Assembly: GCA_009838845.1 (NCBI GenBank)
Contig: VXRD01000013.1
Span: 1-59,336 of the forward strand
DNA: 59,336 nt
Direction: 5' to 3'
Source: Gemmatimonadota bacterium
GTDB lineage: Bacteria; Latescibacterota; UBA2968
The position numbers and the translations under genes were made by a program. Below are positions 1-59,336 of this stretch, in pieces. The notes below the pieces were generated by a model. That model worked only from the letters and a program-made list of their open reading frames with translations. It was not told where the DNA came from and did not search any database. Within the stretch, counting starts at the first letter, position 1. Each line of letters begins with the position of its first letter.

Positions 1-45
1 ATTGTCGATGATGTGCTGGTGTTTGATTATGAAATAGATAAATAA
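1..45 (+). CDS. 3' end of a gene truncated by the window edge
   Basis: An open frame runs from base 1 to a TAA stop at 43-45 and encodes the last 14 residues (IVDDVLVFDYEIDK). It is too short to recognise. It lies on the same strand as, and just before, the small gene at 88, so it may be the upstream member of that transcript. The frame is assumed, not proven. Confidence 0.3.
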   Translation: MVDDVLVFDYEIDK

Positions 46-87
46 AAAAGTCGCTGTTTTTAGGCTTCAATTTTGCTACATTTTGGT

Positions 88-321
88 ATGAATATGGATT
101 TAAACTTTAAGCCCGAACTTTTTGACAAGAAGATCGATCCTCAAACCGGAAATATTCTCTTTTTTCGGCGGGATATGCGGGGCATACCTGACCAGGTGAT
201 TGAAGGTGATGGTTTTACAGTTGAATTTAAAGATAATCAGGTTTATCTGATCGATATCTTTAATGCAAAAAAAGTGATGGGGAATCTTTTAAGAACGATC
301 CCAACAGAAAACCTCGTTTGA
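88..321 (+). CDS. small hypothetical protein
   Basis: This encodes a 77-residue acidic protein with no signal peptide or membrane segment. The ATG at 88 is chosen over an in-frame TTG at 73; an ATG at 94 is also possible. No good ribosome-binding site is seen. The middle (VIEGDGFTVEFKDNQVYLIDIF) looks like a short beta-rich fold, vaguely like DUF2283-type antitoxin proteins, but I do not recognise the family. It precedes the PHP phosphoesterase by 36 bases on the same strand. Confidence 0.5.
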   Translation: MNMDLNFKPELFDKKIDPQTGNILFFRRDMRGIPDQVIEGDGFTVEFKDNQVYLIDIFNAKKVMGNLLRTIPTENLV

Positions 322-357
322 TAACTCCCTTAATTGGTACTGGTAGGAATAACCTGC

Positions 358-1164
358 ATGTACATTGATCTCCACATGCACACGACCGCATCTGACGGTG
401 CATGGACGCGGTCTGAACTCCTCAATTTGCTCGCCGAATACAATATCACGACTTTTGCGGTTACCGACCACGATACGACCCAGAATAGCCAACCTATGAT
501 TTCCGAAGCCGAAGCGCGTGGTATGCACTGTATCTCCGGCGTTGAAATCTCGACCCTGTACGATCGCGAATATCACATTACCTGCTATGGCATTGACTTT
601 GAGCACTCGGGTCTTCAATCTCTTCTCTCATACAACCGCGAGGAGCGCGCCGCCCTCAATCGAGAGACGGTTTGCCTGCTGGCTGAACAAGACGCGCGCA
701 TCAATTTTGAACAGTACGAATCCTATACCTATGACCCGATACGCGGCGGCTGGAAGTCGTTGAATTTCCTTATTGACCAGGGTATCATCAATGGTACTCC
801 CGGGTACTTCGCGATTACTCAGCACCTGAATATGCGCGTTGAATGCCCTCCGCCTGAGATCGTTATCCAGACGGTCAAAGACGCTGGTGGCTTCCCCTTT
901 CTCGCGCATCCCAATGTGTATCAGGGCGGCGAACGGATGTCCAGAGATCAACTCATGCAATGGCGCGACTTTGGCATCGCGGGTATCGAGTGCTACTCGC
1001 CTTCGGTAAATGATCTTTCTGATACCAGGTACTATGTTGATTTTTGCAAGAAAAATAATCTGCTTATTTCCGGTGGTTCAGATTATCACGGTCCCTTTCT
1101 CACCCGTCCCTTAGGTGATCCGCTTATTACGCGCGATATGCTCGATCTGGGTGGGCTCATATAA
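358..1164 (+). CDS. PHP-domain metal-dependent phosphoesterase
   Basis: A 268-residue protein of the PHP superfamily, most like the YciV/RNase AM (TrpH) group, which hydrolyse phosphodiester or phosphomonoester bonds using a metal cluster. The start at 358 is chosen because the metal-binding motif begins at once (MYIDLHMHT, with His6 and His8); an upstream start at 334 would add eight unrelated residues. Further metal-ligand blocks are VTDHDT near residue 40, GVEIS near 62, FLAHPN near 180 and SGGSDYHGP near 238. No membrane segment, so cytoplasmic. It is part of a + strand run with the dioxygenase and isomerase genes. Substrate not predictable; small nucleotide or sugar phosphates are possible. 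Confidence 0.85.
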   Translation: MYIDLHMHTTASDGAWTRSELLNLLAEYNITTFAVTDHDTTQNSQPMISEAEARGMHCISGVEISTLYDREYHITCYGIDFEHSGLQSLLSYNREERAALNRETVCLLAEQDARINFEQYESYTYDPIRGGWKSLNFLIDQGIINGTPGYFAITQHLNMRVECPPPEIVIQTVKDAGGFPFLAHPNVYQGGERMSRDQLMQWRDFGIAGIECYSPSVNDLSDTRYYVDFCKKNNLLISGGSDYHGPFLTRPLGDPLITRDMLDLGGLI

Positions 1165-1225
1165 ATCAATATGGACAAACTTTTGTTGTATGCCGTATAT
1201 TCATTTCAGAATGAGGAGGCTGTGA

Positions 1226-1516
1226 ATGCCCGAAACACAACTGAGACAAAAACTTCTCTTTCTCTATCTGGGCAATTCCAGTTTGGAGAGTGAAGTTGTT
1301 GGTTGGTCACTTTACGATGGGACAACTGATGAGATGTTTGAGGCTGCAGGTGAAGATGCCGAGCCGCCTTATAATTCTGTGCTGGATGCGATGCGCGATG
1401 GCTGGCGCGTTATTCAGGTGCCTTTTATCAAAGCACCGCAAGTTGGGCGCGAATACGAAAACGATTATCTCGATTTTGAATTTGTCCTGGAAAAAATGGA
1501 GGCGATACATGGATAA
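1226..1516 (+). CDS. small hypothetical protein upstream of PhyH
   Basis: A 96-residue acidic protein with a strong ribosome-binding site (GAGGAGG) ahead of ATG 1226. Its last eight bases overlap the start of the PhyH gene, so the two are probably translationally coupled. It contains GWSLYDGTTDEMFEAAGEDAE and a conserved-looking GWRVIQVPF core. No family is recognised. The tight coupling suggests it accompanies the dioxygenase, but no function can be assigned. Confidence 0.7.
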   Translation: MPETQLRQKLLFLYLGNSSLESEVVGWSLYDGTTDEMFEAAGEDAEPPYNSVLDAMRDGWRVIQVPFIKAPQVGREYENDYLDFEFVLEKMEAIHG

Positions 1517-2327
1517 GAATCTTTTGCTCACGTCTGTGGAAATGGCGCAGTTCGCAAGCACGGGTTTTTTGCGTTTTGACAATCTGGTGCCGCGGGAACT
1601 CTGCGAAGCCGCATACGAAGAGATGAGTGCGGGCAAGATTAGACGCCGCGCTCCGATGGGCGCGTCTTTTAACGAGGTTTGGCCCGATGAAGCTATTGGC
1701 AAGGTTTTTCGCCTGCCCAAAGTGGCGGCGATTATTCACAGTCTGGTGGGTCCCAATCCGCGATACGATCATCACGCGGCGCACCTTACGCCGGCAAATA
1801 CGCGCAAGGGTGCCAATTTGCATCAGGATGCCGAATACGATATTCGCGATTTGCATTTCGACATTCAAATTTCCTTTTTTCCAGAAGATACACCGCTGGA
1901 AAGCGGGGGTACGCTTTTTGTGCCGGGCACGCAATTTCGCCGGGTTCACGAAGCCGAGATCAAACGCTATCAAAATATCATAGGACAGGTGCAGGCGGTT
2001 TGCGAGGCGGGGACGATGTTTTTCTGGCATACCAATATATGGCATTCGGCGAGGAGCAATTTTACCGATAGAGATCGGTATATGTTTAAGCTCCGCCTCA
2101 ATCCCACGGTTCGCCAACAGCGCCTGTGGAATACCGACGATCTCGATAGTCCCGAGGTTAAACAGAAACTCAATCAGAAGATTCCCTGGCATGGGCAACG
2201 CCATCGCATTGAACTTATGAATCGCATTAAGTTCTGGCGTTTTCTCACTGGCGATCCCACTTTTGATCTCTCTCTCTGGTGGGGGCGCGTTGAAAATACG
2301 CCGGATCTTATTGTTCCGGGAGGTTGA
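1509..2327 (+). CDS. phytanoyl-CoA dioxygenase (PhyH) family protein
   Basis: A 272-residue Fe(II)/2-oxoglutarate-dependent dioxygenase of the PhyH family. The iron-binding facial triad is visible: HQD at residues 105-107 and the distal His179 in WHSARS, followed by Arg182, which could bind 2-oxoglutarate. The double-stranded beta-helix core lies between (FDIQISFFPEDTPLESGGT). The start at ATG 1509 is set by the overlap with the preceding gene and by the family N-terminus; the frame stays open upstream but is out-of-family. Such enzymes hydroxylate small molecules or lipids. Neighbouring isomerase and dehydrogenase genes suggest catabolism of a modified sugar or carboxylic acid, which is an inference. 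Confidence 0.88.
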   Translation: MDKNLLLTSVEMAQFASTGFLRFDNLVPRELCEAAYEEMSAGKIRRRAPMGASFNEVWPDEAIGKVFRLPKVAAIIHSLVGPNPRYDHHAAHLTPANTRKGANLHQDAEYDIRDLHFDIQISFFPEDTPLESGGTLFVPGTQFRRVHEAEIKRYQNIIGQVQAVCEAGTMFFWHTNIWHSARSNFTDRDRYMFKLRLNPTVRQQRLWNTDDLDSPEVKQKLNQKIPWHGQRHRIELMNRIKFWRFLTGDPTFDLSLWWGRVENTPDLIVPGG

Positions 2328-2329
2328 TG

Positions 2330-3217
2330 ATGCACTTATCTATGCACAATTGGATGCGCTCGGAGTCTCTCGAAGTTACGCTTGAGAGGTTGGCAAAATT
2401 TGGGTACGAGAGTATTGAGCTTAGCGGTGAACCCGAGCGGTATGATACGTCAGAAGTGCGTGCTTTGCTCAATGAGTACAATATCCGCTGCTGGGGGGCG
2501 GTGACGTTGATGATGGGTGACCGCAATATGCTGGCCAAAGATGCGGGAATTCGGGCACAATCCGTGCAGTACGTCAAGGACTGTGTTACGATGGTTAAGG
2601 AACTTGATGGGTACGAGCTGACTGTGGTGCCGGCTACTGTGGGAAAAATCGAACCGGATGCCACGCCTGATGAGGAATGGCAATGGGCTGTGGCGGGCAT
2701 GCAGGAGGTTTACGATCATTCCGAAAGTGAGGGGGTTCGCCTGGCGATTGAACCCATCAATCGGTTTGAGACGTATTTTATTACCCGGGGTGCTCAGGCT
2801 CTTGCTCTGGCAGAGGCGACGGGTGCGAATTGCGGGGTGTGTTTAGATGCTTTTCATATCAATATCGAAGAGGCGGATCCGTATCAAGCTATCCGAGATG
2901 CCGGCGACCGGCTGGTGGATTTTCACGTGGCGGATAACAATCGCATGGCGTGTGGGCTGGGGAACTGGGATTGGGCAAAATTGGTCGCGACGCTCAAAGA
3001 GGTAGGTTATGATGACGCGCTGACTGTGGAATTTGTCGCGCCGATTGATCGGACGCCTGCGAATGAATATCCCAATGCGGTTGAGACCAATCCCGTTGAT
3101 ATTACACCCGAGGAACTCAAATTTATTCAGGATCACGGGAGTAGTCTGTTGAGTGAGGAATTTTACACTTTTCTGGTGGAGAAAACCGCTGAGACGTTGT
3201 TGCCGCTGATTGGATAG
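2330..3217 (+). CDS. sugar phosphate isomerase/epimerase family (xylose isomerase-like TIM barrel)
   Basis: A ~295-residue TIM-barrel protein of the AP-endonuclease-2/xylose isomerase-like family, which includes hydroxypyruvate isomerases, tagatose epimerases and inosose dehydratases. The usual metal-ligand series is present: Glu in LAIEPINRFE, Asp/His in CLDAFHINIEE, His in DFHVADNNR, and Glu in LTVEFVAP. Three in-frame starts overlap the PhyH stop (TTG 2324, ATG 2327, ATG 2330); 2330 is chosen because it lies six bases after GGGAGG. It overlaps or abuts the PhyH gene and so is in the same operon. Cytoplasmic. Exact reaction not assignable. Confidence 0.85.
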   Translation: MHLSMHNWMRSESLEVTLERLAKFGYESIELSGEPERYDTSEVRALLNEYNIRCWGAVTLMMGDRNMLAKDAGIRAQSVQYVKDCVTMVKELDGYELTVVPATVGKIEPDATPDEEWQWAVAGMQEVYDHSESEGVRLAIEPINRFETYFITRGAQALALAEATGANCGVCLDAFHINIEEADPYQAIRDAGDRLVDFHVADNNRMACGLGNWDWAKLVATLKEVGYDDALTVEFVAPIDRTPANEYPNAVETNPVDITPEELKFIQDHGSSLLSEEFYTFLVEKTAETLLPLIG

Positions 3218-3244
3218 GGGCAAATTTTATTTTAAGGACAAGCT

Positions 3245-4234
3245 ATGGCTCAAAGAATTCTTATTACAGATAAATTACAGGGTCCCGAGTTTGCATCTGA
3301 GGAGCGGACAAAGGCGATTGACAGGTTGCGCGAATACGCCGAGGTGGAATTTTACGATGAGACCGAATTTGGTGCTGAACACGCCGAGGGTGTGGTGGGT
3401 GTTTTGGCGGATTCGGTTGTGTTCTCGCCCGAGTTTTACGCGATGGCGCGCGATTTGCGCATTGTTGCGCGGTGGGGTGTGGGGTTTGAAAAGGTGGATG
3501 TGCCGCGCGCGACCGATTGCGGTGTTCTTGTTACGGTTGCTCCCGTGCATATGGTTACGGTTGCCGAGTTTGCGATCGCGCAGTGGATGGCCGCGCTGAA
3601 GCGCGTTTATACGTTGAATCGAAATAGCCATGCGGGGAATTTTGAGATTATCAGGACTTATGACGCGGAAGGTTCTACGCTGGGTATTTGGGGGCTGGGG
3701 CGGATCGGTCAGGCGATGGCGGAGCGCGCGCGTCCGCTTCTGGGCGCTTCTGGGCGCTTGCTGGTCTATGATATCCGTCCGGATATTGATGAGGTCGCCG
3801 CGCAGTACGATGCCGAGGTGGTAGATGATCCCCGCGTCCTTTTCGAGGAATGCGATGCGATTTCTCTGCATCTTTCGGGCGATGATACGGTTGTGACCTA
3901 CGATTTGCTTTGTGCGATGAAACCCCATGCTTCAGTGATCAATCCCTCGCGTGGCAATCTGGTGGATGACGAGGCGGTGAACCGGGCGATTAAAGAGGAG
4001 CGGCTCTATTATTATCTCGTCGATGATCCGGTTAATCAGACGCGTGCGATTCACAAAGACCACCCCCGCATTATCTGTACCAATCACAACGCGGGCATTA
4101 CTGTGGAATCCGCTATTCGGCTTGATGAGTGTTGTGTGGAGCAAATTATTGACGCGCTTGAAGGTCGCACGCCCAGAGATGTGCTCAATACCGATGTGCT
4201 CGATCACCCGAGGGTTCAGGGGTTTTTGAAATGA
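3245..4234 (+). CDS. D-isomer-specific 2-hydroxyacid dehydrogenase-like protein (SerA fold)
   Basis: A 329-residue protein of the phosphoglycerate dehydrogenase/D-2-hydroxyacid dehydrogenase superfamily. The NAD-binding Rossmann motif GLGRIG is at residues 150-155 with an acidic residue about 26 further on (YDIRPD). The substrate-binding Arg236 is in NPSRGNLVDD and the catalytic His281 in TNHNAGIT. The catalytic Glu that normally lies about 29 residues after the Arg is missing: there is no Glu between 253 and 287, and the usual EP position reads DP (Asp261). Ribosome-binding site AAGGA precedes ATG 3245. Likely the last enzymatic step of the upstream operon, but the altered triad leaves activity open. 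Confidence 0.85.
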   Translation: MAQRILITDKLQGPEFASEERTKAIDRLREYAEVEFYDETEFGAEHAEGVVGVLADSVVFSPEFYAMARDLRIVARWGVGFEKVDVPRATDCGVLVTVAPVHMVTVAEFAIAQWMAALKRVYTLNRNSHAGNFEIIRTYDAEGSTLGIWGLGRIGQAMAERARPLLGASGRLLVYDIRPDIDEVAAQYDAEVVDDPRVLFEECDAISLHLSGDDTVVTYDLLCAMKPHASVINPSRGNLVDDEAVNRAIKEERLYYYLVDDPVNQTRAIHKDHPRIICTNHNAGITVESAIRLDECCVEQIIDALEGRTPRDVLNTDVLDHPRVQGFLK

Positions 4235-4300
4235 GAAGTTAAATGGTGAGTTCCTTGCTGAGCCGGGAGGTGGGCAAGTGCAAACGGAAGAGGAAGACCA

Positions 4301-5038
4301 ATGAATGACGATATGCAAATCGACATGACCCCGCTGGATTACGGGCGCTCGTTCCTGATCGGGAAAGGAGACGCCAATGAGGCGCGCTTCTGGATCGAGT
4401 CACGCACCCGCATCATTGACGACAGGCGGGGGATCTGTGAGGATTTCTACCAGACAGCCTCATGCAAGAGCGAGAATACCTTTCACGAGCAGGATCTGTT
4501 TATACAGGACAACTACGATTTCCTGCCGATATTTAGCGCCGGATTTGGTCTCATTTTCAGGCGCCATGCCTATCTCAGCGATCGCTATCGGGAAACGCGC
4601 CCGTACACGGAGATGTTCGGCGGTTACGACCTGCATCTCGTCGAAGGCGCAACGATTCGCGAGTTGCCGACGAACGCGGCGATTCGCGAGGAGACGTATC
4701 GCTTTGCGCCGCTGGTTTCGCAGACCGGGATCCGCAACGACGATACCGGCCTTCGGGCACTGATTGAATGTCCAGTTAAGACGATGAATACCCGCCGTGA
4801 CGACGACCGCTATCAGGTCGATACGGGTCCGATCGCGTTCCCGGACCTTTCGGTGCGTCCCGAGCGGCTCATCGATTGCCTGATGCTGGCCTTTGTGGCT
4901 TTTAATGTCCCTCATTTCGCCGATTTCGTGATCGAAGTGCCCACCACGGTCGATCCCGACCACCCCGATTTGCAGATCTACCATTTCTCGAAGATTGTCA
5001 GCCTGCCGGCACGCAACCGGCTGTTTGCGGTCGAATAG
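4301..5038 (+). CDS. hypothetical protein
   Basis: A 245-residue soluble protein with ribosome-binding site GAGGA just before ATG 4301. It is rich in Arg, Asp and Tyr, with patches such as DFLPIFSAGFGLIFRRHAYL and NVPHFADFVIEVPTT. There are no membrane segments, no signal peptide and no motif that I recognise. It follows the dehydrogenase on the same strand after 66 bases and could be part of the same transcript. It converges with the SWIM-domain gene on the other strand; I see no clear hairpin terminator in the 62-base gap. Confidence 0.7.
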   Translation: MNDDMQIDMTPLDYGRSFLIGKGDANEARFWIESRTRIIDDRRGICEDFYQTASCKSENTFHEQDLFIQDNYDFLPIFSAGFGLIFRRHAYLSDRYRETRPYTEMFGGYDLHLVEGATIRELPTNAAIREETYRFAPLVSQTGIRNDDTGLRALIECPVKTMNTRRDDDRYQVDTGPIAFPDLSVRPERLIDCLMLAFVAFNVPHFADFVIEVPTTVDPDHPDLQIYHFSKIVSLPARNRLFAVE

Positions 5039-5100
5039 ATCGACTCCGATGCCCACTTGGCTGCTGCTTTCTCGGATTTGGACCATCTCTCATACATAAT

Positions 5101-7053
5101 CTATTCCCTATCGATGATGCGCTTGCCTGCCAAACCATCCAGGACTTCGAGGCAACGCGGTCTTCTTTTGTTTTGGTCTCTCAACGCGCTCAAATACGTT
5201 TCCCATTCTTTTTCCCTGTTGAGACGCTTTAACGTGTCTCGCACCTCGCGGAGATAGGTACCGGCTTCTCGATAACCGGAAACTTCAACGCGGCTGATTT
5301 CAGATTCGGCCATTTCTTTCCAGATCTCTATGGTGCGGTCTGGATATTTTTCTTTGACCATCTCGGCAATTTGGAGTGAAGAAGCGGGCATATGGCCCCA
5401 TCGGTAATCTGTGCGGGATGTTTCCAGATCGTACCATTTCAGAACTGCTTCTATTTGTTTTTCAGCAATGGCGATTTCGATCAATGTGTGGGTTACTGGA
5501 CCCTCTGAAGGGCGAATGTCTTCATGAAATCCGGTTGACGGTAAAGGCCATTTGTCATCCGGTTCCCCTTTTCGCTTTCTGCCCTTTGTTCGCGGTAAGT
5601 GTCCTGTTTCCAGAAAATAGCGCGCCCATGCTTCGACCGCTGGTCCCACTTTGGCCTTTTGTGCAGATTTGCACAATTCCTGAAAGGTGAGCAGAGAGGG
5701 TCGCCTGAAAAAGTTATCAGCACGAAAGGCAGCAGCACCCAATAGGTCTCCGGTTTTTTCCCGGATGATGCGTAGCCTCTCTTTGAGAGCCGAGAGGGTG
5801 CCAGGGTGATTGGGGTCTGTGTTTGCAATTGCCCTGTGACACCAGTTTTCGGCGTCTTCAAAGCGGTTTTCAGCGATTAGTCTATCGATCAGACGCTCAT
5901 AGTCGCCGGTTATTTCGGCCTCTTGCTCACATAGAGGGAGAATTTCGGCCTCGCGTCCAGCACATTCGAGGGCCGAGATAAGCCAGTTGCTCAATTGGTC
6001 TCGCCGATAAGTGGATATATCACCTTCAGCATCCTTGGACATAGGTATGTTATTCAGGCGTTTCTGCAATTCGTCGGCGAGCTCGCTCCAGTCGGATTTT
6101 GTATCTCGATCACTCCAAAAAGATTCCAATGCATCAGTACAAAGGTCGTAATCATCTGCCAGTTCTATATCCACTACCCATGTCAATTGTTCGGATGAAG
6201 GTAGAGAGGATAAGGCCAGTGCCTGAATTACTGTTTCGATGCTGGGTTTGACTTTGTCAATCATTTCTCCTTCGCGATCATAGGTTTCAATGGCAAAAGT
6301 GACGGTACCTATCAACTCTTTGCCCAGATAAACGACCTCGTCTGCTTGACCTTCTTGAAGAAGTGCCTGGAGATATGCGTGCAGACGGTCGAAATTTGCG
6401 GTCTGATATTCTCTATAATTATAATCGTCCCAATCGGGTTCTCGTATGTCTGCTATTTCATTTCTGATCGCTTTGTGCAGCGTGTCGGCATTGCCACTGC
6501 GAACGTTTCGACGATCCTCTATAAATTCTCGTACATCGGGAAAGACGTCGGTGAGTTCGTCAAGTAGTTCTACAAGTTGCGCTTTGATCTGTTTTTCGAG
6601 GTAAGTTAAAAGGGGTTCGGTGTTCTGCTGTTGTTCGGCCTTTGGTTGTTCCTCTACATCTGCCGACATGCCCAATTCGGGATCCCAATATTCTTCTCCG
6701 GTTGTCTCGGTTTCTCGCAGCCTGTCCGGGCGGGGGTCTGTTTGCGGGATTTCTGGTACTGCAACATCGTTCTTCAAACACATCAGATATTCCAATACCA
6801 CGGCGACCGCGTGTTTGCAAGTTGTCCAGTAGGGACAGGTACACTCAGAGGTCAAGTCCCCATCCTGGATTGCTACTTGTGTGACATAGCGCGTGCTGCC
6901 CAGAACATAGGCGATGAGTGTGCCTTCGGGTGTGATTCCCAAATCAGAGACGCTATTGTTGCGCTGGTAGGTGCGCCCCCTGCTGACGATTGTAGTTCCC
7001 GCCCAGTGTTCAAGGTCTTCCCAGGTGAGGTCGGCATAAGCGTCTTTTTCCAT
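5101..7053 (-). CDS. SWIM zinc-finger protein with helical repeats
   Basis: A 650-residue protein. A SWIM zinc finger (CxC...CxH: CTCPYWTTCKHAVAV) lies near residues 65-80, preceded by a typical N-terminal SWIM-associated segment (GRTYQRNNSVSDL). SWIM fingers bind DNA or proteins. The remainder is acidic and alpha-helical, resembling TPR/HEAT-like repeats (for example AENWCHRAIANTDPNHPGTL). ATG 7053 is chosen over an upstream start at 7125 because AAGGA precedes it and the family begins here. It is transcribed alone, downstream of the AAA ATPase gene after a 96-base gap. Role unknown; bacterial members are often linked to SNF2 helicases, none of which is visible here. Confidence 0.8.
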   Translation of the reverse strand: MEKDAYADLTWEDLEHWAGTTIVSRGRTYQRNNSVSDLGITPEGTLIAYVLGSTRYVTQVAIQDGDLTSECTCPYWTTCKHAVAVVLEYLMCLKNDVAVPEIPQTDPRPDRLRETETTGEEYWDPELGMSADVEEQPKAEQQQNTEPLLTYLEKQIKAQLVELLDELTDVFPDVREFIEDRRNVRSGNADTLHKAIRNEIADIREPDWDDYNYREYQTANFDRLHAYLQALLQEGQADEVVYLGKELIGTVTFAIETYDREGEMIDKVKPSIETVIQALALSSLPSSEQLTWVVDIELADDYDLCTDALESFWSDRDTKSDWSELADELQKRLNNIPMSKDAEGDISTYRRDQLSNWLISALECAGREAEILPLCEQEAEITGDYERLIDRLIAENRFEDAENWCHRAIANTDPNHPGTLSALKERLRIIREKTGDLLGAAAFRADNFFRRPSLLTFQELCKSAQKAKVGPAVEAWARYFLETGHLPRTKGRKRKGEPDDKWPLPSTGFHEDIRPSEGPVTHTLIEIAIAEKQIEAVLKWYDLETSRTDYRWGHMPASSLQIAEMVKEKYPDRTIEIWKEMAESEISRVEVSGYREAGTYLREVRDTLKRLNREKEWETYLSALRDQNKRRPRCLEVLDGLAGKRIIDRE

Positions 7054-7149
7054 AGGCCAATGTCCTTGTTTGGGAATAAAATACCTGAATTTTGTGAATA
7101 TAAGTCGCTTATTTGGAAGGAACAACAGATTCAGCAGGTCACATCTATG

Positions 7150-8307
7150 TTACCGAAAGATGCTATCCATATTGGTAAAATGCAGTACGCTGGCCTGGGA
7201 CAGTTCGGGTGTGAGATTGCCTGCGTAGATGATGTGGCCTTTCTGCGCGGATGACGCGATTTTCTGGAATTGTGCGATGCCTTTTGCAAATTCTGGATTA
7301 AAGGTCATAGCCGATTTGATTTCAATGGGGATTAACTGCCTGTTTTGCCTGAATAACAGATCTACTTCGTTGCCTTTGTTGTCGCGGTAAAAGTAGAGTT
7401 CAGGCTCTTTTCCCGCGTTGAGTCTGGCTTTCAGGGCTTCGATGACGACCATGTTTTCAAAGAGATTGCCGATTAGTGGATCCCGGGTAGCGAGTGCGGG
7501 CGATTCAATGCCGAGCAAGTAGGAAGCGAGTCCGACATCGGTAAAGTAGATTTTTGGCGATTTGATGATGCGTTTACCAAAGTTTTCAAAATAGGGATTC
7601 AACCTGAAAATGGTGTGCGATGCTTCGAGTACGGAGAGCCATTCTTTTAGCGTGGTACTCGACACACCCACGTCGTTAGATAGAGAACTCAGATTCAAAA
7701 TCTGACCGACGCGTCCGGCCAGCAGGCGCATGAAGTTCTCAAAATCTATCAGGCGTCTGAGGTTGATCATTTGTCTGATGTCGCGCTCGATATAGGTTTG
7801 ACAGTAATTTCGGTACAGGCGAGTTGGATTGATTTTTTCGTTGTAAAGCCGGGGCATAAAGCCTTGGTAGATAAATTCGTCGCGCGTGTGTGTGATACCG
7901 GTTGCTTTGAGTTCTGATATCGACAGGGGCAGCAGGCGCAAGAGGGCGGTGCGTCCGGCCAGGGATTGGGCAACGGCTTCTTGAAGGCGCAACTGATGAC
8001 TGCCCGTGAGTATATATTGCCCGCGTTGAGGGCTGCTGTCAGCGAGGACTTGGATGGTTGAGAGCAGTTCGGGTACGCGCTGAATTTCGTCGATGATAAC
8101 GGGTGGGGGAAATTGTGAGAAGAAGGCGTGGGGATCGCTTGTCGCAAGCATGCGTATATCGGGTGCTTCCAGGTTCGCATAAGCGTGGTTGGGAAATTGC
8201 ATGCGTGCCAATGTGGTTTTTCCCGCCTGCCGTGGACCGATGATTGTCACTACGGGAAATTCGTTTGCCGTCGCGGCCAATTCTCTGGCGATTTGTCGCA
8301 ATATCAC
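7150..8307 (-). CDS. AAA ATPase with C-terminal DUF4143 domain
   Basis: A 385-residue protein. The N-terminal AAA_14 domain has Walker A (GPRQAGKTT, about residues 24-32), Walker B (VIIDEIQR, about 70) and sensor TGSHQ. The C-terminal DUF4143 domain carries a PD-(D/E)XK-like core (NEVDLLF then PIEIKSA, residues about 310-330). The start is a GTG at 8307 preceded by AAGGA. Family members are common near toxin-antitoxin and mobile genes and their substrate is unknown. A near-perfect 43-bp palindrome about 50 bases upstream could be its operator. Confidence 0.88.
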   Translation of the reverse strand: MILRQIARELAATANEFPVVTIIGPRQAGKTTLARMQFPNHAYANLEAPDIRMLATSDPHAFFSQFPPPVIIDEIQRVPELLSTIQVLADSSPQRGQYILTGSHQLRLQEAVAQSLAGRTALLRLLPLSISELKATGITHTRDEFIYQGFMPRLYNEKINPTRLYRNYCQTYIERDIRQMINLRRLIDFENFMRLLAGRVGQILNLSSLSNDVGVSSTTLKEWLSVLEASHTIFRLNPYFENFGKRIIKSPKIYFTDVGLASYLLGIESPALATRDPLIGNLFENMVVIEALKARLNAGKEPELYFYRDNKGNEVDLLFRQNRQLIPIEIKSAMTFNPEFAKGIAQFQKIASSAQKGHIIYAGNLTPELSQASVLHFTNMDSIFR

Positions 8308-8355
8308 GGTGCTGATCCTTGTTCGCGTTGATGTAACTCAAGGGTAAAATAAGCA

Positions 8356-8398
8356 AATCGGTACATATTTCAAGTTAAACTTGAGATTTGTACCGATT
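8356..8398. promoter_or_regulatory. 43-bp near-perfect palindrome upstream of the AAA ATPase gene
   Basis: Two 21-base arms with two mismatches flank a single central base. The outer part is AATCGGTACA / TGTACCGATT and the inner part CAAGTT-A-AACTTG. It lies 49 bases upstream of the GTG start of the ATPase and downstream of the sulfatase stop. There is no T-tract on either side, so an operator is more likely than an intrinsic terminator. Confidence 0.55.
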
Positions 8399-8443
8399 AC
8401 AGGTTTATATCTGACGTTACGCAGAGGCACACTATAATGCCCC

Positions 8444-8542
8444 TGTCATTCTGAGCCGTAACGCAGTGGAGGCGAAGAATCTCATACCAACACAGGTGGA
8501 AGGGATGCTTCGGCTCCGTTCCACTCCGCTCAGCATGACAAA
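8444..8542. repeat. 99-bp element with 13-bp terminal inverted repeats (MITE-like)
   Basis: The ends are TGTCATTCTGAGC (8444-8456) and GCTCAGCATGACA (8530-8542), which are inverted copies with one mismatch. The interior contains AGAATCTC and GGATGCTTCGGCTCCG segments often seen in dispersed repeats of this type. An 11-bp direct repeat (GTTTATATCTG) occurs at 8403-8413 and 8567-8577, flanking the element but not touching its ends. It encodes nothing and fills the gap between the sulfatase and the AAA gene. Confidence 0.55.
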
Positions 8543-8584
8543 ATGCCTGACATGCCTAACATCAGTTTATATCTGTAATATCAC

Positions 8585-9964
8585 TTATGACGATGCGATG
8601 CGCCGCCGCTCCGCTTCTACGGCTTCAAACCACGTTTCCAGTTCGCGTTTCATGCGGTGTACGCGGTCTGGCTGTTGTTGGGCGAGGTTGATGTTTTCGT
8701 GCGGGTCGTTGTCGATGTTGTAGAGTTCCGGGTCGCCGGATGGTGATAGTATCCGCTCCACGGGTGGGTTTTCCACGTTCATGAGAAAATGCGGGACTTC
8801 GAGATTTTTCTGGAATGGTGGATTGTCCGATTTCATTTTTTGCATGGCTTCTTCAATGCGGGGCCAGTAGAGCTTCCATTCCCCATCCCGCATCGCGGCA
8901 TTGCATGTGCCGATGGGGTCGTAGCGGTTGAATTGCCAGTATCGTTTGGTCGGGAGTTTTTGGGGTTCACCCTGTAATGCGGGGATGACATCCATCCCGT
9001 CAGTGGACGTCTGCATATCGATTCCGCAGGCGTTTAACAAGGTGGGCATCCAGTCTGTAAAGTGCAGCATTCCGTCATATGTCTCGCCTTGCGGCAAGCC
9101 CGCGGGCCAGCGAATGAGGCCCGGTACGCGGATTCCGCCTTCGAGTACATCGTATTTCATGCCCCGAAATGGTCCGTTGTAGCGGGTTTGGTCGTTTTCT
9201 CTTTTGCCGAGGTGGACCGGTCCGTTGTCGCTGGTGTACAGTACGATGGTGTCTTCCGCCAGGCCGTGTTGTTCGAGTGTGTCCAGGATTTGTCCGATTC
9301 CGGTGTCCATCCGCCGGATCATTCCGTAGGTGAGGCACACAGCGCGGGTGAATTTTTCCATTTCTTCAAAGGGGCGGATGTCTTCTTCTGGCGCTTCGAG
9401 TGGTCCGTGCGGCGCATTGTAGGCTATGTAGAGAAAGAACGGCTCTGTTTTGTGCCGTTTGATAAATTCAATGGCGTCCTGTGTGAATACGTCGGTGAGA
9501 TACCGGCCGTCTGACCATTTCGGCTGTCCGTTGTATTCGATGATCCAGTTCCAGTAATTCATCCCTCCGTTCAAGAATCCCGCGAATTCATCGAAGCCCC
9601 GGTTGTTCGGATGATACCGCATGTCGTGTAGTCCATTGTGCCATTTTCCCACCATTCCCGTTGCATAGCCGTTTGCTTTGAATAAGTCCGCGATTGTGGA
9701 TTCGCCGGGTGCGATTCGGTCCAGTCCGCGGTTTGATTCTACACTCAATGCGCCTACGCGGTGATTGTAGCGTCCGGTTAAAAAGGATGCCCGAGCTGGC
9801 GCACAGATTGGAGATGCGGTGTAGTGCTGATTCAGGCAGAGTCCTTCCTGGCCGATGCGGTCGATGTGGGGCGTGTCCAGGTCCGGGTTTCCGTAGATGC
9901 CCAGGTCGCCATAGCCCTGGTCGTCGGTTAGAAATACGATTATGTTTGGTTGTTTGCCGGTCAT
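8585..9964 (-). CDS. arylsulfatase-type sulfatase
   Basis: A 459-residue member of the formylglycine-dependent sulfatase family, which hydrolyses sulfate esters of carbohydrates or aromatic compounds. The maturation signature C-A-P-A-R has Cys54, which is converted to formylglycine by a sulfatase-modifying enzyme not seen in this window. Metal ligands are Asp14-Asp15 (LTDDQGYGD) and the later YTSDNGPVH block. No clear signal peptide is seen, so it may act in the cytoplasm or use another export route. It starts at ATG 9964 with GAGGAA upstream, nine bases after the amidohydrolase stop, forming a two-gene operon. Confidence 0.92.
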   Translation of the reverse strand: MTGKQPNIIVFLTDDQGYGDLGIYGNPDLDTPHIDRIGQEGLCLNQHYTASPICAPARASFLTGRYNHRVGALSVESNRGLDRIAPGESTIADLFKANGYATGMVGKWHNGLHDMRYHPNNRGFDEFAGFLNGGMNYWNWIIEYNGQPKWSDGRYLTDVFTQDAIEFIKRHKTEPFFLYIAYNAPHGPLEAPEEDIRPFEEMEKFTRAVCLTYGMIRRMDTGIGQILDTLEQHGLAEDTIVLYTSDNGPVHLGKRENDQTRYNGPFRGMKYDVLEGGIRVPGLIRWPAGLPQGETYDGMLHFTDWMPTLLNACGIDMQTSTDGMDVIPALQGEPQKLPTKRYWQFNRYDPIGTCNAAMRDGEWKLYWPRIEEAMQKMKSDNPPFQKNLEVPHFLMNVENPPVERILSPSGDPELYNIDNDPHENINLAQQQPDRVHRMKRELETWFEAVEAERRRIASS

Positions 9965-9973
9965 TTTTGTTCC

Positions 9974-10819
9974 TCAGGGCAAGATATCTACGGTCAGCCG
10001 ATCTGGCTGATCCGGGTTGCAAGCCCAGAGTCTGTCTGGATCGTACACACGGGGGGCTTGAGGCGGCTGCGTCGGCAATGTCCAGTCGGGTTTGTATTGT
10101 TTGATCAGGGCCAGGACATTTTGATGGGCGATTCGATCTTTTAAGTCGTCGTCGCAGTCGGCTTCTTCTATTACGCGCTGGAGAAAGCGATAGTCGTAAT
10201 ACGGCAGATCTGCGCCGAATATGAGTCGCTCGCGTCCGACTTTATCGGCGAACCATTTGAAGTCCCATGTGGATCCCCGTCCATCGGGGTATTGTACGAC
10301 TTCGAACCAGATGTTGTCGTGCTGTGATAGGTTTTCCGCAGCCCAGGTGCTGGCGTGTACGATAAATTGTGCGTTTGGAAATGTTCGGGCGGTGCGGTCC
10401 ATCAAGCTGTCGTGCCAGTGCAGGTTGCACAGTCCGTTTCGCGCGGCTGCGACTTCTACCATGGGGAGGATTTCTTCTTTCATCGGGGGATGTCCGGCGA
10501 TTCCGACGAGGCCCAGGTCGTCCATGGCTTTTTCGGCTTCTTCGATGCCGAGTTCGCCGAATCGCGGCTCAATGAGTGCCATGCCTATGGGAAATACGTG
10601 GGGAAATTTTTTGCACGCGCGAGCAATGGCTTCGTTTTGTTCCCGGATGTCCTGTATCCCGCGGGTGATTGGGCTGCCTACGGCTGTTGGCATTGATATG
10701 GCGGCGTAAATGTCGGTTTCGGCAAAGCGGGATAAACACATTTGGGCGTTTTGTCCGACGGTGGGTGCGCGGTTAATGGTTCGTCCAATGTGGTTGTGAC
10801 AACAGATGTACGGGCGCAT
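9974..10819 (-). CDS. amidohydrolase 2 family TIM-barrel metalloenzyme
   Basis: A 281-residue amidohydrolase_2-type protein. The HxH motif lies at the N-terminus (CHNHIG), with further ligand blocks GIAGHPPM, CNLHWHDS, QFIVHAST and the catalytic Asp block IFGADLPYYDY. Family members hydrolyse or decarboxylate ring or lactone substrates (for example 2-pyrone-4,6-dicarboxylate lactonase, ACMSD). Start ATG 10819 follows AAAGGA. Cotranscribed with the sulfatase, suggesting a shared role in breaking down a sulfated or aromatic compound, which is an inference. Promoter expected in the 111-base divergent gap with epmA. Confidence 0.85.
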   Translation of the reverse strand: MRPYICCHNHIGRTINRAPTVGQNAQMCLSRFAETDIYAAISMPTAVGSPITRGIQDIREQNEAIARACKKFPHVFPIGMALIEPRFGELGIEEAEKAMDDLGLVGIAGHPPMKEEILPMVEVAAARNGLCNLHWHDSLMDRTARTFPNAQFIVHASTWAAENLSQHDNIWFEVVQYPDGRGSTWDFKWFADKVGRERLIFGADLPYYDYRFLQRVIEEADCDDDLKDRIAHQNVLALIKQYKPDWTLPTQPPQAPRVYDPDRLWACNPDQPDRLTVDILP

Positions 10820-10930
10820 AGTGGGTCCTTTTGTGATTGTAGGGGATTAAATTTTTTGCGTTAAGAAGGCGATAACACGTAATATATGACATCGGATTTG
10901 ATCGTCAATCAAGAGATGAGGACATTATAG

Positions 10931-12184
10931 ATGCGCGATTATCCATCTCCCCAATATCCCGCACGGTGTAAGCGTACTCACAGGATATGTGAACTTCAGT
11001 CGGGTGCGTTTGCGGTTGTGGCCGGGCGGCTTGTGACGCGAGATTCGCTTTCCGATGAGACGGGGACGGTGTGTCTGTGTTTTGATACTGCATATGAGGC
11101 AAAGACTGGGGATATTGTGGAGGTTGAAGGTCGTTTCAAAGACAATGGTTTTTCTGTTACGGGGCTACGGGTGCTGGTGCCGTCGCGTGATGGCGCGGTG
11201 CCTTTAAGCCAGAGCGTGCAGACGAATTTGCGCAAGCGCGCCAAAATTATCGCGGGGATTCGCCGCTTTTTTGATGAGAAGGGTTTTGTTGAGGTTGAGA
11301 CCCCTCTGATGGTGCCGCAACCGGGTATGGAACCGCATCTCGAGGCGTTTCAGACGATGTATGAGATGCATCAGTTTTATCTGCATACGTCGCCTGAGTA
11401 TGCGATGAAACGCCTGCTCGCGGCTGGGTTTGAACGGATATACCAGGTTTGCAAGGTGTTTCGGCACGAGCCTGTTGGGAGGATGCATACGCCGGAGTTT
11501 ACGATGCTGGAGTGGTATCGCGCGTACGCGGATTATACCGATATTATGGTGGATACCGAATATTTGATTGCCGAACTCGCAACGGATTTATATGGAGAGC
11601 CTGTTGTGCGGACGGATCAGTGCGCGGTTGATCTGACGCCGCCGTGGGAACGTATTTCTGTGCGAGAGGCGATGTTGCGCTATGCGGGTATTACTGCTGA
11701 TCCCTATTCGGAGACGGCTGCGTTTATCAGGCAGGCGGGACTTTCGACAGTTGATAAAGACGATCCGCCGGATGTTGCGTTTTTCAAGGTTTTTCTCGAT
11801 CGGGTTGAGCCACATCTGGGTGTGCAGAAGCCCGCGATTTTGTACGATTATCCCGCGCCGATGGCGGCGCTTGCCAAACGCAAGTCCAATGCGCCAGATC
11901 TGGCTGAGCGTTTTGAGGTTTATATTGCGGGGGTGGAGTTGTGCAATGCGTTTACAGAGTTGAATGATCCGGATGAGCAACGCCAGCGGTTGGAAGAGGA
12001 GGCCGCCCAGCGCGTGCGTGAGGGGAATCCGGCTTATCCGATTGACGAGCGTTTTCTCGCGGCGCTCGAATACGGGATGCCGCCTTCTGGCGGTATTGCG
12101 CTCGGGGTGGATCGTCTCATTATGTTGCTTACAGGGGCGTCTTCTATAAGCGAGGTTATGGCTTTTCCCATGTCTGATCAATAA
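10931..12184 (+). CDS. epmA: EpmA-like elongation factor P lysine ligase (class II LysRS paralogue)
   Basis: A 417-residue class II aminoacyl-tRNA synthetase-like protein most like EpmA (GenX/PoxA), which attaches (R)-beta-lysine to EF-P. Class II motif 2 is visible in KVFRHEPVGRMHTPEFTMLEW and motif 3 in GGIALGVDRLIMLLTG. About 85 N-terminal residues look like a reduced OB fold (VAGRLVTRDSLSDETGTV), which is absent in the E. coli EpmA (about 325 residues), while the protein is shorter than LysS (about 500). It could therefore be an EpmA with a retained anticodon-binding-like domain. No efp or epmB gene is in the window. GAGGA precedes ATG 10931. Confidence 0.8.
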   Translation: MRDYPSPQYPARCKRTHRICELQSGAFAVVAGRLVTRDSLSDETGTVCLCFDTAYEAKTGDIVEVEGRFKDNGFSVTGLRVLVPSRDGAVPLSQSVQTNLRKRAKIIAGIRRFFDEKGFVEVETPLMVPQPGMEPHLEAFQTMYEMHQFYLHTSPEYAMKRLLAAGFERIYQVCKVFRHEPVGRMHTPEFTMLEWYRAYADYTDIMVDTEYLIAELATDLYGEPVVRTDQCAVDLTPPWERISVREAMLRYAGITADPYSETAAFIRQAGLSTVDKDDPPDVAFFKVFLDRVEPHLGVQKPAILYDYPAPMAALAKRKSNAPDLAERFEVYIAGVELCNAFTELNDPDEQRQRLEEEAAQRVREGNPAYPIDERFLAALEYGMPPSGGIALGVDRLIMLLTGASSISEVMAFPMSDQ

Positions 12185-12219
12185 AAAAACAGGGTGGAAG
12201 ATTTTTGTCTTCCACCCTG
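12183..12219 (-). terminator. intrinsic terminator of nrdB
   Basis: A perfect 12-bp stem (CAGGGTGGAAGA with TCTTCCACCCTG, six-base loop) is followed, reading on the - strand, by seven T residues (12183-12189). It lies about 65 bases past the nrdB stop. On the + strand it directly follows the epmA stop and may also act there, though without a T-tract. Confidence 0.9.
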
Positions 12220-12285
12220 GATCAGGCTCTGATTTCCCTTCCCCCGTCAAGCCTGAATAGATGTATTCTTGTTCAAGTTTCAGGT

Positions 12286-13473
12286 TTAATCATCCCACTG
12301 CAAGGATCCCGCGCTTTGATAATCCGTGACGCGCGTTTCAAAGAAGTTCTTTTCTTTGGCGATGTCGATGGTTTCACCCATCCACGGGAATGGATTTTTC
12401 GATCCATATACGCTTTGTAGGCCGATTCGTTCCAATCGGCGGTCGGCAATGAATTGCACGTATTCGCGGAATAAGTCTTCATTGAGGCCCAGTACGCCGT
12501 CGGGCACACAATCCCGTGCATAGATGACTTCATATTCCACGGCTTCGTGGATGAGGTCGTAGATGTCGCGCTGCAGTTCCGTTGTCCAGATTTCTGGATT
12601 TTCGAGTTTTATGGTGTTGATCAGGTCGATGCCAAAATTCAGATGTATGGTTTCGTCGCGCAGGATGTACTGGAATTGTTCGCCAATGCCGGTCATGCGG
12701 TTTTGCCGATGGAAGGAGAGGATCATTACAAAGCCGCTGTAAAAGAAGATGCCTTCCATGATGACGTAAAAGCCGATGAGATTTTTCACGAATTTCTGTA
12801 TGCCTTCAATGCTTTGTGTTGTAAAATTGGGGTCCAGTACATCTTCGGTTAGTTCCATAACGAATTTGTCTTTGCCTTCGATGGAGGCGACTTCGTGATA
12901 CATGTTGAATACTTCGCGCGCGTTCAGGCCCAGGGATTCGACGATGTAGTGGAATGTATGGGTGTGTATGGCTTCTTCAAATGCCTGGCGCAAGAGGTAT
13001 TGCCGCGCTTCGGAGTTTGTGATGTGTTTGAAGATGGCGAGTACGATGTTGTTGCCGACGAGGCTTTCGCCCGTGCTGAAGAATCCGAGGTTTCGCAAGA
13101 TGACTTTTCGCTCGGCGTCGTTCAGTGCATTTGAACGCCAGAGTTCTATGTCGCGCTGCATGGGCACTTCTGTCGGCATCCAGTGATTGGCACATCCGTT
13201 GAGATAGTGCTCCCATGCCCATTCGTATTTGAGAGGCATCAACTGGTTCACATCTACCTGCCGGCAGTTGAGCAATCGCTTGTCTTCCGGGTTGATGCGC
13301 TTGGTCAGGTCATACGCCTCGCCAGTGGCACCACAACACAGCGCGGATGGCACGTCAGTGTTATCCGCTTCAACGGGTGCATGAATACCGTTTTGCTGTG
13401 CGTGACCACCGTTTTGGTAGTCCATATTTGCATGACTTTCAACATCTTCGTCTTCAAATATGAGCTTAGCCAT
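12286..13473 (-). CDS. nrdB: ribonucleotide reductase small subunit, class Ic-like (R2c)
   Basis: A 395-residue ferritin-like R2 subunit that generates the cofactor needed by NrdA to reduce ribonucleotides to deoxyribonucleotides. Visible metal ligands are Glu136, Glu167, His170, Glu240, Glu274 and His277. The radical Tyr of standard class Ia enzymes (four residues after the first His) is Phe174 (IHTHTF), and the first ligand is Glu, not Asp. Both traits match the Chlamydia-type class Ic R2, which uses a Mn/Fe cofactor without a tyrosyl radical. The N-terminal 75 residues form a variable extension with a CC pair. AAAGGAG precedes ATG 13473. It has its own promoter, long leader and terminator, separate from nrdA. 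Confidence 0.93.
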
Positions 13474-13809
13474 ATCACAACTCCTTTATTGTTCAGCGGG
13501 GAGATGCATACGATGATAATTTCAAAAATGTATATGTATTACTTTAGGGGTAACACATGCGATACTTTTGTGGGTAGCATTCTGCAAGATAGATATGTCA
13601 TACAAATCAAGGACAAGCATGACGAGGGGGACTCGTTCACTATGTCCATGGCTGTGTCGATACCTGTGTATCAGGTGGGGGAAGTCGTAGGGAGAGGGGA
13701 TGGTCTTAAAGCGCTACCCCCTATTGCTTTAAGTTATTGCTGCACTTTTATTTACGCCACAATACTTTGTAACTAAAAAAAAACGAGCACAAAATGTTGT
13801 GGTAAAGAC
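13474..13809 (-). ncRNA. long structured 5' leader of nrdB mRNA (candidate cis-regulatory RNA)
   Basis: The predicted start site near 13809 leaves about 335 untranslated bases before nrdB. Three perfect local stems are visible: CTTAAAGC/GCTTTAAG (13705-13733) whose loop carries a run of five G in the transcript, ACCTG/CAGGT (13662-13676), and ACGAG/CTCGT (13622-13636). C-rich single strands just after the first hairpin could pair with its G-run as a pseudoknot. No coding sequence is evident, and I find no cobalamin box. Confidence 0.45.
13757..13802 (-). promoter_or_regulatory. pair of candidate NrdR boxes upstream of nrdB
   Basis: Two 16-bp imperfect palindromes, GCACAAAATGTTGTGG (13787-13802) and CCACAATACTTTGTAA (13757-13772), have centres exactly 30 bp (three helical turns) apart, the usual spacing for NrdR repressor sites. 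They lie just downstream of the predicted start site. The first resembles the nrdA site GCACAATATATGGTGG. Confidence 0.6.
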
Positions 13810-13815
13810 GTGCCT

Positions 13816-13845
13816 ATTATAGTATAAAAACACCCACATTGTCAA
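13816..13845 (-). promoter_or_regulatory. sigma-70 promoter of nrdB
   Basis: Reading on the - strand: -35 TTGACA (13845-13840), 18-bp spacer, -10 TATAAT (13821-13816). Both hexamers are perfect consensus. It points at nrdB with a start near 13809. Confidence 0.8.
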
Positions 13846-14137
13846 CCCAAATACACAAAAAATGCAACAAAAAAACAATCTATAATCAAAAAGGTACTCT
13901 GATCTACCCTGAATATAATTGATGTTATGCAAGAACCACCGCGGCGAATAAATGGCATGTGGTACATATCTTTTACATGACCACCCATTCATCGCTCAAA
14001 ATATACAGAGATTGTTCTGCGCCAAGCAGGCGATCCTCAAATTCACGTTGTGAACAAGGGTAAAATACAGCATATTGAATGCAGAATAAGGGTATTTGAG
14101 GCTGTCCATTATCATTTGTCGCGCGATGCTGTGATAT
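13846..14137. other. non-coding gap between nrdB promoter and the 14195 gene
   Basis: AT-rich DNA with no gene recognised on either strand. The only structure noted is a perfect dyad TTCAC-GTT-GTGAA at 14042-14054, about 95 bp upstream of the candidate sigma-54 promoter, a distance suited to an enhancer site. Confidence 0.5.
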
Positions 14138-14153
14138 TGGCATGATGTTTGCT
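14138..14153 (+). promoter_or_regulatory. candidate sigma-54 promoter for the 14195 gene
   Basis: TGGCATGATGTTTGCT has the invariant GG (14139-14140) and GC (14151-14152) separated by ten bases, with -24 TGGCA and -12 TTGC blocks. The start would be near 14164, about 30 bases ahead of the strong ribosome-binding site at 14195. Confidence 0.5.
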
Positions 14154-14194
14154 GGGGTTCTGACTGTTGTGTATTACAATTCAAGGAGGGTCTC

Positions 14195-14494
14195 ATGGAT
14201 CAGATCCGCGAATCATCCATTATCCAATACTTTAAGCAAGAAGGCAGAGAGGAAGGTTTTGAGCAGGGCAGAGAGGAAGGCATTGAGCAAGGCAGAGAGG
14301 AAGGCATTGAACAAGGTATCCAGGAAAGTATCCAGGAAGTTCTGGAGATTCGATTTGGTCTCCGCGAGACAAATCCCCTATTTGCTCGCATCGCGGCTAT
14401 TGACAACGTGCAGTACCTCAAGCAGTTACGCCGTGCGGCGATACAGGTGTCCAATCTTGATGAATTTGAGCACATGTTAGATGTAACGGCGTGA
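14195..14494 (+). CDS. small Glu/Gln/Gly-rich coiled-coil protein (Rpn/DUF4351 nuclease C-terminal-like)
   Basis: A 99-residue protein with a very strong ribosome-binding site (AAGGAGGG) ahead of ATG 14195. Residues 16-45 are three tandem copies of an eight-residue repeat of the type EGREEGIEQG, encoded by 24-base repeats. The rest (EVLEIRFGLRETNPLFARI...) resembles the C-terminal tail of Rpn-family PD-(D/E)XK recombination-promoting nucleases. The nuclease domain itself is absent. Either this is a 5'-truncated relic or an independent small gene; the good ribosome-binding site and candidate sigma-54 promoter favour expression. It sits between nrdB and nrdA on the opposite strand. Confidence 0.65.
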   Translation: MDQIRESSIIQYFKQEGREEGFEQGREEGIEQGREEGIEQGIQESIQEVLEIRFGLRETNPLFARIAAIDNVQYLKQLRRAAIQVSNLDEFEHMLDVTA

Positions 14495-14515
14495 CGGGTG
14501 TCCCACAAAGTATTA

Positions 14516-14552
14516 ATAAAAAAGGGAGTGCAGATTTACTTTGCACTCCCTT
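14516..14552 (-). terminator. intrinsic terminator of nrdA
   Basis: An 11-bp perfect stem (AAGGGAGTGCA / TGCACTCCCTT, 14522-14552) is followed on the - strand by a T-rich tract at 14516-14523. It is 25 bases past the nrdA stop. Confidence 0.88.
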
Positions 14553-14577
14553 AGTTATTGATGTCTATGCATTTATC

Positions 14578-17469
14578 CTACTGACACGCCTCGCAGGTCC
14601 CGTCTGTAATATCGCATGACTCGGCTGTTGGTGCTGGGGTAGCAGGGGCCTGTTGGTGTACCTGCCCGTTGAGAGATGCGTCTGTTTCTGCAGGTGCGTC
14701 TTCGCGTTGTACTTGCACATCGCTCGAAGCGGATTTGGATTGCATCCACCGGGGTTGGACGCCGCGTTTGTTGATGTCCATGGTGGATTTTTCGATCTGG
14801 GTCGCTGCCAGCGAGCGCAAGTAGTACGTGGTTTTCAGCCCGCGCACCCAGGCGAGTTTGTACATGTCGTCCAGTGCTTTGCCGCTGGGGGCTGCGATGT
14901 ACAGATTTAGCGATTGGCCCATGTCGATCCACTTTTGCCGGCGGCTGGCGCATTCGATGAGCCATTCGGGTGCCACTTCAAATGCGGTTTTGTAGAGGTC
15001 TTTCACATCTTGCGGCACGCGGTCGATTTCCTGGACTGAGCCGTCGTAGTATTTCAGATCATCTACCATCTGGTCGTCCCACAGGTCGCGCGCTTTTAAG
15101 GCATCGACCATGTAGGGATTTAATACGGTAAAGTCACCGGACAGATTTGCTTTTACATACAGGTTGCGATACATCGGCTCGATGGATTGCGTCACGCCCG
15201 AGATGTTCGAGATGGTGGCGGTTGGGGCAATGGCCATCACGTTGCTGTTTCGCATGCCGTGTTTGGCGACTGCCTCGCGCACCACATTCCAGTCCAGGCG
15301 CGCGGATGTATCGACTTCGAGGTACGCCCCGCGTTCCTGTCCCAACACCGCCAGAGTATCGATGGGCAATATACCGCGATCCCATTTTGAACCGATGTAG
15401 GAATGGTATGTGCCGCGTTCTTCGGATAGGCGCGTTGAGGCGAGGATCGCGTAATACGAGATCATTTCCATGCTGATGTCGGCAAAGTCAACTGCGCCTT
15501 GCGAAGCGTAGGGCAAATTCAACAGGTAGAGCGCGTCCTGAAATCCCATCACGCCCAGGCCCACGGGGCGGTGGCGTTTGTTGGATGTGGCGGCTTCTTC
15601 TGTGGGATAGAAATTGATGTCTATCACGTTGTCCAGCATCCTGAGTGCTGTCGATACCGTGTCTTCCAGCAACTCGCGGTTGAGGCCCGTGGGTGTGATG
15701 TGCGCCACGAGATTTACAGAGCCGAGGTTGCATACCGCGGTTTCTTCGCGGCTCGTATTCAACAGTATTTCAGTACACAAGTTTGAGCTGTGAACGACGC
15801 CCGCGTGATCCTGCGGGGAGCGGATGTTGGACGGGTCCTTAAATGTGATCCACGGATGCCCGGTTTCAAAGAGCATGGACAACATTTTTCGCCACAATTG
15901 CACGGCGTCGATCTGGCGAGATTGTTGCAGTTCACCGGCTTCGGCCTTTTGTTCATAGGCGAGGTATTTCTCTTCAAAGGCTTTGCCGTACAGATCGTGC
16001 AGGTCGGGGACTTCATCCGGGCTGAACAGGGTCCAGGATCCCTTTTCCATGACGCGTTTCATAAACAGGTCGGGGATCCAGTTGGCCGTGTTCATATCGT
16101 GTGTGCGGCGGCGGTCATCGCCCGTGTTTTTGCGCAACTCCATAAAATCTTCGATGTCCAGATGCCAGGTTTCCAGATAGGAGCATACCGCCCCTTTGCG
16201 TTTTCCGCCCTGGTTGACGGCAACTGCCGTGTCGTTCACGACTTTCAAAAATGGAATGACGCCCTGGCTTTTGCCATTTGTGCCGCGGATATAGGAATTT
16301 GTGGCGCGCACATTTGTCCAGTCATTGCCCAGACCGCCCGCCCATTTGGATAATTTGGCATTGTCGGATACCATTTTGAATATGTGTTCCAGATCATCTT
16401 GCGCGGTTGATAGATAACACGAGGACAACTGCGGATGCAGGGTGCCGGCGTTGAACAGGGTGGGTGTGGCAGAGACAAATCGGAAGGAAGAGAGTACTTC
16501 GTAAAATTGAATGGCGCGCGCCTCTTTGTCTTCTTCGTCCCAGGACAGGCCCATTGCCACGCGCATCCAGAAGAACTGCGGGGTTTCAATGCGGCGCTCG
16601 TTGACGTGGAGCAAATAGCGATCAAAAATGGTTTGTACGCCCAGGTATTCAAAGTCTTCATCGCGCTCGGGTTTTAATGCCGCGGATAGACGCTCCAGGT
16701 CAAATACGCGCAATTTGGGATCTAAACGGTCGTTTTTAATGCCCGTTTCAATAAATTTTGCAAATCCCTGCCGACAGGCTGTGTCCCTGTCTTCTATCGC
16801 GGGTTTGAATCCCAGGGCGTGGCGATAGATCACGTTGAGGAGCAACCGCATTGCGACTTTGCTATAGGCGGGTTCTTTTTCCACGCGGCTGCGCGCTGCC
16901 AATATCATGGCGCGTTCGATATCGTCGGGTTTGATGTCGTCGTAGAGGGAGCGATATATCTCGTCGAGCAGGGCCTGGGGATCTACCTCGTCATCGCAAA
17001 CGGCAAATACTTCGGTGCGAATGCGGTTGGCGTCGAGGGGTTCGCGCTTGCCGTCGGCTGTTTGTACGCGCAGTTTGGGCGCGTTGGGGTCCTGGGGTTC
17101 TTCTTTGCCGCTGAGTACGCGGGCTTTTTTGTGGTCTTCTCGATAGACGATGTAGCGTCGCGCGACCGCAAAGTGGCCTGCACGCATTAATTGGATTTCG
17201 ACTTTGTCTTGAATGCGTTCGACATCTACGCTGTCATCCGGCTCGTGCAGTTCCCCTTCAATTTCAGAAATAACAGCGTCGGTGAGTTCCGACACGTCGG
17301 TTCCAATTTTGGGCGGCAATGAATGATCGTTGGACAAGCCCAACTCGGCTCTAAATGCCGCCTCAATCGCGCGTTCAATGCGCGCGCGGTCAAAATCCAC
17401 GACCCGACCATCGCGTTTGCGAACCGCAAAATCAACCGCTTCCAGTAAAGTGTCAACTATTTCGGCCAT
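14578..17469 (-). CDS. nrdA: ribonucleoside-diphosphate reductase large subunit
   Basis: A 963-residue class I R1 subunit. It has two N-terminal ATP-cone allosteric domains (about residues 13-110, starting [12 protein letters not shown], and about 125-205, starting [14 protein letters not shown]). The active-site blocks are present: NLCTEILL with radical Cys and Glu, AVCNLGS with the redox Cys, [12 protein letters not shown], and the paired tyrosines in KTTYYLRS that relay the radical. The C-terminus ends in a CEAC redox pair used by thioredoxin. Tandem ATP-cones are also known in Chlamydia-type enzymes, which fits the class Ic-like NrdB. GGGAGG precedes ATG 17469. Separately transcribed from nrdB. 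Confidence 0.95.
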
Positions 17470-17766
17470 GCATGCCTCCCAAATGCGAAACTACTCCCGC
17501 GCGTTTCGGCAGAAAAAATAAACCCGTAACCGCTGCACAAAGGTCACAACGGGGAGGGTTGAAAAGATGAGTCTGGGGATGTGTTTTAAGACAACAAATC
17601 GGGAAAACATAAGGTTGGAAATCCCAATCGCAGAGGAGGGGAGAGACCGCGAATAATGGATTTGTTTTCCCGAAAATAGTAATAACTTACGCAGTTGTAA
17701 TGATTTGTTTGAGTTTGTAAAAAACAGGTTAAGGGGGAGAGTGGATAAATTTTCACTAACAACCGC
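17470..17766 (-). ncRNA. long structured 5' leader of nrdA mRNA (candidate cis-regulatory RNA)
   Basis: The predicted start near 17766 leaves about 300 untranslated bases. A perfect 10-bp long-range stem joins 17599-17608 (TCGGGAAAAC on the + strand) with 17664-17673. It encloses 55 bases containing a GGTTGG/CCCAATC hairpin and a pyrimidine-rich strand (CTCTCCCCTCCTC in the transcript). The layout recalls the nrdB leader, but no shared sequence is obvious by eye. No coding sequence seen. Confidence 0.4.
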
Positions 17767-17768
17767 AA

Positions 17769-17801
17769 GCACAATATATGGTGGTCTATGAAAAAAGTCA
17801 A
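17769..17801 (-). promoter_or_regulatory. nrdA promoter overlapped by a candidate NrdR box
   Basis: On the - strand: -35 TTGACT (17801-17796), 17-bp spacer, -10 TATATT (17778-17773). The NrdR-like palindrome GCACAATATATGGTGG (17769-17784) covers the -10 hexamer, as expected for a repressor. A weaker match lies about 29 bp further upstream, over the -35. Confidence 0.65.
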
Positions 17802-17975
17802 TACCAAATGTGCGTAAATTGTAGTTTTAGCAGTATTGTGTTGTACGTGCGTCCAATTGTTTGTATATGCGAGATTTAGAGCAAAAAAGCGGGGACTGGA
17901 GGAAACGAATTTCGCATGCACGACAGGGAAACAATAGATTTTTTTCGCGTATTGTTTTTTCTAAAAAAAAACCCT

Positions 17976-18006
17976 TTGACGCGGTGGGTAAAATGCCGAA
18001 TATTCT
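17976..18006 (+). promoter_or_regulatory. possible promoter for the GH172 gene
   Basis: TTGACG at 17976-17981 is followed by AATATT at 17999-18004 (17-bp spacer) or TATTCT at 18001-18006 (19 bp). Either would start transcription about 35-40 bases before ATG 18053. The remaining gap 17802-17975 shows nothing else recognisable. Confidence 0.4.
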
Positions 18007-18052
18007 GGACGTATTAAGAATTGAAAATTAAAAATTGAGAAAAGGAGGAAAA

Positions 18053-19159
18053 ATGGACGCTCATTTGCTCGCTTCACTTACACAGACCAAAAAGGCCAGA
18101 ACACTGCGGGCATCATCTTGGGATAACAGTGGACGCAATGGCGATGCATGGGTTATTGAGGGCGGTGAGACGCGCGTGTTGGCCGATCTCAAGGGACCGG
18201 GTTGTATTACGCATATCTGGATGACGCAAAGCGGGGAGGGTGCTTTTCGCAATGTGGTTTTGAAGATGTTTTGGGATGGTGAAGACGATCCGAGTGTCGA
18301 GGTGCCGTTGGGTGATTTCTTTTGTTTGGGGCACGGTATTTCCGCGTCTTTTCAGTCGTTGCCCTTTTCCGCGTCTGCGAATGCCCAGCGCGAGAATCAG
18401 TTTGTGCCCAATGCCGCGCTGAATTGCTATTTGCTTATGCCGTTTAATCTTTCTGCGCGCGTTGAGGTGACGAATGAGGGCGATGAGTCCTATCGGCAAT
18501 ATTTTTATGTGGATTACGAGTTGTACGACGATCCCTGGGGAGAAGATACGGCGTATTTTCACGCGCAATTTCACAGAGAAAATCCCTGCGATGGCTGGGG
18601 GCACGAAATTCGCGTGAATACGCCAGAGGCGAATATTGTCAATGTTGAGCGGCAGGCGTGGGATGGTAATTACGCGATTCTGGAGGCGACAGGGGTCGGA
18701 CATTATATCGGGTGCAATTTGTCGGTGACGAATTTTCAGGGGACGTGGTGGGGCGAGGGCGATGATATGATCTGGGTGGATGGGTACAAGTGGCCGCCGG
18801 AGTTGCACGGTACAGGCAGCGAGGATTATCTCAATCAGGCGTGGGGGATGCAGGATAATGCGTTTTTGATGAATGGGTCGTCGATTTACGAGCGGAATAC
18901 GGGTGGGTATCAGACGTCTTATGTGTTTCATTTGACCAATCCGGTGCGGTTTGAAAAGGAGATTAAGGTGACGATTGAGCACGGGCACGGCAATCATCTG
19001 GCGAATGAGATGGCGTCTGTGGCTTATTGGTATCAAAAAGAGCCGCATCGCAAATTTGGGATTCTGAATGTGGCACAGCGGCAACCCGTAGAGAAGTCGC
19101 GCGAGGGTGAGTGGGTTCAAGATAGCGCGAATCAGACGCCGCAGCGCGAGGTGGATTGA
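18053..19159 (+). CDS. GH172 (DUF2961) family glycoside hydrolase
   Basis: A 368-residue DUF2961 protein, the family now classed as GH172, which includes alpha-D-fructofuranosidases, difructose-anhydride enzymes and alpha-D-arabinofuranosidases. The conserved double-jelly-roll signatures are present: SWDNSGRNGDAW near the start, GWGHEIRVN in the middle, and the probable catalytic pair Glu235 (WWGEGDDMIWVDG) and Glu257 (GTGSEDYLN). There is no signal peptide, so it is probably cytoplasmic. ATG 18053 is chosen because GGAGG lies just upstream; an in-frame TTG at 18035 has no such support. It is monocistronic and may work with the region's sulfatase in glycan use. Confidence 0.88.
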   Translation: MDAHLLASLTQTKKARTLRASSWDNSGRNGDAWVIEGGETRVLADLKGPGCITHIWMTQSGEGAFRNVVLKMFWDGEDDPSVEVPLGDFFCLGHGISASFQSLPFSASANAQRENQFVPNAALNCYLLMPFNLSARVEVTNEGDESYRQYFYVDYELYDDPWGEDTAYFHAQFHRENPCDGWGHEIRVNTPEANIVNVERQAWDGNYAILEATGVGHYIGCNLSVTNFQGTWWGEGDDMIWVDGYKWPPELHGTGSEDYLNQAWGMQDNAFLMNGSSIYERNTGGYQTSYVFHLTNPVRFEKEIKVTIEHGHGNHLANEMASVAYWYQKEPHRKFGILNVAQRQPVEKSREGEWVQDSANQTPQREVD

Positions 19160-19223
19160 ATGCGGAAATGAGAGAGAAGAAGCAACAGTGGGCGATGAAG
19201 AGAACGGATCGGGTCGTTGCTGT

Positions 19224-19946
19224 TTAGTTCCTTTGCTTCTGATCCGGGCTATTGATGCGTGCGAGTAATTCTGGCAGTTCCTCAATTTCAGCAATTGATA
19301 ACCCTCGCCATCCAATTATGTCTGGTCTTGCGTCATCATATACATCTTCTAAAGTGACTCGCTTTAGCACGGGTAAGAAACCTATTTCTTTCGCACCTGT
19401 CATTTCCCGGCTGCTACCATCGCCCACATAAATACAGACATTTGACGGAAGTCCCAACTGTTCATGTGCCCGTTTATAGATTTCAATAGCGGGCTTTTGT
19501 ATTTTTTCTGTGCAAGAAAAAAGCGGTAAATCGATATGCTCTGATAAAGGAGTAGTGTGCCAGAGTAGAGGGACATCTGGACCGCAGTTTGTTATCAGTC
19601 CAATTTTATAACCATCATTTTTCAGGTTTTGAAGCGTAAGCAGGACTTCATCTTTTGGTTTGAGTGTTCTCATTGTGAAGTCGTATCGATATTGCGCGGC
19701 AGTGTTAATTTTGCAATCGTCTGGGGATAGACCAATTTGAGCGCAACATACAGCGATAGTCTCTTCTATAGACCTGAATTTTCCAATGCATCGGTTAGAA
19801 AAAGAAGAGCCGAACGCGTGTCTAAACGCTTTATATGGCACCGACAACGTTTCGGCCATCAATGCATGTACTTTGTCGTGCTCTTTTTTGCTAAAATTAT
19901 CAACCAGCGTTCCAAACAAGTCGAAAATTATTGCTTGAAATTTCAT
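19224..19946 (-). CDS. HAD-superfamily hydrolase
   Basis: A 240-residue haloacid dehalogenase-like phosphatase. Motif I is DLFGTLVD with the nucleophile Asp near residue 9, motif II is LITNCG, motif III the Lys in KPAIEIYKRA, and motif IV GDGSSREMTGA. The cap between motifs I and II is helical, of the C1 type. Start ATG 19946 is preferred over the adjacent GTG 19949. It begins 35 bases after the response-regulator stop and is probably the last gene of that operon. Substrate not predictable. Confidence 0.85.
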   Translation of the reverse strand: MKFQAIIFDLFGTLVDNFSKKEHDKVHALMAETLSVPYKAFRHAFGSSFSNRCIGKFRSIEETIAVCCAQIGLSPDDCKINTAAQYRYDFTMRTLKPKDEVLLTLQNLKNDGYKIGLITNCGPDVPLLWHTTPLSEHIDLPLFSCTEKIQKPAIEIYKRAHEQLGLPSNVCIYVGDGSSREMTGAKEIGFLPVLKRVTLEDVYDDARPDIIGWRGLSIAEIEELPELLARINSPDQKQRN

Positions 19947-19981
19947 CACTACCCCATTGGTCGTGCGCTGGGTCGCACAGA

Positions 19982-20695
19982 TTAAAGACTCAGGCGTTCT
20001 CGGAATTTTTGTGTCTGACGTCGGGAAATTTCTATTTCATAGCCCCCTTTCAATAGCACTTTCAGGCTGCCTTGAAAATAGGGCTCAATTTTTTCGATAT
20101 ACTGTAAATTGACAATTTGTTGGCGATTGACGCGAAAAAATATGCGTTTGTCCAAGCGCTCTTCAAGGTGGTTGAGGGTGCGCGGAATAAGGGGTTTGAA
20201 TTTTTGAAAATAGACCCGCGTGTAATTGCCAGAGACTTCGAATAATTGAATGTCTGAGAGTGTGATAAACCAGCACTGGTCTCCGTCTTTTACAAAGACG
20301 CGACTCGAATCTGTCAATGCTGGTGCAACAGCTTCATCGGGAGAAAGGGTTTGGGCTTGTAGTTTTTCAATCGCGCTTGCAAGGCGTTCAGGTTGAATGG
20401 GTTTTAGCAAGTAGTCGAGCGCGTTTACTTCAAAAGCCCGAATGGCATATTCGTCATAGGCGGTTGTAAAGATCACTTGTGGTACCTGGTCAAGGGTTTC
20501 GAGCAATTCAAAACCGTCTTGCCCAGGCATCTGAATATCGAGGAAGATCACATCGACAGATAATCTTTTGAGTTGCTGCCGTGCAGTATCAGCATTTGCG
20601 GCTTCACCTGCGACAGTGATGGCCTCAAAAGCTTTGAGTAAGTGTTTTAATTCCTGACGGGCAAGTCGGGAATCATCGACAATCAATGCATTCAT
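19982..20695 (-). CDS. LytTR-family response regulator
   Basis: A 237-residue two-component regulator. The receiver domain (residues 1-120) has acidic residues Asp8-Asp9, phospho-acceptor Asp53 (FLDIQMPG) and the conserved Lys in LLKPI. The C-terminal LytTR DNA-binding domain (about 135-235) has the typical VKDGDQCWFI, YTRVYF and FFRVNRQQIVN blocks. The ATG overlaps the kinase stop in ATGA, so the two are translationally coupled. LytTR regulators typically bind paired sites ahead of target operons; none was identified here. Confidence 0.93.
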   Translation of the reverse strand: MNALIVDDSRLARQELKHLLKAFEAITVAGEAANADTARQQLKRLSVDVIFLDIQMPGQDGFELLETLDQVPQVIFTTAYDEYAIRAFEVNALDYLLKPIQPERLASAIEKLQAQTLSPDEAVAPALTDSSRVFVKDGDQCWFITLSDIQLFEVSGNYTRVYFQKFKPLIPRTLNHLEERLDKRIFFRVNRQQIVNLQYIEKIEPYFQGSLKVLLKGGYEIEISRRQTQKFRERLSL

Positions 20696-21747
20696 ATTTG
20701 TTGTCCAGTGAGCGGTACCTGAAACTTTGCACAAACCTGATTTTGAGAAGTATTTTCAACTGTCAATTGCGCGGTGTTACCGAATAAAAGGCGCAGACGT
20801 TCTCTGGTATTTTGCAGGCCAATGCCGTCAGGTGTTGCGTTGTTTTTCATTTGGCCGGTGTTTACAATGCAGACCACCATAGCAGTTTGCTGAAGGGTTG
20901 TCCGAATTGAGATTTCGCCACCATCTGGATGCTGTGCAATGCCGTGCCGGATGGCATTTTCGACCAGAGTTTGTATGGCCATCGGGGGAATTTCGACTTG
21001 TCGTGTTTCTGGCGCAATGTCAAATCGATAGCGCAACCTGTCTTCCAACTGGGTGGCTTCGAGTTGGAGATAGTTTTTCACAATTGCCAATTCCTCTTTC
21101 AATAGCACACTTCTGGTGTTGCTGACCTGTAGCGCGTATCGAAATAGTTCAGACAGTTTTGAGATCATGTCCCGTGCTCGTGCGGGGTTTTCAATGACCA
21201 GTGCACGGATATTGTTGAGGCTGTTAAAAAGAAAATGGGGATTTATCTGGGCTTTTAGTGCCATCAATTCGGCTTCTTGAACCGCTGTTTGTAATTCCCA
21301 TTTTTCGCGTTCTCCGCGTTTGGTTATGTCAAACAGGTGGAACACGACATATAACAGTGACCATATCCAGAGGATAAAGTTCGTGTTGAGTATTTGGATG
21401 CCATACAATTTCCAACGGAATTGTTCAATCGTAAGCGTGTCGTCTATATAAAGATAACCAAAGATCTGAATGCTCTGGCTGATAATCGCAATGACAAGAT
21501 CGGCTATCAATACTCTGATAAAGAGTTTCCATAAAGGCAGTGTGACCCAATGCCGCTTTTTGAATATGGTTCTGAGCAGGTGTGTCCACAACAAAAGCTG
21601 GACACTTCCAAAGACAGTGATCCCCAATGCTTGTGCGGTAATGGTCTGAAAAGCAGATAGGAAAACTGTGTTGAGCAGGCCGTATATTCCCCATCCCAAA
21701 ATCTGACAGGTCCAATACGCTTTGCTGTGGTTTTTGATCTCAGACAT
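20692..21747 (-). CDS. LytS/YehU-type sensor histidine kinase
   Basis: A 351-residue membrane kinase. Four predicted membrane helices occupy roughly residues 12-140, with no large periplasmic sensor domain. The His_kinase domain shows the phospho-acceptor motif QINPHFLFNSLNN, followed by an HATPase_c domain with the N-box LVENAIRHG and G-box GIGLQNTRERL. ATG 21747 is chosen over a start at 21813 because the longer form would run into the upstream hydrolase gene. It pairs with the LytTR regulator at 20695. Confidence 0.9.
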   Translation of the reverse strand: MSEIKNHSKAYWTCQILGWGIYGLLNTVFLSAFQTITAQALGITVFGSVQLLLWTHLLRTIFKKRHWVTLPLWKLFIRVLIADLVIAIISQSIQIFGYLYIDDTLTIEQFRWKLYGIQILNTNFILWIWSLLYVVFHLFDITKRGEREKWELQTAVQEAELMALKAQINPHFLFNSLNNIRALVIENPARARDMISKLSELFRYALQVSNTRSVLLKEELAIVKNYLQLEATQLEDRLRYRFDIAPETRQVEIPPMAIQTLVENAIRHGIAQHPDGGEISIRTTLQQTAMVVCIVNTGQMKNNATPDGIGLQNTRERLRLLFGNTAQLTVENTSQNQVCAKFQVPLTGQQI

Positions 21748-21754
21748 ATTGTGC

Positions 21755-22672
21755 TTACCTGGGAACAGGGGGCGTAGTTGTCTTGCGAGAGAGGAACGAA
21801 TCAATGGTCGCAAAGTAACCCTCTGGGTCGTCCCACATAATAAAGTGTTTGCCCGTGTCCGTCATCCATATTTCGCAATTCTCCACATGAACGTACTGTT
21901 TTTGATACGCGGCCAGTGAGCTTTCTCGCGTTGCGCCCTGAGATTGACCCGAGACCCAGGCTCCCAATACCAGAACAGGTGTTTGTATTTTTTTTATTTC
22001 GGTTCGCAAGTCGGTTAAAAATATTTCGTACATTGCTTGTGCAACGGTGTTTGGGTCCGAAGATAGACTCCATACGACAGCCGTGTCTATTTTTGCGGGA
22101 TCTGTGATCATCATTTTGAGCATAGATGGCGTTGCTTTTTCTCTTTGTTCAGGTGTTTGAGAAAGTATCCAGGCGTGTGTTTGTTCTGCGGGCGCGCGCA
22201 TAAATTCAACTGTTGCTGCCGGGTTTTGTAATGCGGGTAAAAAGGGCACGGCATCGACAATAATAAGTGCTCCTACGCTTTCGGGTATGCTTGCAGCAAC
22301 CCACAAAGATAGAAAACCACCCAAACTGTGTCCTGCAAGGATTGGTTTTTTCAGGTTGTTTTCCTGGATGTATGCAATAAGGGCGTCTCTCATGGTTTGC
22401 AGATAGTGGTCTGTTTGCACGGGGGGTTGTCCGGCAAATCCCGCGAGTGTAAAGACATGGCATTCAAAGCTGTTCTGGTATCGGTTGACTGTTTCGCGCC
22501 AAACGTCTCCAGAGCTACTTAGACCGGGAATTAACATCATCGGATGTCCGGATCCCGTTATTTGTACTTTGAAAGGCTGCGGATTATCTGTCTGTGTAGA
22601 TGCGGGAATCGGTGTTAAAAGCGCGATGAAGATTGCACTGATTTGCAATATGACGTGTTTCCATTTTGACAT
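21755..22672 (-). CDS. secreted alpha/beta-fold hydrolase
   Basis: A 305-residue protein with an N-terminal signal sequence (hydrophobic residues 8-22, likely cleavage near the AST motif at 24-26), so it acts outside the cytoplasm. The nucleophile elbow GHSLGG has Ser116; the oxyanion region is LIPGLSSSG; the catalytic His is probably in TGKHFIMWDDPE near the C-terminus. AGGAGG precedes ATG 22672. Its stop is seven bases from the kinase start, so it is the first gene of the hydrolase-kinase-regulator-phosphatase operon. It could modify an envelope signal sensed by the kinase, but that is speculation. Confidence 0.87.
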   Translation of the reverse strand: MSKWKHVILQISAIFIALLTPIPASTQTDNPQPFKVQITGSGHPMMLIPGLSSSGDVWRETVNRYQNSFECHVFTLAGFAGQPPVQTDHYLQTMRDALIAYIQENNLKKPILAGHSLGGFLSLWVAASIPESVGALIIVDAVPFLPALQNPAATVEFMRAPAEQTHAWILSQTPEQREKATPSMLKMMITDPAKIDTAVVWSLSSDPNTVAQAMYEIFLTDLRTEIKKIQTPVLVLGAWVSGQSQGATRESSLAAYQKQYVHVENCEIWMTDTGKHFIMWDDPEGYFATIDSFLSRKTTTPPVPR

Positions 22673-22851
22673 GACATCCTCCTTTTGATGGTTAATACTT
22701 CTCTGTTGTGATCAATCAAAAGGTAGGCTTCCATCGCGTTTTAAGAAGCAAAAGATGATAAGCGGTTTAACAGGCTGGTGAACGGTCAACAGGTACGATG
22801 GTGTATGCTGTTGAGATTCTTTCAGTTTCACATATCAATGGAGATTGAGGA

Positions 22852-23376
22852 ATGACGACTTTCTATCTTATTCGACATGGAGAACCCATTTGGGATTTAG
22901 CTGCTGGTGGGAATCTCAAAGGTGCAGAGGAGGGTTGGGCAGCCCATATTATTCCGTTGACCGATAAGGGGATCAGCCAGATTGAGAATGCTTCAAAATT
23001 CCTGTCAAATGAAGATCCTCAGATTGTTATTTCATCCCCAATGTCACGGGCGCTCCAATCGGCTGCTATACTCAGCCGGATACTCAATCTTCCACTTCGA
23101 GTCGAGTTTGATCTGCACGAATGGATTTGCGGATGGCGCGATTCAATGACACTTGTCGAAGAAACAGAGGCAGAAATGCGTGAGTTGGGAGGTGAGTGGC
23201 CTATAGGAGAGACGAGAGATTGGGAGCCGATGTCCAGTGTGCGTGGTCGTGTTGGTCGCGTATTGGAACGATACCGGACCTTTCAGCGTGTTGTTGTTGT
23301 GTGTCATGAAATGGTCATCTTTTCGCTGACTGGAAAGAGGATGGGTTTTGCAGAATTTGTAAAGTTAAAAAAGTAA
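22852..23376 (+). CDS. histidine phosphatase (phosphoglycerate mutase-like) family protein
   Basis: A 174-residue member of the histidine phosphatase superfamily. The catalytic RHG lies at residues 8-10 (LIRHGE), the second Arg in SSPMSRALQSA, and the second His in VVVVCHEMVI near residue 152. Short length fits the branch 1 phosphatases (SixA/CobC-like), whose substrates vary. GAGGA abuts ATG 22852. It is a single gene, divergent from the hydrolase operon, and its 3' end adjoins a decayed toxin gene. Confidence 0.85.
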   Translation: MTTFYLIRHGEPIWDLAAGGNLKGAEEGWAAHIIPLTDKGISQIENASKFLSNEDPQIVISSPMSRALQSAAILSRILNLPLRVEFDLHEWICGWRDSMTLVEETEAEMRELGGEWPIGETRDWEPMSSVRGRVGRVLERYRTFQRVVVVCHEMVIFSLTGKRMGFAEFVKLKK

Positions 23377-23387
23377 GTGTTTGAGTC

Positions 23388-23435
23388 CTACTGGTGTCTT
23401 AAGAAGTCGATGATAATGTCGGTCGCAACAATCAG
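23388..23435 (-). pseudogene. VapC toxin N-terminal remnant
   Basis: Right after the stop of the small gene at 23590, a 15-codon frame reads LIVATDIIIDFLRHQ and ends in TAG. It matches the N-terminus of PIN-domain VapC toxins (compare MIVDTDI at 28072), but the ATG start has become CTG and the first catalytic Asp has become Ala. The rest of the toxin is gone, replaced by the histidine phosphatase gene. Confidence 0.6.
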
Positions 23436-23590
23436 GTGGGAAGTTGCCATTTTGACCACAGGTGATTTCTTTGAGTCTCCCAATCGTCCAGATCCGAGGG
23501 CTTAAAAGCTTTTCGGAGATTTTCGAGAGATTCAGTGAAAAACTTGGATTTTTCGAATGATTGTACTTCAGGATCGACATGTAGTTTCAT
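23432..23590 (-). pseudogene. chimeric stub: DUF2283 start fused in frame to an AbrB-like antitoxin tail
   Basis: A 52-residue frame. Its first six codons (MKLHVD) and the eight bases before them match the start of the DUF2283 gene at 45984 (MKLHID). From residue 7 it matches residues 42-87 of the AbrB-like antitoxin at 28332 (PEVQSFEKS...WSKWQLPT). The DNA-binding half of the antitoxin is lost. It sits six bases after the PIN toxin stop and directly before the VapC remnant. It may still be translated, since the frame is intact, but a working role is doubtful. Confidence 0.6.
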
Positions 23591-23596
23591 AATTCG

Positions 23597-24031
23597 TTAT
23601 TCCTGTGACTGATCTGGTTGTGGTGCTGGTGCCTGGATGAGTTCCAGGTCGGAAATGTCGGAGAAGTCGTGGTCGTGGGATGCAAGAGGGTAGCCCAGCA
23701 TAATCGCGGTTGCAGCGATCCATGCGTCTGATTCCCGCATTTCTCGCCCCGCAGACTTGCGTTCGCTACGCAAGCGGGCACATGTGGTCACCAATTCAGG
23801 GCCGGGCCAAATAATCTCGTATTGTTCGAGATGATGCGCGAGTTCGTTCTTTCGTCTGTCCCCCCAACCTTTTGTGTACGCTCCGTACCAAAGCTCTTCC
23901 AGTGTCTGGAATGAGATGAGCACGCGACGGCCTCGAATTTGGTTCTGGTAGTACAGTGCTCTGGTATCTTTATTGAAGATGTATGAAACGATATTGGTGT
24001 CCAGGATTACCAATTTTAGGATTCCTTTCAC
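23597..24031 (-). CDS. PIN-domain (VapC-like) ribonuclease toxin
   Basis: A 144-residue PIN-domain protein. Metal-binding acidic residues are visible: Asp in LVILDTNIVSY (near residue 11), Glu in LEELWYG (near 46), Asp in ESDAWIAATA (near 102) and Asp in SHDHDFSD (near 120). VapC-type toxins cleave RNA and are held in check by a cognate antitoxin. Its ATG overlaps the stop of the DUF2442 gene in ATGA, which marks the upstream gene as the likely antitoxin. Looks intact. Confidence 0.88.
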   Translation of the reverse strand: MKGILKLVILDTNIVSYIFNKDTRALYYQNQIRGRRVLISFQTLEELWYGAYTKGWGDRRKNELAHHLEQYEIIWPGPELVTTCARLRSERKSAGREMRESDAWIAATAIMLGYPLASHDHDFSDISDLELIQAPAPQPDQSQE

Positions 24032-24681
24032 CCAGCATCTCGGCCTTCGCGGATGATGCGAATGAACTCATCTACGTCGAAAGGTTCACTAACGGTAACG
24101 ACTTTATCAGGGTCAAAAATCTTCGGATCCGGGTTGTTGCGAAATGCCTCAAGGTCAAACGGCTCTGACCATGACCGCGTGCTGGTTATCTGTTCTACAT
24201 AAATGACATCCCATTCGTCATTGTCGTTGAAACGACCGCGGCCTCTGATCTCGACATACTGTGTCGCCAGCCGACGCATGTCGTCGTTCAGTGCCGGATC
24301 GAAACGCAATGGTACGACTTTTTGCGGGATGTAGTGCAACTTCGCCGTGCCACAAGCCCAGTTCACTTCCATCAGTCGCCCTTCCACCAGTGCAGACTCA
24401 TCCAGGACTGGCGGCCTGGTCTTGTCGGACTTCTGTTTTTTTTCTGCGGGGCGGCCTGCAAACAGCGCCTCAACGCTGAGGTTTTCGTTCAGGTCGGGCC
24501 ACTGGATGCCTCCCCCGGCACATCGCCAGTTGCGTCTTTCTTTGGCAGTGGCGTGTGCGAGCCTGGGATACCATTTCAGGGGCACAGAGATGGTTCGTCC
24601 ATCAGAGAGTACTGCCGTCAGCGTATCCTCGCTTACTTCCACACGCTCAGCCTGTGGCATGTCAATTGTCGAGATATTCAT
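24028..24681 (-). CDS. DUF2442-containing probable antitoxin
   Basis: A 217-residue protein. Residues 12-80 form a DUF2442 domain (VSEDTLTAVLSDGRTISVPL, then WRCAGGGIQWPDLNENLSVEALF). Residues 95-175 form a second, beta-rich domain that recurs in the paralogue at 27455, and the acidic C-terminal tail (EPFDVDEFIRIIREG) may bind the toxin. ATG 24681 is chosen because GGAGG lies just upstream; the frame extends further but into the shared promoter module. Translationally coupled to the PIN toxin, so it is the probable antitoxin and autoregulator. Confidence 0.75.
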   Translation of the reverse strand: MNISTIDMPQAERVEVSEDTLTAVLSDGRTISVPLKWYPRLAHATAKERRNWRCAGGGIQWPDLNENLSVEALFAGRPAEKKQKSDKTRPPVLDESALVEGRLMEVNWACGTAKLHYIPQKVVPLRFDPALNDDMRRLATQYVEIRGRGRFNDNDEWDVIYVEQITSTRSWSEPFDLEAFRNNPDPKIFDPDKVVTVSEPFDVDEFIRIIREGRDAG

Positions 24682-24781
24682 CTCAGGCCTCCATATTGTA
24701 CAACTTCTTAGAAGTCCATTCGAGATCACTGGATCCGCGTTTACAAATATCCGTAATTTAAGCGAAAAAACAAGGGTTTAT
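24682..24781 (-). promoter_or_regulatory. toxin-antitoxin promoter/leader module, copy 1
   Basis: About 100 bp upstream of the DUF2442 gene that recurs ahead of DUF2283 (45985-46080) and in its gene-proximal half ahead of 27455. Shared blocks on the + strand are CCTCCAT-TGTAC, AGAAGTCCATT, TTTACAAATATC and AATTTAAGC-AAAAAACAAGGG. It holds the GGAGG ribosome-binding site and probably the promoter. The remaining gap 24782-24973 holds nothing recognised. Confidence 0.6.
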
Positions 24782-24973
24782 AATGCGTATTTTTAATCTA
24801 AAAAGGAATTATATTTAAATCTGAAAGAGATAAGTAATCCACTAAAATGGGTTAAGTCCATATGACATATGCTAAAGGACTTGCATTATGACGCTCTATA
24901 GTATATCATAGGTGTAAACAAGCAGTAGAAACCTATTGGCAGAGCCAACAATTTTGCGTCAACTGAATCAATG

Positions 24974-25034
24974 GCGCGGGGGAGCTACTATAGGAGAGAT
25001 ACATCTCCTATGGTAGATTGTCCGCGCTTTTTTT
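24974..25034 (+). terminator. strong orphan intrinsic terminator or attenuator ahead of the metallophosphoesterase
   Basis: A long hairpin is built from GCGCGG/CCGCGC outer and CTACTATAGGAGA/TCTCCTATGGTAG inner stems, followed by seven T residues at 25028-25034. No + strand gene lies upstream within 1.5 kb, so it either ends a small RNA starting in 24782-24960 or is an attenuator in the leader of the gene at 25099. Confidence 0.75.
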
Positions 25035-25098
25035 GTTTTCGAGGCCAGTGATGCACAAAAATTCCTTTGAAGCTCTCTCACGACAAGGAGGTATGAAT

Positions 25099-25884
25099 AT
25101 GCGAATCGCCATCATCTCTGATATTCACGGAAATGCAGTGGCTTTAGAAGCTGTTTTGAATGATCTCAAAACAGAATCCATTGATCACATTGTGTGTCTG
25201 GGTGATACCATCTCTGACGGTCCCCAACCATGTGAGGTTATTGCTCGTTTGAAATCTCTGAATAGTTCTGTTGTTATGGGGAATATGGACGTGTGGTGTC
25301 TTGATCCACGTCCTGGTATGGGAAAGAGCAAGAACGCCAGGCGAGGAAATGAAGTTCGATTCTGGGATGTTCGTAAGCTTTCACCTGACGATCTCGACTA
25401 TATGCGAACATTCCAGGCAACGGTCGAGATACCTCTGGATGCGAATACCAATCTTCTTTGCTATCACGGTTCTCCACGATCCAATGAAGATGCCATCGCT
25501 TCTCACACGTCAGATGAGGAGATGGAACGCATGCTGTCTGGTTATCACGCGATGGTATTGGCTGGGGGACATACGCATACACAGATGGTTCGTTATTATG
25601 CAGATAGCACGATCGTCAATCCCGGGAGTGTTGGTGCGCCTGTTCCCGCACAGGATCGGACACGCCGGGTTCTTCGAGGTTCGTTGGATGAGTCACACGA
25701 TAGGGGATATCCTCCCTGGGCAGAATATGGCGTTATTGCCTGGGAGAATAGGAGCCTTCGGATCGAGTTACGCCGCGTGCTGATAGATATCGATTTGCTG
25801 GTGAGAAAAACGCGAGAGAGCGGGATGCCACACGCGGATTGGTGGATTCAAAATCGGTATCCCGGTGTGGTTTCCGAGGTATAA
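25099..25884 (+). CDS. calcineurin-like metallophosphoesterase (YfcE/DUF2442-independent MPE family)
   Basis: A 261-residue metallophosphoesterase. Its motifs are in order: SDIHGN (D-x-H, residues 7-12), LGDTISDGP (GD), GNMD (GN, in place of GNHD), YHGSPRS, and GGHTHTQM (GHTH). Members hydrolyse phosphodiesters such as cyclic nucleotides or nucleotide derivatives; the closest general type is YfcE/AQ_1575-like. ATG 25099 is chosen because it lies seven bases after AAGGAGG; ATG 25093 is too close. It is followed 37 bases later by the EndoU gene and probably cotranscribed with it, downstream of the terminator hairpin. Confidence 0.86.
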   Translation: MRIAIISDIHGNAVALEAVLNDLKTESIDHIVCLGDTISDGPQPCEVIARLKSLNSSVVMGNMDVWCLDPRPGMGKSKNARRGNEVRFWDVRKLSPDDLDYMRTFQATVEIPLDANTNLLCYHGSPRSNEDAIASHTSDEEMERMLSGYHAMVLAGGHTHTQMVRYYADSTIVNPGSVGAPVPAQDRTRRVLRGSLDESHDRGYPPWAEYGVIAWENRSLRIELRRVLIDIDLLVRKTRESGMPHADWWIQNRYPGVVSEV

Positions 25885-25921
25885 CCGTCCTGGCATCGAC
25901 AATAACCCTGAGGAGAAAACC

Positions 25922-27004
25922 ATGCTTCGCTCAATATTTCTCGGATTGTTGGTACCTCTCATTATTGCTTCCCAGGTGCCGTCTCAAGAATCTCAGTCAG
26001 TTCTGTCTCGATCTGCTGATTTGACGAAGGATAATGTCTTTCAACGCATTTGGGATAGTGACGAGAATCAACTCTCCGTGAGTCGGCGCACAAAGACAGG
26101 GGAATGGGAAGATCCAGAGGCTGACATTCTGTTGGACGAACAGGTGAAGGCATCGGGAGAACGGACTATAGATTTGGCTATGCGCCCTTTGTTCCATAAG
26201 GTGAATGAAAGTAAGTTGTTCGATCCCAACCGAACTTATGCCAGCTTCATGAAGCTGTTGGATAACTATGCCATCCGCACTACAGATCCCGAGTTTACCA
26301 CCGAAGAAGAAGAGGCCGAGCAACAGTATTTTCTATCGCATATTCTCCAAACTCGGCCCATGCAGATCGCCCAAAACTACATTAATCAAGCTCTTGGAGA
26401 AAATCTGTCGGAGGCACAGTTTCGTCAGGTACTCCATCGCCTGTGGTTTGAACTGTACACCAATCGCGGGTCAATATACTTCTGTTCTGGGTTTGAGCAC
26501 GTCTTTGTTGGAGAGGGGAAATACAAACTGCGGCAGGACAATAAACGCGAGATTTTTGGTGACGTTTCGGGATACCATTCCTGGGTCAAGTTCTACTTGG
26601 ACGAGAAAAATAAACGTGTCAATTTTCGTGGCTATAATTACGACTCACAAGGAACCACGAATCCCAATATAGTCACTCTGCAGATGATTTATACGGTGAT
26701 GGATACTCTGGGCGAACCTATCGCGAAATTGTTTAAGAGGAAGAGTGGGTTTTTTGTCGGGTCGAGTCCCGAATGTGAAATGGCTATGGCTACAGTCGTC
26801 TTTTTCGAGAGTGTGCATGGCAAGATCAGTGACAAACGCCGGGTGACGATCAATGGAGCGACTTACAATCTCGTGTTGTATCGCAGTGCTGATTCCGATG
26901 GTAACCGTGGGGATTTTATTCGATCATTCTACCCTATTTTTTTGGGACTGGATGATGTCGAAAAGCCAGATATGGACCCGTCTATTGACGAGGACCTGAA
27001 ATAG
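25922..27004 (+). CDS. secreted eukaryotic-type EndoU (XendoU) endoribonuclease
   Basis: A 360-residue protein with a signal peptide (hydrophobic residues 4-17, MLRSIFLGLLVPLIIA). The body matches the XendoU/placental protein 11 family: LWFELYTNRG, SGFEHVFVGE (residues 189-198, Glu192, His193, Glu198), GYHSWVKFYLDE (His219), RVNFRGY and the closing FFVGSSPECEMAMATVVFF block. In this family two His and a Lys catalyse uridine-specific RNA cleavage giving 2',3'-cyclic phosphate. GAGGAG precedes ATG 25922. It is not joined to any toxin-delivery domain, unlike bacterial CDI EndoU toxins. No immunity gene is obvious. Secreted or periplasmic RNA scavenging or antagonism are both possible. Confidence 0.85.
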   Translation: MLRSIFLGLLVPLIIASQVPSQESQSVLSRSADLTKDNVFQRIWDSDENQLSVSRRTKTGEWEDPEADILLDEQVKASGERTIDLAMRPLFHKVNESKLFDPNRTYASFMKLLDNYAIRTTDPEFTTEEEEAEQQYFLSHILQTRPMQIAQNYINQALGENLSEAQFRQVLHRLWFELYTNRGSIYFCSGFEHVFVGEGKYKLRQDNKREIFGDVSGYHSWVKFYLDEKNKRVNFRGYNYDSQGTTNPNIVTLQMIYTVMDTLGEPIAKLFKRKSGFFVGSSPECEMAMATVVFFESVHGKISDKRRVTINGATYNLVLYRSADSDGNRGDFIRSFYPIFLGLDDVEKPDMDPSIDEDLK

Positions 27005-27041
27005 AAGTGGCTCACTCATCTATCCAAAGGATTTGAAAGCA

Positions 27042-27455
27042 TTAGATATTCCGTCCTTCACATATCACACGATGGAAAGCCTCCCACTCTTCTTCTGTCA
27101 AGTCAATGGCGACTACTTTATCAGGATCGAAAATCTTCGGATTGGGATCATTGCGAAATGCCTCGAGGTCAAATGGCTCTGACCATGACCGCGTGCTGGT
27201 TATCTGCTCTACGTAAATAATATCCCATTCGTCATTGTCTTTGAAGCGACCACGGCCTCTGATCTCGACATACTGTGTCGCCAGCCGACGCATGTCGTCG
27301 TTCAGCACAGGATCGAAACACAATGGCACGATCCGTTGTGGGATGTAGTGCAACTCCGCTGTCCCGCAAGTCCAGTTCACCTCCATCAGCCGCCCTTCCA
27401 CCAGTGCAGGCTCGTCTAAGACCGCCGGTTTTGTCTTGATTGTCGAGATATTCAT
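27042..27455 (-). CDS. domain-deleted paralogue of the DUF2442 antitoxin
   Basis: A 137-residue protein. It starts with the same six residues (MNISTI) as the DUF2442 protein at 24681, then jumps directly to that protein's second domain (VLDEPALVEGRLMEVNW...), so the DUF2442 domain has been removed cleanly in frame. The second domain is about 85-90 percent identical; the tail differs (LTEEEWEAFHRVICEG). No PIN toxin follows it; its 3' end abuts the EndoU gene tail-to-tail. GGAGG precedes the ATG within a shared leader. It could be an orphan antitoxin. Confidence 0.6.
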   Translation of the reverse strand: MNISTIKTKPAVLDEPALVEGRLMEVNWTCGTAELHYIPQRIVPLCFDPVLNDDMRRLATQYVEIRGRGRFKDNDEWDIIYVEQITSTRSWSEPFDLEAFRNDPNPKIFDPDKVVAIDLTEEEWEAFHRVICEGRNI

Positions 27456-27489
27456 CTCAGGCCTCCAGAGTGTACTACTTTTCAAAAGT

Positions 27490-27882
27490 TCATTCGGCAT
27501 CAATCTCTATTAGTAAATCCGCTGGAATGCCCAGATGCGTTCGCAATGCGCCAATTTGTTCAATAGAGAGCGACCGGGTTCCTTCAAAAAATTCCGCTGT
27601 CTGGCGATTACTACCCAGCCACTTTGCCAGATCGTCTCGGCAAAGTTCCTTCTGCCCCAGCATAAAATCAACCACTTCCTGAGGTGTCGATTGTTCGTAG
27701 GCAGGCAAATGCGTGTCTTCATAAGCCTGCACCAGTATAGACAGAAACTCCAGTCGCTCATACGCTTCTGATCCAGGCTGGGGATCTGTATCGAGAAGGG
27801 TATCGATTTCAGCGACAGCACAATCGTATTCTTCTTCGTTTCTCAATACATGAGGTTTGGTGAAATCGAGTATGTCAGCCAT
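27490..27882 (-). CDS. HigA-type antitoxin with helix-turn-helix domain
   Basis: A 130-residue protein of the HigA antitoxin type. The N-terminal half is helical and acidic (EYDCAVAEIDTLLD, AYEDTHLPAYEQSTPQEVVDFML). The C-terminal half is an Xre-like helix-turn-helix (LCRDDLAKWLGSNRQTAEFFEGTRSLSIEQIGAL). In working pairs a RelE-like HigB toxin lies next to it; here there is none, only a collapsed VapC gene upstream, so it is a solitary antitoxin or regulator. AAGGAG precedes ATG 27882. Confidence 0.8.
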   Translation of the reverse strand: MADILDFTKPHVLRNEEEYDCAVAEIDTLLDTDPQPGSEAYERLEFLSILVQAYEDTHLPAYEQSTPQEVVDFMLGQKELCRDDLAKWLGSNRQTAEFFEGTRSLSIEQIGALRTHLGIPADLLIEIDAE

Positions 27883-27940
27883 CAGGTACTCCTTTTTACA
27901 AAGTGCCTTCTCGCGTACGGCGGGTGTATTTTTAGTATGC

Positions 27941-28072
27941 TCAGGTGAGGGGCAAATTGTCTGGCGTAAAAATCTGAAGGCCCGCTACTCTTGTATAGTG
28001 TCGGGTATTGCGGGTGAGCAGTGGAAGGTCTTGGGAGAGGCAAATACCTGCAATATCGGTATCAACTATCAT
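27941..28072 (-). pseudogene. collapsed VapC toxin: both ends kept, middle deleted
   Basis: A 43-codon frame. MIVDTDI is the N-terminus of a VapC PIN domain; it is followed at once by AGICLSQDLPLLTRNTRHYTRVAGL, the C-terminal part of the same kind of domain. About 80-90 residues, with two catalytic acids, are missing in frame. The ATG overlaps the stop of the AbrB-like antitoxin (ATGA), so the original operon order is kept. Unlikely to be a nuclease. Confidence 0.7.
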
Positions 28073-28332
28073 GTGGGAAGTTGCCATTTTGACCACAGGT
28101 GATTTCTTTGAGTCTCCCAATCGTCCAGATCCGAGGGTTTGAAAGCTTCTCGGAGGTTTTCGAGAGATTCAGTGAGAAGCCTGGATTTTTCGAAGGATTG
28201 TACTTCAGGTTCAAAATCGGCTTTGGGTCTGATTTCAATACGATCTCCTGGATGGAGTCCCAATTCTTGCTCTGCGGTTTGTTTAGAGATGACAAGATCA
28301 TCACCCAGGTATTCCAGTTCTACTTTTGGCAT
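28069..28332 (-). CDS. AbrB/SpoVT-like antitoxin
   Basis: An 87-residue protein with a SpoVT/AbrB-like swapped-hairpin N-terminus (MPKVELEYLGDDLVISKQTAEQELGLHPGDRIEIRPK), followed by a helical tail that would bind a toxin. GGAG precedes ATG 28332; the longer frame from 28365 lacks support. Its partner VapC directly downstream has collapsed, so this antitoxin is now without a working toxin. A truncated copy of its tail is at 23432. Confidence 0.75.
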   Translation of the reverse strand: MPKVELEYLGDDLVISKQTAEQELGLHPGDRIEIRPKADFEPEVQSFEKSRLLTESLENLREAFKPSDLDDWETQRNHLWSKWQLPT

Positions 28333-28372
28333 TGCTTTTTCTCCACTTAGAAAGTGTGCAGTCATTATGGTG

Positions 28373-28420
28373 AATATAGCCTTTTTTTTACAAGCTGCAA
28401 GTTGTGTTTGGTCTTAGACC
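28373..28420 (-). promoter_or_regulatory. promoter and possible operator of the AbrB-like antitoxin gene
   Basis: On the - strand: -35 TTGCAG (28400-28395), 16-bp spacer, -10 TATATT (28378-28373). A perfect 11-bp palindrome GGTCTTAGACC (28410-28420) lies just upstream of the -35. Confidence 0.45.
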
Positions 28421-28463
28421 ATCGGTTTCCCATATCAGTTGATAAAGTCACACCTGACGTAGC

Positions 28464-28569
28464 TTATTCATATCGCAGGGCATCCACGGGATTGGTACGG
28501 GCAACTTTCCACGCCTGATAATTCACCGTGGTCAAGGCGGATGGCAACGGTCAGATAATTTTTTATCAT
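28464..28569 (-). pseudogene. collapsed FtsX-type permease: both ends kept, 770 residues deleted
   Basis: It begins MIKNYLTVAIR like the intact permeases, then, one frame over, reads LTTVNYQAWKVARTNPVDALRYE and stops: the last 23 residues of the permease at 35405-37792 with few changes. The junction (28535-28540) has GCG shared by both parents, so microhomology deletion is likely. It marks the downstream edge of the permease array. Confidence 0.85.
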
Positions 28570-28588
28570 GAGCAACTCTCTTAAAAAG

Positions 28589-30409
28589 TTATTGGTACCA
28601 TTGTGCCTGGGCAGAAAATAGTCTGGCATATTCGCCGTTGAGTTTCAGCAGTTCTCGATGAGAATCGGATTCGATGATTTGACCATCCTTCATCACTATG
28701 ACGCGGTCGGCCAATCGGGCAGCTCCCAGGCGGTGAGATATCATGAGTGCTGTGCGGTTCTCTGTCAGATCTACGAATCGCTCAAACAGAGCGAGTTCTG
28801 CTTTGGGGTCTAATGCCGATGTCGGTTCATCGAGTACGACCAGATCCGCATCTTTGAGATAGGCTCTTCCCAGTGCTACTTTTTGCCACTGTCCGCCCGA
28901 TAGGTCGCGGTCTCCAAATTTTCTTCCGAGATATCCATCCCATCCATCGCTCAGGTCCGAGTGAATATCGAGGATGTCCGCTCGATGTGCTGCAGCATAG
29001 AGTCTGGTGTCGTCAGACATGGCGTCCAATTGTCCGAATCCGATATTTTCTCTGAGTTTCAGATCGAATTTTGCATAGTCCTGAAAAACCGCTGCGACGC
29101 GACTTTGCACTTCTTCGGGTGGGCGTTTATCCATATCTCCATCTACCATGTAAATTTCGCCTGCGTCGGGAGTGTATAATCCGATGAGTAGCTTTACCAG
29201 TGTTGTTTTGCCGGCTCCATTTTCTCCCACGATTGCGATTTTTTCTCCGGCTTTAATTTGTAAGTTCACATTTTTAACTACGGGATCAGTTCTCGATGGA
29301 TAGGTGAACGTAATATCCCGGGCTGTGATGGCGAGTCCCTGTCTTTTGTTGGATGCCTGTTCAATGTGGGACGGTCTGATCTTCTCGGTTGGCTCTTTTT
29401 CTTGCTCTTTCGCAAGCGCGAAGAACTCGAACGCATCGCCCAGAAATTCCGAGTGTTCGAGTATATTGCCCACGCTCTGGACAGTGCCCTGTAAAAAATT
29501 TTGGAAACGCGTCGCATAACTGATCACCACGGCCAAGTCGCCAATTGTGGCTTGTCCCATAACAACGGAATAGATAATTAGAGATAGCACACCGGCATAG
29601 CTCAGCCATTCCCAAAATCCTCCAAATGCATGATAGCCCGAGTCGCGTTTATAGACGTTCAAGACGTCCTTTTCGCGCGTTCGCCATGAATGCGTCCAAC
29701 GGTTGTGCAAAAATCTCGACAAATCGAAGAGGCGCACTTCTGCCGCAGCCTGTCTATCTGTGAGCAATTCCTGGTAATAATGTCGCAGCCTGTCGGTCAA
29801 GGTGTGTTTTCTTTGCACATCGTACACCATGTGGGCGCGTTTTGATTGCAGGAGAAGAGAGGGGATGATGCCAAGTGCCATGATGGGAATGATCCACGGA
29901 TGCACGACAAACAAAGTGCCAGCAATTGAAGCGGCAATGGAAAACTGCCAGAGGGGATGGAGCAGACCATTGAGCAATTCTGTGAGGCGGTCGCCCAAAT
30001 TGTTGTCCGCCCGTCGGAGGCAGTCGTAAAACGCGCTGTCTTCAAATCGGATGAGTGGCGCGTTGGCAGCTTGTTCGTAAATGCGCGATTGTATGTGATG
30101 TGTCGCGTGGTCGCGGAGATAGACCATGATAATCGGGCGCAGCATATTCATGGTCATTTCAACCAAAATGGCTGCGATGTAGAGAAGCATATAGGTCGGG
30201 ATATCCCAGGCGCCGGGCGTGGGGGATTCGACGAGGGCATTGATCAGCCCCCGCATGGCCAAGACATAGACGCTGTAAGAAAATCCCGGTATTACTGTCG
30301 TGGCGATTAGGACGACAAAAGCAATGGGATGTGCGCGCCAGAGTTCGAACACCATAGCGACAATAGGACGCCACAGGTTTGTGCGTTGGGATGATTTTTC
30401 CTGGCTCAT
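28589..30409 (-). CDS. ABC exporter, fused membrane and ATPase domains (second of a pair)
   Basis: A 606-residue half-transporter. Six membrane helices fill about residues 20-330. The ATPase domain has Walker A GENGAGKTT near 395, signature LSGGQWQKVALGRA, Walker B LVVLDEPTSALD and the H-loop SHRLGAA. The Q-loop is VFQDYAKFDL. The LSGGQWQ signature is common in exporters linked to peptide and bacteriocin systems. The ATG overlaps the stop of the upstream exporter gene in ATGA, so the two probably form a heterodimer. Downstream lies only a collapsed permease. Confidence 0.9.
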   Translation of the reverse strand: MSQEKSSQRTNLWRPIVAMVFELWRAHPIAFVVLIATTVIPGFSYSVYVLAMRGLINALVESPTPGAWDIPTYMLLYIAAILVEMTMNMLRPIIMVYLRDHATHHIQSRIYEQAANAPLIRFEDSAFYDCLRRADNNLGDRLTELLNGLLHPLWQFSIAASIAGTLFVVHPWIIPIMALGIIPSLLLQSKRAHMVYDVQRKHTLTDRLRHYYQELLTDRQAAAEVRLFDLSRFLHNRWTHSWRTREKDVLNVYKRDSGYHAFGGFWEWLSYAGVLSLIIYSVVMGQATIGDLAVVISYATRFQNFLQGTVQSVGNILEHSEFLGDAFEFFALAKEQEKEPTEKIRPSHIEQASNKRQGLAITARDITFTYPSRTDPVVKNVNLQIKAGEKIAIVGENGAGKTTLVKLLIGLYTPDAGEIYMVDGDMDKRPPEEVQSRVAAVFQDYAKFDLKLRENIGFGQLDAMSDDTRLYAAAHRADILDIHSDLSDGWDGYLGRKFGDRDLSGGQWQKVALGRAYLKDADLVVLDEPTSALDPKAELALFERFVDLTENRTALMISHRLGAARLADRVIVMKDGQIIESDSHRELLKLNGEYARLFSAQAQWYQ

Positions 30410-32265
30410 CGGTACCACCTCGCTTGAGATTCAAACATCTCTGCGTACTCTCCGCCTTCGCGCAATAGTTGGTCGTGTGTACCTTCTTCCACAACGGTTC
30501 CTCCGCGAAAGACGAGGATGCGGTCTGCCAAACGCGCTATGCCGAGTCGGTGGGCGATCATCAATGCGGTGCGTCCGGTAGCGAGTTCCCGAAAGCGTTC
30601 AAAAATTGCGAGTTCAGCCATTGGGTCCAGGGCGGCAGTGGGTTCGTCGAGGACGAGTATTTCAGAATTTCGGAAAAAGGCTCTTGCGAGTGCCACGCGT
30701 TGCCATTGCCCTCCCGAAAGATCGACACCACCCATTTCGGGACCGATGAGTGTGTCGTATCCCTGGGGCAAAGAGGCGGTTATATCCGCACCTACTTGCA
30801 CAGCGGCGCGATGTACAGCGCGCTTCTGTTCTTCGGTTTGGATCTGGGATAGGGCGATATTTTCGGCGAGGGAAAGATGGTAGCGGACATAAGATTGCAT
30901 TACGGCTGAGTACGAATGATAGAGCAGGTGGGGTTCTATGTCTTGATAATCAATACCGTCGGCTAAAATCGCGCCTGAATCGGGGCGATAGAGGCCCAAT
31001 AACAGGCGGACAAAGGTGGTTTTGCCCGATCCATTTTCGCCGACAATGGCGACTTTTTCGCCAGCGTTGATTTCGAGATTCAGGTTTCGGAGCGCAGGGA
31101 TTTCGCTTCCGGGGTAGGTATAGGTCACATTTTTTGCGACAATGCCATGGCGCAAGGGTTTTGGAAATGGTCTGGTATTTTTTGTTGGGTCAGCAGATGG
31201 GGCACTGTATTCGGGCAGGTCGAGAAAATGGCGCAGGTCTGACGCATAACCCGATGATTCTCCCAGTTGGCGAAGTGCCAAAACGATCAAATACATGGGG
31301 TCGAGTATGCCCGAAACCGCTTGAAAAAAGATCGTATAGAGACCGGGAGATGCATCTACAGATGGGCTGACGGCAATCCAATATAAGGCACCTATACTTG
31401 CCAGGACGCTGATGCCATACGTCCCAAATTGTTTGAGATCTACCCGGATGGCCTCACGGCGCAATTCATTTCTGGATTCCCAATAGAGCTTTGTCCACCT
31501 GTCGATCAAATACTGTTTCAAATCATAGAGACGCGCTTCTTTGGCTGTATTGCGGTCAACTATTATGGCGCCGTAATAATCTGCCAAACGCCGCTTAAAT
31601 GTTTGGCGGCTCAAGACAGACCAGACATCTTGACCGCCCTTCATGGCTATCCAGATAGACACTCCTGTAAGTCCTACTACGCCCATCAGGATAAATGGGT
31701 GGATGATCCAGAGGACAGCACCATATCCGATCAGGCTGGAGAGGTTGCGAACGACGCTCATGATCTGGTCTAAAATATCAGGTCCTTTTTGTTCGGTTTG
31801 AGACATGGCGCGCGTGAGTTCGTCGTAATAGCCCGTGTGCTCGAATTGTTCTAATGAGAGGCGAGGGGCTTTGGCTATGACGAGGCGGGTCAGTTCCCTG
31901 CCAGCGGCTTGTTGGAATTTACCGCTCAACCATGGGTCTATCCATCCCACCAATCGCTGAATAAAAAGTCCCGCGAGAAGGAAGGTTAGATAGGTAAATA
32001 CCGGGTTCAGAGATCCGCTGGATCGAACCACATCGACCACAGCATCGATCAGATACTTGGTAATCCACAGGTTGATGGGCAGTACGAGGCTGCGAATGAG
32101 GGACGTAAACGCCCATAAGAGAGCCGGAGCTGGTGCCACCTTCAAGACGAGGCGCAATAACCAGATCAGATTCAGGAATTGTTTGAAGGTTCCGAGGTGA
32201 TCTGCCCTGAATACTGGAATGGGCTTAGGTTGAGCTGAAGAGTGGTGAATATTTGGGATATTCAT
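30406..32265 (-). CDS. ABC exporter, fused membrane and ATPase domains (first of a pair)
   Basis: A 619-residue half-transporter with six membrane helices in about residues 35-340. The ATPase domain has Walker A GENGSGKTT near 410, Q-loop VMQSYVRYHL, signature LSGGQWQRVALARA, Walker B EILVLDEPTAALDP and H-loop AHRLGIA. It lies nine bases after the stop of the permease at 34704 and is translationally coupled to the second exporter gene. All catalytic motifs are intact in both halves. It cannot be the missing ATPase for the FtsX-type permeases because it already has its own membrane domain; substrate unknown. Confidence 0.9.
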   Translation of the reverse strand: MNIPNIHHSSAQPKPIPVFRADHLGTFKQFLNLIWLLRLVLKVAPAPALLWAFTSLIRSLVLPINLWITKYLIDAVVDVVRSSGSLNPVFTYLTFLLAGLFIQRLVGWIDPWLSGKFQQAAGRELTRLVIAKAPRLSLEQFEHTGYYDELTRAMSQTEQKGPDILDQIMSVVRNLSSLIGYGAVLWIIHPFILMGVVGLTGVSIWIAMKGGQDVWSVLSRQTFKRRLADYYGAIIVDRNTAKEARLYDLKQYLIDRWTKLYWESRNELRREAIRVDLKQFGTYGISVLASIGALYWIAVSPSVDASPGLYTIFFQAVSGILDPMYLIVLALRQLGESSGYASDLRHFLDLPEYSAPSADPTKNTRPFPKPLRHGIVAKNVTYTYPGSEIPALRNLNLEINAGEKVAIVGENGSGKTTFVRLLLGLYRPDSGAILADGIDYQDIEPHLLYHSYSAVMQSYVRYHLSLAENIALSQIQTEEQKRAVHRAAVQVGADITASLPQGYDTLIGPEMGGVDLSGGQWQRVALARAFFRNSEILVLDEPTAALDPMAELAIFERFRELATGRTALMIAHRLGIARLADRILVFRGGTVVEEGTHDQLLREGGEYAEMFESQARWYR

Positions 32266-32274
32266 AGAAGTAGC

Positions 32275-34704
32275 TCACTCATATCGCAACGCATCAATGG
32301 GATTGGAATGCGCTGCGCGAATGGCTTGCATGCTCACGGTTCCAAAGGCGATGATCAGGGCCATTATCGCGCTTGCAACAAATGGCAAGACATTCAGATC
32401 TGTCTGATAGGCAAATCCAGAGAGCCAGTCGCGCATCAGATAGTAGGCGATTGGCCAGGCGATGAGATTGGCGAGTAGAACGAGAAATATAAATTCTCGG
32501 GAGAGCAGGATGACCAGATGCGGTGTGGATGCGCCCAGTACCTTGCGGATGCCGATTTCTTTGGTGCGCGATTGAACCATAAATGCCGCCAGTCCGAATA
32601 ACCCCAAACACGCCACAAAAATTGCCAGCAGTGAAAATACCCCGAGCACTTTGCCGGTGAGGTGTTCGTCAAAATAGTACCACCGTATGATTTCATCCAA
32701 AAAGTGATATTCAAAAGGCGCATCTGGCACAAAGCGTTTCCACTGCGTTTCGAGAAAGGACAGGGTTTGCGCGGTGTTTTCTGGTCGGATGCGCAGGGCC
32801 AGCGAAGAAAATAGTTTCCAGCGGGCCACGAATCCCATGGGTGCGATTTCTTCCCGTAGCGTCAAACTGTGGTAGTCTTTCACAACGCCAATTACGGTCA
32901 GAGTTGGATTTATCAATGCCTGCCACTCGATCTGTTTGCCAATCGGGTCGTCCTCCCAGCCGAGCAGGCGTACGGCTGTTTCATTCAAGATAATCGCCTG
33001 AGAAGTATCGCTGGCAACATCGGCTGAAAAGGCGCGACCGCGAAGCACGGGAATGTCAAATATTTCAAAAAAGGAATCATCGACTTCGTTCATGCGAATT
33101 GTCCGTTCTTTTGTTCGGTCTCCATCGGGCCAGATTAAGCGCGGTCGTCCGCCGTATCCCGAGATGTCGTATCGCAGTGCTGACGCGCTGAGGATATTGG
33201 GATGTTCGAGAAAGACCTGTTTGACCATCTGGTGGCGTGCCGAAAGGCGCATTTGTGGATCGAGTTCATGCTCACGGTCGTGAGCAAAGATCGGCAAACT
33301 CACAATGTGGTCGCGCGTGAAACCCATATCTTTGGTTTCTATAAATCGCAGTTGCTGATAAACGATCAGGGTGCAGATCACAAGCAAAATGGACATGCCG
33401 AATTGAAAAATCACGAGTCCTTTCTTCAACCATGCAGAACCCGAGGAGGAAGATGCACTGCTTTTTAACGCTGTGACCGGGCGAAAAGAGGAGAGGAAAA
33501 ATGCCGGATACCATCCCGCCAGCAATCCGACCAACAATGTGAATGCCAGTACCGCTGGCGCACAGGCCATTATTGTAGCTGCATTGAGGTGCAAATCGCT
33601 GTACACAAATTGATTGAATAAGGGTAGGAATAACTCAACCAGTACAAGGGCAATCAGCAGGGCGGCGGAGGTTAAGAGTAGAGATTCGCTCAAAAACTGG
33701 ACCATCAGTTGTGAGCGATGCGCGCCAACGACTTTTCGCACGCCGACTTCGCGATTGCGGGTGACAGCGCGTGCAGTCGCCAGATTTGTAAAGTTCACGC
33801 ACGCAATGACCACTACGATCAGTCCAATAGCTGCCAACATGTAAATTTGTTGTATGGGGCTGTCGGCAGCCGGGTCAAAATCGGATTTACCATACAGGTA
33901 CACGCGGTGTAGGGGCTGTAGATGATAGGCGTTTTTTGCTGCAACTTCATCCCCCATATACTGTTTGATCAACGACTGCATTTTCGCCTGGAGAGTTTCT
34001 GCGTTTTGTCCTGCTTTTAATAGCACATAGGTGTTTACTGGCCGCCACGATAGCAAAGGCCGCCACATCGTCCACGCCCGTTGCGTCTCTTCTACAGGGG
34101 GTATTGTGGTTGAGAGTATTTGAAAATAAAGTTCTGGCGAGAGATGAGGCTCCTTTACAATGCCGGTAACTGTGTACTCGCCAGGGAAACTGTTGTCGTC
34201 GATTGAAACTGTTTGGCCCATTGGGTCTGTATCGCCAAACAAGTGTTGCGCCATGTCGTCGGTAATGACCACAGAGTAGGGCAGGCGAAACGCGGTCTCT
34301 AAGTCGCCTTTTATGAGGGGAAAATCAAATACGTCCAAAAAGTTGTCATCTGTCAGTGCAAAGGAGTATCGACCCTTGCGCTCGCCGTATTGTGCAGATA
34401 CGCCCCCCCACCAGATACGCACGGTTGTTTCTACTTCGGGAAATGTTTCTTTCAGCACAGGACCGAGTGTACCTGATGTACCGATGCCATAAGTTGTGCG
34501 TGTGCTGCCGCGTTGTTCTCGAATTACTTTGTAAATGCGGTCGCCCAGGGTGTGAAAACGATCTGCTGCAAATTCCTGCTGGATATACAACAGGATCAGA
34601 ATGCCACACGCCAGGCCGATGGCGAGGCCCAGTACATTGATGGATGTGTACAATTTGTGCCGCATCAAATTGCGGATCGCAACGGTCAGATAATTTTTGA
34701 TCAT
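32275..34704 (-). CDS. MacB/FtsX-type orphan permease A
   Basis: An 809-residue membrane protein with a duplicated plan. Helix 1 (about residues 14-34) is followed by a large periplasmic MacB-PCD-like domain (40-285) and three helices of an FtsX domain (about 290-415); helix 5 leads to a second periplasmic domain (440-680) and three final helices. It ends in NPIDALRYE, typical for this superfamily. No ATPase domain is present and no LolD/MacB-type ATPase gene is in the window, as in ADOP (duplicated orphan permease) proteins. ATG 34704 (MIKNYLTVAIRN) is chosen by comparison with its paralogues; the frame extends to 34791. Closest to permeases E and G. Confidence 0.9.
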   Translation of the reverse strand: MIKNYLTVAIRNLMRHKLYTSINVLGLAIGLACGILILLYIQQEFAADRFHTLGDRIYKVIREQRGSTRTTYGIGTSGTLGPVLKETFPEVETTVRIWWGGVSAQYGERKGRYSFALTDDNFLDVFDFPLIKGDLETAFRLPYSVVITDDMAQHLFGDTDPMGQTVSIDDNSFPGEYTVTGIVKEPHLSPELYFQILSTTIPPVEETQRAWTMWRPLLSWRPVNTYVLLKAGQNAETLQAKMQSLIKQYMGDEVAAKNAYHLQPLHRVYLYGKSDFDPAADSPIQQIYMLAAIGLIVVVIACVNFTNLATARAVTRNREVGVRKVVGAHRSQLMVQFLSESLLLTSAALLIALVLVELFLPLFNQFVYSDLHLNAATIMACAPAVLAFTLLVGLLAGWYPAFFLSSFRPVTALKSSASSSSGSAWLKKGLVIFQFGMSILLVICTLIVYQQLRFIETKDMGFTRDHIVSLPIFAHDREHELDPQMRLSARHQMVKQVFLEHPNILSASALRYDISGYGGRPRLIWPDGDRTKERTIRMNEVDDSFFEIFDIPVLRGRAFSADVASDTSQAIILNETAVRLLGWEDDPIGKQIEWQALINPTLTVIGVVKDYHSLTLREEIAPMGFVARWKLFSSLALRIRPENTAQTLSFLETQWKRFVPDAPFEYHFLDEIIRWYYFDEHLTGKVLGVFSLLAIFVACLGLFGLAAFMVQSRTKEIGIRKVLGASTPHLVILLSREFIFLVLLANLIAWPIAYYLMRDWLSGFAYQTDLNVLPFVASAIMALIIAFGTVSMQAIRAAHSNPIDALRYE

Positions 34705-34846
34705 GAGAAGATCCTTAAGACATTTCGGCACTGGCTCTGAACATTTTACTCCTCCTGTAAATACAGAATTGCAAAACCACTGGAAATTCACGATATTTAA
34801 ACACGAGAATCAAGAGGAAATTCGCATTGCATGTTGGAGATTTTTT

Positions 34847-35059
34847 ATGAAAACCGAGCGTTGGACAATCCCAGGGATTATCAAAGACGGTGTGGTTGTG
34901 CCCCAGAGCAATACCCCCTTGCCCAATGGCATCTATGTAGATATTCTCATTCGTCCTGTGGATATGACGCCTGAACTCAAGTCCGAATTAGACCAGTGGG
35001 ACAAGGCGAGCGATGAGGCATGGACACTGATTGATCAATGGGAGGCAGAAGAGCGGTGA
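34847..35059 (+). CDS. probable antitoxin of the MazF pair
   Basis: A 70-residue protein. Its N-terminus (WTIPGIIKDGVVVPQSNTPLPNGIYVDI) resembles AF2212/DUF104-type antitoxins and the rest is an acidic helix (ELKSELDQWDKASDEAW) suited to blocking a toxin. ATG 34847 has GGAG about nine bases upstream; the frame extends to 34697 but without support. It overlaps the MazF start in GTGA. The pair is on the + strand, opposite to the permeases that flank it. The 142-base gap from 34705 shows no clear promoter. Confidence 0.75.
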   Translation: MKTERWTIPGIIKDGVVVPQSNTPLPNGIYVDILIRPVDMTPELKSELDQWDKASDEAWTLIDQWEAEER

Positions 35060-35400
35060 ATGTTGGCGACATTCATTGGGTCGATCTGCCCTCCGCCAAT
35101 GGCCATGAGCAACGCGGGCGTCGTCCCGCCGTGGTTTTACAAGATGACAACTATGGTGATAGCTTACCTGTTGTACTTGTGATACCTCTGACGACAGTAA
35201 GGTCAGCAACCCGTTTTGCTGGTACGACATTCATTCGTCCCACACCAGAAAATGGGTTGCAACACGAATCGGTGGCACTCGTATTTCAACTGAGGGCGAT
35301 TGACCGACGTCGCCTTCAGGAACGCATTGGGAATGTGAGTACTCAGGTTTTGAACGCAATATTTGAGGAGCTTGGAAAACTTACAGGGCGCAACCTTTGA
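35056..35400 (+). CDS. MazF/PemK-family mRNA interferase toxin
   Basis: A 114-residue MazF-like toxin. Family blocks are GDIHWVDLPSANGHEQRGRRPAVVLQ (the Arg-Pro loop), VVLVIPLTT, SVALVFQLRAIDRRRL and the C-terminal helix. Such toxins cut mRNA at short sequence motifs. The start is taken as GTG 35056, overlapping the antitoxin stop; ATG 35038 is an alternative. Its stop is only four bases from the stop of permease B, which runs the other way. Confidence 0.88.
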   Translation: MNVGDIHWVDLPSANGHEQRGRRPAVVLQDDNYGDSLPVVLVIPLTTVRSATRFAGTTFIRPTPENGLQHESVALVFQLRAIDRRRLQERIGNVSTQVLNAIFEELGKLTGRNL

Positions 35401-35404
35401 TAGC

Positions 35405-37792
35405 TCACTCATATCGCAGGGCATCCACGGGATTGGTGCGAGCGACTTTCCACGCTTGATAACTCACTGTGGTCAAGGCGATAAACAACGCCAGAAAACC
35501 ACTCAGAACAAACGCCCATATTTCCAGGTCAATGCGATAGGCGAAATCCTGTAGCCACCTGTTCATTGCATAATAGGCAATTGGCCAGGCGATGAGATTG
35601 GCAATGCCGACGAGCAGAGCGAACTCTTTCGACAACATGAGCACGAGATTAGAAACGGATGCGCCCAATACTTTGCGGATGCCGATTTCTTTGATGCGCA
35701 GTTGTGCGGTGAAGGAGGCGAGTCCGAACAGTCCGAGGCTTGCGACAAAGATGGCGAGGATGGAGAAGAGGCCAAAGAGCGTGCCTATTTGTTCTTCTGT
35801 GCGATAGAGTTTGTCGTAATCGTCGTCGAGGAAGAAATAGTCAAATGGTTTATTCGGTGCGATTTCCTTCCATTGTGTCTTCAGAAAACTGAGTGTGCCT
35901 GCGACATCATCGGAACGAATGCGGATAGCAAAATACTCAGACCACCTTTCCAGTGTGGTGATAATCAAAGGTTCTATTTTATGATGTAGGGACTGATAGT
36001 GAAAGTCTTTCACTACACCTACGACCTCTCCTCTATACTGTACCTCCATCTTGCCACCCTGTGGCCATATATTTTCTACTTCCTTACCCACACATGAAGT
36101 CCATCCAAATTTTTGCATGGCGGCTTCATTCAGGATAAGTTCTCCCTCTCCGTCATTCATCATATCTTTTGCAAAGCCCCTGCCCTCTACAAGTTCAAGG
36201 CCATAAGTCGAGATAAATTCGCGATCGACCACAATCATGTTCATCATTAAACCATCCTGAGATGCTCCATCAATAGGGGAGCGAAACAGACTGGTGGGAA
36301 ATTGTCGTCCCGGGATATTCGAAGACGTTGAAGTGCTCAATACATTTGCATACCCCGATAATCGCGATTTATATCGCTCTATTACCCGCATACCGGGATA
36401 GGGCGTGACAATGACATGCTCTTTACGGAAGCCGAGTTTCTTGTTTCTGATATAATCCGATTGATGGTAAACGACAACTGTCCCAATGATGAGAATGATC
36501 GAAATGACAAACTGAAATACGACGAGGGTTTTGCGGGAACTGGAGGTTTTCAATCCTCGCCTCAGGGTGCTTTTTAAGACCTCTACTGGCTGAAAAGCCG
36601 AGAGGAATAAGGCGGGGTAAATCCCAGAGAGCAGCCCTGCAAATAAGGCAACACTGAGCAGGGCCAATACGACATGCCAATTACTCGCGTAATCCAATAC
36701 CAGTTCGCGCTGGATAAAGGCGTTGAACGCTGGGAGTGAGACTTCAATCAGAACAATGGCAAACAGTAGAGCCACCAATGCCAGCAATATGGATTCGGCC
36801 ATAAATTGACGGATTAGCTGTGCGCGGTTGGCACCAACGACTTTTCGCATGCCAACCTCTTTTGACCGGGTCGCTGAGCGAGCCGTGGAGAGGTTCATAA
36901 AGTTGATACAGGCGAGCACGAGGACGAAAAGAGCAATGACCAGGAAGAGATAGACATACCGAATATCGCTGTTTTCGCTCATTTCCCCTCCCAGGTGAGA
37001 ATGCAAATGAATATCAGTTAGGGGTTGCAAGAAGTACCTGGCAAAGCCACTGGCTTTGAGCAGTTCACCTGCATGTGTCTCAATAAAATTGGGCAATTTC
37101 GCTTCTAATCCCTGGGCAGAATCTCTTTTCTGAAGCAGCAAATAGGTATAAAAATCATGTCGTAGCCAATTTGACTGATGATCGCGAGACATAGGAGATG
37201 CAAGAAGATTGAATTGGAAATGAGAGTTGTGAGCCGTGTCCTTCAATACACCCGTCACCTTAAATGCCTTATCATTGAACGACAGGATTTGTCCCACCGG
37301 ATCCTGTTCGCCAAAATACTTCTGTGCTATTGCTTCTGTAATCACAACAGAATGAGGTTCCGAAAATGCTGTCTCAGAATCCCCCTTGCTGAGTGGGAAA
37401 TTGAAGACTTCAAAGAAATTTGGATCGGTAAACACAACACCATTTTCATAAAAGAAATGACCGTGTTGATCCCCAACAAGCGTTTTGGGATCAGCTCTGG
37501 AAAACCGCACAGCCTCTATCACTTCGGGATAGTCTTTGACAAGTGCGGGTCCTATTGGCAATGGCGTGATTGCATAATGACTCAGGACCCCAGCGACTTT
37601 CGCTTCTATGGCAACCCGATAGATTCGGTCTGCGTGTTCGTGGTGCTGGTCATAGCTCAGTTCGTCTTGCACATAGAGCAGGATGAGGATGCAACAGGCC
37701 ATGCCGATGGCGAGACCGAGGATGTTGATGGCAGAGAATGTTTTGTTTCTGGCGATGTTGCGGATGGCAACGGTCAGATAATTTTTGATCAT
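35405..37792 (-). CDS. MacB/FtsX-type orphan permease B
   Basis: A 795-residue permease with the same eight-helix plan. It begins MIKNYLTVAIRNIARNKTFSAIN and ends YQAWKVARTNPVDALRYE. The FtsX blocks are MNLSTARSATRSKEVGMRKVVGANR and RIKEIGIRKVLGASVSNLV. The tail and head match the collapsed copy at 28464-28569, so it or a close relative was that copy's parent. Its periplasmic domains differ clearly from those of permeases A, E and G. The gap to permease C upstream is only 18 bases. Its ribosome-binding site (GGGGG) is weak, so coupling to permease C is likely. Confidence 0.9.
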   Translation of the reverse strand: MIKNYLTVAIRNIARNKTFSAINILGLAIGMACCILILLYVQDELSYDQHHEHADRIYRVAIEAKVAGVLSHYAITPLPIGPALVKDYPEVIEAVRFSRADPKTLVGDQHGHFFYENGVVFTDPNFFEVFNFPLSKGDSETAFSEPHSVVITEAIAQKYFGEQDPVGQILSFNDKAFKVTGVLKDTAHNSHFQFNLLASPMSRDHQSNWLRHDFYTYLLLQKRDSAQGLEAKLPNFIETHAGELLKASGFARYFLQPLTDIHLHSHLGGEMSENSDIRYVYLFLVIALFVLVLACINFMNLSTARSATRSKEVGMRKVVGANRAQLIRQFMAESILLALVALLFAIVLIEVSLPAFNAFIQRELVLDYASNWHVVLALLSVALFAGLLSGIYPALFLSAFQPVEVLKSTLRRGLKTSSSRKTLVVFQFVISIILIIGTVVVYHQSDYIRNKKLGFRKEHVIVTPYPGMRVIERYKSRLSGYANVLSTSTSSNIPGRQFPTSLFRSPIDGASQDGLMMNMIVVDREFISTYGLELVEGRGFAKDMMNDGEGELILNEAAMQKFGWTSCVGKEVENIWPQGGKMEVQYRGEVVGVVKDFHYQSLHHKIEPLIITTLERWSEYFAIRIRSDDVAGTLSFLKTQWKEIAPNKPFDYFFLDDDYDKLYRTEEQIGTLFGLFSILAIFVASLGLFGLASFTAQLRIKEIGIRKVLGASVSNLVLMLSKEFALLVGIANLIAWPIAYYAMNRWLQDFAYRIDLEIWAFVLSGFLALFIALTTVSYQAWKVARTNPVDALRYE

Positions 37793-37810
37793 GATTTTAA
37801 ACCCCCAGTT

Positions 37811-40225
37811 TCACTCATCTCGCAATTCTTTTACAGGGTCTGTTCGCACAATGCGCGTGGTGTGATATGAAATTGCCACAAGTGCCAGGGCGATACAGCC
37901 AATCGCCGGTCCTGCAAAGTGCATTGGCTCCAGTGGTGTTTGAAAAGGGAAGCGTTGCAAGTACGCACGCATCGCAAAAAAGGACATGGAGGTTCCAATG
38001 ATACACCCAATGACAGCAAGACGGACTATGGGCAAGGATAGCAAGACAAAGAGGGCGTGTGCGGAAGCTCCCAGAACTTTGCGAACGCCAACTTCTTTTG
38101 TGCGGCGAGACAGCATGTGCATGGCAAGCCCGATCAATCCCACACAGGCGACTATAATCGCCATGAGCGAAGCCGTATAGCCGATGGATTGATACATTTT
38201 TCGGGGATCCCGAATGGAATTTACAAGGTCATCCTGCAAAAGGCCGAACTGCGGTGTAATACTTGGCGCGACCTCGAGCCAGAGTTGCTTTAATATGGCT
38301 TCGGTTTCTGTTGCCATGTCCGGGTGGAGGCGCACCAGAATAGCCCGAATCGCGGTTTCGGGGTCTTTGTGAATGACCAGCGGACCCATAGGGGGCAATA
38401 TATTTTGAAAATAAAAATCAGGAACGACGCCTACTACCTGGGGGTGCTCAACTTGTCCTACTTGAAATGGAAATGTCTGACCAGGTGCGTGTGTCCATTC
38501 AAATCGCTTTGCGAAGTGTTCGTTGACCAAAACTTCGTTGATCGGTCCGTTTGGATCCAGATTTTTTCCTGAGACCAGATCTATGCCGAGTGTTTTTAGA
38601 AAGTCGCCACGCACTTTGTAATGCCATATTATCGTTTCTGAATGGGTCAGCTTTTGCATGCCTGCCGACCACAATACTGGGATGTTATTCACAGCGGCCA
38701 TTCCGACAACTCCTGGGAGTTGCTCTGCCTTTTGGCGAAATCGCTCGTAATAGACTTCTGCTTCGTCCCCTGGAACTTTGGGCTGTATGACCATTAAGTG
38801 GCGCATGTCGAATCCCCTATCCATAGACGTGAAGTAATTGATTTGATGCACCATAATTGTGGAGGATGCCACCAAAAATACAGCTACTGCAAATTGAACA
38901 ATCAGCAGAAATCGGCTCAGGCGTGCTCTCTGTCCCGGAAATGTCTCACTTTTGAGGGCATTTACGGGCTGAAGCCGGGACAATAGCCACGATGGGTAGA
39001 AGCCCGCCAGAATTGCCAATAGGACGGGCAATACAAGGATGAACAGGAATCCTGTGATATTCCCCTGAAGCTGAGGCTTATAGTGGGGAAAGAAGGGAAA
39101 GAGAGATGCAAAATGGGGAAGCAATAGTTCGTTTGCGCTTAGTGCCAGTCCCATTGCGATAAAACAGAGAATTAACGATTCGAGGATGGTCTGCCCAATA
39201 ATATGGCGGCGTGTTGCACCGAGGGTTTTGCGTATGCCGACTTCGGTGCCACGCGTCATGAGTCGGCCAATGGTTACGATGCCAAAATTGACGGCTCCTA
39301 CAATGAGTACGAGAAGTCCCACCAGAGATAGCAAGACCAGAAAATGTTGCGGCATGTACCTGACTTGAAGTCCGGACATCTCGAATTTGGGCAATGCAGA
39401 CAGGGGTTGAAGATGGACATGAAAGGGAGACGCTTCCTTTGTCCATTGCCCTTCGGCGCGATAGTTGTCACTCTGTTTGGCAAAATAAGTGTCTGAAAAG
39501 TAGGGCAATCGGTTCTTTATGTGATCGGGGGTAATATTTTTTTTGAGGTGTAAGAAGAGCATGGCTTCAAATTCACCTCGCGGATCAGACTCTGCACGCG
39601 GAATCAGGTGCTGATATGGGATGAGCATATCGAACTGCAAGCTCGAACGGTGCGAAAGCGTTTCGACGATGCCGCTTATGGTAAAATGTTCACGCACATT
39701 GTTTCTCACCAGGGTCAACGAGGTCCCTACTATGTCGGCGATTGCTCTGTCACGCGATAGTTTTTCTGCGAGTGTTCGAGAGATGAGTATGTTTTGTGGA
39801 TGTGACAGGGTCTCGGGATTTCCGTAAAGCACGGGGAATGAAAAGAGCGACAAAAACGAGGGATCGACATACGCTGCCTGATCTCTTCGGAAATGTTCGT
39901 CTCCGTAGAGATATGTAAGATAGCTTAACCGGTATCGACAAACTGTTGCCAATTCGCGCAGTTCATCCGCGAGCAGCGGCCCGGCATGGGCGCGAAAAGA
40001 TGCGTGTTGCCGCTCCCTTTCGGTCTGAGCCATTTCACTGGTGCGATAGATCCATTGGATTCGATCTGCGTTGTCGTGGAATTCATCTCGCGTGCGATAG
40101 CGGTCTTCGACAATGACAAATACCATCAACGCACACGTAATGCCCACTGTTAGACTCAACACACTCATCACACTGGCAATCCGGTCGCGTTTGAGTCGCC
40201 GCCAGGCGATTTTGAGGTTTTTCAT
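37811..40225 (-). CDS. MacB/FtsX-type orphan permease C (divergent)
   Basis: An 804-residue permease, the most divergent of the nine. It starts MKNLKIAWRRLKRDRIASVMSVLSLTVG, without the MIKNYLTVA head, and ends TRIVRTDPVKELRDE. The FtsX blocks are IGRLMTRGTEVGIRKTLGATRRHI and LSRRTKEVGVRKVLGASAHAL. The first periplasmic domain is rich in Arg and Tyr. GGAGG precedes ATG 40225. It is part of the unbroken run of permeases 45138 to 35405. Confidence 0.88.
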   Translation of the reverse strand: MKNLKIAWRRLKRDRIASVMSVLSLTVGITCALMVFVIVEDRYRTRDEFHDNADRIQWIYRTSEMAQTERERQHASFRAHAGPLLADELRELATVCRYRLSYLTYLYGDEHFRRDQAAYVDPSFLSLFSFPVLYGNPETLSHPQNILISRTLAEKLSRDRAIADIVGTSLTLVRNNVREHFTISGIVETLSHRSSLQFDMLIPYQHLIPRAESDPRGEFEAMLFLHLKKNITPDHIKNRLPYFSDTYFAKQSDNYRAEGQWTKEASPFHVHLQPLSALPKFEMSGLQVRYMPQHFLVLLSLVGLLVLIVGAVNFGIVTIGRLMTRGTEVGIRKTLGATRRHIIGQTILESLILCFIAMGLALSANELLLPHFASLFPFFPHYKPQLQGNITGFLFILVLPVLLAILAGFYPSWLLSRLQPVNALKSETFPGQRARLSRFLLIVQFAVAVFLVASSTIMVHQINYFTSMDRGFDMRHLMVIQPKVPGDEAEVYYERFRQKAEQLPGVVGMAAVNNIPVLWSAGMQKLTHSETIIWHYKVRGDFLKTLGIDLVSGKNLDPNGPINEVLVNEHFAKRFEWTHAPGQTFPFQVGQVEHPQVVGVVPDFYFQNILPPMGPLVIHKDPETAIRAILVRLHPDMATETEAILKQLWLEVAPSITPQFGLLQDDLVNSIRDPRKMYQSIGYTASLMAIIVACVGLIGLAMHMLSRRTKEVGVRKVLGASAHALFVLLSLPIVRLAVIGCIIGTSMSFFAMRAYLQRFPFQTPLEPMHFAGPAIGCIALALVAISYHTTRIVRTDPVKELRDE

Positions 40226-40249
40226 TTTGTACCTCCAGTGGCCCCAGTC

Positions 40250-42604
40250 TCACTCATCTCTCAAGGCGTCTGCCGGGTTTGCGCGTGCTGCTTTGAGGGT
40301 CTGGGTGGTGACGGTTGTGAATACGATGAAGAACAAGACAAGGCTGCCGAGTAAGAAGGTGCCAATACCCAATTCGGTGCGATAGGCGAAGGTTTGTAAC
40401 CATTGATTGGTCGCGTAATAGGCGATGGGGAATGCGATGAGGCTCGATAGGGCGATGTAGAGGACAAATTCTCGTGAGAGTAGGGATAGGATTTGCGTTT
40501 GGGATGCACCCAATACTTTGCGAATGCCGATTTCTTTGGTGCGTCGTGCGACAGCTAATGCAGCCAGTCCGAAAGCGCCGAGTGCAGCGATGAAGATGGC
40601 AAATCCGGTGGCGTATTGGATCATTTGATTCCAGCGTTCTTCTTTTTTGTATTGTTTGTCTAAGGCTTCGTCGATGAATGAGAAGTTGAATGCGTGGTTG
40701 GGGGCGATTTTTTCCCACTGTTCTTTGATAAATGCGATGGTGCCGGGTACATTTTTGGGGTGAATGCGAACCAACAAGCGTCCAGTGTATGTGCTGAGTG
40801 GCAGGACAGCGGGTCTGATTTTGTGATGCAGAGAGCGAAAATGGAAATTTTGAACAACGCCGATGATGGTTCTTTCTTTTGATGAGCCGCCGTATTTGAT
40901 TGTTTTGCCAACCGGGTCTTCTATGTCGAATTTTTCGACGAGTGCTTCGTTTACAATGACAGCTTCCTTTTGATCTGTTGGAAAGTCTCTGTTGTATTCT
41001 CGACCTGCAGCGAGTTTTATGTCGAGTGTTTTGAACAAGTCGTAGTCAATACTAATACCTTCAACGGGTTGTTCTGGACTTCCCTGATATGTTACATAGG
41101 TTGACATACTCATGTCGTTGTTTAGACGGTGGTTGATCCAGGTCGTGCTGATCACGGCATGGTGAGACAGCAGGGCATCTCGAAAAGCCGTTTCTGTGGT
41201 TTTGTTTTCTTTTTTTAGATCACTGGTCCAGATGGCGATAACGTGTTCGGTTTGATATCCCAGTGGTTGGGTCCGCAAGTATGTGAGTTGTTTGCCCATC
41301 ATCAGGGTGGTGATGATGAAGAATATGGATAGGGCGAACTGAAAAATGATTAATATGTTGCCGAACCGATTGCCCGTTTTGGTCTGCAATTTGCTCGCGA
41401 TGATTTGGGTTGGCTGCATTCGGGATAGGATAAGGGCGGGATAACCCCCTGCTGTGATGCCGACGAGGCTGACGAGAAGAATGAGAAAGGCAAGTGTTGT
41501 GGGGTTGAGACCGTCGGTCAAGGATAGGGATTTCCCAGATAGGTTATTGAATGTTGGCAATGAGAGTTCTGCGATGGCAATGCCGGCGATGAGTGCGATG
41601 GTGATGAGTAAGAGGGATTCGCCGATAAATTGGTTTGCAATCTGCATGCGTTTCGCGCCGACGACTTTTCGCAAGCCGACTTCTCGCGCCCGGGTTGCCT
41701 GTCGTCCGAGGGTTAAGGTTGTGAAGTTGACGCAGGCGATAAACAGGACGAGGATTGCAATGCCCGATAATATGTATGAGTAAACGGGATTACTGCGACG
41801 GCTTACGTGCATAGTTTGATCGAAGTGCATCTGGGTGAGTGATTGAAGTTTGATCAAGTTTTCGCTCTTTTCGTCCCACCAGTTTTTGGTCCATTGAGGA
41901 AATTGTTGTTCGAGACTATTGGGGTGTACATTTGGGGGGAGCATCATGAAAGTAAATATGCTGTAGGAATTCCATCTGTCTTCGACCTTGCTTTGTTCAA
42001 AGGGTAGTAGTACGTCAAATTGAATCGTGGAGTTTTTGGGCGCGTTTTGCACAATGCCTGTGATGGTGTAATCCTGGATTTCATTTTTGTATTCAATTGG
42101 AAGCACTGCTCCGACTGGGTTGGTGTTGTTGAAATACTTCTGCGCGGTTTTTTCTGTTATGAGTGCGGAGTATTTGTCTTGAAGGGCATGGGATAGATCG
42201 CCTCGAAGGATTGGAAAAGAAAAAATGTCGAGGAAGTTGGGATCGGTAAAACCCAACTTTGCCCGAAAACCGCGATTTTCTGTTCCAATTTTCCCCGTGC
42301 GAGATATGAAACGAACAGTCTGCATGTCTGGGAATGCATCCCTTAGAGCGGGTCCGAGGGGGCCGGGTGTTACACCGTGAACGCGCTCGTTTCGGCCTTT
42401 TATATAAACCCGATAGATGCGGTCGGCGTTTTGGTGAAAGGTATCATAGGTCCATTCGTTGTGAACGAAGAGATAGGTGAGGATGCAGAATGCGAGGCCG
42501 ATGGCAATGCCGATGATGTTGATGGCCGAGTAGATGCGGTGCCTGGCGAGGTTGCGGAGCGCTGTTTTCAGGTAGCTGCTGAGTAGAGATATTTCACCGA
42601 ACAT
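40250..42604 (-). CDS. MacB/FtsX-type orphan permease D
   Basis: A 784-residue permease of the same eight-helix plan. The head is LLSSYLKTALRNLARHRIYSAINIIGIAIGLAFCILTYLF and the tail TLKAARANPADALRDE. FtsX blocks: LTLGRQATRAREVGLRKVVGAKR and VARRTKEIGIRKVLGASQTQI. Helix 1 groups it with permeases H and I. AAGGAG precedes ATG 42604, so the longer frame from 42637, which runs into permease E, is not used. It lies 29 bases after the stop of permease E. Confidence 0.9.
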   Translation of the reverse strand: MFGEISLLSSYLKTALRNLARHRIYSAINIIGIAIGLAFCILTYLFVHNEWTYDTFHQNADRIYRVYIKGRNERVHGVTPGPLGPALRDAFPDMQTVRFISRTGKIGTENRGFRAKLGFTDPNFLDIFSFPILRGDLSHALQDKYSALITEKTAQKYFNNTNPVGAVLPIEYKNEIQDYTITGIVQNAPKNSTIQFDVLLPFEQSKVEDRWNSYSIFTFMMLPPNVHPNSLEQQFPQWTKNWWDEKSENLIKLQSLTQMHFDQTMHVSRRSNPVYSYILSGIAILVLFIACVNFTTLTLGRQATRAREVGLRKVVGAKRMQIANQFIGESLLLITIALIAGIAIAELSLPTFNNLSGKSLSLTDGLNPTTLAFLILLVSLVGITAGGYPALILSRMQPTQIIASKLQTKTGNRFGNILIIFQFALSIFFIITTLMMGKQLTYLRTQPLGYQTEHVIAIWTSDLKKENKTTETAFRDALLSHHAVISTTWINHRLNNDMSMSTYVTYQGSPEQPVEGISIDYDLFKTLDIKLAAGREYNRDFPTDQKEAVIVNEALVEKFDIEDPVGKTIKYGGSSKERTIIGVVQNFHFRSLHHKIRPAVLPLSTYTGRLLVRIHPKNVPGTIAFIKEQWEKIAPNHAFNFSFIDEALDKQYKKEERWNQMIQYATGFAIFIAALGAFGLAALAVARRTKEIGIRKVLGASQTQILSLLSREFVLYIALSSLIAFPIAYYATNQWLQTFAYRTELGIGTFLLGSLVLFFIVFTTVTTQTLKAARANPADALRDE

Positions 42605-42633
42605 GGGTTTCTCCTTTGCAGGATGGGAACTGA

Positions 42634-45138
42634 TCACTCATATCTCAAGGCGTCAATGGGATTGGATCGCGCTGCGCGAATGGCCTGCATGCTCACGGTT
42701 CCAAAGGCGATGATCAGGGCCATTATCGCGCTTGCAACAAATGGCAAGACATTCAGATCTGTCTGATAGGCAAATCCAGAGAGCCAGTCGCGCATCAGAT
42801 AGTAGGCGATTGGCCAGGCGATGAGATTGGCGAGCAGAATGAGCAATATAAATTCGCGGGAGAGTAGCATCACCAGATGCGGTGTGGATGCGCCCAGTAC
42901 TTTCCGCACGCCAATTTCTTTGGTGCGAGATTGAACCATGAATGCGGCCAGTCCGAACAGTCCCAAACAGGCTACAAAAATTGCCAGTAGTGAGAATATC
43001 CCGAGCATTTTGCCGGTGAGTTGCTCGTTGTAATAGATCCAATCTATGATTTCGTCCAGAAAGTGATATTCGAAAGGCGCATCTGGTATAAAGCGTTTCC
43101 ACTGCGTTTCGAGGAAGGATAGGGTTTGCGCGGTGTTTTCTGGTCGGATGCGTAAAGCCAGTGAATAAAACATCTTCCAGCGGGCCAAAAACCCCATGGG
43201 GGCTATTTCTTCTCGCAGCGTCAAATTGTGGTAGTCTTTTACAACGCCAATTACGGTCAGGGACAGGTTGTCATATGCTGGTAACACAATCTGTTTGCCA
43301 ATCGGATCTTCTTCCCATCCGAGCAGGCGCACTGCTGTTTCGTTTAAAATAATTGCCTGAGAGGTATCGCTGGCAACATCGGCTGAAAAGGCACGACCAC
43401 GAAGCACGGGGATTTCAAATGTTTCAAAAAACGAGTCGTCAACTTCGTTTATGCGAAATGTTCGTTCTTTTGTGCGATCCCCATCGGGCCAGGCCAGTCG
43501 CAGTCGTCCGCTGTATCCCGAGATGTCGTATCGCAGTGCCGATGCGCTGAGGATATTGGGGTGTTCGAGAAAGACCTGTTTGACCATCTGATGGCGTGCC
43601 GAAAGGCGTTTTTGTGGGTTTGGCTCTCTGGCAAAGTCATGGACAAAAATGGGTAAACGCACAATGTGATCGCGTGCAAAACCCATGTCTTTGGTGTCTA
43701 TAAATCGCAGTTGCTGATAAACGATCAGGGTGCAGATCACCAGCAAGATAGACATGCCGAATTGAAAAACTACGAGTCCTTTCTTCAGTCCAGTGGAACC
43801 CAATGAGGAAGCCCCACTGTTTTTTAGCACTGTGACCGGGCGAAAAGAGGAGAGGAAGAATGCTGGATACCATCCCGCCAGCAGTCCGACCAACAATGTT
43901 AGTGCCAGTACTGCTGGCGCACCTGCTATTACTGTAGTTGCGTTGAGGTGCAAATCGCCGCGCACAAATTGGTTGAATAAGGGCAGGCATAACTCGACCA
44001 GTGCGAGGGCAATCAGCAGGGCGGAACAGGTTAAAAGCAGGGATTCGCTCAAGAACTGAACCATCAGTTGCGGGCGATGCGCGCCAACAACTTTTCGCAC
44101 GCCGACTTCGCGCTTGCGGGTGACGGCTCGTGCAGTTGCCAGGTTTGTAAAATTCACGCAGGCAATGACCACGAGGATCAGTCCAATAGATACTAGCAGA
44201 TAAATTTTTTGAATCGGGCTGTCGGCCATCGGGTCAAAATCGGATTCGCCATACAGGTACACGCGGTGCAGGGGCTGTAGATGATAGGCGTTTTTTGCTG
44301 CAATATCATCTCCCATATGCTGCTTGATCAATGGCAGAAGGGGATAATGAGGCCAACGAGACTTATTTTCAGCCGCGACTTCATCCCCCATATACTGTTT
44401 GATCAACGACTGCATTTTTGTTTGCAGGCTTTCTGCGTTTTGTCCTGCTTTTAATAGCACATAGGTGTTTACCGGACGCCAGGATTGCGTAGGTCGCCAC
44501 ATTGTCCACACCTCTTGCGTTTCTTCTACGGGGGGTATTGTGGTTGAGAGTATTTGAAAATAAAAGCCAGATGAGAGATGTGGTGCTTTTACGATGCCGG
44601 TAACTGTGTACTCGCCTGGGAAACTGCGACTATCGATTGAAAATGTTTGGCCCATTGGATCCATATCACCAAATAAGTGTTGCGCCATGTCGTCGGTAAT
44701 GACCACAGAGTAGGGTGTGCGAAACGCGGTTTCTAAGTCGCCTTTTATGAGGGGAAAATCAAATACGTCCAAAAAGTTGTCATCTATGAGTGCCAGGGAA
44801 TATTGACCCTGGCGTTCGCTGTATTGTGCAGATACAGTCCACCGCCAGATACGCACCGTTGTTTCTACTTCGGGAAATGTTTCTTTCAGCACAGGACCGA
44901 GTGCGCCTGATGTGCCACTGCTATAAGTTGTTTGTGTGCTGCCGCGTTGTTCTCGAATTACTTTGTAAATTCTATCACCTAGGGCGTGAGTGCGATTTAC
45001 TGCAAATTCCTGCTGGATATACAACAGGATCAAGATGCCACACGCCAGGCCGATGGCGAGGCCCAATACATTGATGGAGGTGTACAATTTGTGCCGCATC
45101 AGATTGCGGATCGCAACGGTTAGATAATTTTTGATCAT
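42634..45138 (-). CDS. MacB/FtsX-type orphan permease E, with internal 25-residue duplication
   Basis: An 834-residue permease closest to A and G, with long stretches nearly identical to them in both protein and DNA. It is exactly 25 residues longer than A, because a segment around LIKQYMGDEVAA is duplicated in the first periplasmic domain (DNA 44297-44406). It is the first gene after the sigma-54 promoter at 45225-45239, with an AGGAG ribosome-binding site, and probably heads the transcript through permeases D, C and B. Tail: NPIDALRYE. Confidence 0.9.
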   Translation of the reverse strand: MIKNYLTVAIRNLMRHKLYTSINVLGLAIGLACGILILLYIQQEFAVNRTHALGDRIYKVIREQRGSTQTTYSSGTSGALGPVLKETFPEVETTVRIWRWTVSAQYSERQGQYSLALIDDNFLDVFDFPLIKGDLETAFRTPYSVVITDDMAQHLFGDMDPMGQTFSIDSRSFPGEYTVTGIVKAPHLSSGFYFQILSTTIPPVEETQEVWTMWRPTQSWRPVNTYVLLKAGQNAESLQTKMQSLIKQYMGDEVAAENKSRWPHYPLLPLIKQHMGDDIAAKNAYHLQPLHRVYLYGESDFDPMADSPIQKIYLLVSIGLILVVIACVNFTNLATARAVTRKREVGVRKVVGAHRPQLMVQFLSESLLLTCSALLIALALVELCLPLFNQFVRGDLHLNATTVIAGAPAVLALTLLVGLLAGWYPAFFLSSFRPVTVLKNSGASSLGSTGLKKGLVVFQFGMSILLVICTLIVYQQLRFIDTKDMGFARDHIVRLPIFVHDFAREPNPQKRLSARHQMVKQVFLEHPNILSASALRYDISGYSGRLRLAWPDGDRTKERTFRINEVDDSFFETFEIPVLRGRAFSADVASDTSQAIILNETAVRLLGWEEDPIGKQIVLPAYDNLSLTVIGVVKDYHNLTLREEIAPMGFLARWKMFYSLALRIRPENTAQTLSFLETQWKRFIPDAPFEYHFLDEIIDWIYYNEQLTGKMLGIFSLLAIFVACLGLFGLAAFMVQSRTKEIGVRKVLGASTPHLVMLLSREFILLILLANLIAWPIAYYLMRDWLSGFAYQTDLNVLPFVASAIMALIIAFGTVSMQAIRAARSNPIDALRYE
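44297..44406. repeat. internal duplication within permease E (75-bp offset)
   Basis: Two ~35-bp copies, 44297-44331 and 44372-44406, differ at few positions and lie exactly 75 bp apart. Both encode (P/S)LIKQ(Y/H)MGD-(E/D)(V/I)AA. Permeases A and G have a single copy. The reading frame is kept. Confidence 0.8.
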
Positions 45139-45224
45139 GGTCTTATCTCCTGTTCCGTCCAGCTATTTCGCAGCAAGAAGTCAGCCATTCAGCTTTCAGG
45201 TAAGTGAACGTATTAAAATAACAA

Positions 45225-45239
45225 GCAATTTTTGTGCCA
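45225..45239 (-). promoter_or_regulatory. sigma-54 promoter of permease E
   Basis: On the - strand it reads TGGCACAAAAATTGC: a perfect -24 TGGCAC and -12 TTGC with correct five-base spacing. The start would be near 45213, about 75 bases before ATG 45138. Such promoters need RpoN and an enhancer-binding ATPase; neither gene is in the window. Confidence 0.85.
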
Positions 45240-45304
45240 GAATATTCTTTTCTATGTTTTACAAGGGGTTATGAAAATTCGTACTCTGAACTCAGTTTAA
45301 TAAG

Positions 45305-45341
45305 TGTCCGATTTTGATACAGTGGTGTCCGAAAATGAACA
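45305..45341 (-). promoter_or_regulatory. tandem enhancer-like palindromes for the sigma-54 promoter
   Basis: Two imperfect palindromes on the + strand, TGTCCGATTTTGATACA (45305-45321) and TGTCCGAAAATGAACA (45326-45341), are about two helical turns apart. They lie roughly 90-130 bp upstream of the predicted start, the usual place for enhancer-binding protein sites. Confidence 0.65.
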
Positions 45342-45348
45342 CTTATAA

Positions 45349-45386
45349 TAAAAACAGGCACATTGTTTTGATTGCAATGTGCCTGT
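45349..45386 (-). terminator. intrinsic terminator of the DUF2283-DUF4258 operon
   Basis: A perfect 12-bp stem (ACAGGCACATTG / CAATGTGCCTGT, 45354-45386, nine-base loop) is followed on the - strand by a T-rich stretch. It lies 58 bases past the DUF4258 stop and shields the sigma-54 promoter from read-through. Confidence 0.8.
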
Positions 45387-45444
45387 TGTATTATGCGTAG
45401 AACTATTATTTATTACATCACCCAGCATCAACCTCCGTGCAGTT

Positions 45445-45711
45445 TTACAGTTTGCCTTTCATATTTCGATCAAAGAATACGCTCACCACCCTCCAGGGCG
45501 TAACGGTGGTGTTCACGGCTACGCGCAGCACACGGTTACCCTGTTCCGGGATGATCCGAAAGAATCGCTCTACCTCAGGGTCCTTCGGGTCGGATATACG
45601 CAACATCGGTTCGGCTACCACCCGTTCGATCCACTCTTGAGGGATCATGCGTTCTGTCCTTGCAAGAACCGCATGTTTGCTAAATTCCAGCTTTATCGAT
45701 CCGGTTGCCAT
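45445..45711 (-). CDS. DUF4258-type probable RelE-fold toxin
   Basis: An 88-residue protein of the DUF4258 type, often found as a toxin partner of DUF2283. The signature is FSKHAVLARTERMIPQEWIERVV followed by a beta-rich core (RVLRVAVN, PWRVVSVFFDRN). The fold is expected to be RelE/BrnT-like. It lies 72 bases downstream of DUF2283 in the same operon. No clear ribosome-binding site is seen. Whether it is toxic cannot be told from sequence. Confidence 0.75.
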   Translation of the reverse strand: MATGSIKLEFSKHAVLARTERMIPQEWIERVVAEPMLRISDPKDPEVERFFRIIPEQGNRVLRVAVNTTVTPWRVVSVFFDRNMKGKL

Positions 45712-45783
45712 ATCGCGCTCATGGCTTTAAGGTACGCGGCGGAATATATCTAAAACAAAAACAATAGTTCTTGTAGGGAACGG

Positions 45784-45984
45784 TCAAGCGGTCTCAAATT
45801 CCAGGGTGGAGAGCTTCAGATTGGAGGAGCGTTTGGAGAGATAGAGCAGTTCTACGCCCACCACTTCGTTTGATGCATTGTAATCGAGCACCACGCCCGG
45901 CGAGACCTCTTCTGACTCGACAATAGTAGAGTCGTCAAGGCGCAGATAGAGCGCGTCGGCTTCCTTATCGATATGTAGTTTCAT
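45784..45984 (-). CDS. DUF2283 probable antitoxin
   Basis: A 66-residue DUF2283 protein (MKLHIDKEADALYLRLDDS, then VSPGVVLDYNASNEVVGVELLYLSKR), a family seen as antitoxin partner of DUF4258. ATG 45984 follows GGAGG at about ten bases. Its first six codons recur as the head of the chimeric stub at 23590. The gene lies in the same orientation as the flanking permeases, between F and E. Confidence 0.82.
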   Translation of the reverse strand: MKLHIDKEADALYLRLDDSTIVESEEVSPGVVLDYNASNEVVGVELLYLSKRSSNLKLSTLEFETA

Positions 45985-46080
45985 AATTTGTTGCCTCCAT
46001 CGTGTACTATTTTTCAGAAGTCCATTTGGGATCAGCATATCCGTATTTACAAATATCTGCAATTTAAGCAAAAAAACAAG
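45985..46080 (-). promoter_or_regulatory. toxin-antitoxin promoter/leader module, copy 2
   Basis: About 95 bp upstream of DUF2283 that match, block by block, the region upstream of the DUF2442 gene at 24682-24781 (shared TTTACAAATATC, AATTTAAGC and AAAAAACAAGGG blocks). It contains the ribosome-binding site and fills the gap to the stop of permease F. Confidence 0.6.
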
Positions 46081-46092
46081 GGGCTATATGAC

Positions 46093-48471
46093 TTACTCAT
46101 CTCGCAACGCATCCACGGGATTGCGGCGCGCGGCTTTCAATGTTTGAAAATTCACCGTCAACAATGCGACTATGAGGGTCAGTATCCCTGCGATGCCAAA
46201 AACGCCTATGCCCAGTTCAATGCGATATGCGAAATTGGTCAGCCATTGATTCATCATCCAGTAGGCAACAGGATAGGCGATGATATTGGCGACCAGTAGC
46301 AGTTTGATAAAATCTCTGGAAAACAACCACATGACATGATGGACAGAAGCCCCCAGTACCTTCCGAATCCCAATCTCCTTTGTCCGCCGCGCAACCGCCA
46401 GTGACGCCAGCCCGAACAATCCCAAACACGAAAGCAGAACAGCCACCAGTGCCGAGTGGCTCAATACGCGAAACCAATAGACTTCATTGGCATATTGTCG
46501 ATTCAGGTTTTCATCCAAAAACGAGAGTTCAAATGGCATATTGGGTGCAACTTTTTCCCATGTGCTTTTGAGCATTTCGATTGTTTCAAAAATTTGGCCC
46601 GGGCGCATACGAATGAGTAAAAACGGGCCGTATTTATAATTTTCCATCAGCAACGCCAGCGGCTCAATCCGGTTGTGCAGAGATTTTATGTGAAAATCGT
46701 GTACGATACCAATGACAACGGGATCTTTAACGCCATTCCTTCCAAAGCCCGCCAGCGTTTTTCCCACCGGGTTTTCAAGGCTCAATTGCTTTGCCAGAGT
46801 TTCGTTGATTAATACGGCTTTATCTCGATCTGTGGGATGGTCTTCTGAAAAATTTCGGCCAGCGAGAAGCGGTATCTCCAGGGTAGAGAGATAATCGACA
46901 TCTACGCCAATCACCTTTATCTCAACTATCGAGCCATCGGGCAACGAGTAATTGGACCAGGAATAACCACTTTCTGTTGTGAGTGTGCGATCCGTAATTG
47001 TAACACCCTCAATGCGCGAGTCGTTTACAATGGCTTCCTTATAGGGTTTTGCCAACTGCCGATTTGTCTTAATAATGGCGACTTGCTCTTCGTTAAAGCC
47101 CAGATTTTTGTTCCGCACATAATCTTGCTGTTGAATCATTATACCTGTGCCAATGATGAGGGCTATGGATGCCGCGTATTGCAGAATGATTAATGTGCGC
47201 GTCAAAAGATTGCGCCCACCAGGGCGTGCTTCGCCTTTCATGGCTAAAACAGGTTGAAATCGCGACAAGACCAGAGCGGGATAACTGCCAGCGATTAGCC
47301 CGACAATGCCGAGCAGGAGCAGCAATACCCACCAATCGTCAAAATAAGCGAGGGTCAACTTTTGATGCACAAATCCGTTGAATACGGGCAAAAGAATTTC
47401 GGTAAGTGCGGTGCCTACGAGTAAGCCCAAAAAGCTCAACACCAGTGCTTCACTCCAAAATTGTTGAATAATCTGACCGCGGTTAGCACCTACTACTTTG
47501 CGCAATCCCACTTCTTTTGCTCGCCCGGAAGACTCTGCGACCGATAGGGAAATAAAGTTGCTGCACGCAATGAGTAAGACCAGCCATGCAAGTCCCCACA
47601 AAATATAGACTCCTGTTGGGTTGCCCTGTGGTCCGTAGTGATTGGGAATGTCTGTATTCCAATACACATCCGTCAGGGGCTGAAGAATAAAGTTAAATGA
47701 TGTTTTGAATATCTCTTCTCGCAACTTTTCTTTTTTGGGCCAATGATTGAGATCGTCAAGTGCTTGAGAAGCATTTGTTTCACCTATTTGTACAAAGATC
47801 CATGCACTTGCATCGTGGTAGTGTCTTACAAGTCCAAAACCCTTTTCGGCTTTTGTCGAAACCAACACGTCGAATTGAAGACTCGATGTTGTGGGAACAT
47901 CTGCCATGACACCTGTCACGACAAACAGCTTATTTTTTATACTCAGTGCTTGCCCTATCAGTGCGTTGTAATTCTGTACACCTCCAAAAAACTTGTGTGC
48001 AATGGTTTCGGTAATCACTATCCCATCTGGTTGATCGAGTGCTGTTGTAGGATCACCTGACAAAAAAGGAAATGTAAACATCGCAAAGAAGTCACCACTC
48101 ACAAACCCCATGGCTGACCTAAAAGATTTTTTCCCCCTTGTGATTTTACTCCTCGTATGCCGCATAAATGCACAGACTTGCTCAATACCTAAGATTTCAT
48201 CTTTCAACTCATCGACAACCAAAAGCGGATATACCGTATCCCAGATATTAAATGGAATCGCCTTCCCGTCTGATTGAACCCTTTGCGCTACCAACCGAAA
48301 CATCTGGTCGTGGTTCTCGTGGAATTGATCGCGTGACCATTCGTGTTTGACAAACAAAGCCATCAAGATACAGCAGGCAAGCCCCAGGCCGAGGCCGAAC
48401 ACATTGATGAATGTGTAGAGCTTCTTTCGCATCAGATTGCGAATCGCGACAACAAAGTAATTTTTGATCAT
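46093..48471 (-). CDS. MacB/FtsX-type orphan permease F
   Basis: A 792-residue permease of the array plan. Head: MIKNYFVVAIRNLMRKKLYTFINVFGLGLGLACCILMALFV; tail: TLKAARRNPVDALRDE. FtsX blocks: SVAESSGRAKEVGLRKVVGANRGQI and VARRTKEIGIRKVLGASVHHV. Its periplasmic domains are not close to any other copy here. AGGAGG precedes ATG 48471, 35 bases after permease G stops. It is followed by the DUF2283-DUF4258 cassette. Confidence 0.9.
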   Translation of the reverse strand: MIKNYFVVAIRNLMRKKLYTFINVFGLGLGLACCILMALFVKHEWSRDQFHENHDQMFRLVAQRVQSDGKAIPFNIWDTVYPLLVVDELKDEILGIEQVCAFMRHTRSKITRGKKSFRSAMGFVSGDFFAMFTFPFLSGDPTTALDQPDGIVITETIAHKFFGGVQNYNALIGQALSIKNKLFVVTGVMADVPTTSSLQFDVLVSTKAEKGFGLVRHYHDASAWIFVQIGETNASQALDDLNHWPKKEKLREEIFKTSFNFILQPLTDVYWNTDIPNHYGPQGNPTGVYILWGLAWLVLLIACSNFISLSVAESSGRAKEVGLRKVVGANRGQIIQQFWSEALVLSFLGLLVGTALTEILLPVFNGFVHQKLTLAYFDDWWVLLLLLGIVGLIAGSYPALVLSRFQPVLAMKGEARPGGRNLLTRTLIILQYAASIALIIGTGIMIQQQDYVRNKNLGFNEEQVAIIKTNRQLAKPYKEAIVNDSRIEGVTITDRTLTTESGYSWSNYSLPDGSIVEIKVIGVDVDYLSTLEIPLLAGRNFSEDHPTDRDKAVLINETLAKQLSLENPVGKTLAGFGRNGVKDPVVIGIVHDFHIKSLHNRIEPLALLMENYKYGPFLLIRMRPGQIFETIEMLKSTWEKVAPNMPFELSFLDENLNRQYANEVYWFRVLSHSALVAVLLSCLGLFGLASLAVARRTKEIGIRKVLGASVHHVMWLFSRDFIKLLLVANIIAYPVAYWMMNQWLTNFAYRIELGIGVFGIAGILTLIVALLTVNFQTLKAARRNPVDALRDE

Positions 48472-48506
48472 AAGAAGCCTCCTGATGAATCACGGTCAGC
48501 AGATAT

Positions 48507-50936
48507 TTACTCATATCTCAAGGCATCAATCGGGTTGGAACGCGCCGCGCGAATGGCTTGCATGCTCACTGTTCCAAAGGCGATGATCAGGGCCATTATC
48601 GCGCTTGCAACAAATGGCAAGACATTCAGATCTGTCTGATAGGCGAACCCGGAGAGCCAGTCGCGCATCAGGTAATAGGCGATTGGCCAGGCAATGAGAT
48701 TGGCGAGCAGGATGAGCAATACAAATTCGCGCGAGAGTAGCATGACCAGATGCGGTGTGGATGCGCCCAGTACTTTTCGTACGCCAATTTCTTTGGTGCG
48801 AGATTGAACCATGAATGCGGCGAGTCCGAACAGTCCCAAACAGGCGACAAAAATTGCCAGTAATGAGAACACGCCGAGCATTTTGCCGGTGAGGTGTTCG
48901 TCGAAATAGTACCACTGTATGATTTCATCCAGGAAGTGATATGCAAAGGGTACCTCTGGCAAAAAGTGTTTCCACTGGGTTTCGAGAAAGGACAGAGTTT
49001 GCGCGGTGTTTTCTGGTCGGATGCGCAGGGCCAGCGAAACAAACAGTCTCCATTTGCCTATAAATCCCATGGGTGCGATTTCTTCTCGTAGTGTCAAGCT
49101 GTGGTAGTCTTTTACTACCCCAATTACTATCAGGGATCGGTTTTCATATGCTGGTAACAAAATTTGCTTGCCAATCGGGTCGTCCTCCCAGCCGAGCAGA
49201 CGCACGGCTGTTTCGTTTAAAATAATTGCCTGTGATGTATCGCTGGCAACATCGGCTGAAAAGGCGCGACCTCGAAGTACGGGGATTTCAAATGTCTCAA
49301 AAAACGAGTCGTCAACTTCGTTTATGCGAATTGTCCGTTCTTTTGTTCGGTCTCCATCGGGCCAGATCCGTCGCGGTCGTCCGCCGTATCCAGAAATGTC
49401 ATATCGCAGAGCTGATGCGTTGAGGATATTGGGGTGTTCGAGAAAGACCTGTTTGACCATCTGATGGCGTGCCGAAAGGCGTTTTTGTGGGTTGAATTCA
49501 TGTTCACGGTCGTGAGCAAAGATCGGCAAACTCACAATGTGATCGCGTGCAAAACCCATATTTTTGGTTTCTATAAATCGCAGTTGCTGATAAACCACCA
49601 GGGTGCAAATCACCAGCAAAATGGACATGCCAAATTGGAAAACTACGAGTCCTTTCCGCAATCCTGTGGATCCCGATGAGGAAGATGCCCTGCTTTTTAA
49701 CACTGTGACCGGGCTAAAAGAAGAGAGGAAAAACGCCGGATACCATCCCGCCAGTAATCCGACCAACAATGTGAATGCCAGTACCGCTGGTGTGCATGTT
49801 ATCACTGTAGCTGTGTTGAGGTGTAAGTTGCCGCGCACAAATTGGTTGAATAAGGGCAGGCATAGCTCGACCAGTGCCAGGGCAATCAGCAGGGCAGAAC
49901 AGGTTAAAAGTAGGGATTCAGTTAAAAATTGAACCATCAATTGCGGGCGATGCGCGCCAACGACTTTTCGCACGCCGACTTCGCGCTTGCGGGTGACCGC
50001 GCGCGCAGTTGCCAGATTTGTAAAATTCACGCAGGCAATGACCACGAGGATCAGTCCAATAGCTGCCAGCATGTAAATTTGTTGCATGGGGCTGCTGGCA
50101 GCCGGGTTAAAATCAGATTCGCCATACAGGTACACGCGGTGCAGGGGCTGTAAATGGTAGGTATTGTTTGCCGCAACGTCATCCCCCATATACTGCTTGA
50201 TCAACGACTGCATTTTCGTCTGGAGGGTTTCTGCGTTTTGTCCTGCTTTTAGTAGTACATAAGTTTTTACAGGACGCCACGATTGCCTGGGTAGCCACAT
50301 CATCCACGGCTCTTGTGTTTTTCCTATGGAGGGTATTGTGGTTGTGAGCAAATGAAATTGAAGGTCTGATAAAAGGTGTGGCGCTTTTACGATGCCGGTA
50401 ACTGTGTACTCGCCTGGAAAATTGCGATTGTCGATTGAAACTGTTTGGCCCATCGGGTCCATATCGCCAAATAAGTGTTGTGCCATTTCATCGGTAATGA
50501 CCGCAGAGTACGGCAGGCGAAACGCGGTTTCTAAGTCGCCTTTTATGAAGGAAAAATCGAATACGTCCAGAAAGTTGTCATCTATCAGCGCAAGGGTATA
50601 TAGATTCTTGTGGTCGCCATATTTTGCAGATACACCCCATCGCCAGATACGCACCGTTGTTTCTACTTCGGGAAATGTTTCTTTTAACACGGGACCGAGT
50701 GCGCCTGATGTGCCTTCATCGTATGTTGTTTGCGTACTGCCGCGTTCTTCTCGAATTACTTTGTAAATGCGGTCACCCAGAGTATGCGAGCGATCTACTG
50801 CAAACTCCTGCTGGATGTACAACAGGATTAAGATGCCACACGCCAATCCGATAGAGAGTCCCAATACATTGATGGAGGTGTACAATTTGTGCCGCATCAA
50901 ATTGCGAATCGCGACTGTCAGATAATTTTTGATCAT
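48507..50936 (-). CDS. MacB/FtsX-type orphan permease G
   Basis: An 809-residue permease close to A and E along its whole length (MIKNYLTVAIRNLMRHKLYTSINVLGLSIGLACG at the head, NPIDALRYE at the tail). ATG 50936 is chosen because AGGAGAT precedes it and paralogues start here, although the frame is open to 51116 inside the sigma-factor gene. It lies 29 bases after the ECF sigma stop and is probably in the same transcript. Confidence 0.9.
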   Translation of the reverse strand: MIKNYLTVAIRNLMRHKLYTSINVLGLSIGLACGILILLYIQQEFAVDRSHTLGDRIYKVIREERGSTQTTYDEGTSGALGPVLKETFPEVETTVRIWRWGVSAKYGDHKNLYTLALIDDNFLDVFDFSFIKGDLETAFRLPYSAVITDEMAQHLFGDMDPMGQTVSIDNRNFPGEYTVTGIVKAPHLLSDLQFHLLTTTIPSIGKTQEPWMMWLPRQSWRPVKTYVLLKAGQNAETLQTKMQSLIKQYMGDDVAANNTYHLQPLHRVYLYGESDFNPAASSPMQQIYMLAAIGLILVVIACVNFTNLATARAVTRKREVGVRKVVGAHRPQLMVQFLTESLLLTCSALLIALALVELCLPLFNQFVRGNLHLNTATVITCTPAVLAFTLLVGLLAGWYPAFFLSSFSPVTVLKSRASSSSGSTGLRKGLVVFQFGMSILLVICTLVVYQQLRFIETKNMGFARDHIVSLPIFAHDREHEFNPQKRLSARHQMVKQVFLEHPNILNASALRYDISGYGGRPRRIWPDGDRTKERTIRINEVDDSFFETFEIPVLRGRAFSADVASDTSQAIILNETAVRLLGWEDDPIGKQILLPAYENRSLIVIGVVKDYHSLTLREEIAPMGFIGKWRLFVSLALRIRPENTAQTLSFLETQWKHFLPEVPFAYHFLDEIIQWYYFDEHLTGKMLGVFSLLAIFVACLGLFGLAAFMVQSRTKEIGVRKVLGASTPHLVMLLSREFVLLILLANLIAWPIAYYLMRDWLSGFAYQTDLNVLPFVASAIMALIIAFGTVSMQAIRAARSNPIDALRYE

Positions 50937-50965
50937 GGTCTTATCTCCTGTGTCGTCCCCAGCAG

Positions 50966-51547
50966 TTAGCCCGCCCAGCTTCCGACCTCTTGTTTTTCCA
51001 GTGCGCGTCTTAGCTGATGGCGGCCGCGGTGGAGCCAGATTTTTACGGTGCCGAGGGGTGCTTGCATTTCCCATACGATTTCGCGGTAGGATAGTTCTTT
51101 TATGTAGCGAAGCCACATTGCGCGTTGTTGTGCTTTGGGCAATGTGCGCAAGCCCTGTGTTAAGCGTTGATGGCGTTCTTTTTTGATGACGCTATCTTCT
51201 GGCGTTGTCAGAGTGATTGGTTCGGGCATGTGTTGCGCTATGGTTTCCAGGCCGTTTTTTCGGGATAGCCGGGATCGTAGGTGTGACCGCCCGACGTTGA
51301 TGGCAATGCGCGTCAGATAGGTTGTGAATGCCGATTCGCCGCGAAAATGGCGCAGGCTCTGAAAGACTTTCATGAATACCACCTGGATTAAGTCTTCGGT
51401 TTCGTCGCGGTCCTTCACATATCGCCCGACAATGGCGCGTACGCGATTCTGGTGCAGATGGTAGAGTTTGCCAAATGCGCTTTTGTCGCCGGCTTTGATC
51501 ATGTGGATCAATTGTACATCGTTTTCTATGTCTGATCGTTTATTCAT
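50966..51547 (-). CDS. ECF-type RNA polymerase sigma factor
   Basis: A 193-residue extracytoplasmic-function sigma factor. Region 2 (residues 20-90) contains DETEDLIQVVFMKVFQSL and FRGESAFTTYLTRIAINVGRSHLRS, for -10 binding; region 4 (about 128-185) has the helix-turn-helix LSYREIVWEMQAPLGTVKIWLHRGRHQL for -35 binding. Its start overlaps the stop of permease H by eight bases, so expression is coupled to the array. No anti-sigma gene is adjacent; one of the flanking membrane proteins or a gene elsewhere may do that job. It probably controls its own operon, but no matching promoter could be confirmed. Confidence 0.93.
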   Translation of the reverse strand: MNKRSDIENDVQLIHMIKAGDKSAFGKLYHLHQNRVRAIVGRYVKDRDETEDLIQVVFMKVFQSLRHFRGESAFTTYLTRIAINVGRSHLRSRLSRKNGLETIAQHMPEPITLTTPEDSVIKKERHQRLTQGLRTLPKAQQRAMWLRYIKELSYREIVWEMQAPLGTVKIWLHRGRHQLRRALEKQEVGSWAG

Positions 51548-53903
51548 ATCGCAATGCCTCCACGGGATTCATTTTTGCTGCTTTCACGGCTTGCAGGCTC
51601 ACTGTTCCGATTACGACCAATAGGGTCAATACACCGCCCAGCGCGAATGCCCCAATGCCCAGTTCAATCCGATACGCAAAGTCCGATAGCCATTTGCTCA
51701 TTGCCCAATAGGCGACTGGCCAGGCAAGCACATTAGCTATGCCTACCAGCAGTACGAATTCGCGCGATAGCAAGCGCACTACGTTTGTGACGCTGGCGCC
51801 CAATATTTTGCGAATGCCGATCTCTTTGGTGCGTCGGGTCACGGCGAGTGCTGTCAATCCAAATGCGCCCAGGCACGCGATAAAAATGGCAAACAGGGTT
51901 CCGTATCCGATCATGCGATGCCATCGCTCTTCGGTTCGGTATTGGCGATCGATGCCTTCGTCGAGAAACGAATAGCGGAATCCAGAGGACTGTGTTACGG
52001 CTTCCCATTGCGCTTTCATGAATGACAGTGTGCCGGGGATGTCTTCGGCACGCACCCGAATTAGCAGGTGGCTAAATGGATGTTCTGGATGGCATTTCAG
52101 GAATGCGGGACCAATTTTGTGGTGGAGAGAGCGAAAATGAAAATCGTTTACTACGCCGATTACTGTCATATCATCAAAGAATTTCAGTGTTTTTCCGAGC
52201 GGTGGTCCCGGTCCCAGTTGTTTGGCCAGGGTTTGGTTGATGATGACAGACGCAGTTGGATCTGTTACAAGTTCTCGTGAATAATTTCGGCCTTCGATCA
52301 ATTTGATGTCGAGCGTTGGTACAAAGTCGTAATCGACGAAGAAGATCTCCACGCCTTTTAAGGTTGTTCCGTCATGTATCACAGCCCCGCGCGACTGGTA
52401 TCCATTCCGCATCATGTGATATATTGGGGTTACACCCAGAATTGCGTGATGGGATAAGAGGGCGTCCCGATAGGTTTCAATGCCCTTTGGTCCCAGGTCT
52501 CGCAACTTGCTGAGGCGACTTACGGCAATCAAATGTTCGCTGTCAAATCCCAGGGGTTTGGTCCGCAAATAGTCGAGTTGAGAGGTCGTGATGAGGGCGC
52601 TGATGACGAGAACCGCAGACATTGCGATCTGGAAGACCACGAGAAATTGGCTGAACAATCCCGCGCTGACAATTTTCAATCTGCCTTTGAGTACGTGAAT
52701 TGGCATGAATCCGGAGAGGACAAAGGCTGGATAGGTGCCTGCGAGCAGGCCGACGATTAGAGTCAGGCCCATGAGCGAGGCAAATGCCAGACCATCCAGA
52801 TGTGCGACTATGGATAGTTTTTGCGCCATGAGGTTGTTGAATAATGGCATTAAAAGTTCTGATAGCGCGAGTCCGATTACAAATGCTATGAGGCTTAAGA
52901 TTACGGATTCTGTGAGGAATTGCACGATGATCTGGGGCTTGTGTGCGCCAACGACTTTGCGGATGCCGATTTCCCGCGCTCGAGAAGCTGACCGTCCCAG
53001 GGCGAGGGTCATAAAGTTCACGCATGCGACAAAGAGTACCAGGGCTGTGATGCACAACAGGATGTAGCTGTATGCCGGGTCCGTGGCGGGTTCGGGCGCG
53101 CGGATATCTGGATTGAAATGCACATTGGCAAGGGGCTGCAATTTCAACTCCTGGTTTTCCCCCGTGATGGGCCACGACCAGTTTAGAAAACGCGGAAGTA
53201 ATTTTTCTATGTCTTCGGATCGGACCTGATCGTGGAGTAAGACGTAAGTACTGATGTTGTTTATGTAATTCCACGAGTTGAGCGCGTCTTCGACATTCTC
53301 ATAGGACTGGATGCAGCCGAATTGAATGCTGGATGTTTCGGGGATGTCTTTTACGATGCCGGTAATTAGAGCCTGATGGATTTTTGAATTTCGAGTGAAG
53401 GAGAACGATTTCCCCATTGGGTCGGTGTTGCCGAAAAATTTTTGGGCGACGGTTTCCGATATGATAATGGTATCTTTGCGGTTTAGTGCTGTTGCGGGGT
53501 CGCCTTTTATCAGGGGAAATGAGAATACATCCCAGAAACCTGGATCTACGTAGATAACGCGCTCTTGAAATGAATGGTCGCCGTATTGGAATGTGCGAGA
53601 AGTGTTAAAGATTCTGACGACATGTTGCATTTGTGTGGAGAATGATTCTGCCAATGCCGGAGCAAGAGGACCAGGCATATAAGCCGAGGCATCGCTTCCT
53701 TCGCCTATTTCTCCTTTATTGTAAATGCGATATATCCGATCTGCTTTTTCGTGGAATGCGTCAAAGGACCATTCGTGTCGTACGTACAGGAATGTCAAGA
53801 TGCAAAACGCAATGCCGATTGCCAGGCCGGTAATGTTGATCGCAGAATACACTTTGTAACGGACGAGGTTTCGATACGCTACGGTCAGGTAATTGCGGAA
53901 CAT
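51540..53903 (-). CDS. MacB/FtsX-type orphan permease H
   Basis: A 787-residue permease. Head: MFRNYLTVAYRNLVRYKVYSAINITGLAIG; tail: VSLQAVKAAKMNPVEALRYE. The first ~60 and last ~30 residues are almost identical to permease I, in DNA as well, while the periplasmic domains are much less alike. FtsX blocks: LGRSASRAREIGIRKVVGAHK and VTRRTKEIGIRKILGASVTNV. AAGGAG precedes ATG 53903. It overlaps the sigma-factor start. Confidence 0.9.
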   Translation of the reverse strand: MFRNYLTVAYRNLVRYKVYSAINITGLAIGIAFCILTFLYVRHEWSFDAFHEKADRIYRIYNKGEIGEGSDASAYMPGPLAPALAESFSTQMQHVVRIFNTSRTFQYGDHSFQERVIYVDPGFWDVFSFPLIKGDPATALNRKDTIIISETVAQKFFGNTDPMGKSFSFTRNSKIHQALITGIVKDIPETSSIQFGCIQSYENVEDALNSWNYINNISTYVLLHDQVRSEDIEKLLPRFLNWSWPITGENQELKLQPLANVHFNPDIRAPEPATDPAYSYILLCITALVLFVACVNFMTLALGRSASRAREIGIRKVVGAHKPQIIVQFLTESVILSLIAFVIGLALSELLMPLFNNLMAQKLSIVAHLDGLAFASLMGLTLIVGLLAGTYPAFVLSGFMPIHVLKGRLKIVSAGLFSQFLVVFQIAMSAVLVISALITTSQLDYLRTKPLGFDSEHLIAVSRLSKLRDLGPKGIETYRDALLSHHAILGVTPIYHMMRNGYQSRGAVIHDGTTLKGVEIFFVDYDFVPTLDIKLIEGRNYSRELVTDPTASVIINQTLAKQLGPGPPLGKTLKFFDDMTVIGVVNDFHFRSLHHKIGPAFLKCHPEHPFSHLLIRVRAEDIPGTLSFMKAQWEAVTQSSGFRYSFLDEGIDRQYRTEERWHRMIGYGTLFAIFIACLGAFGLTALAVTRRTKEIGIRKILGASVTNVVRLLSREFVLLVGIANVLAWPVAYWAMSKWLSDFAYRIELGIGAFALGGVLTLLVVIGTVSLQAVKAAKMNPVEALRYE

Positions 53904-53981
53904 TTTGTTCTCCTTGGATGTCGCAGACGGTCATAACACAGCTTGTCTCAAAGGAGCGGAGAGATTAGAGAGAATGATTGT

Positions 53982-55256
53982 TCAGTCCGTCAAGTGCGAA
54001 GTCACAAGATCTCTTAGCTGACTCGCAAAGGCATACTTTGCGACAAGCAAACCGTTCTGATCTATCAGGAAGTATGCTGGAATCATATCGACATTGTAGG
54101 CTCTCGATATCCTTCTCTCGGGCTGGGTGTCCACGACGTGATGCCAACCCATTTGGTTGTCCTGTGTGAACTGCAACACTTTGTCCTTGGATTTGTCAGC
54201 ACTTACACTGATGATGGCAAAACCTTTGTCGGCATAGTCCCGCCACAGACTTCTGAGTGCAGGTATATGGCTTATGCACGGCCCGCAGTATGTTGACCAG
54301 AAGTCCAGGAGTACAAGCTGATTTCGAAAGGACTCCAGATTGATCTCACTTCCAGACAAATCTGCGGCGGTGAAAGACGGTGCGGGTTTGCCCAATTCGA
54401 GGTCTCGTCTCTCTTCAACTGCAACGTCGTGGACAGCCAGTGTAAGCGTGCTACCATCAGGAGATATTCGTTCGACGCGGTACGGTGTTCCATTGATAGA
54501 GAAAGGCTTACTGGCTCTATAGACTTCGATTGACCTGTATCCGTTGTCGAGAATACCGTCGCCATTTGTGTCAAGTATTAACCTGGATGTCTTAGGATCA
54601 TAGGTTGCGTACTCCCCCTCTGCGTGAAGTCCCAGACGCATTTGTATCCTACCAAATTGTACCTTTCCTGTTAGAAGTTCTCTTACTTGTCCACGGAATT
54701 TAGGAATAGGAGGCTCGCCGGTTCTTTTTTTGTAGTTCGTGAATCGGTAAACCTCAATATCTACGTTTCGAGAGCGTACACGACCATCCTGTACATACTC
54801 GAATGCTACTTCGGCCACGCCCTTGTAGCCTCCTGTGTCTTCGCCAAAACTAAACGCGAGTCCCTGGAATATCTTCTCGTCTGAGAAATTCTCGTCATTG
54901 TCGGTATCGAATAAGAAGACATATTCGCCTGTCTCCGATTGTCCGGCCAAAAACGATACTGTGTCATCTGGTATGATCCCGCCATGAGGAGTGCCGGATG
55001 AGGAAAGTCTATACCCACCGAAAAATTGTACAGGAAAATCTTCAGGTATGCCTTTCAGTTCCTCAGCTGGCTCAAGACCAACCATCTTACTATCGGAGAG
55101 ATCCATTGATGGCCAGAGAAAGGTGACATCGTCAGGATCAGGCGTGGATCGCTCAAGATTAATCGTTATAGTATTATCACCCTCCGCCTCAAGGGGCTTG
55201 CCAGACAAGAGGATTATTAAGAGAAGAGACGCGAAATAGATGATTGTCCGGTTCAT
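53982..55256 (-). CDS. secreted TlpA-like thioredoxin with EF-hand-like loops (copy 2)
   Basis: A 424-residue protein. A signal peptide spans about residues 1-24 (IIYFASLLLIILLSGKPLEAEG). A 270-residue N-terminal part holds two Asp-rich calcium-type loops, DTDNDENFSDE and DTNGDGILDNG. The C-terminal domain (from about 290) is a TlpA/AhpC-TSA thioredoxin fold with active site CGPC (STYCGPC) and cis-Pro in VDMIPAYFLID. ATG 55256 is chosen because the signal peptide begins here; an in-frame ATG at 55289 overlaps the permease I stop just as the sigma gene overlaps permease H. It is probably periplasmic and redox-active. Confidence 0.87.
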   Translation of the reverse strand: MNRTIIYFASLLLIILLSGKPLEAEGDNTITINLERSTPDPDDVTFLWPSMDLSDSKMVGLEPAEELKGIPEDFPVQFFGGYRLSSSGTPHGGIIPDDTVSFLAGQSETGEYVFLFDTDNDENFSDEKIFQGLAFSFGEDTGGYKGVAEVAFEYVQDGRVRSRNVDIEVYRFTNYKKRTGEPPIPKFRGQVRELLTGKVQFGRIQMRLGLHAEGEYATYDPKTSRLILDTNGDGILDNGYRSIEVYRASKPFSINGTPYRVERISPDGSTLTLAVHDVAVEERRDLELGKPAPSFTAADLSGSEINLESFRNQLVLLDFWSTYCGPCISHIPALRSLWRDYADKGFAIISVSADKSKDKVLQFTQDNQMGWHHVVDTQPERRISRAYNVDMIPAYFLIDQNGLLVAKYAFASQLRDLVTSHLTD

Positions 55257-55281
55257 GAGAATACCATCCTTTCTGAGTAGT

Positions 55282-57738
55282 TTATTCATACCGCAATGCC
55301 TCCACGGGATTCATTTTTGCCGCTTTCACGGCTTGCAGGCTCACTGTTCCGATTACGACCAATAGGGTCAGCAAGCCGCCGAGTGCAAATACCCCGGCTG
55401 TCAACCCGATGCGATAGGCAAAACTCTGTAACCACCAGATCATTATTAGATAAGTCAGGGGCCAGGCGCATAGACTTGCGACTATAACCAGCATGACAAA
55501 TTCACGCGATAGCAGCGATACGATATTTAAAACCGAGGCGCCCATAATTTTTCGAATGCCTATTTCTTTGGTTCGCCTCGCCACGGCCAGTGCTGTTAAT
55601 CCAAATGCACCCAGACATGCGATAAAAACAGCCAGAATCGTTGCATAGCCCACGATTCTGCTCCAACTTAAAAAGTCCCGGTAATAATTCTCAATATCCT
55701 CGTCCACAAACGTGAAGTAAAACGGCTCGCCAGCGGGCGCGATCTCTTTCCATCCTGTTTCCAGGTATTTCAAGGTTTCGGCAACATCGCCAGGTTTGAT
55801 CCGCACTAAGAAATTTCTTGAATTTCCTATAGGACTCAGTAAAAGCATCGCGGGTTGAACGTTTTGCTGGAGCGGCATTAAATAGAAATCCTGCACCACG
55901 CCAATGACTCGGGTAACCCCTTTTGACTCTCTCAATACGCGTACTCCTCTGCCCTCAAATGTGATGGTCTGTCCAATCGGGTCGTCCCATCCCATCTGTT
56001 TGACCAGTTCTTCATTTACGAGAATGTTGCCCTGTGCTTGATCATTCGCATTAGAGTTAAAATCTCGCCCTGATAGCACCTTCATTTCGAGTGTTTTTAC
56101 AAAATCGTAATCCACATAGAAACGGCTTACCCACAGAGATTGCCCCTGTTCTCCTGTCCCTTCGTATCTACTTTGCCAACCCAACAGTGGTCTTCCCACT
56201 GTCGTGCCTCCAACCACCTTGTGATGTTGCAAATAATAGTTCTTGAGCAAATCGTGCTGCCCGCTAAAATCGTGAAGACTGTCTGTGTTAATGTCAATGA
56301 CAAATTCCTTGCTAAAACCAAGATCTTTTTCTTTTACAAATTGAAGTTGATAAACCATGATCAGCGTGCAGGTAATCAAAGCACTCGACACGGCAAACTG
56401 TCCAAAGACGAGTCCGCGACCAAACAGATTGCGATGGCTCAGCTTAAACCGCCCCGTGAGTATGCGAACCGGATTAAACCCGGATATCATAAATGCGGGA
56501 TAGCTGCCTATCAGGAGACCGACGACTGCGACCAGAGCGATTAAAAAGACAAAAGTAGGCCAGGTAAAAATGTTGTCGAAGGACAGGTTCTGATGCATAA
56601 ATTTGTTAAAAAACGGCAGTACCAGTTCGGCAAGTGACAGGCCCAAAACTACGGCCACAAGGCTCAATAAAACCGACTCGCTTAAAAATTGCCGAATCAG
56701 TTGAGGTCGCACCGCACCGACAACTTTGCGAATGCCCACTTCTTTTGTTCGGGTGACCAATCGACCCACTGCAAGGTTGACAAAATTGATGGAAGCCATT
56801 ACCAGAACCAGCAACGAAAGACAGATTAGCCCATACCCGTTCATTGGATCCCGGGGTGCCTTCATATTGCGGTAAGTGGAGTCTATAAGATCTATTCGAT
56901 GGTGCAAATTTGTCAGTGGCTGAAGTCGCAAATGTAAGTTGTCCGCTGAGATCTCTGGTCGCAGCATATGCGCTTTTACAATCGCGAGCATCGCCGGTTC
57001 TATATCTGTGGATTTTGTATTTTCACTCAGCTGGACGTAAGTACTACATCTGGAAAAGAGGTTCCAATCATCCGCTTCTCTACGCAGAAAAAACCATAGA
57101 TGCTGATATGGTAGCAACATCTCAAACTGAATCGATGAGTTATCGGGTATGGGGTCGGCAACGCCGGTTACTGTGAAGTCAGCGCGTTCGTGGCTCCATA
57201 GAGATCGCAGTGTCAGTTGATTTCCGATTGGATTTTCATCTCCGAAAATTTTCTTTGCTGTTTCAGCACTCAATACAACAGATTGCGGATGTTTGAGGGC
57301 AATTTCCGAATCGCCAGAGCGAAGGGAAAACGAAAACATGTCTAAGAATTCGGGATCTACGATCAGGAATGGCAACTTGAAGATCTGGTCTCCGTACGTA
57401 ATCTGTATCTCTTGATCACCGGGGTCGTCTCCTCGTCCGGCAACCAATCGCACAGCTTGGTCCACGTCTGTTGCAGTTTGTACCAATTCATTGCGCAAAG
57501 CGGTTGGGACCGTGGGTGTGCGATAAAATTTGTTATCTGGGCCACGAAATTCGGTATATACCCGATAGATTTGATCGGCATTCTTGTGGAACGCATCATA
57601 GGTCCATTCGTGATGTATGTACAGGAATGTCAAGATGCAAAACGCAATGCCGATTGCCAGGCCAGTAATGTTGATCGCGGAATACACTTTGTAGCGCACA
57701 AGATTTCGGTATGCTACTGTCAGATAGTTGCGGAGCAT
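55282..57738 (-). CDS. MacB/FtsX-type orphan permease I
   Basis: An 818-residue permease, the longest but for E, with extra residues in both periplasmic domains. Head: MLRNYLTVAYRNLVRYKVYSAINITGLAIG; tail: VSLQAVKAAKMNPVEALRYE. FtsX blocks: LAVGRLVTRTKEVGIRKVVGAVRPQL and VARRTKEIGIRKIMGASVLNI. It shares its ends with permease H. GGGAGAA precedes ATG 57738. It lies 44 bases after the first TlpA-like gene; this spacer is a near copy of the one between permease H and the other TlpA-like gene, showing block duplication. Confidence 0.9.
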   Translation of the reverse strand: MLRNYLTVAYRNLVRYKVYSAINITGLAIGIAFCILTFLYIHHEWTYDAFHKNADQIYRVYTEFRGPDNKFYRTPTVPTALRNELVQTATDVDQAVRLVAGRGDDPGDQEIQITYGDQIFKLPFLIVDPEFLDMFSFSLRSGDSEIALKHPQSVVLSAETAKKIFGDENPIGNQLTLRSLWSHERADFTVTGVADPIPDNSSIQFEMLLPYQHLWFFLRREADDWNLFSRCSTYVQLSENTKSTDIEPAMLAIVKAHMLRPEISADNLHLRLQPLTNLHHRIDLIDSTYRNMKAPRDPMNGYGLICLSLLVLVMASINFVNLAVGRLVTRTKEVGIRKVVGAVRPQLIRQFLSESVLLSLVAVVLGLSLAELVLPFFNKFMHQNLSFDNIFTWPTFVFLIALVAVVGLLIGSYPAFMISGFNPVRILTGRFKLSHRNLFGRGLVFGQFAVSSALITCTLIMVYQLQFVKEKDLGFSKEFVIDINTDSLHDFSGQHDLLKNYYLQHHKVVGGTTVGRPLLGWQSRYEGTGEQGQSLWVSRFYVDYDFVKTLEMKVLSGRDFNSNANDQAQGNILVNEELVKQMGWDDPIGQTITFEGRGVRVLRESKGVTRVIGVVQDFYLMPLQQNVQPAMLLLSPIGNSRNFLVRIKPGDVAETLKYLETGWKEIAPAGEPFYFTFVDEDIENYYRDFLSWSRIVGYATILAVFIACLGAFGLTALAVARRTKEIGIRKIMGASVLNIVSLLSREFVMLVIVASLCAWPLTYLIMIWWLQSFAYRIGLTAGVFALGGLLTLLVVIGTVSLQAVKAAKMNPVEALRYE

Positions 57739-57782
57739 TTTATTCTCCCTGGGTGTCTCAGGCGGTCATGACGAAGCTTGTC

Positions 57783-59219
57783 TTAAAGGAGTGGAGAGAT
57801 TAGAGTGAGGGCGACTCGAAAAGAACGATTCGTCATCATAACCTTTCCTTGCCGATCAATCAGAACATAGTGCGGAAGGCCTCCAATGTTATACATCTTT
57901 GATACCTTGTTATTGTTGTCTATAGCGTCCAGGATTTGGGGCCATCCAATGTGAGACTTCTCCACATAATTCTCAACTTTGTATCTTCTGGTATCGGAAC
58001 TGACGCCGATAATCTCGAAATTATCGCGGTCGAATTTTTCAGATAGCGCTTTCAATCTGGGGGTATCTTTGACACAAGGCCCGCACCCGGTGGACCAGAA
58101 GTCCAACAAAACGTATTTGCCCCTGAAATTTGAAAGCTGAAGATTCTTTCCGTCTATATCGGTAACTGCAAAATCGGGTGCTACAGAACCTCGCTCAATC
58201 TCAATCTTTGTTGGGACGGAGACATCTGATTTTCTGAGGATAATTTCATCACCAGAGGCGGAGATGCTTTTAACTTCAAATGTGATACCACCGATATTAA
58301 AGGGTTTGTCCGCGTCGTAATATTCCGGTGATTCGCGTTCACTCCCGAATATGCCATCGTGATCGAGATCCCATAGTATTCTGTTATAAATTTTGGTAGA
58401 GTAGGTCGCGAAGCGTCCTTTGTTGTAGATCGCCAGGTCGTATAATTGACCATCTATTTTCACTCGTCCTTTTCGGTATTCAGTTACGCTTCCCCTGAAT
58501 TTTGGGAAGGTTGGATCTTTCTGCTTTTTCACATATTGCGTATATCTATGAACCTCCACGCCCACCTTTTGGGTTTTGGCGATTCTACCATCGTTATATT
58601 CAAATTCAACGGTGGCATTTGCCTTTTGCCCATAAGAAGGTCTCCCTGGTAGAATGTAGCTCAACAGACGAAATACCGTACCGAAGTTCTCTGGATATAT
58701 CGCATGTTCATCGGAGAAGTCTTCATTGTTGTTGGTATCAAAAAGGAAAACAGCATTTCCATTTCGATCCCGGCCATTCACAAAGGATACTTTGCTATCT
58801 ACAGGTACCTCTAAGTCATACGGTTCCCAGAGTTTTCGATCGGTCTCTTCTTGATAATAAAGAATGCACAACTGTAGGGCACTCAACTCGAATACACCAT
58901 AGAATTCTATGGTCGTTCCCGGTGGAAATCCTCGCAGGCCCTCCTCGAGCGGTTTTCGACTTATCCAACCGTGATCATGAAAGTCAATCGACGATGACCT
59001 GAATCTCGATAATGCTTGTGCGCTTACAGGTACACGCTCCAGGGGGATCACAACTTCATCCATATTAGCTGAGTCAAATCGTGCAACGGATGGATCATCT
59101 GAGGAATCCTGGGCGTTATTGGAAATGCCGAAGAGTGTGGAATGGACAGAAAGTGAGAAGAGTATAAACAGACCAGCGAGAATGCTGTTCTTGCGGAAAA
59201 TCGGGCTGATGGAGATCAT
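57783..59219 (-). CDS. secreted TlpA-like thioredoxin with EF-hand-like loops (copy 1)
   Basis: A 478-residue protein with a signal sequence (hydrophobic residues 12-28). The N-terminal part has the same loop types as its neighbour (DTNNNEDFSDE and DLDHDGIFGSE) and a KFRGSV block also shared with it. The C-terminal thioredoxin domain (from about 345) carries CGPC (STGCGPC) near residue 374 and cis-Pro in IGGLPHYVLID. AGGAGG precedes ATG 59219. It is the first gene of the cluster in this window; an upstream promoter would lie beyond 59219. Confidence 0.87.
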   Translation of the reverse strand: MISISPIFRKNSILAGLFILFSLSVHSTLFGISNNAQDSSDDPSVARFDSANMDEVVIPLERVPVSAQALSRFRSSSIDFHDHGWISRKPLEEGLRGFPPGTTIEFYGVFELSALQLCILYYQEETDRKLWEPYDLEVPVDSKVSFVNGRDRNGNAVFLFDTNNNEDFSDEHAIYPENFGTVFRLLSYILPGRPSYGQKANATVEFEYNDGRIAKTQKVGVEVHRYTQYVKKQKDPTFPKFRGSVTEYRKGRVKIDGQLYDLAIYNKGRFATYSTKIYNRILWDLDHDGIFGSERESPEYYDADKPFNIGGITFEVKSISASGDEIILRKSDVSVPTKIEIERGSVAPDFAVTDIDGKNLQLSNFRGKYVLLDFWSTGCGPCVKDTPRLKALSEKFDRDNFEIIGVSSDTRRYKVENYVEKSHIGWPQILDAIDNNNKVSKMYNIGGLPHYVLIDRQGKVMMTNRSFRVALTLISPLL

Positions 59220-59336
59220 GATTTCCTCCTGAGGATTTTACGGCTGTAGGATCTGCGAGGATACCCCAATCTACACATTTTTAGGCGACGACTCTTTGCG
59301 GTGCGTGTTCTTTGTCCCGATTTTACTGCAATAATC
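59220..59336 (-). promoter_or_regulatory. upstream region of the permease-TlpA cluster, cut by the window edge
   Basis: A 117-base stretch without a gene. It holds the AGGAGG ribosome-binding site of the first TlpA-like gene. A fragment TGTCCCGATTTTACTGCA (near 59311-59328) vaguely recalls the enhancer palindromes at 45305, but it is not convincing alone and no sigma-54 promoter follows it. Confidence 0.3.

Follow-up and report, generated by a model that had tools for sequence, protein, structure and literature searches.

In the 59,336-nt window analysed here (the whole stretch of DNA, contig VXRD01000013.1), the RNR gene nrdB is preceded by a consensus promoter, a conserved tandem pair of candidate NrdR boxes and a long, C-rich and G-poor leader. 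This arrangement is best read as an NrdR-repressed promoter feeding a leader under post-transcriptional control, exerted by Rho or another binder (estimated probability about 0.6). The nucleotide-sensing cis-regulatory RNA that the earlier note had proposed for this leader is replaced in this reading by an operator and by C-rich words that are shared with the nrdA leader.

The nrdB transcription unit

The genome assembly comprises 172 contigs (5.75 Mb), and nrdB matches at 95–98% identity are mostly from Candidatus Latescibacterota MAGs. Comparisons were made with ten further genomes of the genus (G001–G010) and four of the family (G011–G014). The features of the locus are:

12286..13473 (-), nrdB, class I RNR small subunit (PF00268 and NF005550 matches)
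13816..13845 (-), nrdB sigma-70 promoter, TTGACA-18-TATAAT (12 of 12 consensus matches)
14522..14552 (-), terminator hairpin with T tract after nrdA, between the two transcription units (sequence scan)
14578..17469 (-), nrdA, class I RNR large subunit (profile matches)

The promoter is located about 335 nt upstream of the nrdB ATG (13473), which confirms the distant consensus promoter and the long leader described earlier. Judging from the promoter position, transcription is expected to start near 13809. A homologous promoter is present in six genus members (the genome itself, G001, G003, G004, G007 and G010); the -35 and -10 elements were found also in G010, G007 and G004.

In all six genomes with the nrdB promoter, the nrdA stop codon is followed within 140 nt by a perfect hairpin of 8–15 bp. 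In the four genomes without the promoter the corresponding hairpin has at most 6–7 bp. This comparison covers 10 of the 11 genus members (G008 was left out), and the co-occurrence of hairpin and promoter has a chance probability of 1 in 210. With a predicted intrinsic terminator after nrdA, nrdB would need a promoter of its own and form a separate transcription unit. Its promoter is ordinary and well supported.

A 99-aa open reading frame with EGREEG repeats is located between the two genes (14195–14494, plus strand). By eye it resembles the C-terminal end of a 337-aa open reading frame in G001 (L062 4467-5480); neither has a Pfam match. A second, partial nrdB-like copy is found near nrdB in G008 (L071 4323-4868, 60% identity to residues 4–199). 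An apparent nrdB intein in G011 was rejected, the insert being a run of masked letters.

Candidate NrdR boxes at nrdB, nrdA and nrdR

13787..13802 (-), candidate NrdR box 1, CCACAACATTTTGTGC, 12 of 16 positions as in the consensus, kept in 6 of 6 homologous promoters including the genome's own
13757..13772 (-), candidate NrdR box 2, TTACAAAGTATTGTGG, 11 of 16 positions, 14 bp after box 1
17773..17801 (-), nrdA promoter, TTGACT-17-TATATT, overlapped by NrdR box CCACCATATATTGTGC (17784..17769)

The two boxes lie just downstream of the nrdB -10 element. The longest inverted repeat of the leader (13757-13770/13789-13802, 14 nt, 86%) coincides with these tandem 16-bp palindromes. Scored against what we take to be the NrdR-box consensus, which was not found in the paper searched for it, the pair reaches 23 of 32, the highest value in the window for pairs 28–34 bp apart. 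Of 30 simulated windows, one reached this score; of 1000 shuffled versions of the 111-nt promoter region, 0.1% did. Over 59 kb it is not extreme.

Both boxes are kept at a distance of 30 or 31 bp in G001, G003, G004, G007 and G010. The spacer has 14 bp in the genome itself and 15 bp in G001 and G004, which falls inside the range of 14–17 bp reported for NrdR binding to box pairs (PMC12051234). According to the same report, repression in vivo is efficient with spacers of 15–17 bp, whereas spacers of 13 bp or shorter abolish it. The 14-bp spacer is at the edge of the workable range, which counts against the operator reading. Mutational tests of NrdR boxes at RNR promoters are reported for Pseudomonas and Salmonella (PMC4409342, PMC2892513).

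The genome encodes NrdR (TIGR00244, 182.8 bits versus a cut-off of 124.65), as do all 15 genomes searched. A conserved box pair is present 71–72 bp upstream of nrdR, with a score of 24–25 in nine of ten genomes and 19 in G008, and nrdR is apparently autoregulated. The box at the nrdA promoter is conserved in nine aligned genus genomes including the genome itself; it is missing in G008.

The tandem boxes at the nrdB promoter are very probably an NrdR operator, as predicted from their sequence, position and conservation. The strongest of the inverted repeats that the earlier note had read as RNA hairpins corresponds to this predicted operator DNA, kept in all six homologous promoters. Therefore, nucleotide sensing is most likely a property of the protein NrdR (ATP/dATP) and not of the leader RNA.

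UCCCC words in the RNR leaders

13474..13756 (-), remainder of the nrdB leader, rich in C and poor in G (base composition)
13498..13700 (-), cluster of four UCCCC words in the nrdB leader (word count)
17470..17772 (-), nrdA leader, 303 nt, with four UCCCC words at 17551-17738 (word count)

The fractions of C and G are 0.24 and 0.17 in the nrdB leader and 0.26 and 0.18 in the nrdA leader. On both strands of the window, 300-nt segments with at least four TCCCC are found only in these two leaders. TCCCC is the most enriched of the 1024 5-mers in the two leaders jointly (4 + 4, product of Poisson tails 4.0e-8), the word having been picked after inspection of the leaders. In dinucleotide shuffles the counts have P values of 0.001 (nrdA) and <0.0005 (nrdB). 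The enrichment of UCCCC in both RNR leaders is statistically solid.

For a wider scan, a cluster was defined as at least four TCCCC in 300 nt. In 1,974,584 bases of this genome (120 stretches and the window, about 34%), 35 clusters are present, of which 32 lie inside open reading frames of at least 260 aa. Only three are outside: those of the two RNR leaders and one at L316:4546-4689. The control word CCCCT forms 11 clusters in the same 1.97 Mb, coding and noncoding positions pooled. The third noncoding cluster falls in the 300 nt that precede a sigma-70-family gene of 293 aa. In NCBIfam this gene is matched best by RpoD and RpoS models, none of which reaches its cut-off. The 364-nt region upstream of this gene is conserved in all nine other genus genomes searched (73–97% identity), and a promoter-like site, TTGACA-17-TATTTT, is found at L316 4847..4819. 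The leader of this gene (L316:4397-4720) contains six UCCCC words in all and folds with a z-score of -2.54.

Among relatives, G011 and G012, from two other genera, have four UCCCC words each in the nrdA leader. Two are present in nrdB of G010 and in nrdA of G002, G007, G009, G013 and G014, and one in nrdA of G008. The promoters of G004 and G007 feed other genes, yet two UCCCC words are retained there. In a wider set of 51 usable nrdA upstream regions the mean is 0.35, without enrichment; this set includes family member G011 (L098) with three words.

Placement of the words in hairpin loops was examined twice. The first test showed no excess (19 of 28 C4 runs versus 63% in shuffles). A stricter energy test gave Fisher values of 0.076 (the genome's own three leaders), 0.0011 (four nrdA leaders from the outgroup) and 0.0008 (all 26 sites); no site of the nrdB leader itself was significant. 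Some sites are located in good hairpin loops, as in UCGCGG-UCUCUCCCCUCCU-CUGCGA of the nrdA leader and CAAGUAUU-AUCUUUCCCCUC-AAUACUUG of the sigma factor leader. UCCCC is proposed as a loop motif only weakly because the energy test was designed after some of these hairpins were known and because the nrdB sites are not significant.

The C-rich strands are thus non-random and shared with the nrdA leader, so control at the RNA level may still take place by means other than an aptamer. That the UCCCC leader is functional has slightly less than an even chance in our judgement. No earlier report of UCCCC leaders, or of RNR in Latescibacter with such a signal, was found in the open-access literature, and by the literature searched the signal is new.

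The nrdA leader also contains an 80-nt core (17595-17674, minus strand) that is nearly invariant in nine genus genomes. It has a nested stem, UCGGGAAAAC/GUUUUCCCGA, with UCUCUCCCC in the inner loop, and no Rfam match. As a covarying RNA this core was rejected, as no two-sided change is present and the fold is not the same in G008, G013 and G014. In family member G013, a cobalamin riboswitch (RF00174, 49.7 bits, L182 1056-1196) is located in the nrdA leader.

Conservation of the leader and insertions in the nrdA-nrdB gap

The strongest alternative is that the NrdR operator alone matters, the leader beyond it being a passive remnant left in a gap prone to recombination, with incidental C-richness. 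The gap between nrdA and nrdB ranges from 29 bp in G002 to many kb elsewhere; G002, G005, G006, G008 and G009 lack the leader. Four of the six homologous promoters keep the full leader. The other two, in G004 and G007, lead together with their boxes into inserted AAA-ATPase/DUF4276 cassette genes; in G007 the cassette is directly behind the NrdR-box promoter. Cassettes of an AAA_21 ATPase and DUF4276 are found between nrdA and nrdB in L064 (2574-5862), L066 (3505-5765), L065, L068 and L069. They are HEC-01-like according to PADLOC models scanned for G007 and G005, with similar open reading frames seen by eye in G004, G006 and G009. The variable size of the gap and its inserted cassettes make it an insertion hotspot. 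The leader as a decayed HEC-01 gene was discarded, since tblastx against the inserts of five relatives gave nothing convincing.

The divergence of the leader also favours a remnant. Four full leaders (the genome itself, G001, G003 and G010) and two partial homologues (G004 and G007) were aligned. Overall identity is 70–78%, below the 82–85% at fourfold sites of nrdB (versus G001 and G010); the leader overall diverges faster than these sites. One segment departs from this pattern:

13584..13651 (-), near-invariant block (alignment columns 241-290; 49 of 50 positions identical to G003, 48 of 50 to G001, 37 of 47 to G010)

The block is nearly identical in three species, two of which, G003 and G001, hardly differ from one another over the leader. 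This block and the UCCCC enrichment common to the nrdA leader argue against a passive remnant, which we regard as possible but clearly less probable than the main reading. A coding function of the block was rejected after inspection of three frames by eye, as gaps of 2 nt and 1 nt disrupt it in G010. The leader looks mosaic over 13584-13830 (minus strand): the 5' part is closest to G010 (in the alignment also to G007) and the 3' part to G003 and G001.

Pairing and folding of the leader RNA

The C-rich words might instead be anti-Shine-Dalgarno strands that sequester the ribosome site of nrdB. In the predicted folds of all four leaders the Shine-Dalgarno sequence is mostly paired with C-rich strands. 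The partner strand, however, differs between species, so no specific pairing is conserved, and the complementarity between UCCCC and the AAGGAG site is not full-length. This explanation is improbable.

Besides the two longer inverted repeats, three 6-nt palindromes are present in the leader region (13474-13816). The longer repeat outside the operator is:

13705..13733 (-), 8-bp hairpin CTTAAAGC/GCTTTAAG, 8 nt perfect (13705-13712/13726-13733), loop with AGGGGG (inverted-repeat search)

Further small hairpins are visible as ACGAG-UCCCC-CUCGU and ACCUG-AUACA-CAGGU. The hairpins of the earlier note are real as inverted repeats, the strongest of which belongs to the predicted operator DNA. The 8-bp hairpin is present in six species with scattered broken pairs, and none of its 12 pairs shows a two-sided change among them. 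It is a single copy in the genome itself, and its pattern has one unrelated match among relatives, in G006. The G-rich loop facing C-rich strands likewise holds for the sequence itself, where both are present. The loop is G-rich in four species and C-rich in two (G004 and G007), and was rejected as a conserved kissing partner.

The whole 336-nt leader folds with a z-score of -2.92 (1 of 100 shuffles as good). Without the operator (13474-13756) the value falls to -1.71 (11 of 200 shuffles as good), so much of the folding excess stems from the operator palindromes in the DNA. Operator-less leaders of G003, G010 and G001 have z-scores of -0.23, +0.29 and -1.47, respectively. The covariation analysis suggested earlier was run on the genus relatives: none of the 56 RNAalifold pairs of the four full leaders shows a two-sided compensatory change. 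With four to six sequences these tests have low power, and the lack of covariation is an absence of support and not a disproof. In the near-invariant block, G010 has gaps and folds differently; a paired deletion there could rescue one stem, in our reading of the alignment. In agreement with the earlier statement that no known riboswitch is recognizable, no Rfam family reaches its gathering score within the window, and among permissive matches to the region a eukaryotic snoRNA scores highest (20.2 bits versus a threshold of 53). No homologue outside the genus was found at E < 0.01 among 100 genomes. Thus, in spite of the whole-leader z-score and the one hairpin kept in six species, a riboswitch or other structured cis-regulatory RNA is very improbable: once the operator is removed, folding is no better than in shuffled sequences, with z-scores near zero for two of the four species, no compensatory change is seen, and a nucleotide-sensing aptamer is unsupported.

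Proposed mechanism

RNA polymerase would start the nrdB transcript near 13809, from a separate promoter required by the intrinsic terminator after nrdA. When dATP is plentiful, the tandem boxes (about +7 to +53) would be occupied by the ATP-cone repressor NrdR, which would block initiation or promoter escape. The boxes at nrdA and nrdR would act together with them. Over its remaining ~280 nt, the leader would contain no aptamer and most likely act after transcription start, the C-rich UCCCC leader being either a Rho-loading (rut-like) attenuator or a landing site for a factor that binds C-rich RNA.

The best 78-nt C-over-G bubble of the nrdB leader has 33 C versus 12 G, against about 80–90 nt for the bubble expected of a Rho-dependent attenuator, and ranks only in the top 1.2% among the windows of a 649-kb sample of the genome; that of the nrdA leader is in the top 2.1%. 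The genome contains a rho gene, and Hfq was not detected in a search of it. Rho loading would be the simplest candidate and a dedicated RNA-binding protein a bolder one. Rho as the actual reader, suggested by composition, is a doubtful assignment. Equally speculative and rather unlikely is a post-transcriptional regulon in Latescibacterota. It would comprise the UCCCC leaders of nrdA, nrdB and the group-2-like sigma-70 factor, with the words partly in hairpin loops, and a single RNA-binding factor or Rho would link the sigma factor to dNTP synthesis, in addition to NrdR.

The analysis replaces the riboswitch guess for the nrdB leader with a testable operator and adds a sequence signal shared by the mRNAs of both RNR subunits in an uncultivated phylum. 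Should the UCCCC leaders prove real, RNR control would have a second, RNA-level layer that is tied to a sigma factor and has a reader as yet unnamed.

Comparison with known systems

In CsrA/Rsm regulons, GGA is repeated in loops. The leaders described here are similar in that a short repeated word, sometimes in hairpin loops, occurs across several leaders. They differ in the word itself, UCCCC, and in its loop placement, which is not significant for the nrdB sites. We know of no binding protein for this word.

Rho-dependent leader attenuators (rut), such as the reported S. meliloti DUF1127 leader (PMC12218461), resemble the leaders described here in their C-rich words and the presence of rho, and in a C-over-G stretch that is here only a candidate bubble. 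As a difference, no upstream ORF is shown here.

The closest match of the promoter is to the NrdR operators of RNR genes in E. coli, Salmonella, Pseudomonas and Streptomyces (Rodionov and Gelfand boxes). As in those, two 16-bp palindromes are placed about three turns apart at an RNR promoter, and nrdR is encoded and apparently autoregulated. Unlike in those, the spacer has 14 bp, the boxes lie just downstream of the -10 element and nrdB has its own promoter apart from nrdA.

For nrdAB of Cutibacterium (Propionibacterium) acnes, an nrd-box at the promoter is reported together with a leader, annotated as a cobalamin riboswitch, in which transcription seems to stop early (PMC3848588). The nrdB leader has no Rfam match. 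As far as that report describes the system, both loci would combine two layers, NrdR at the promoter and control through a long leader, the second of which is predicted here.
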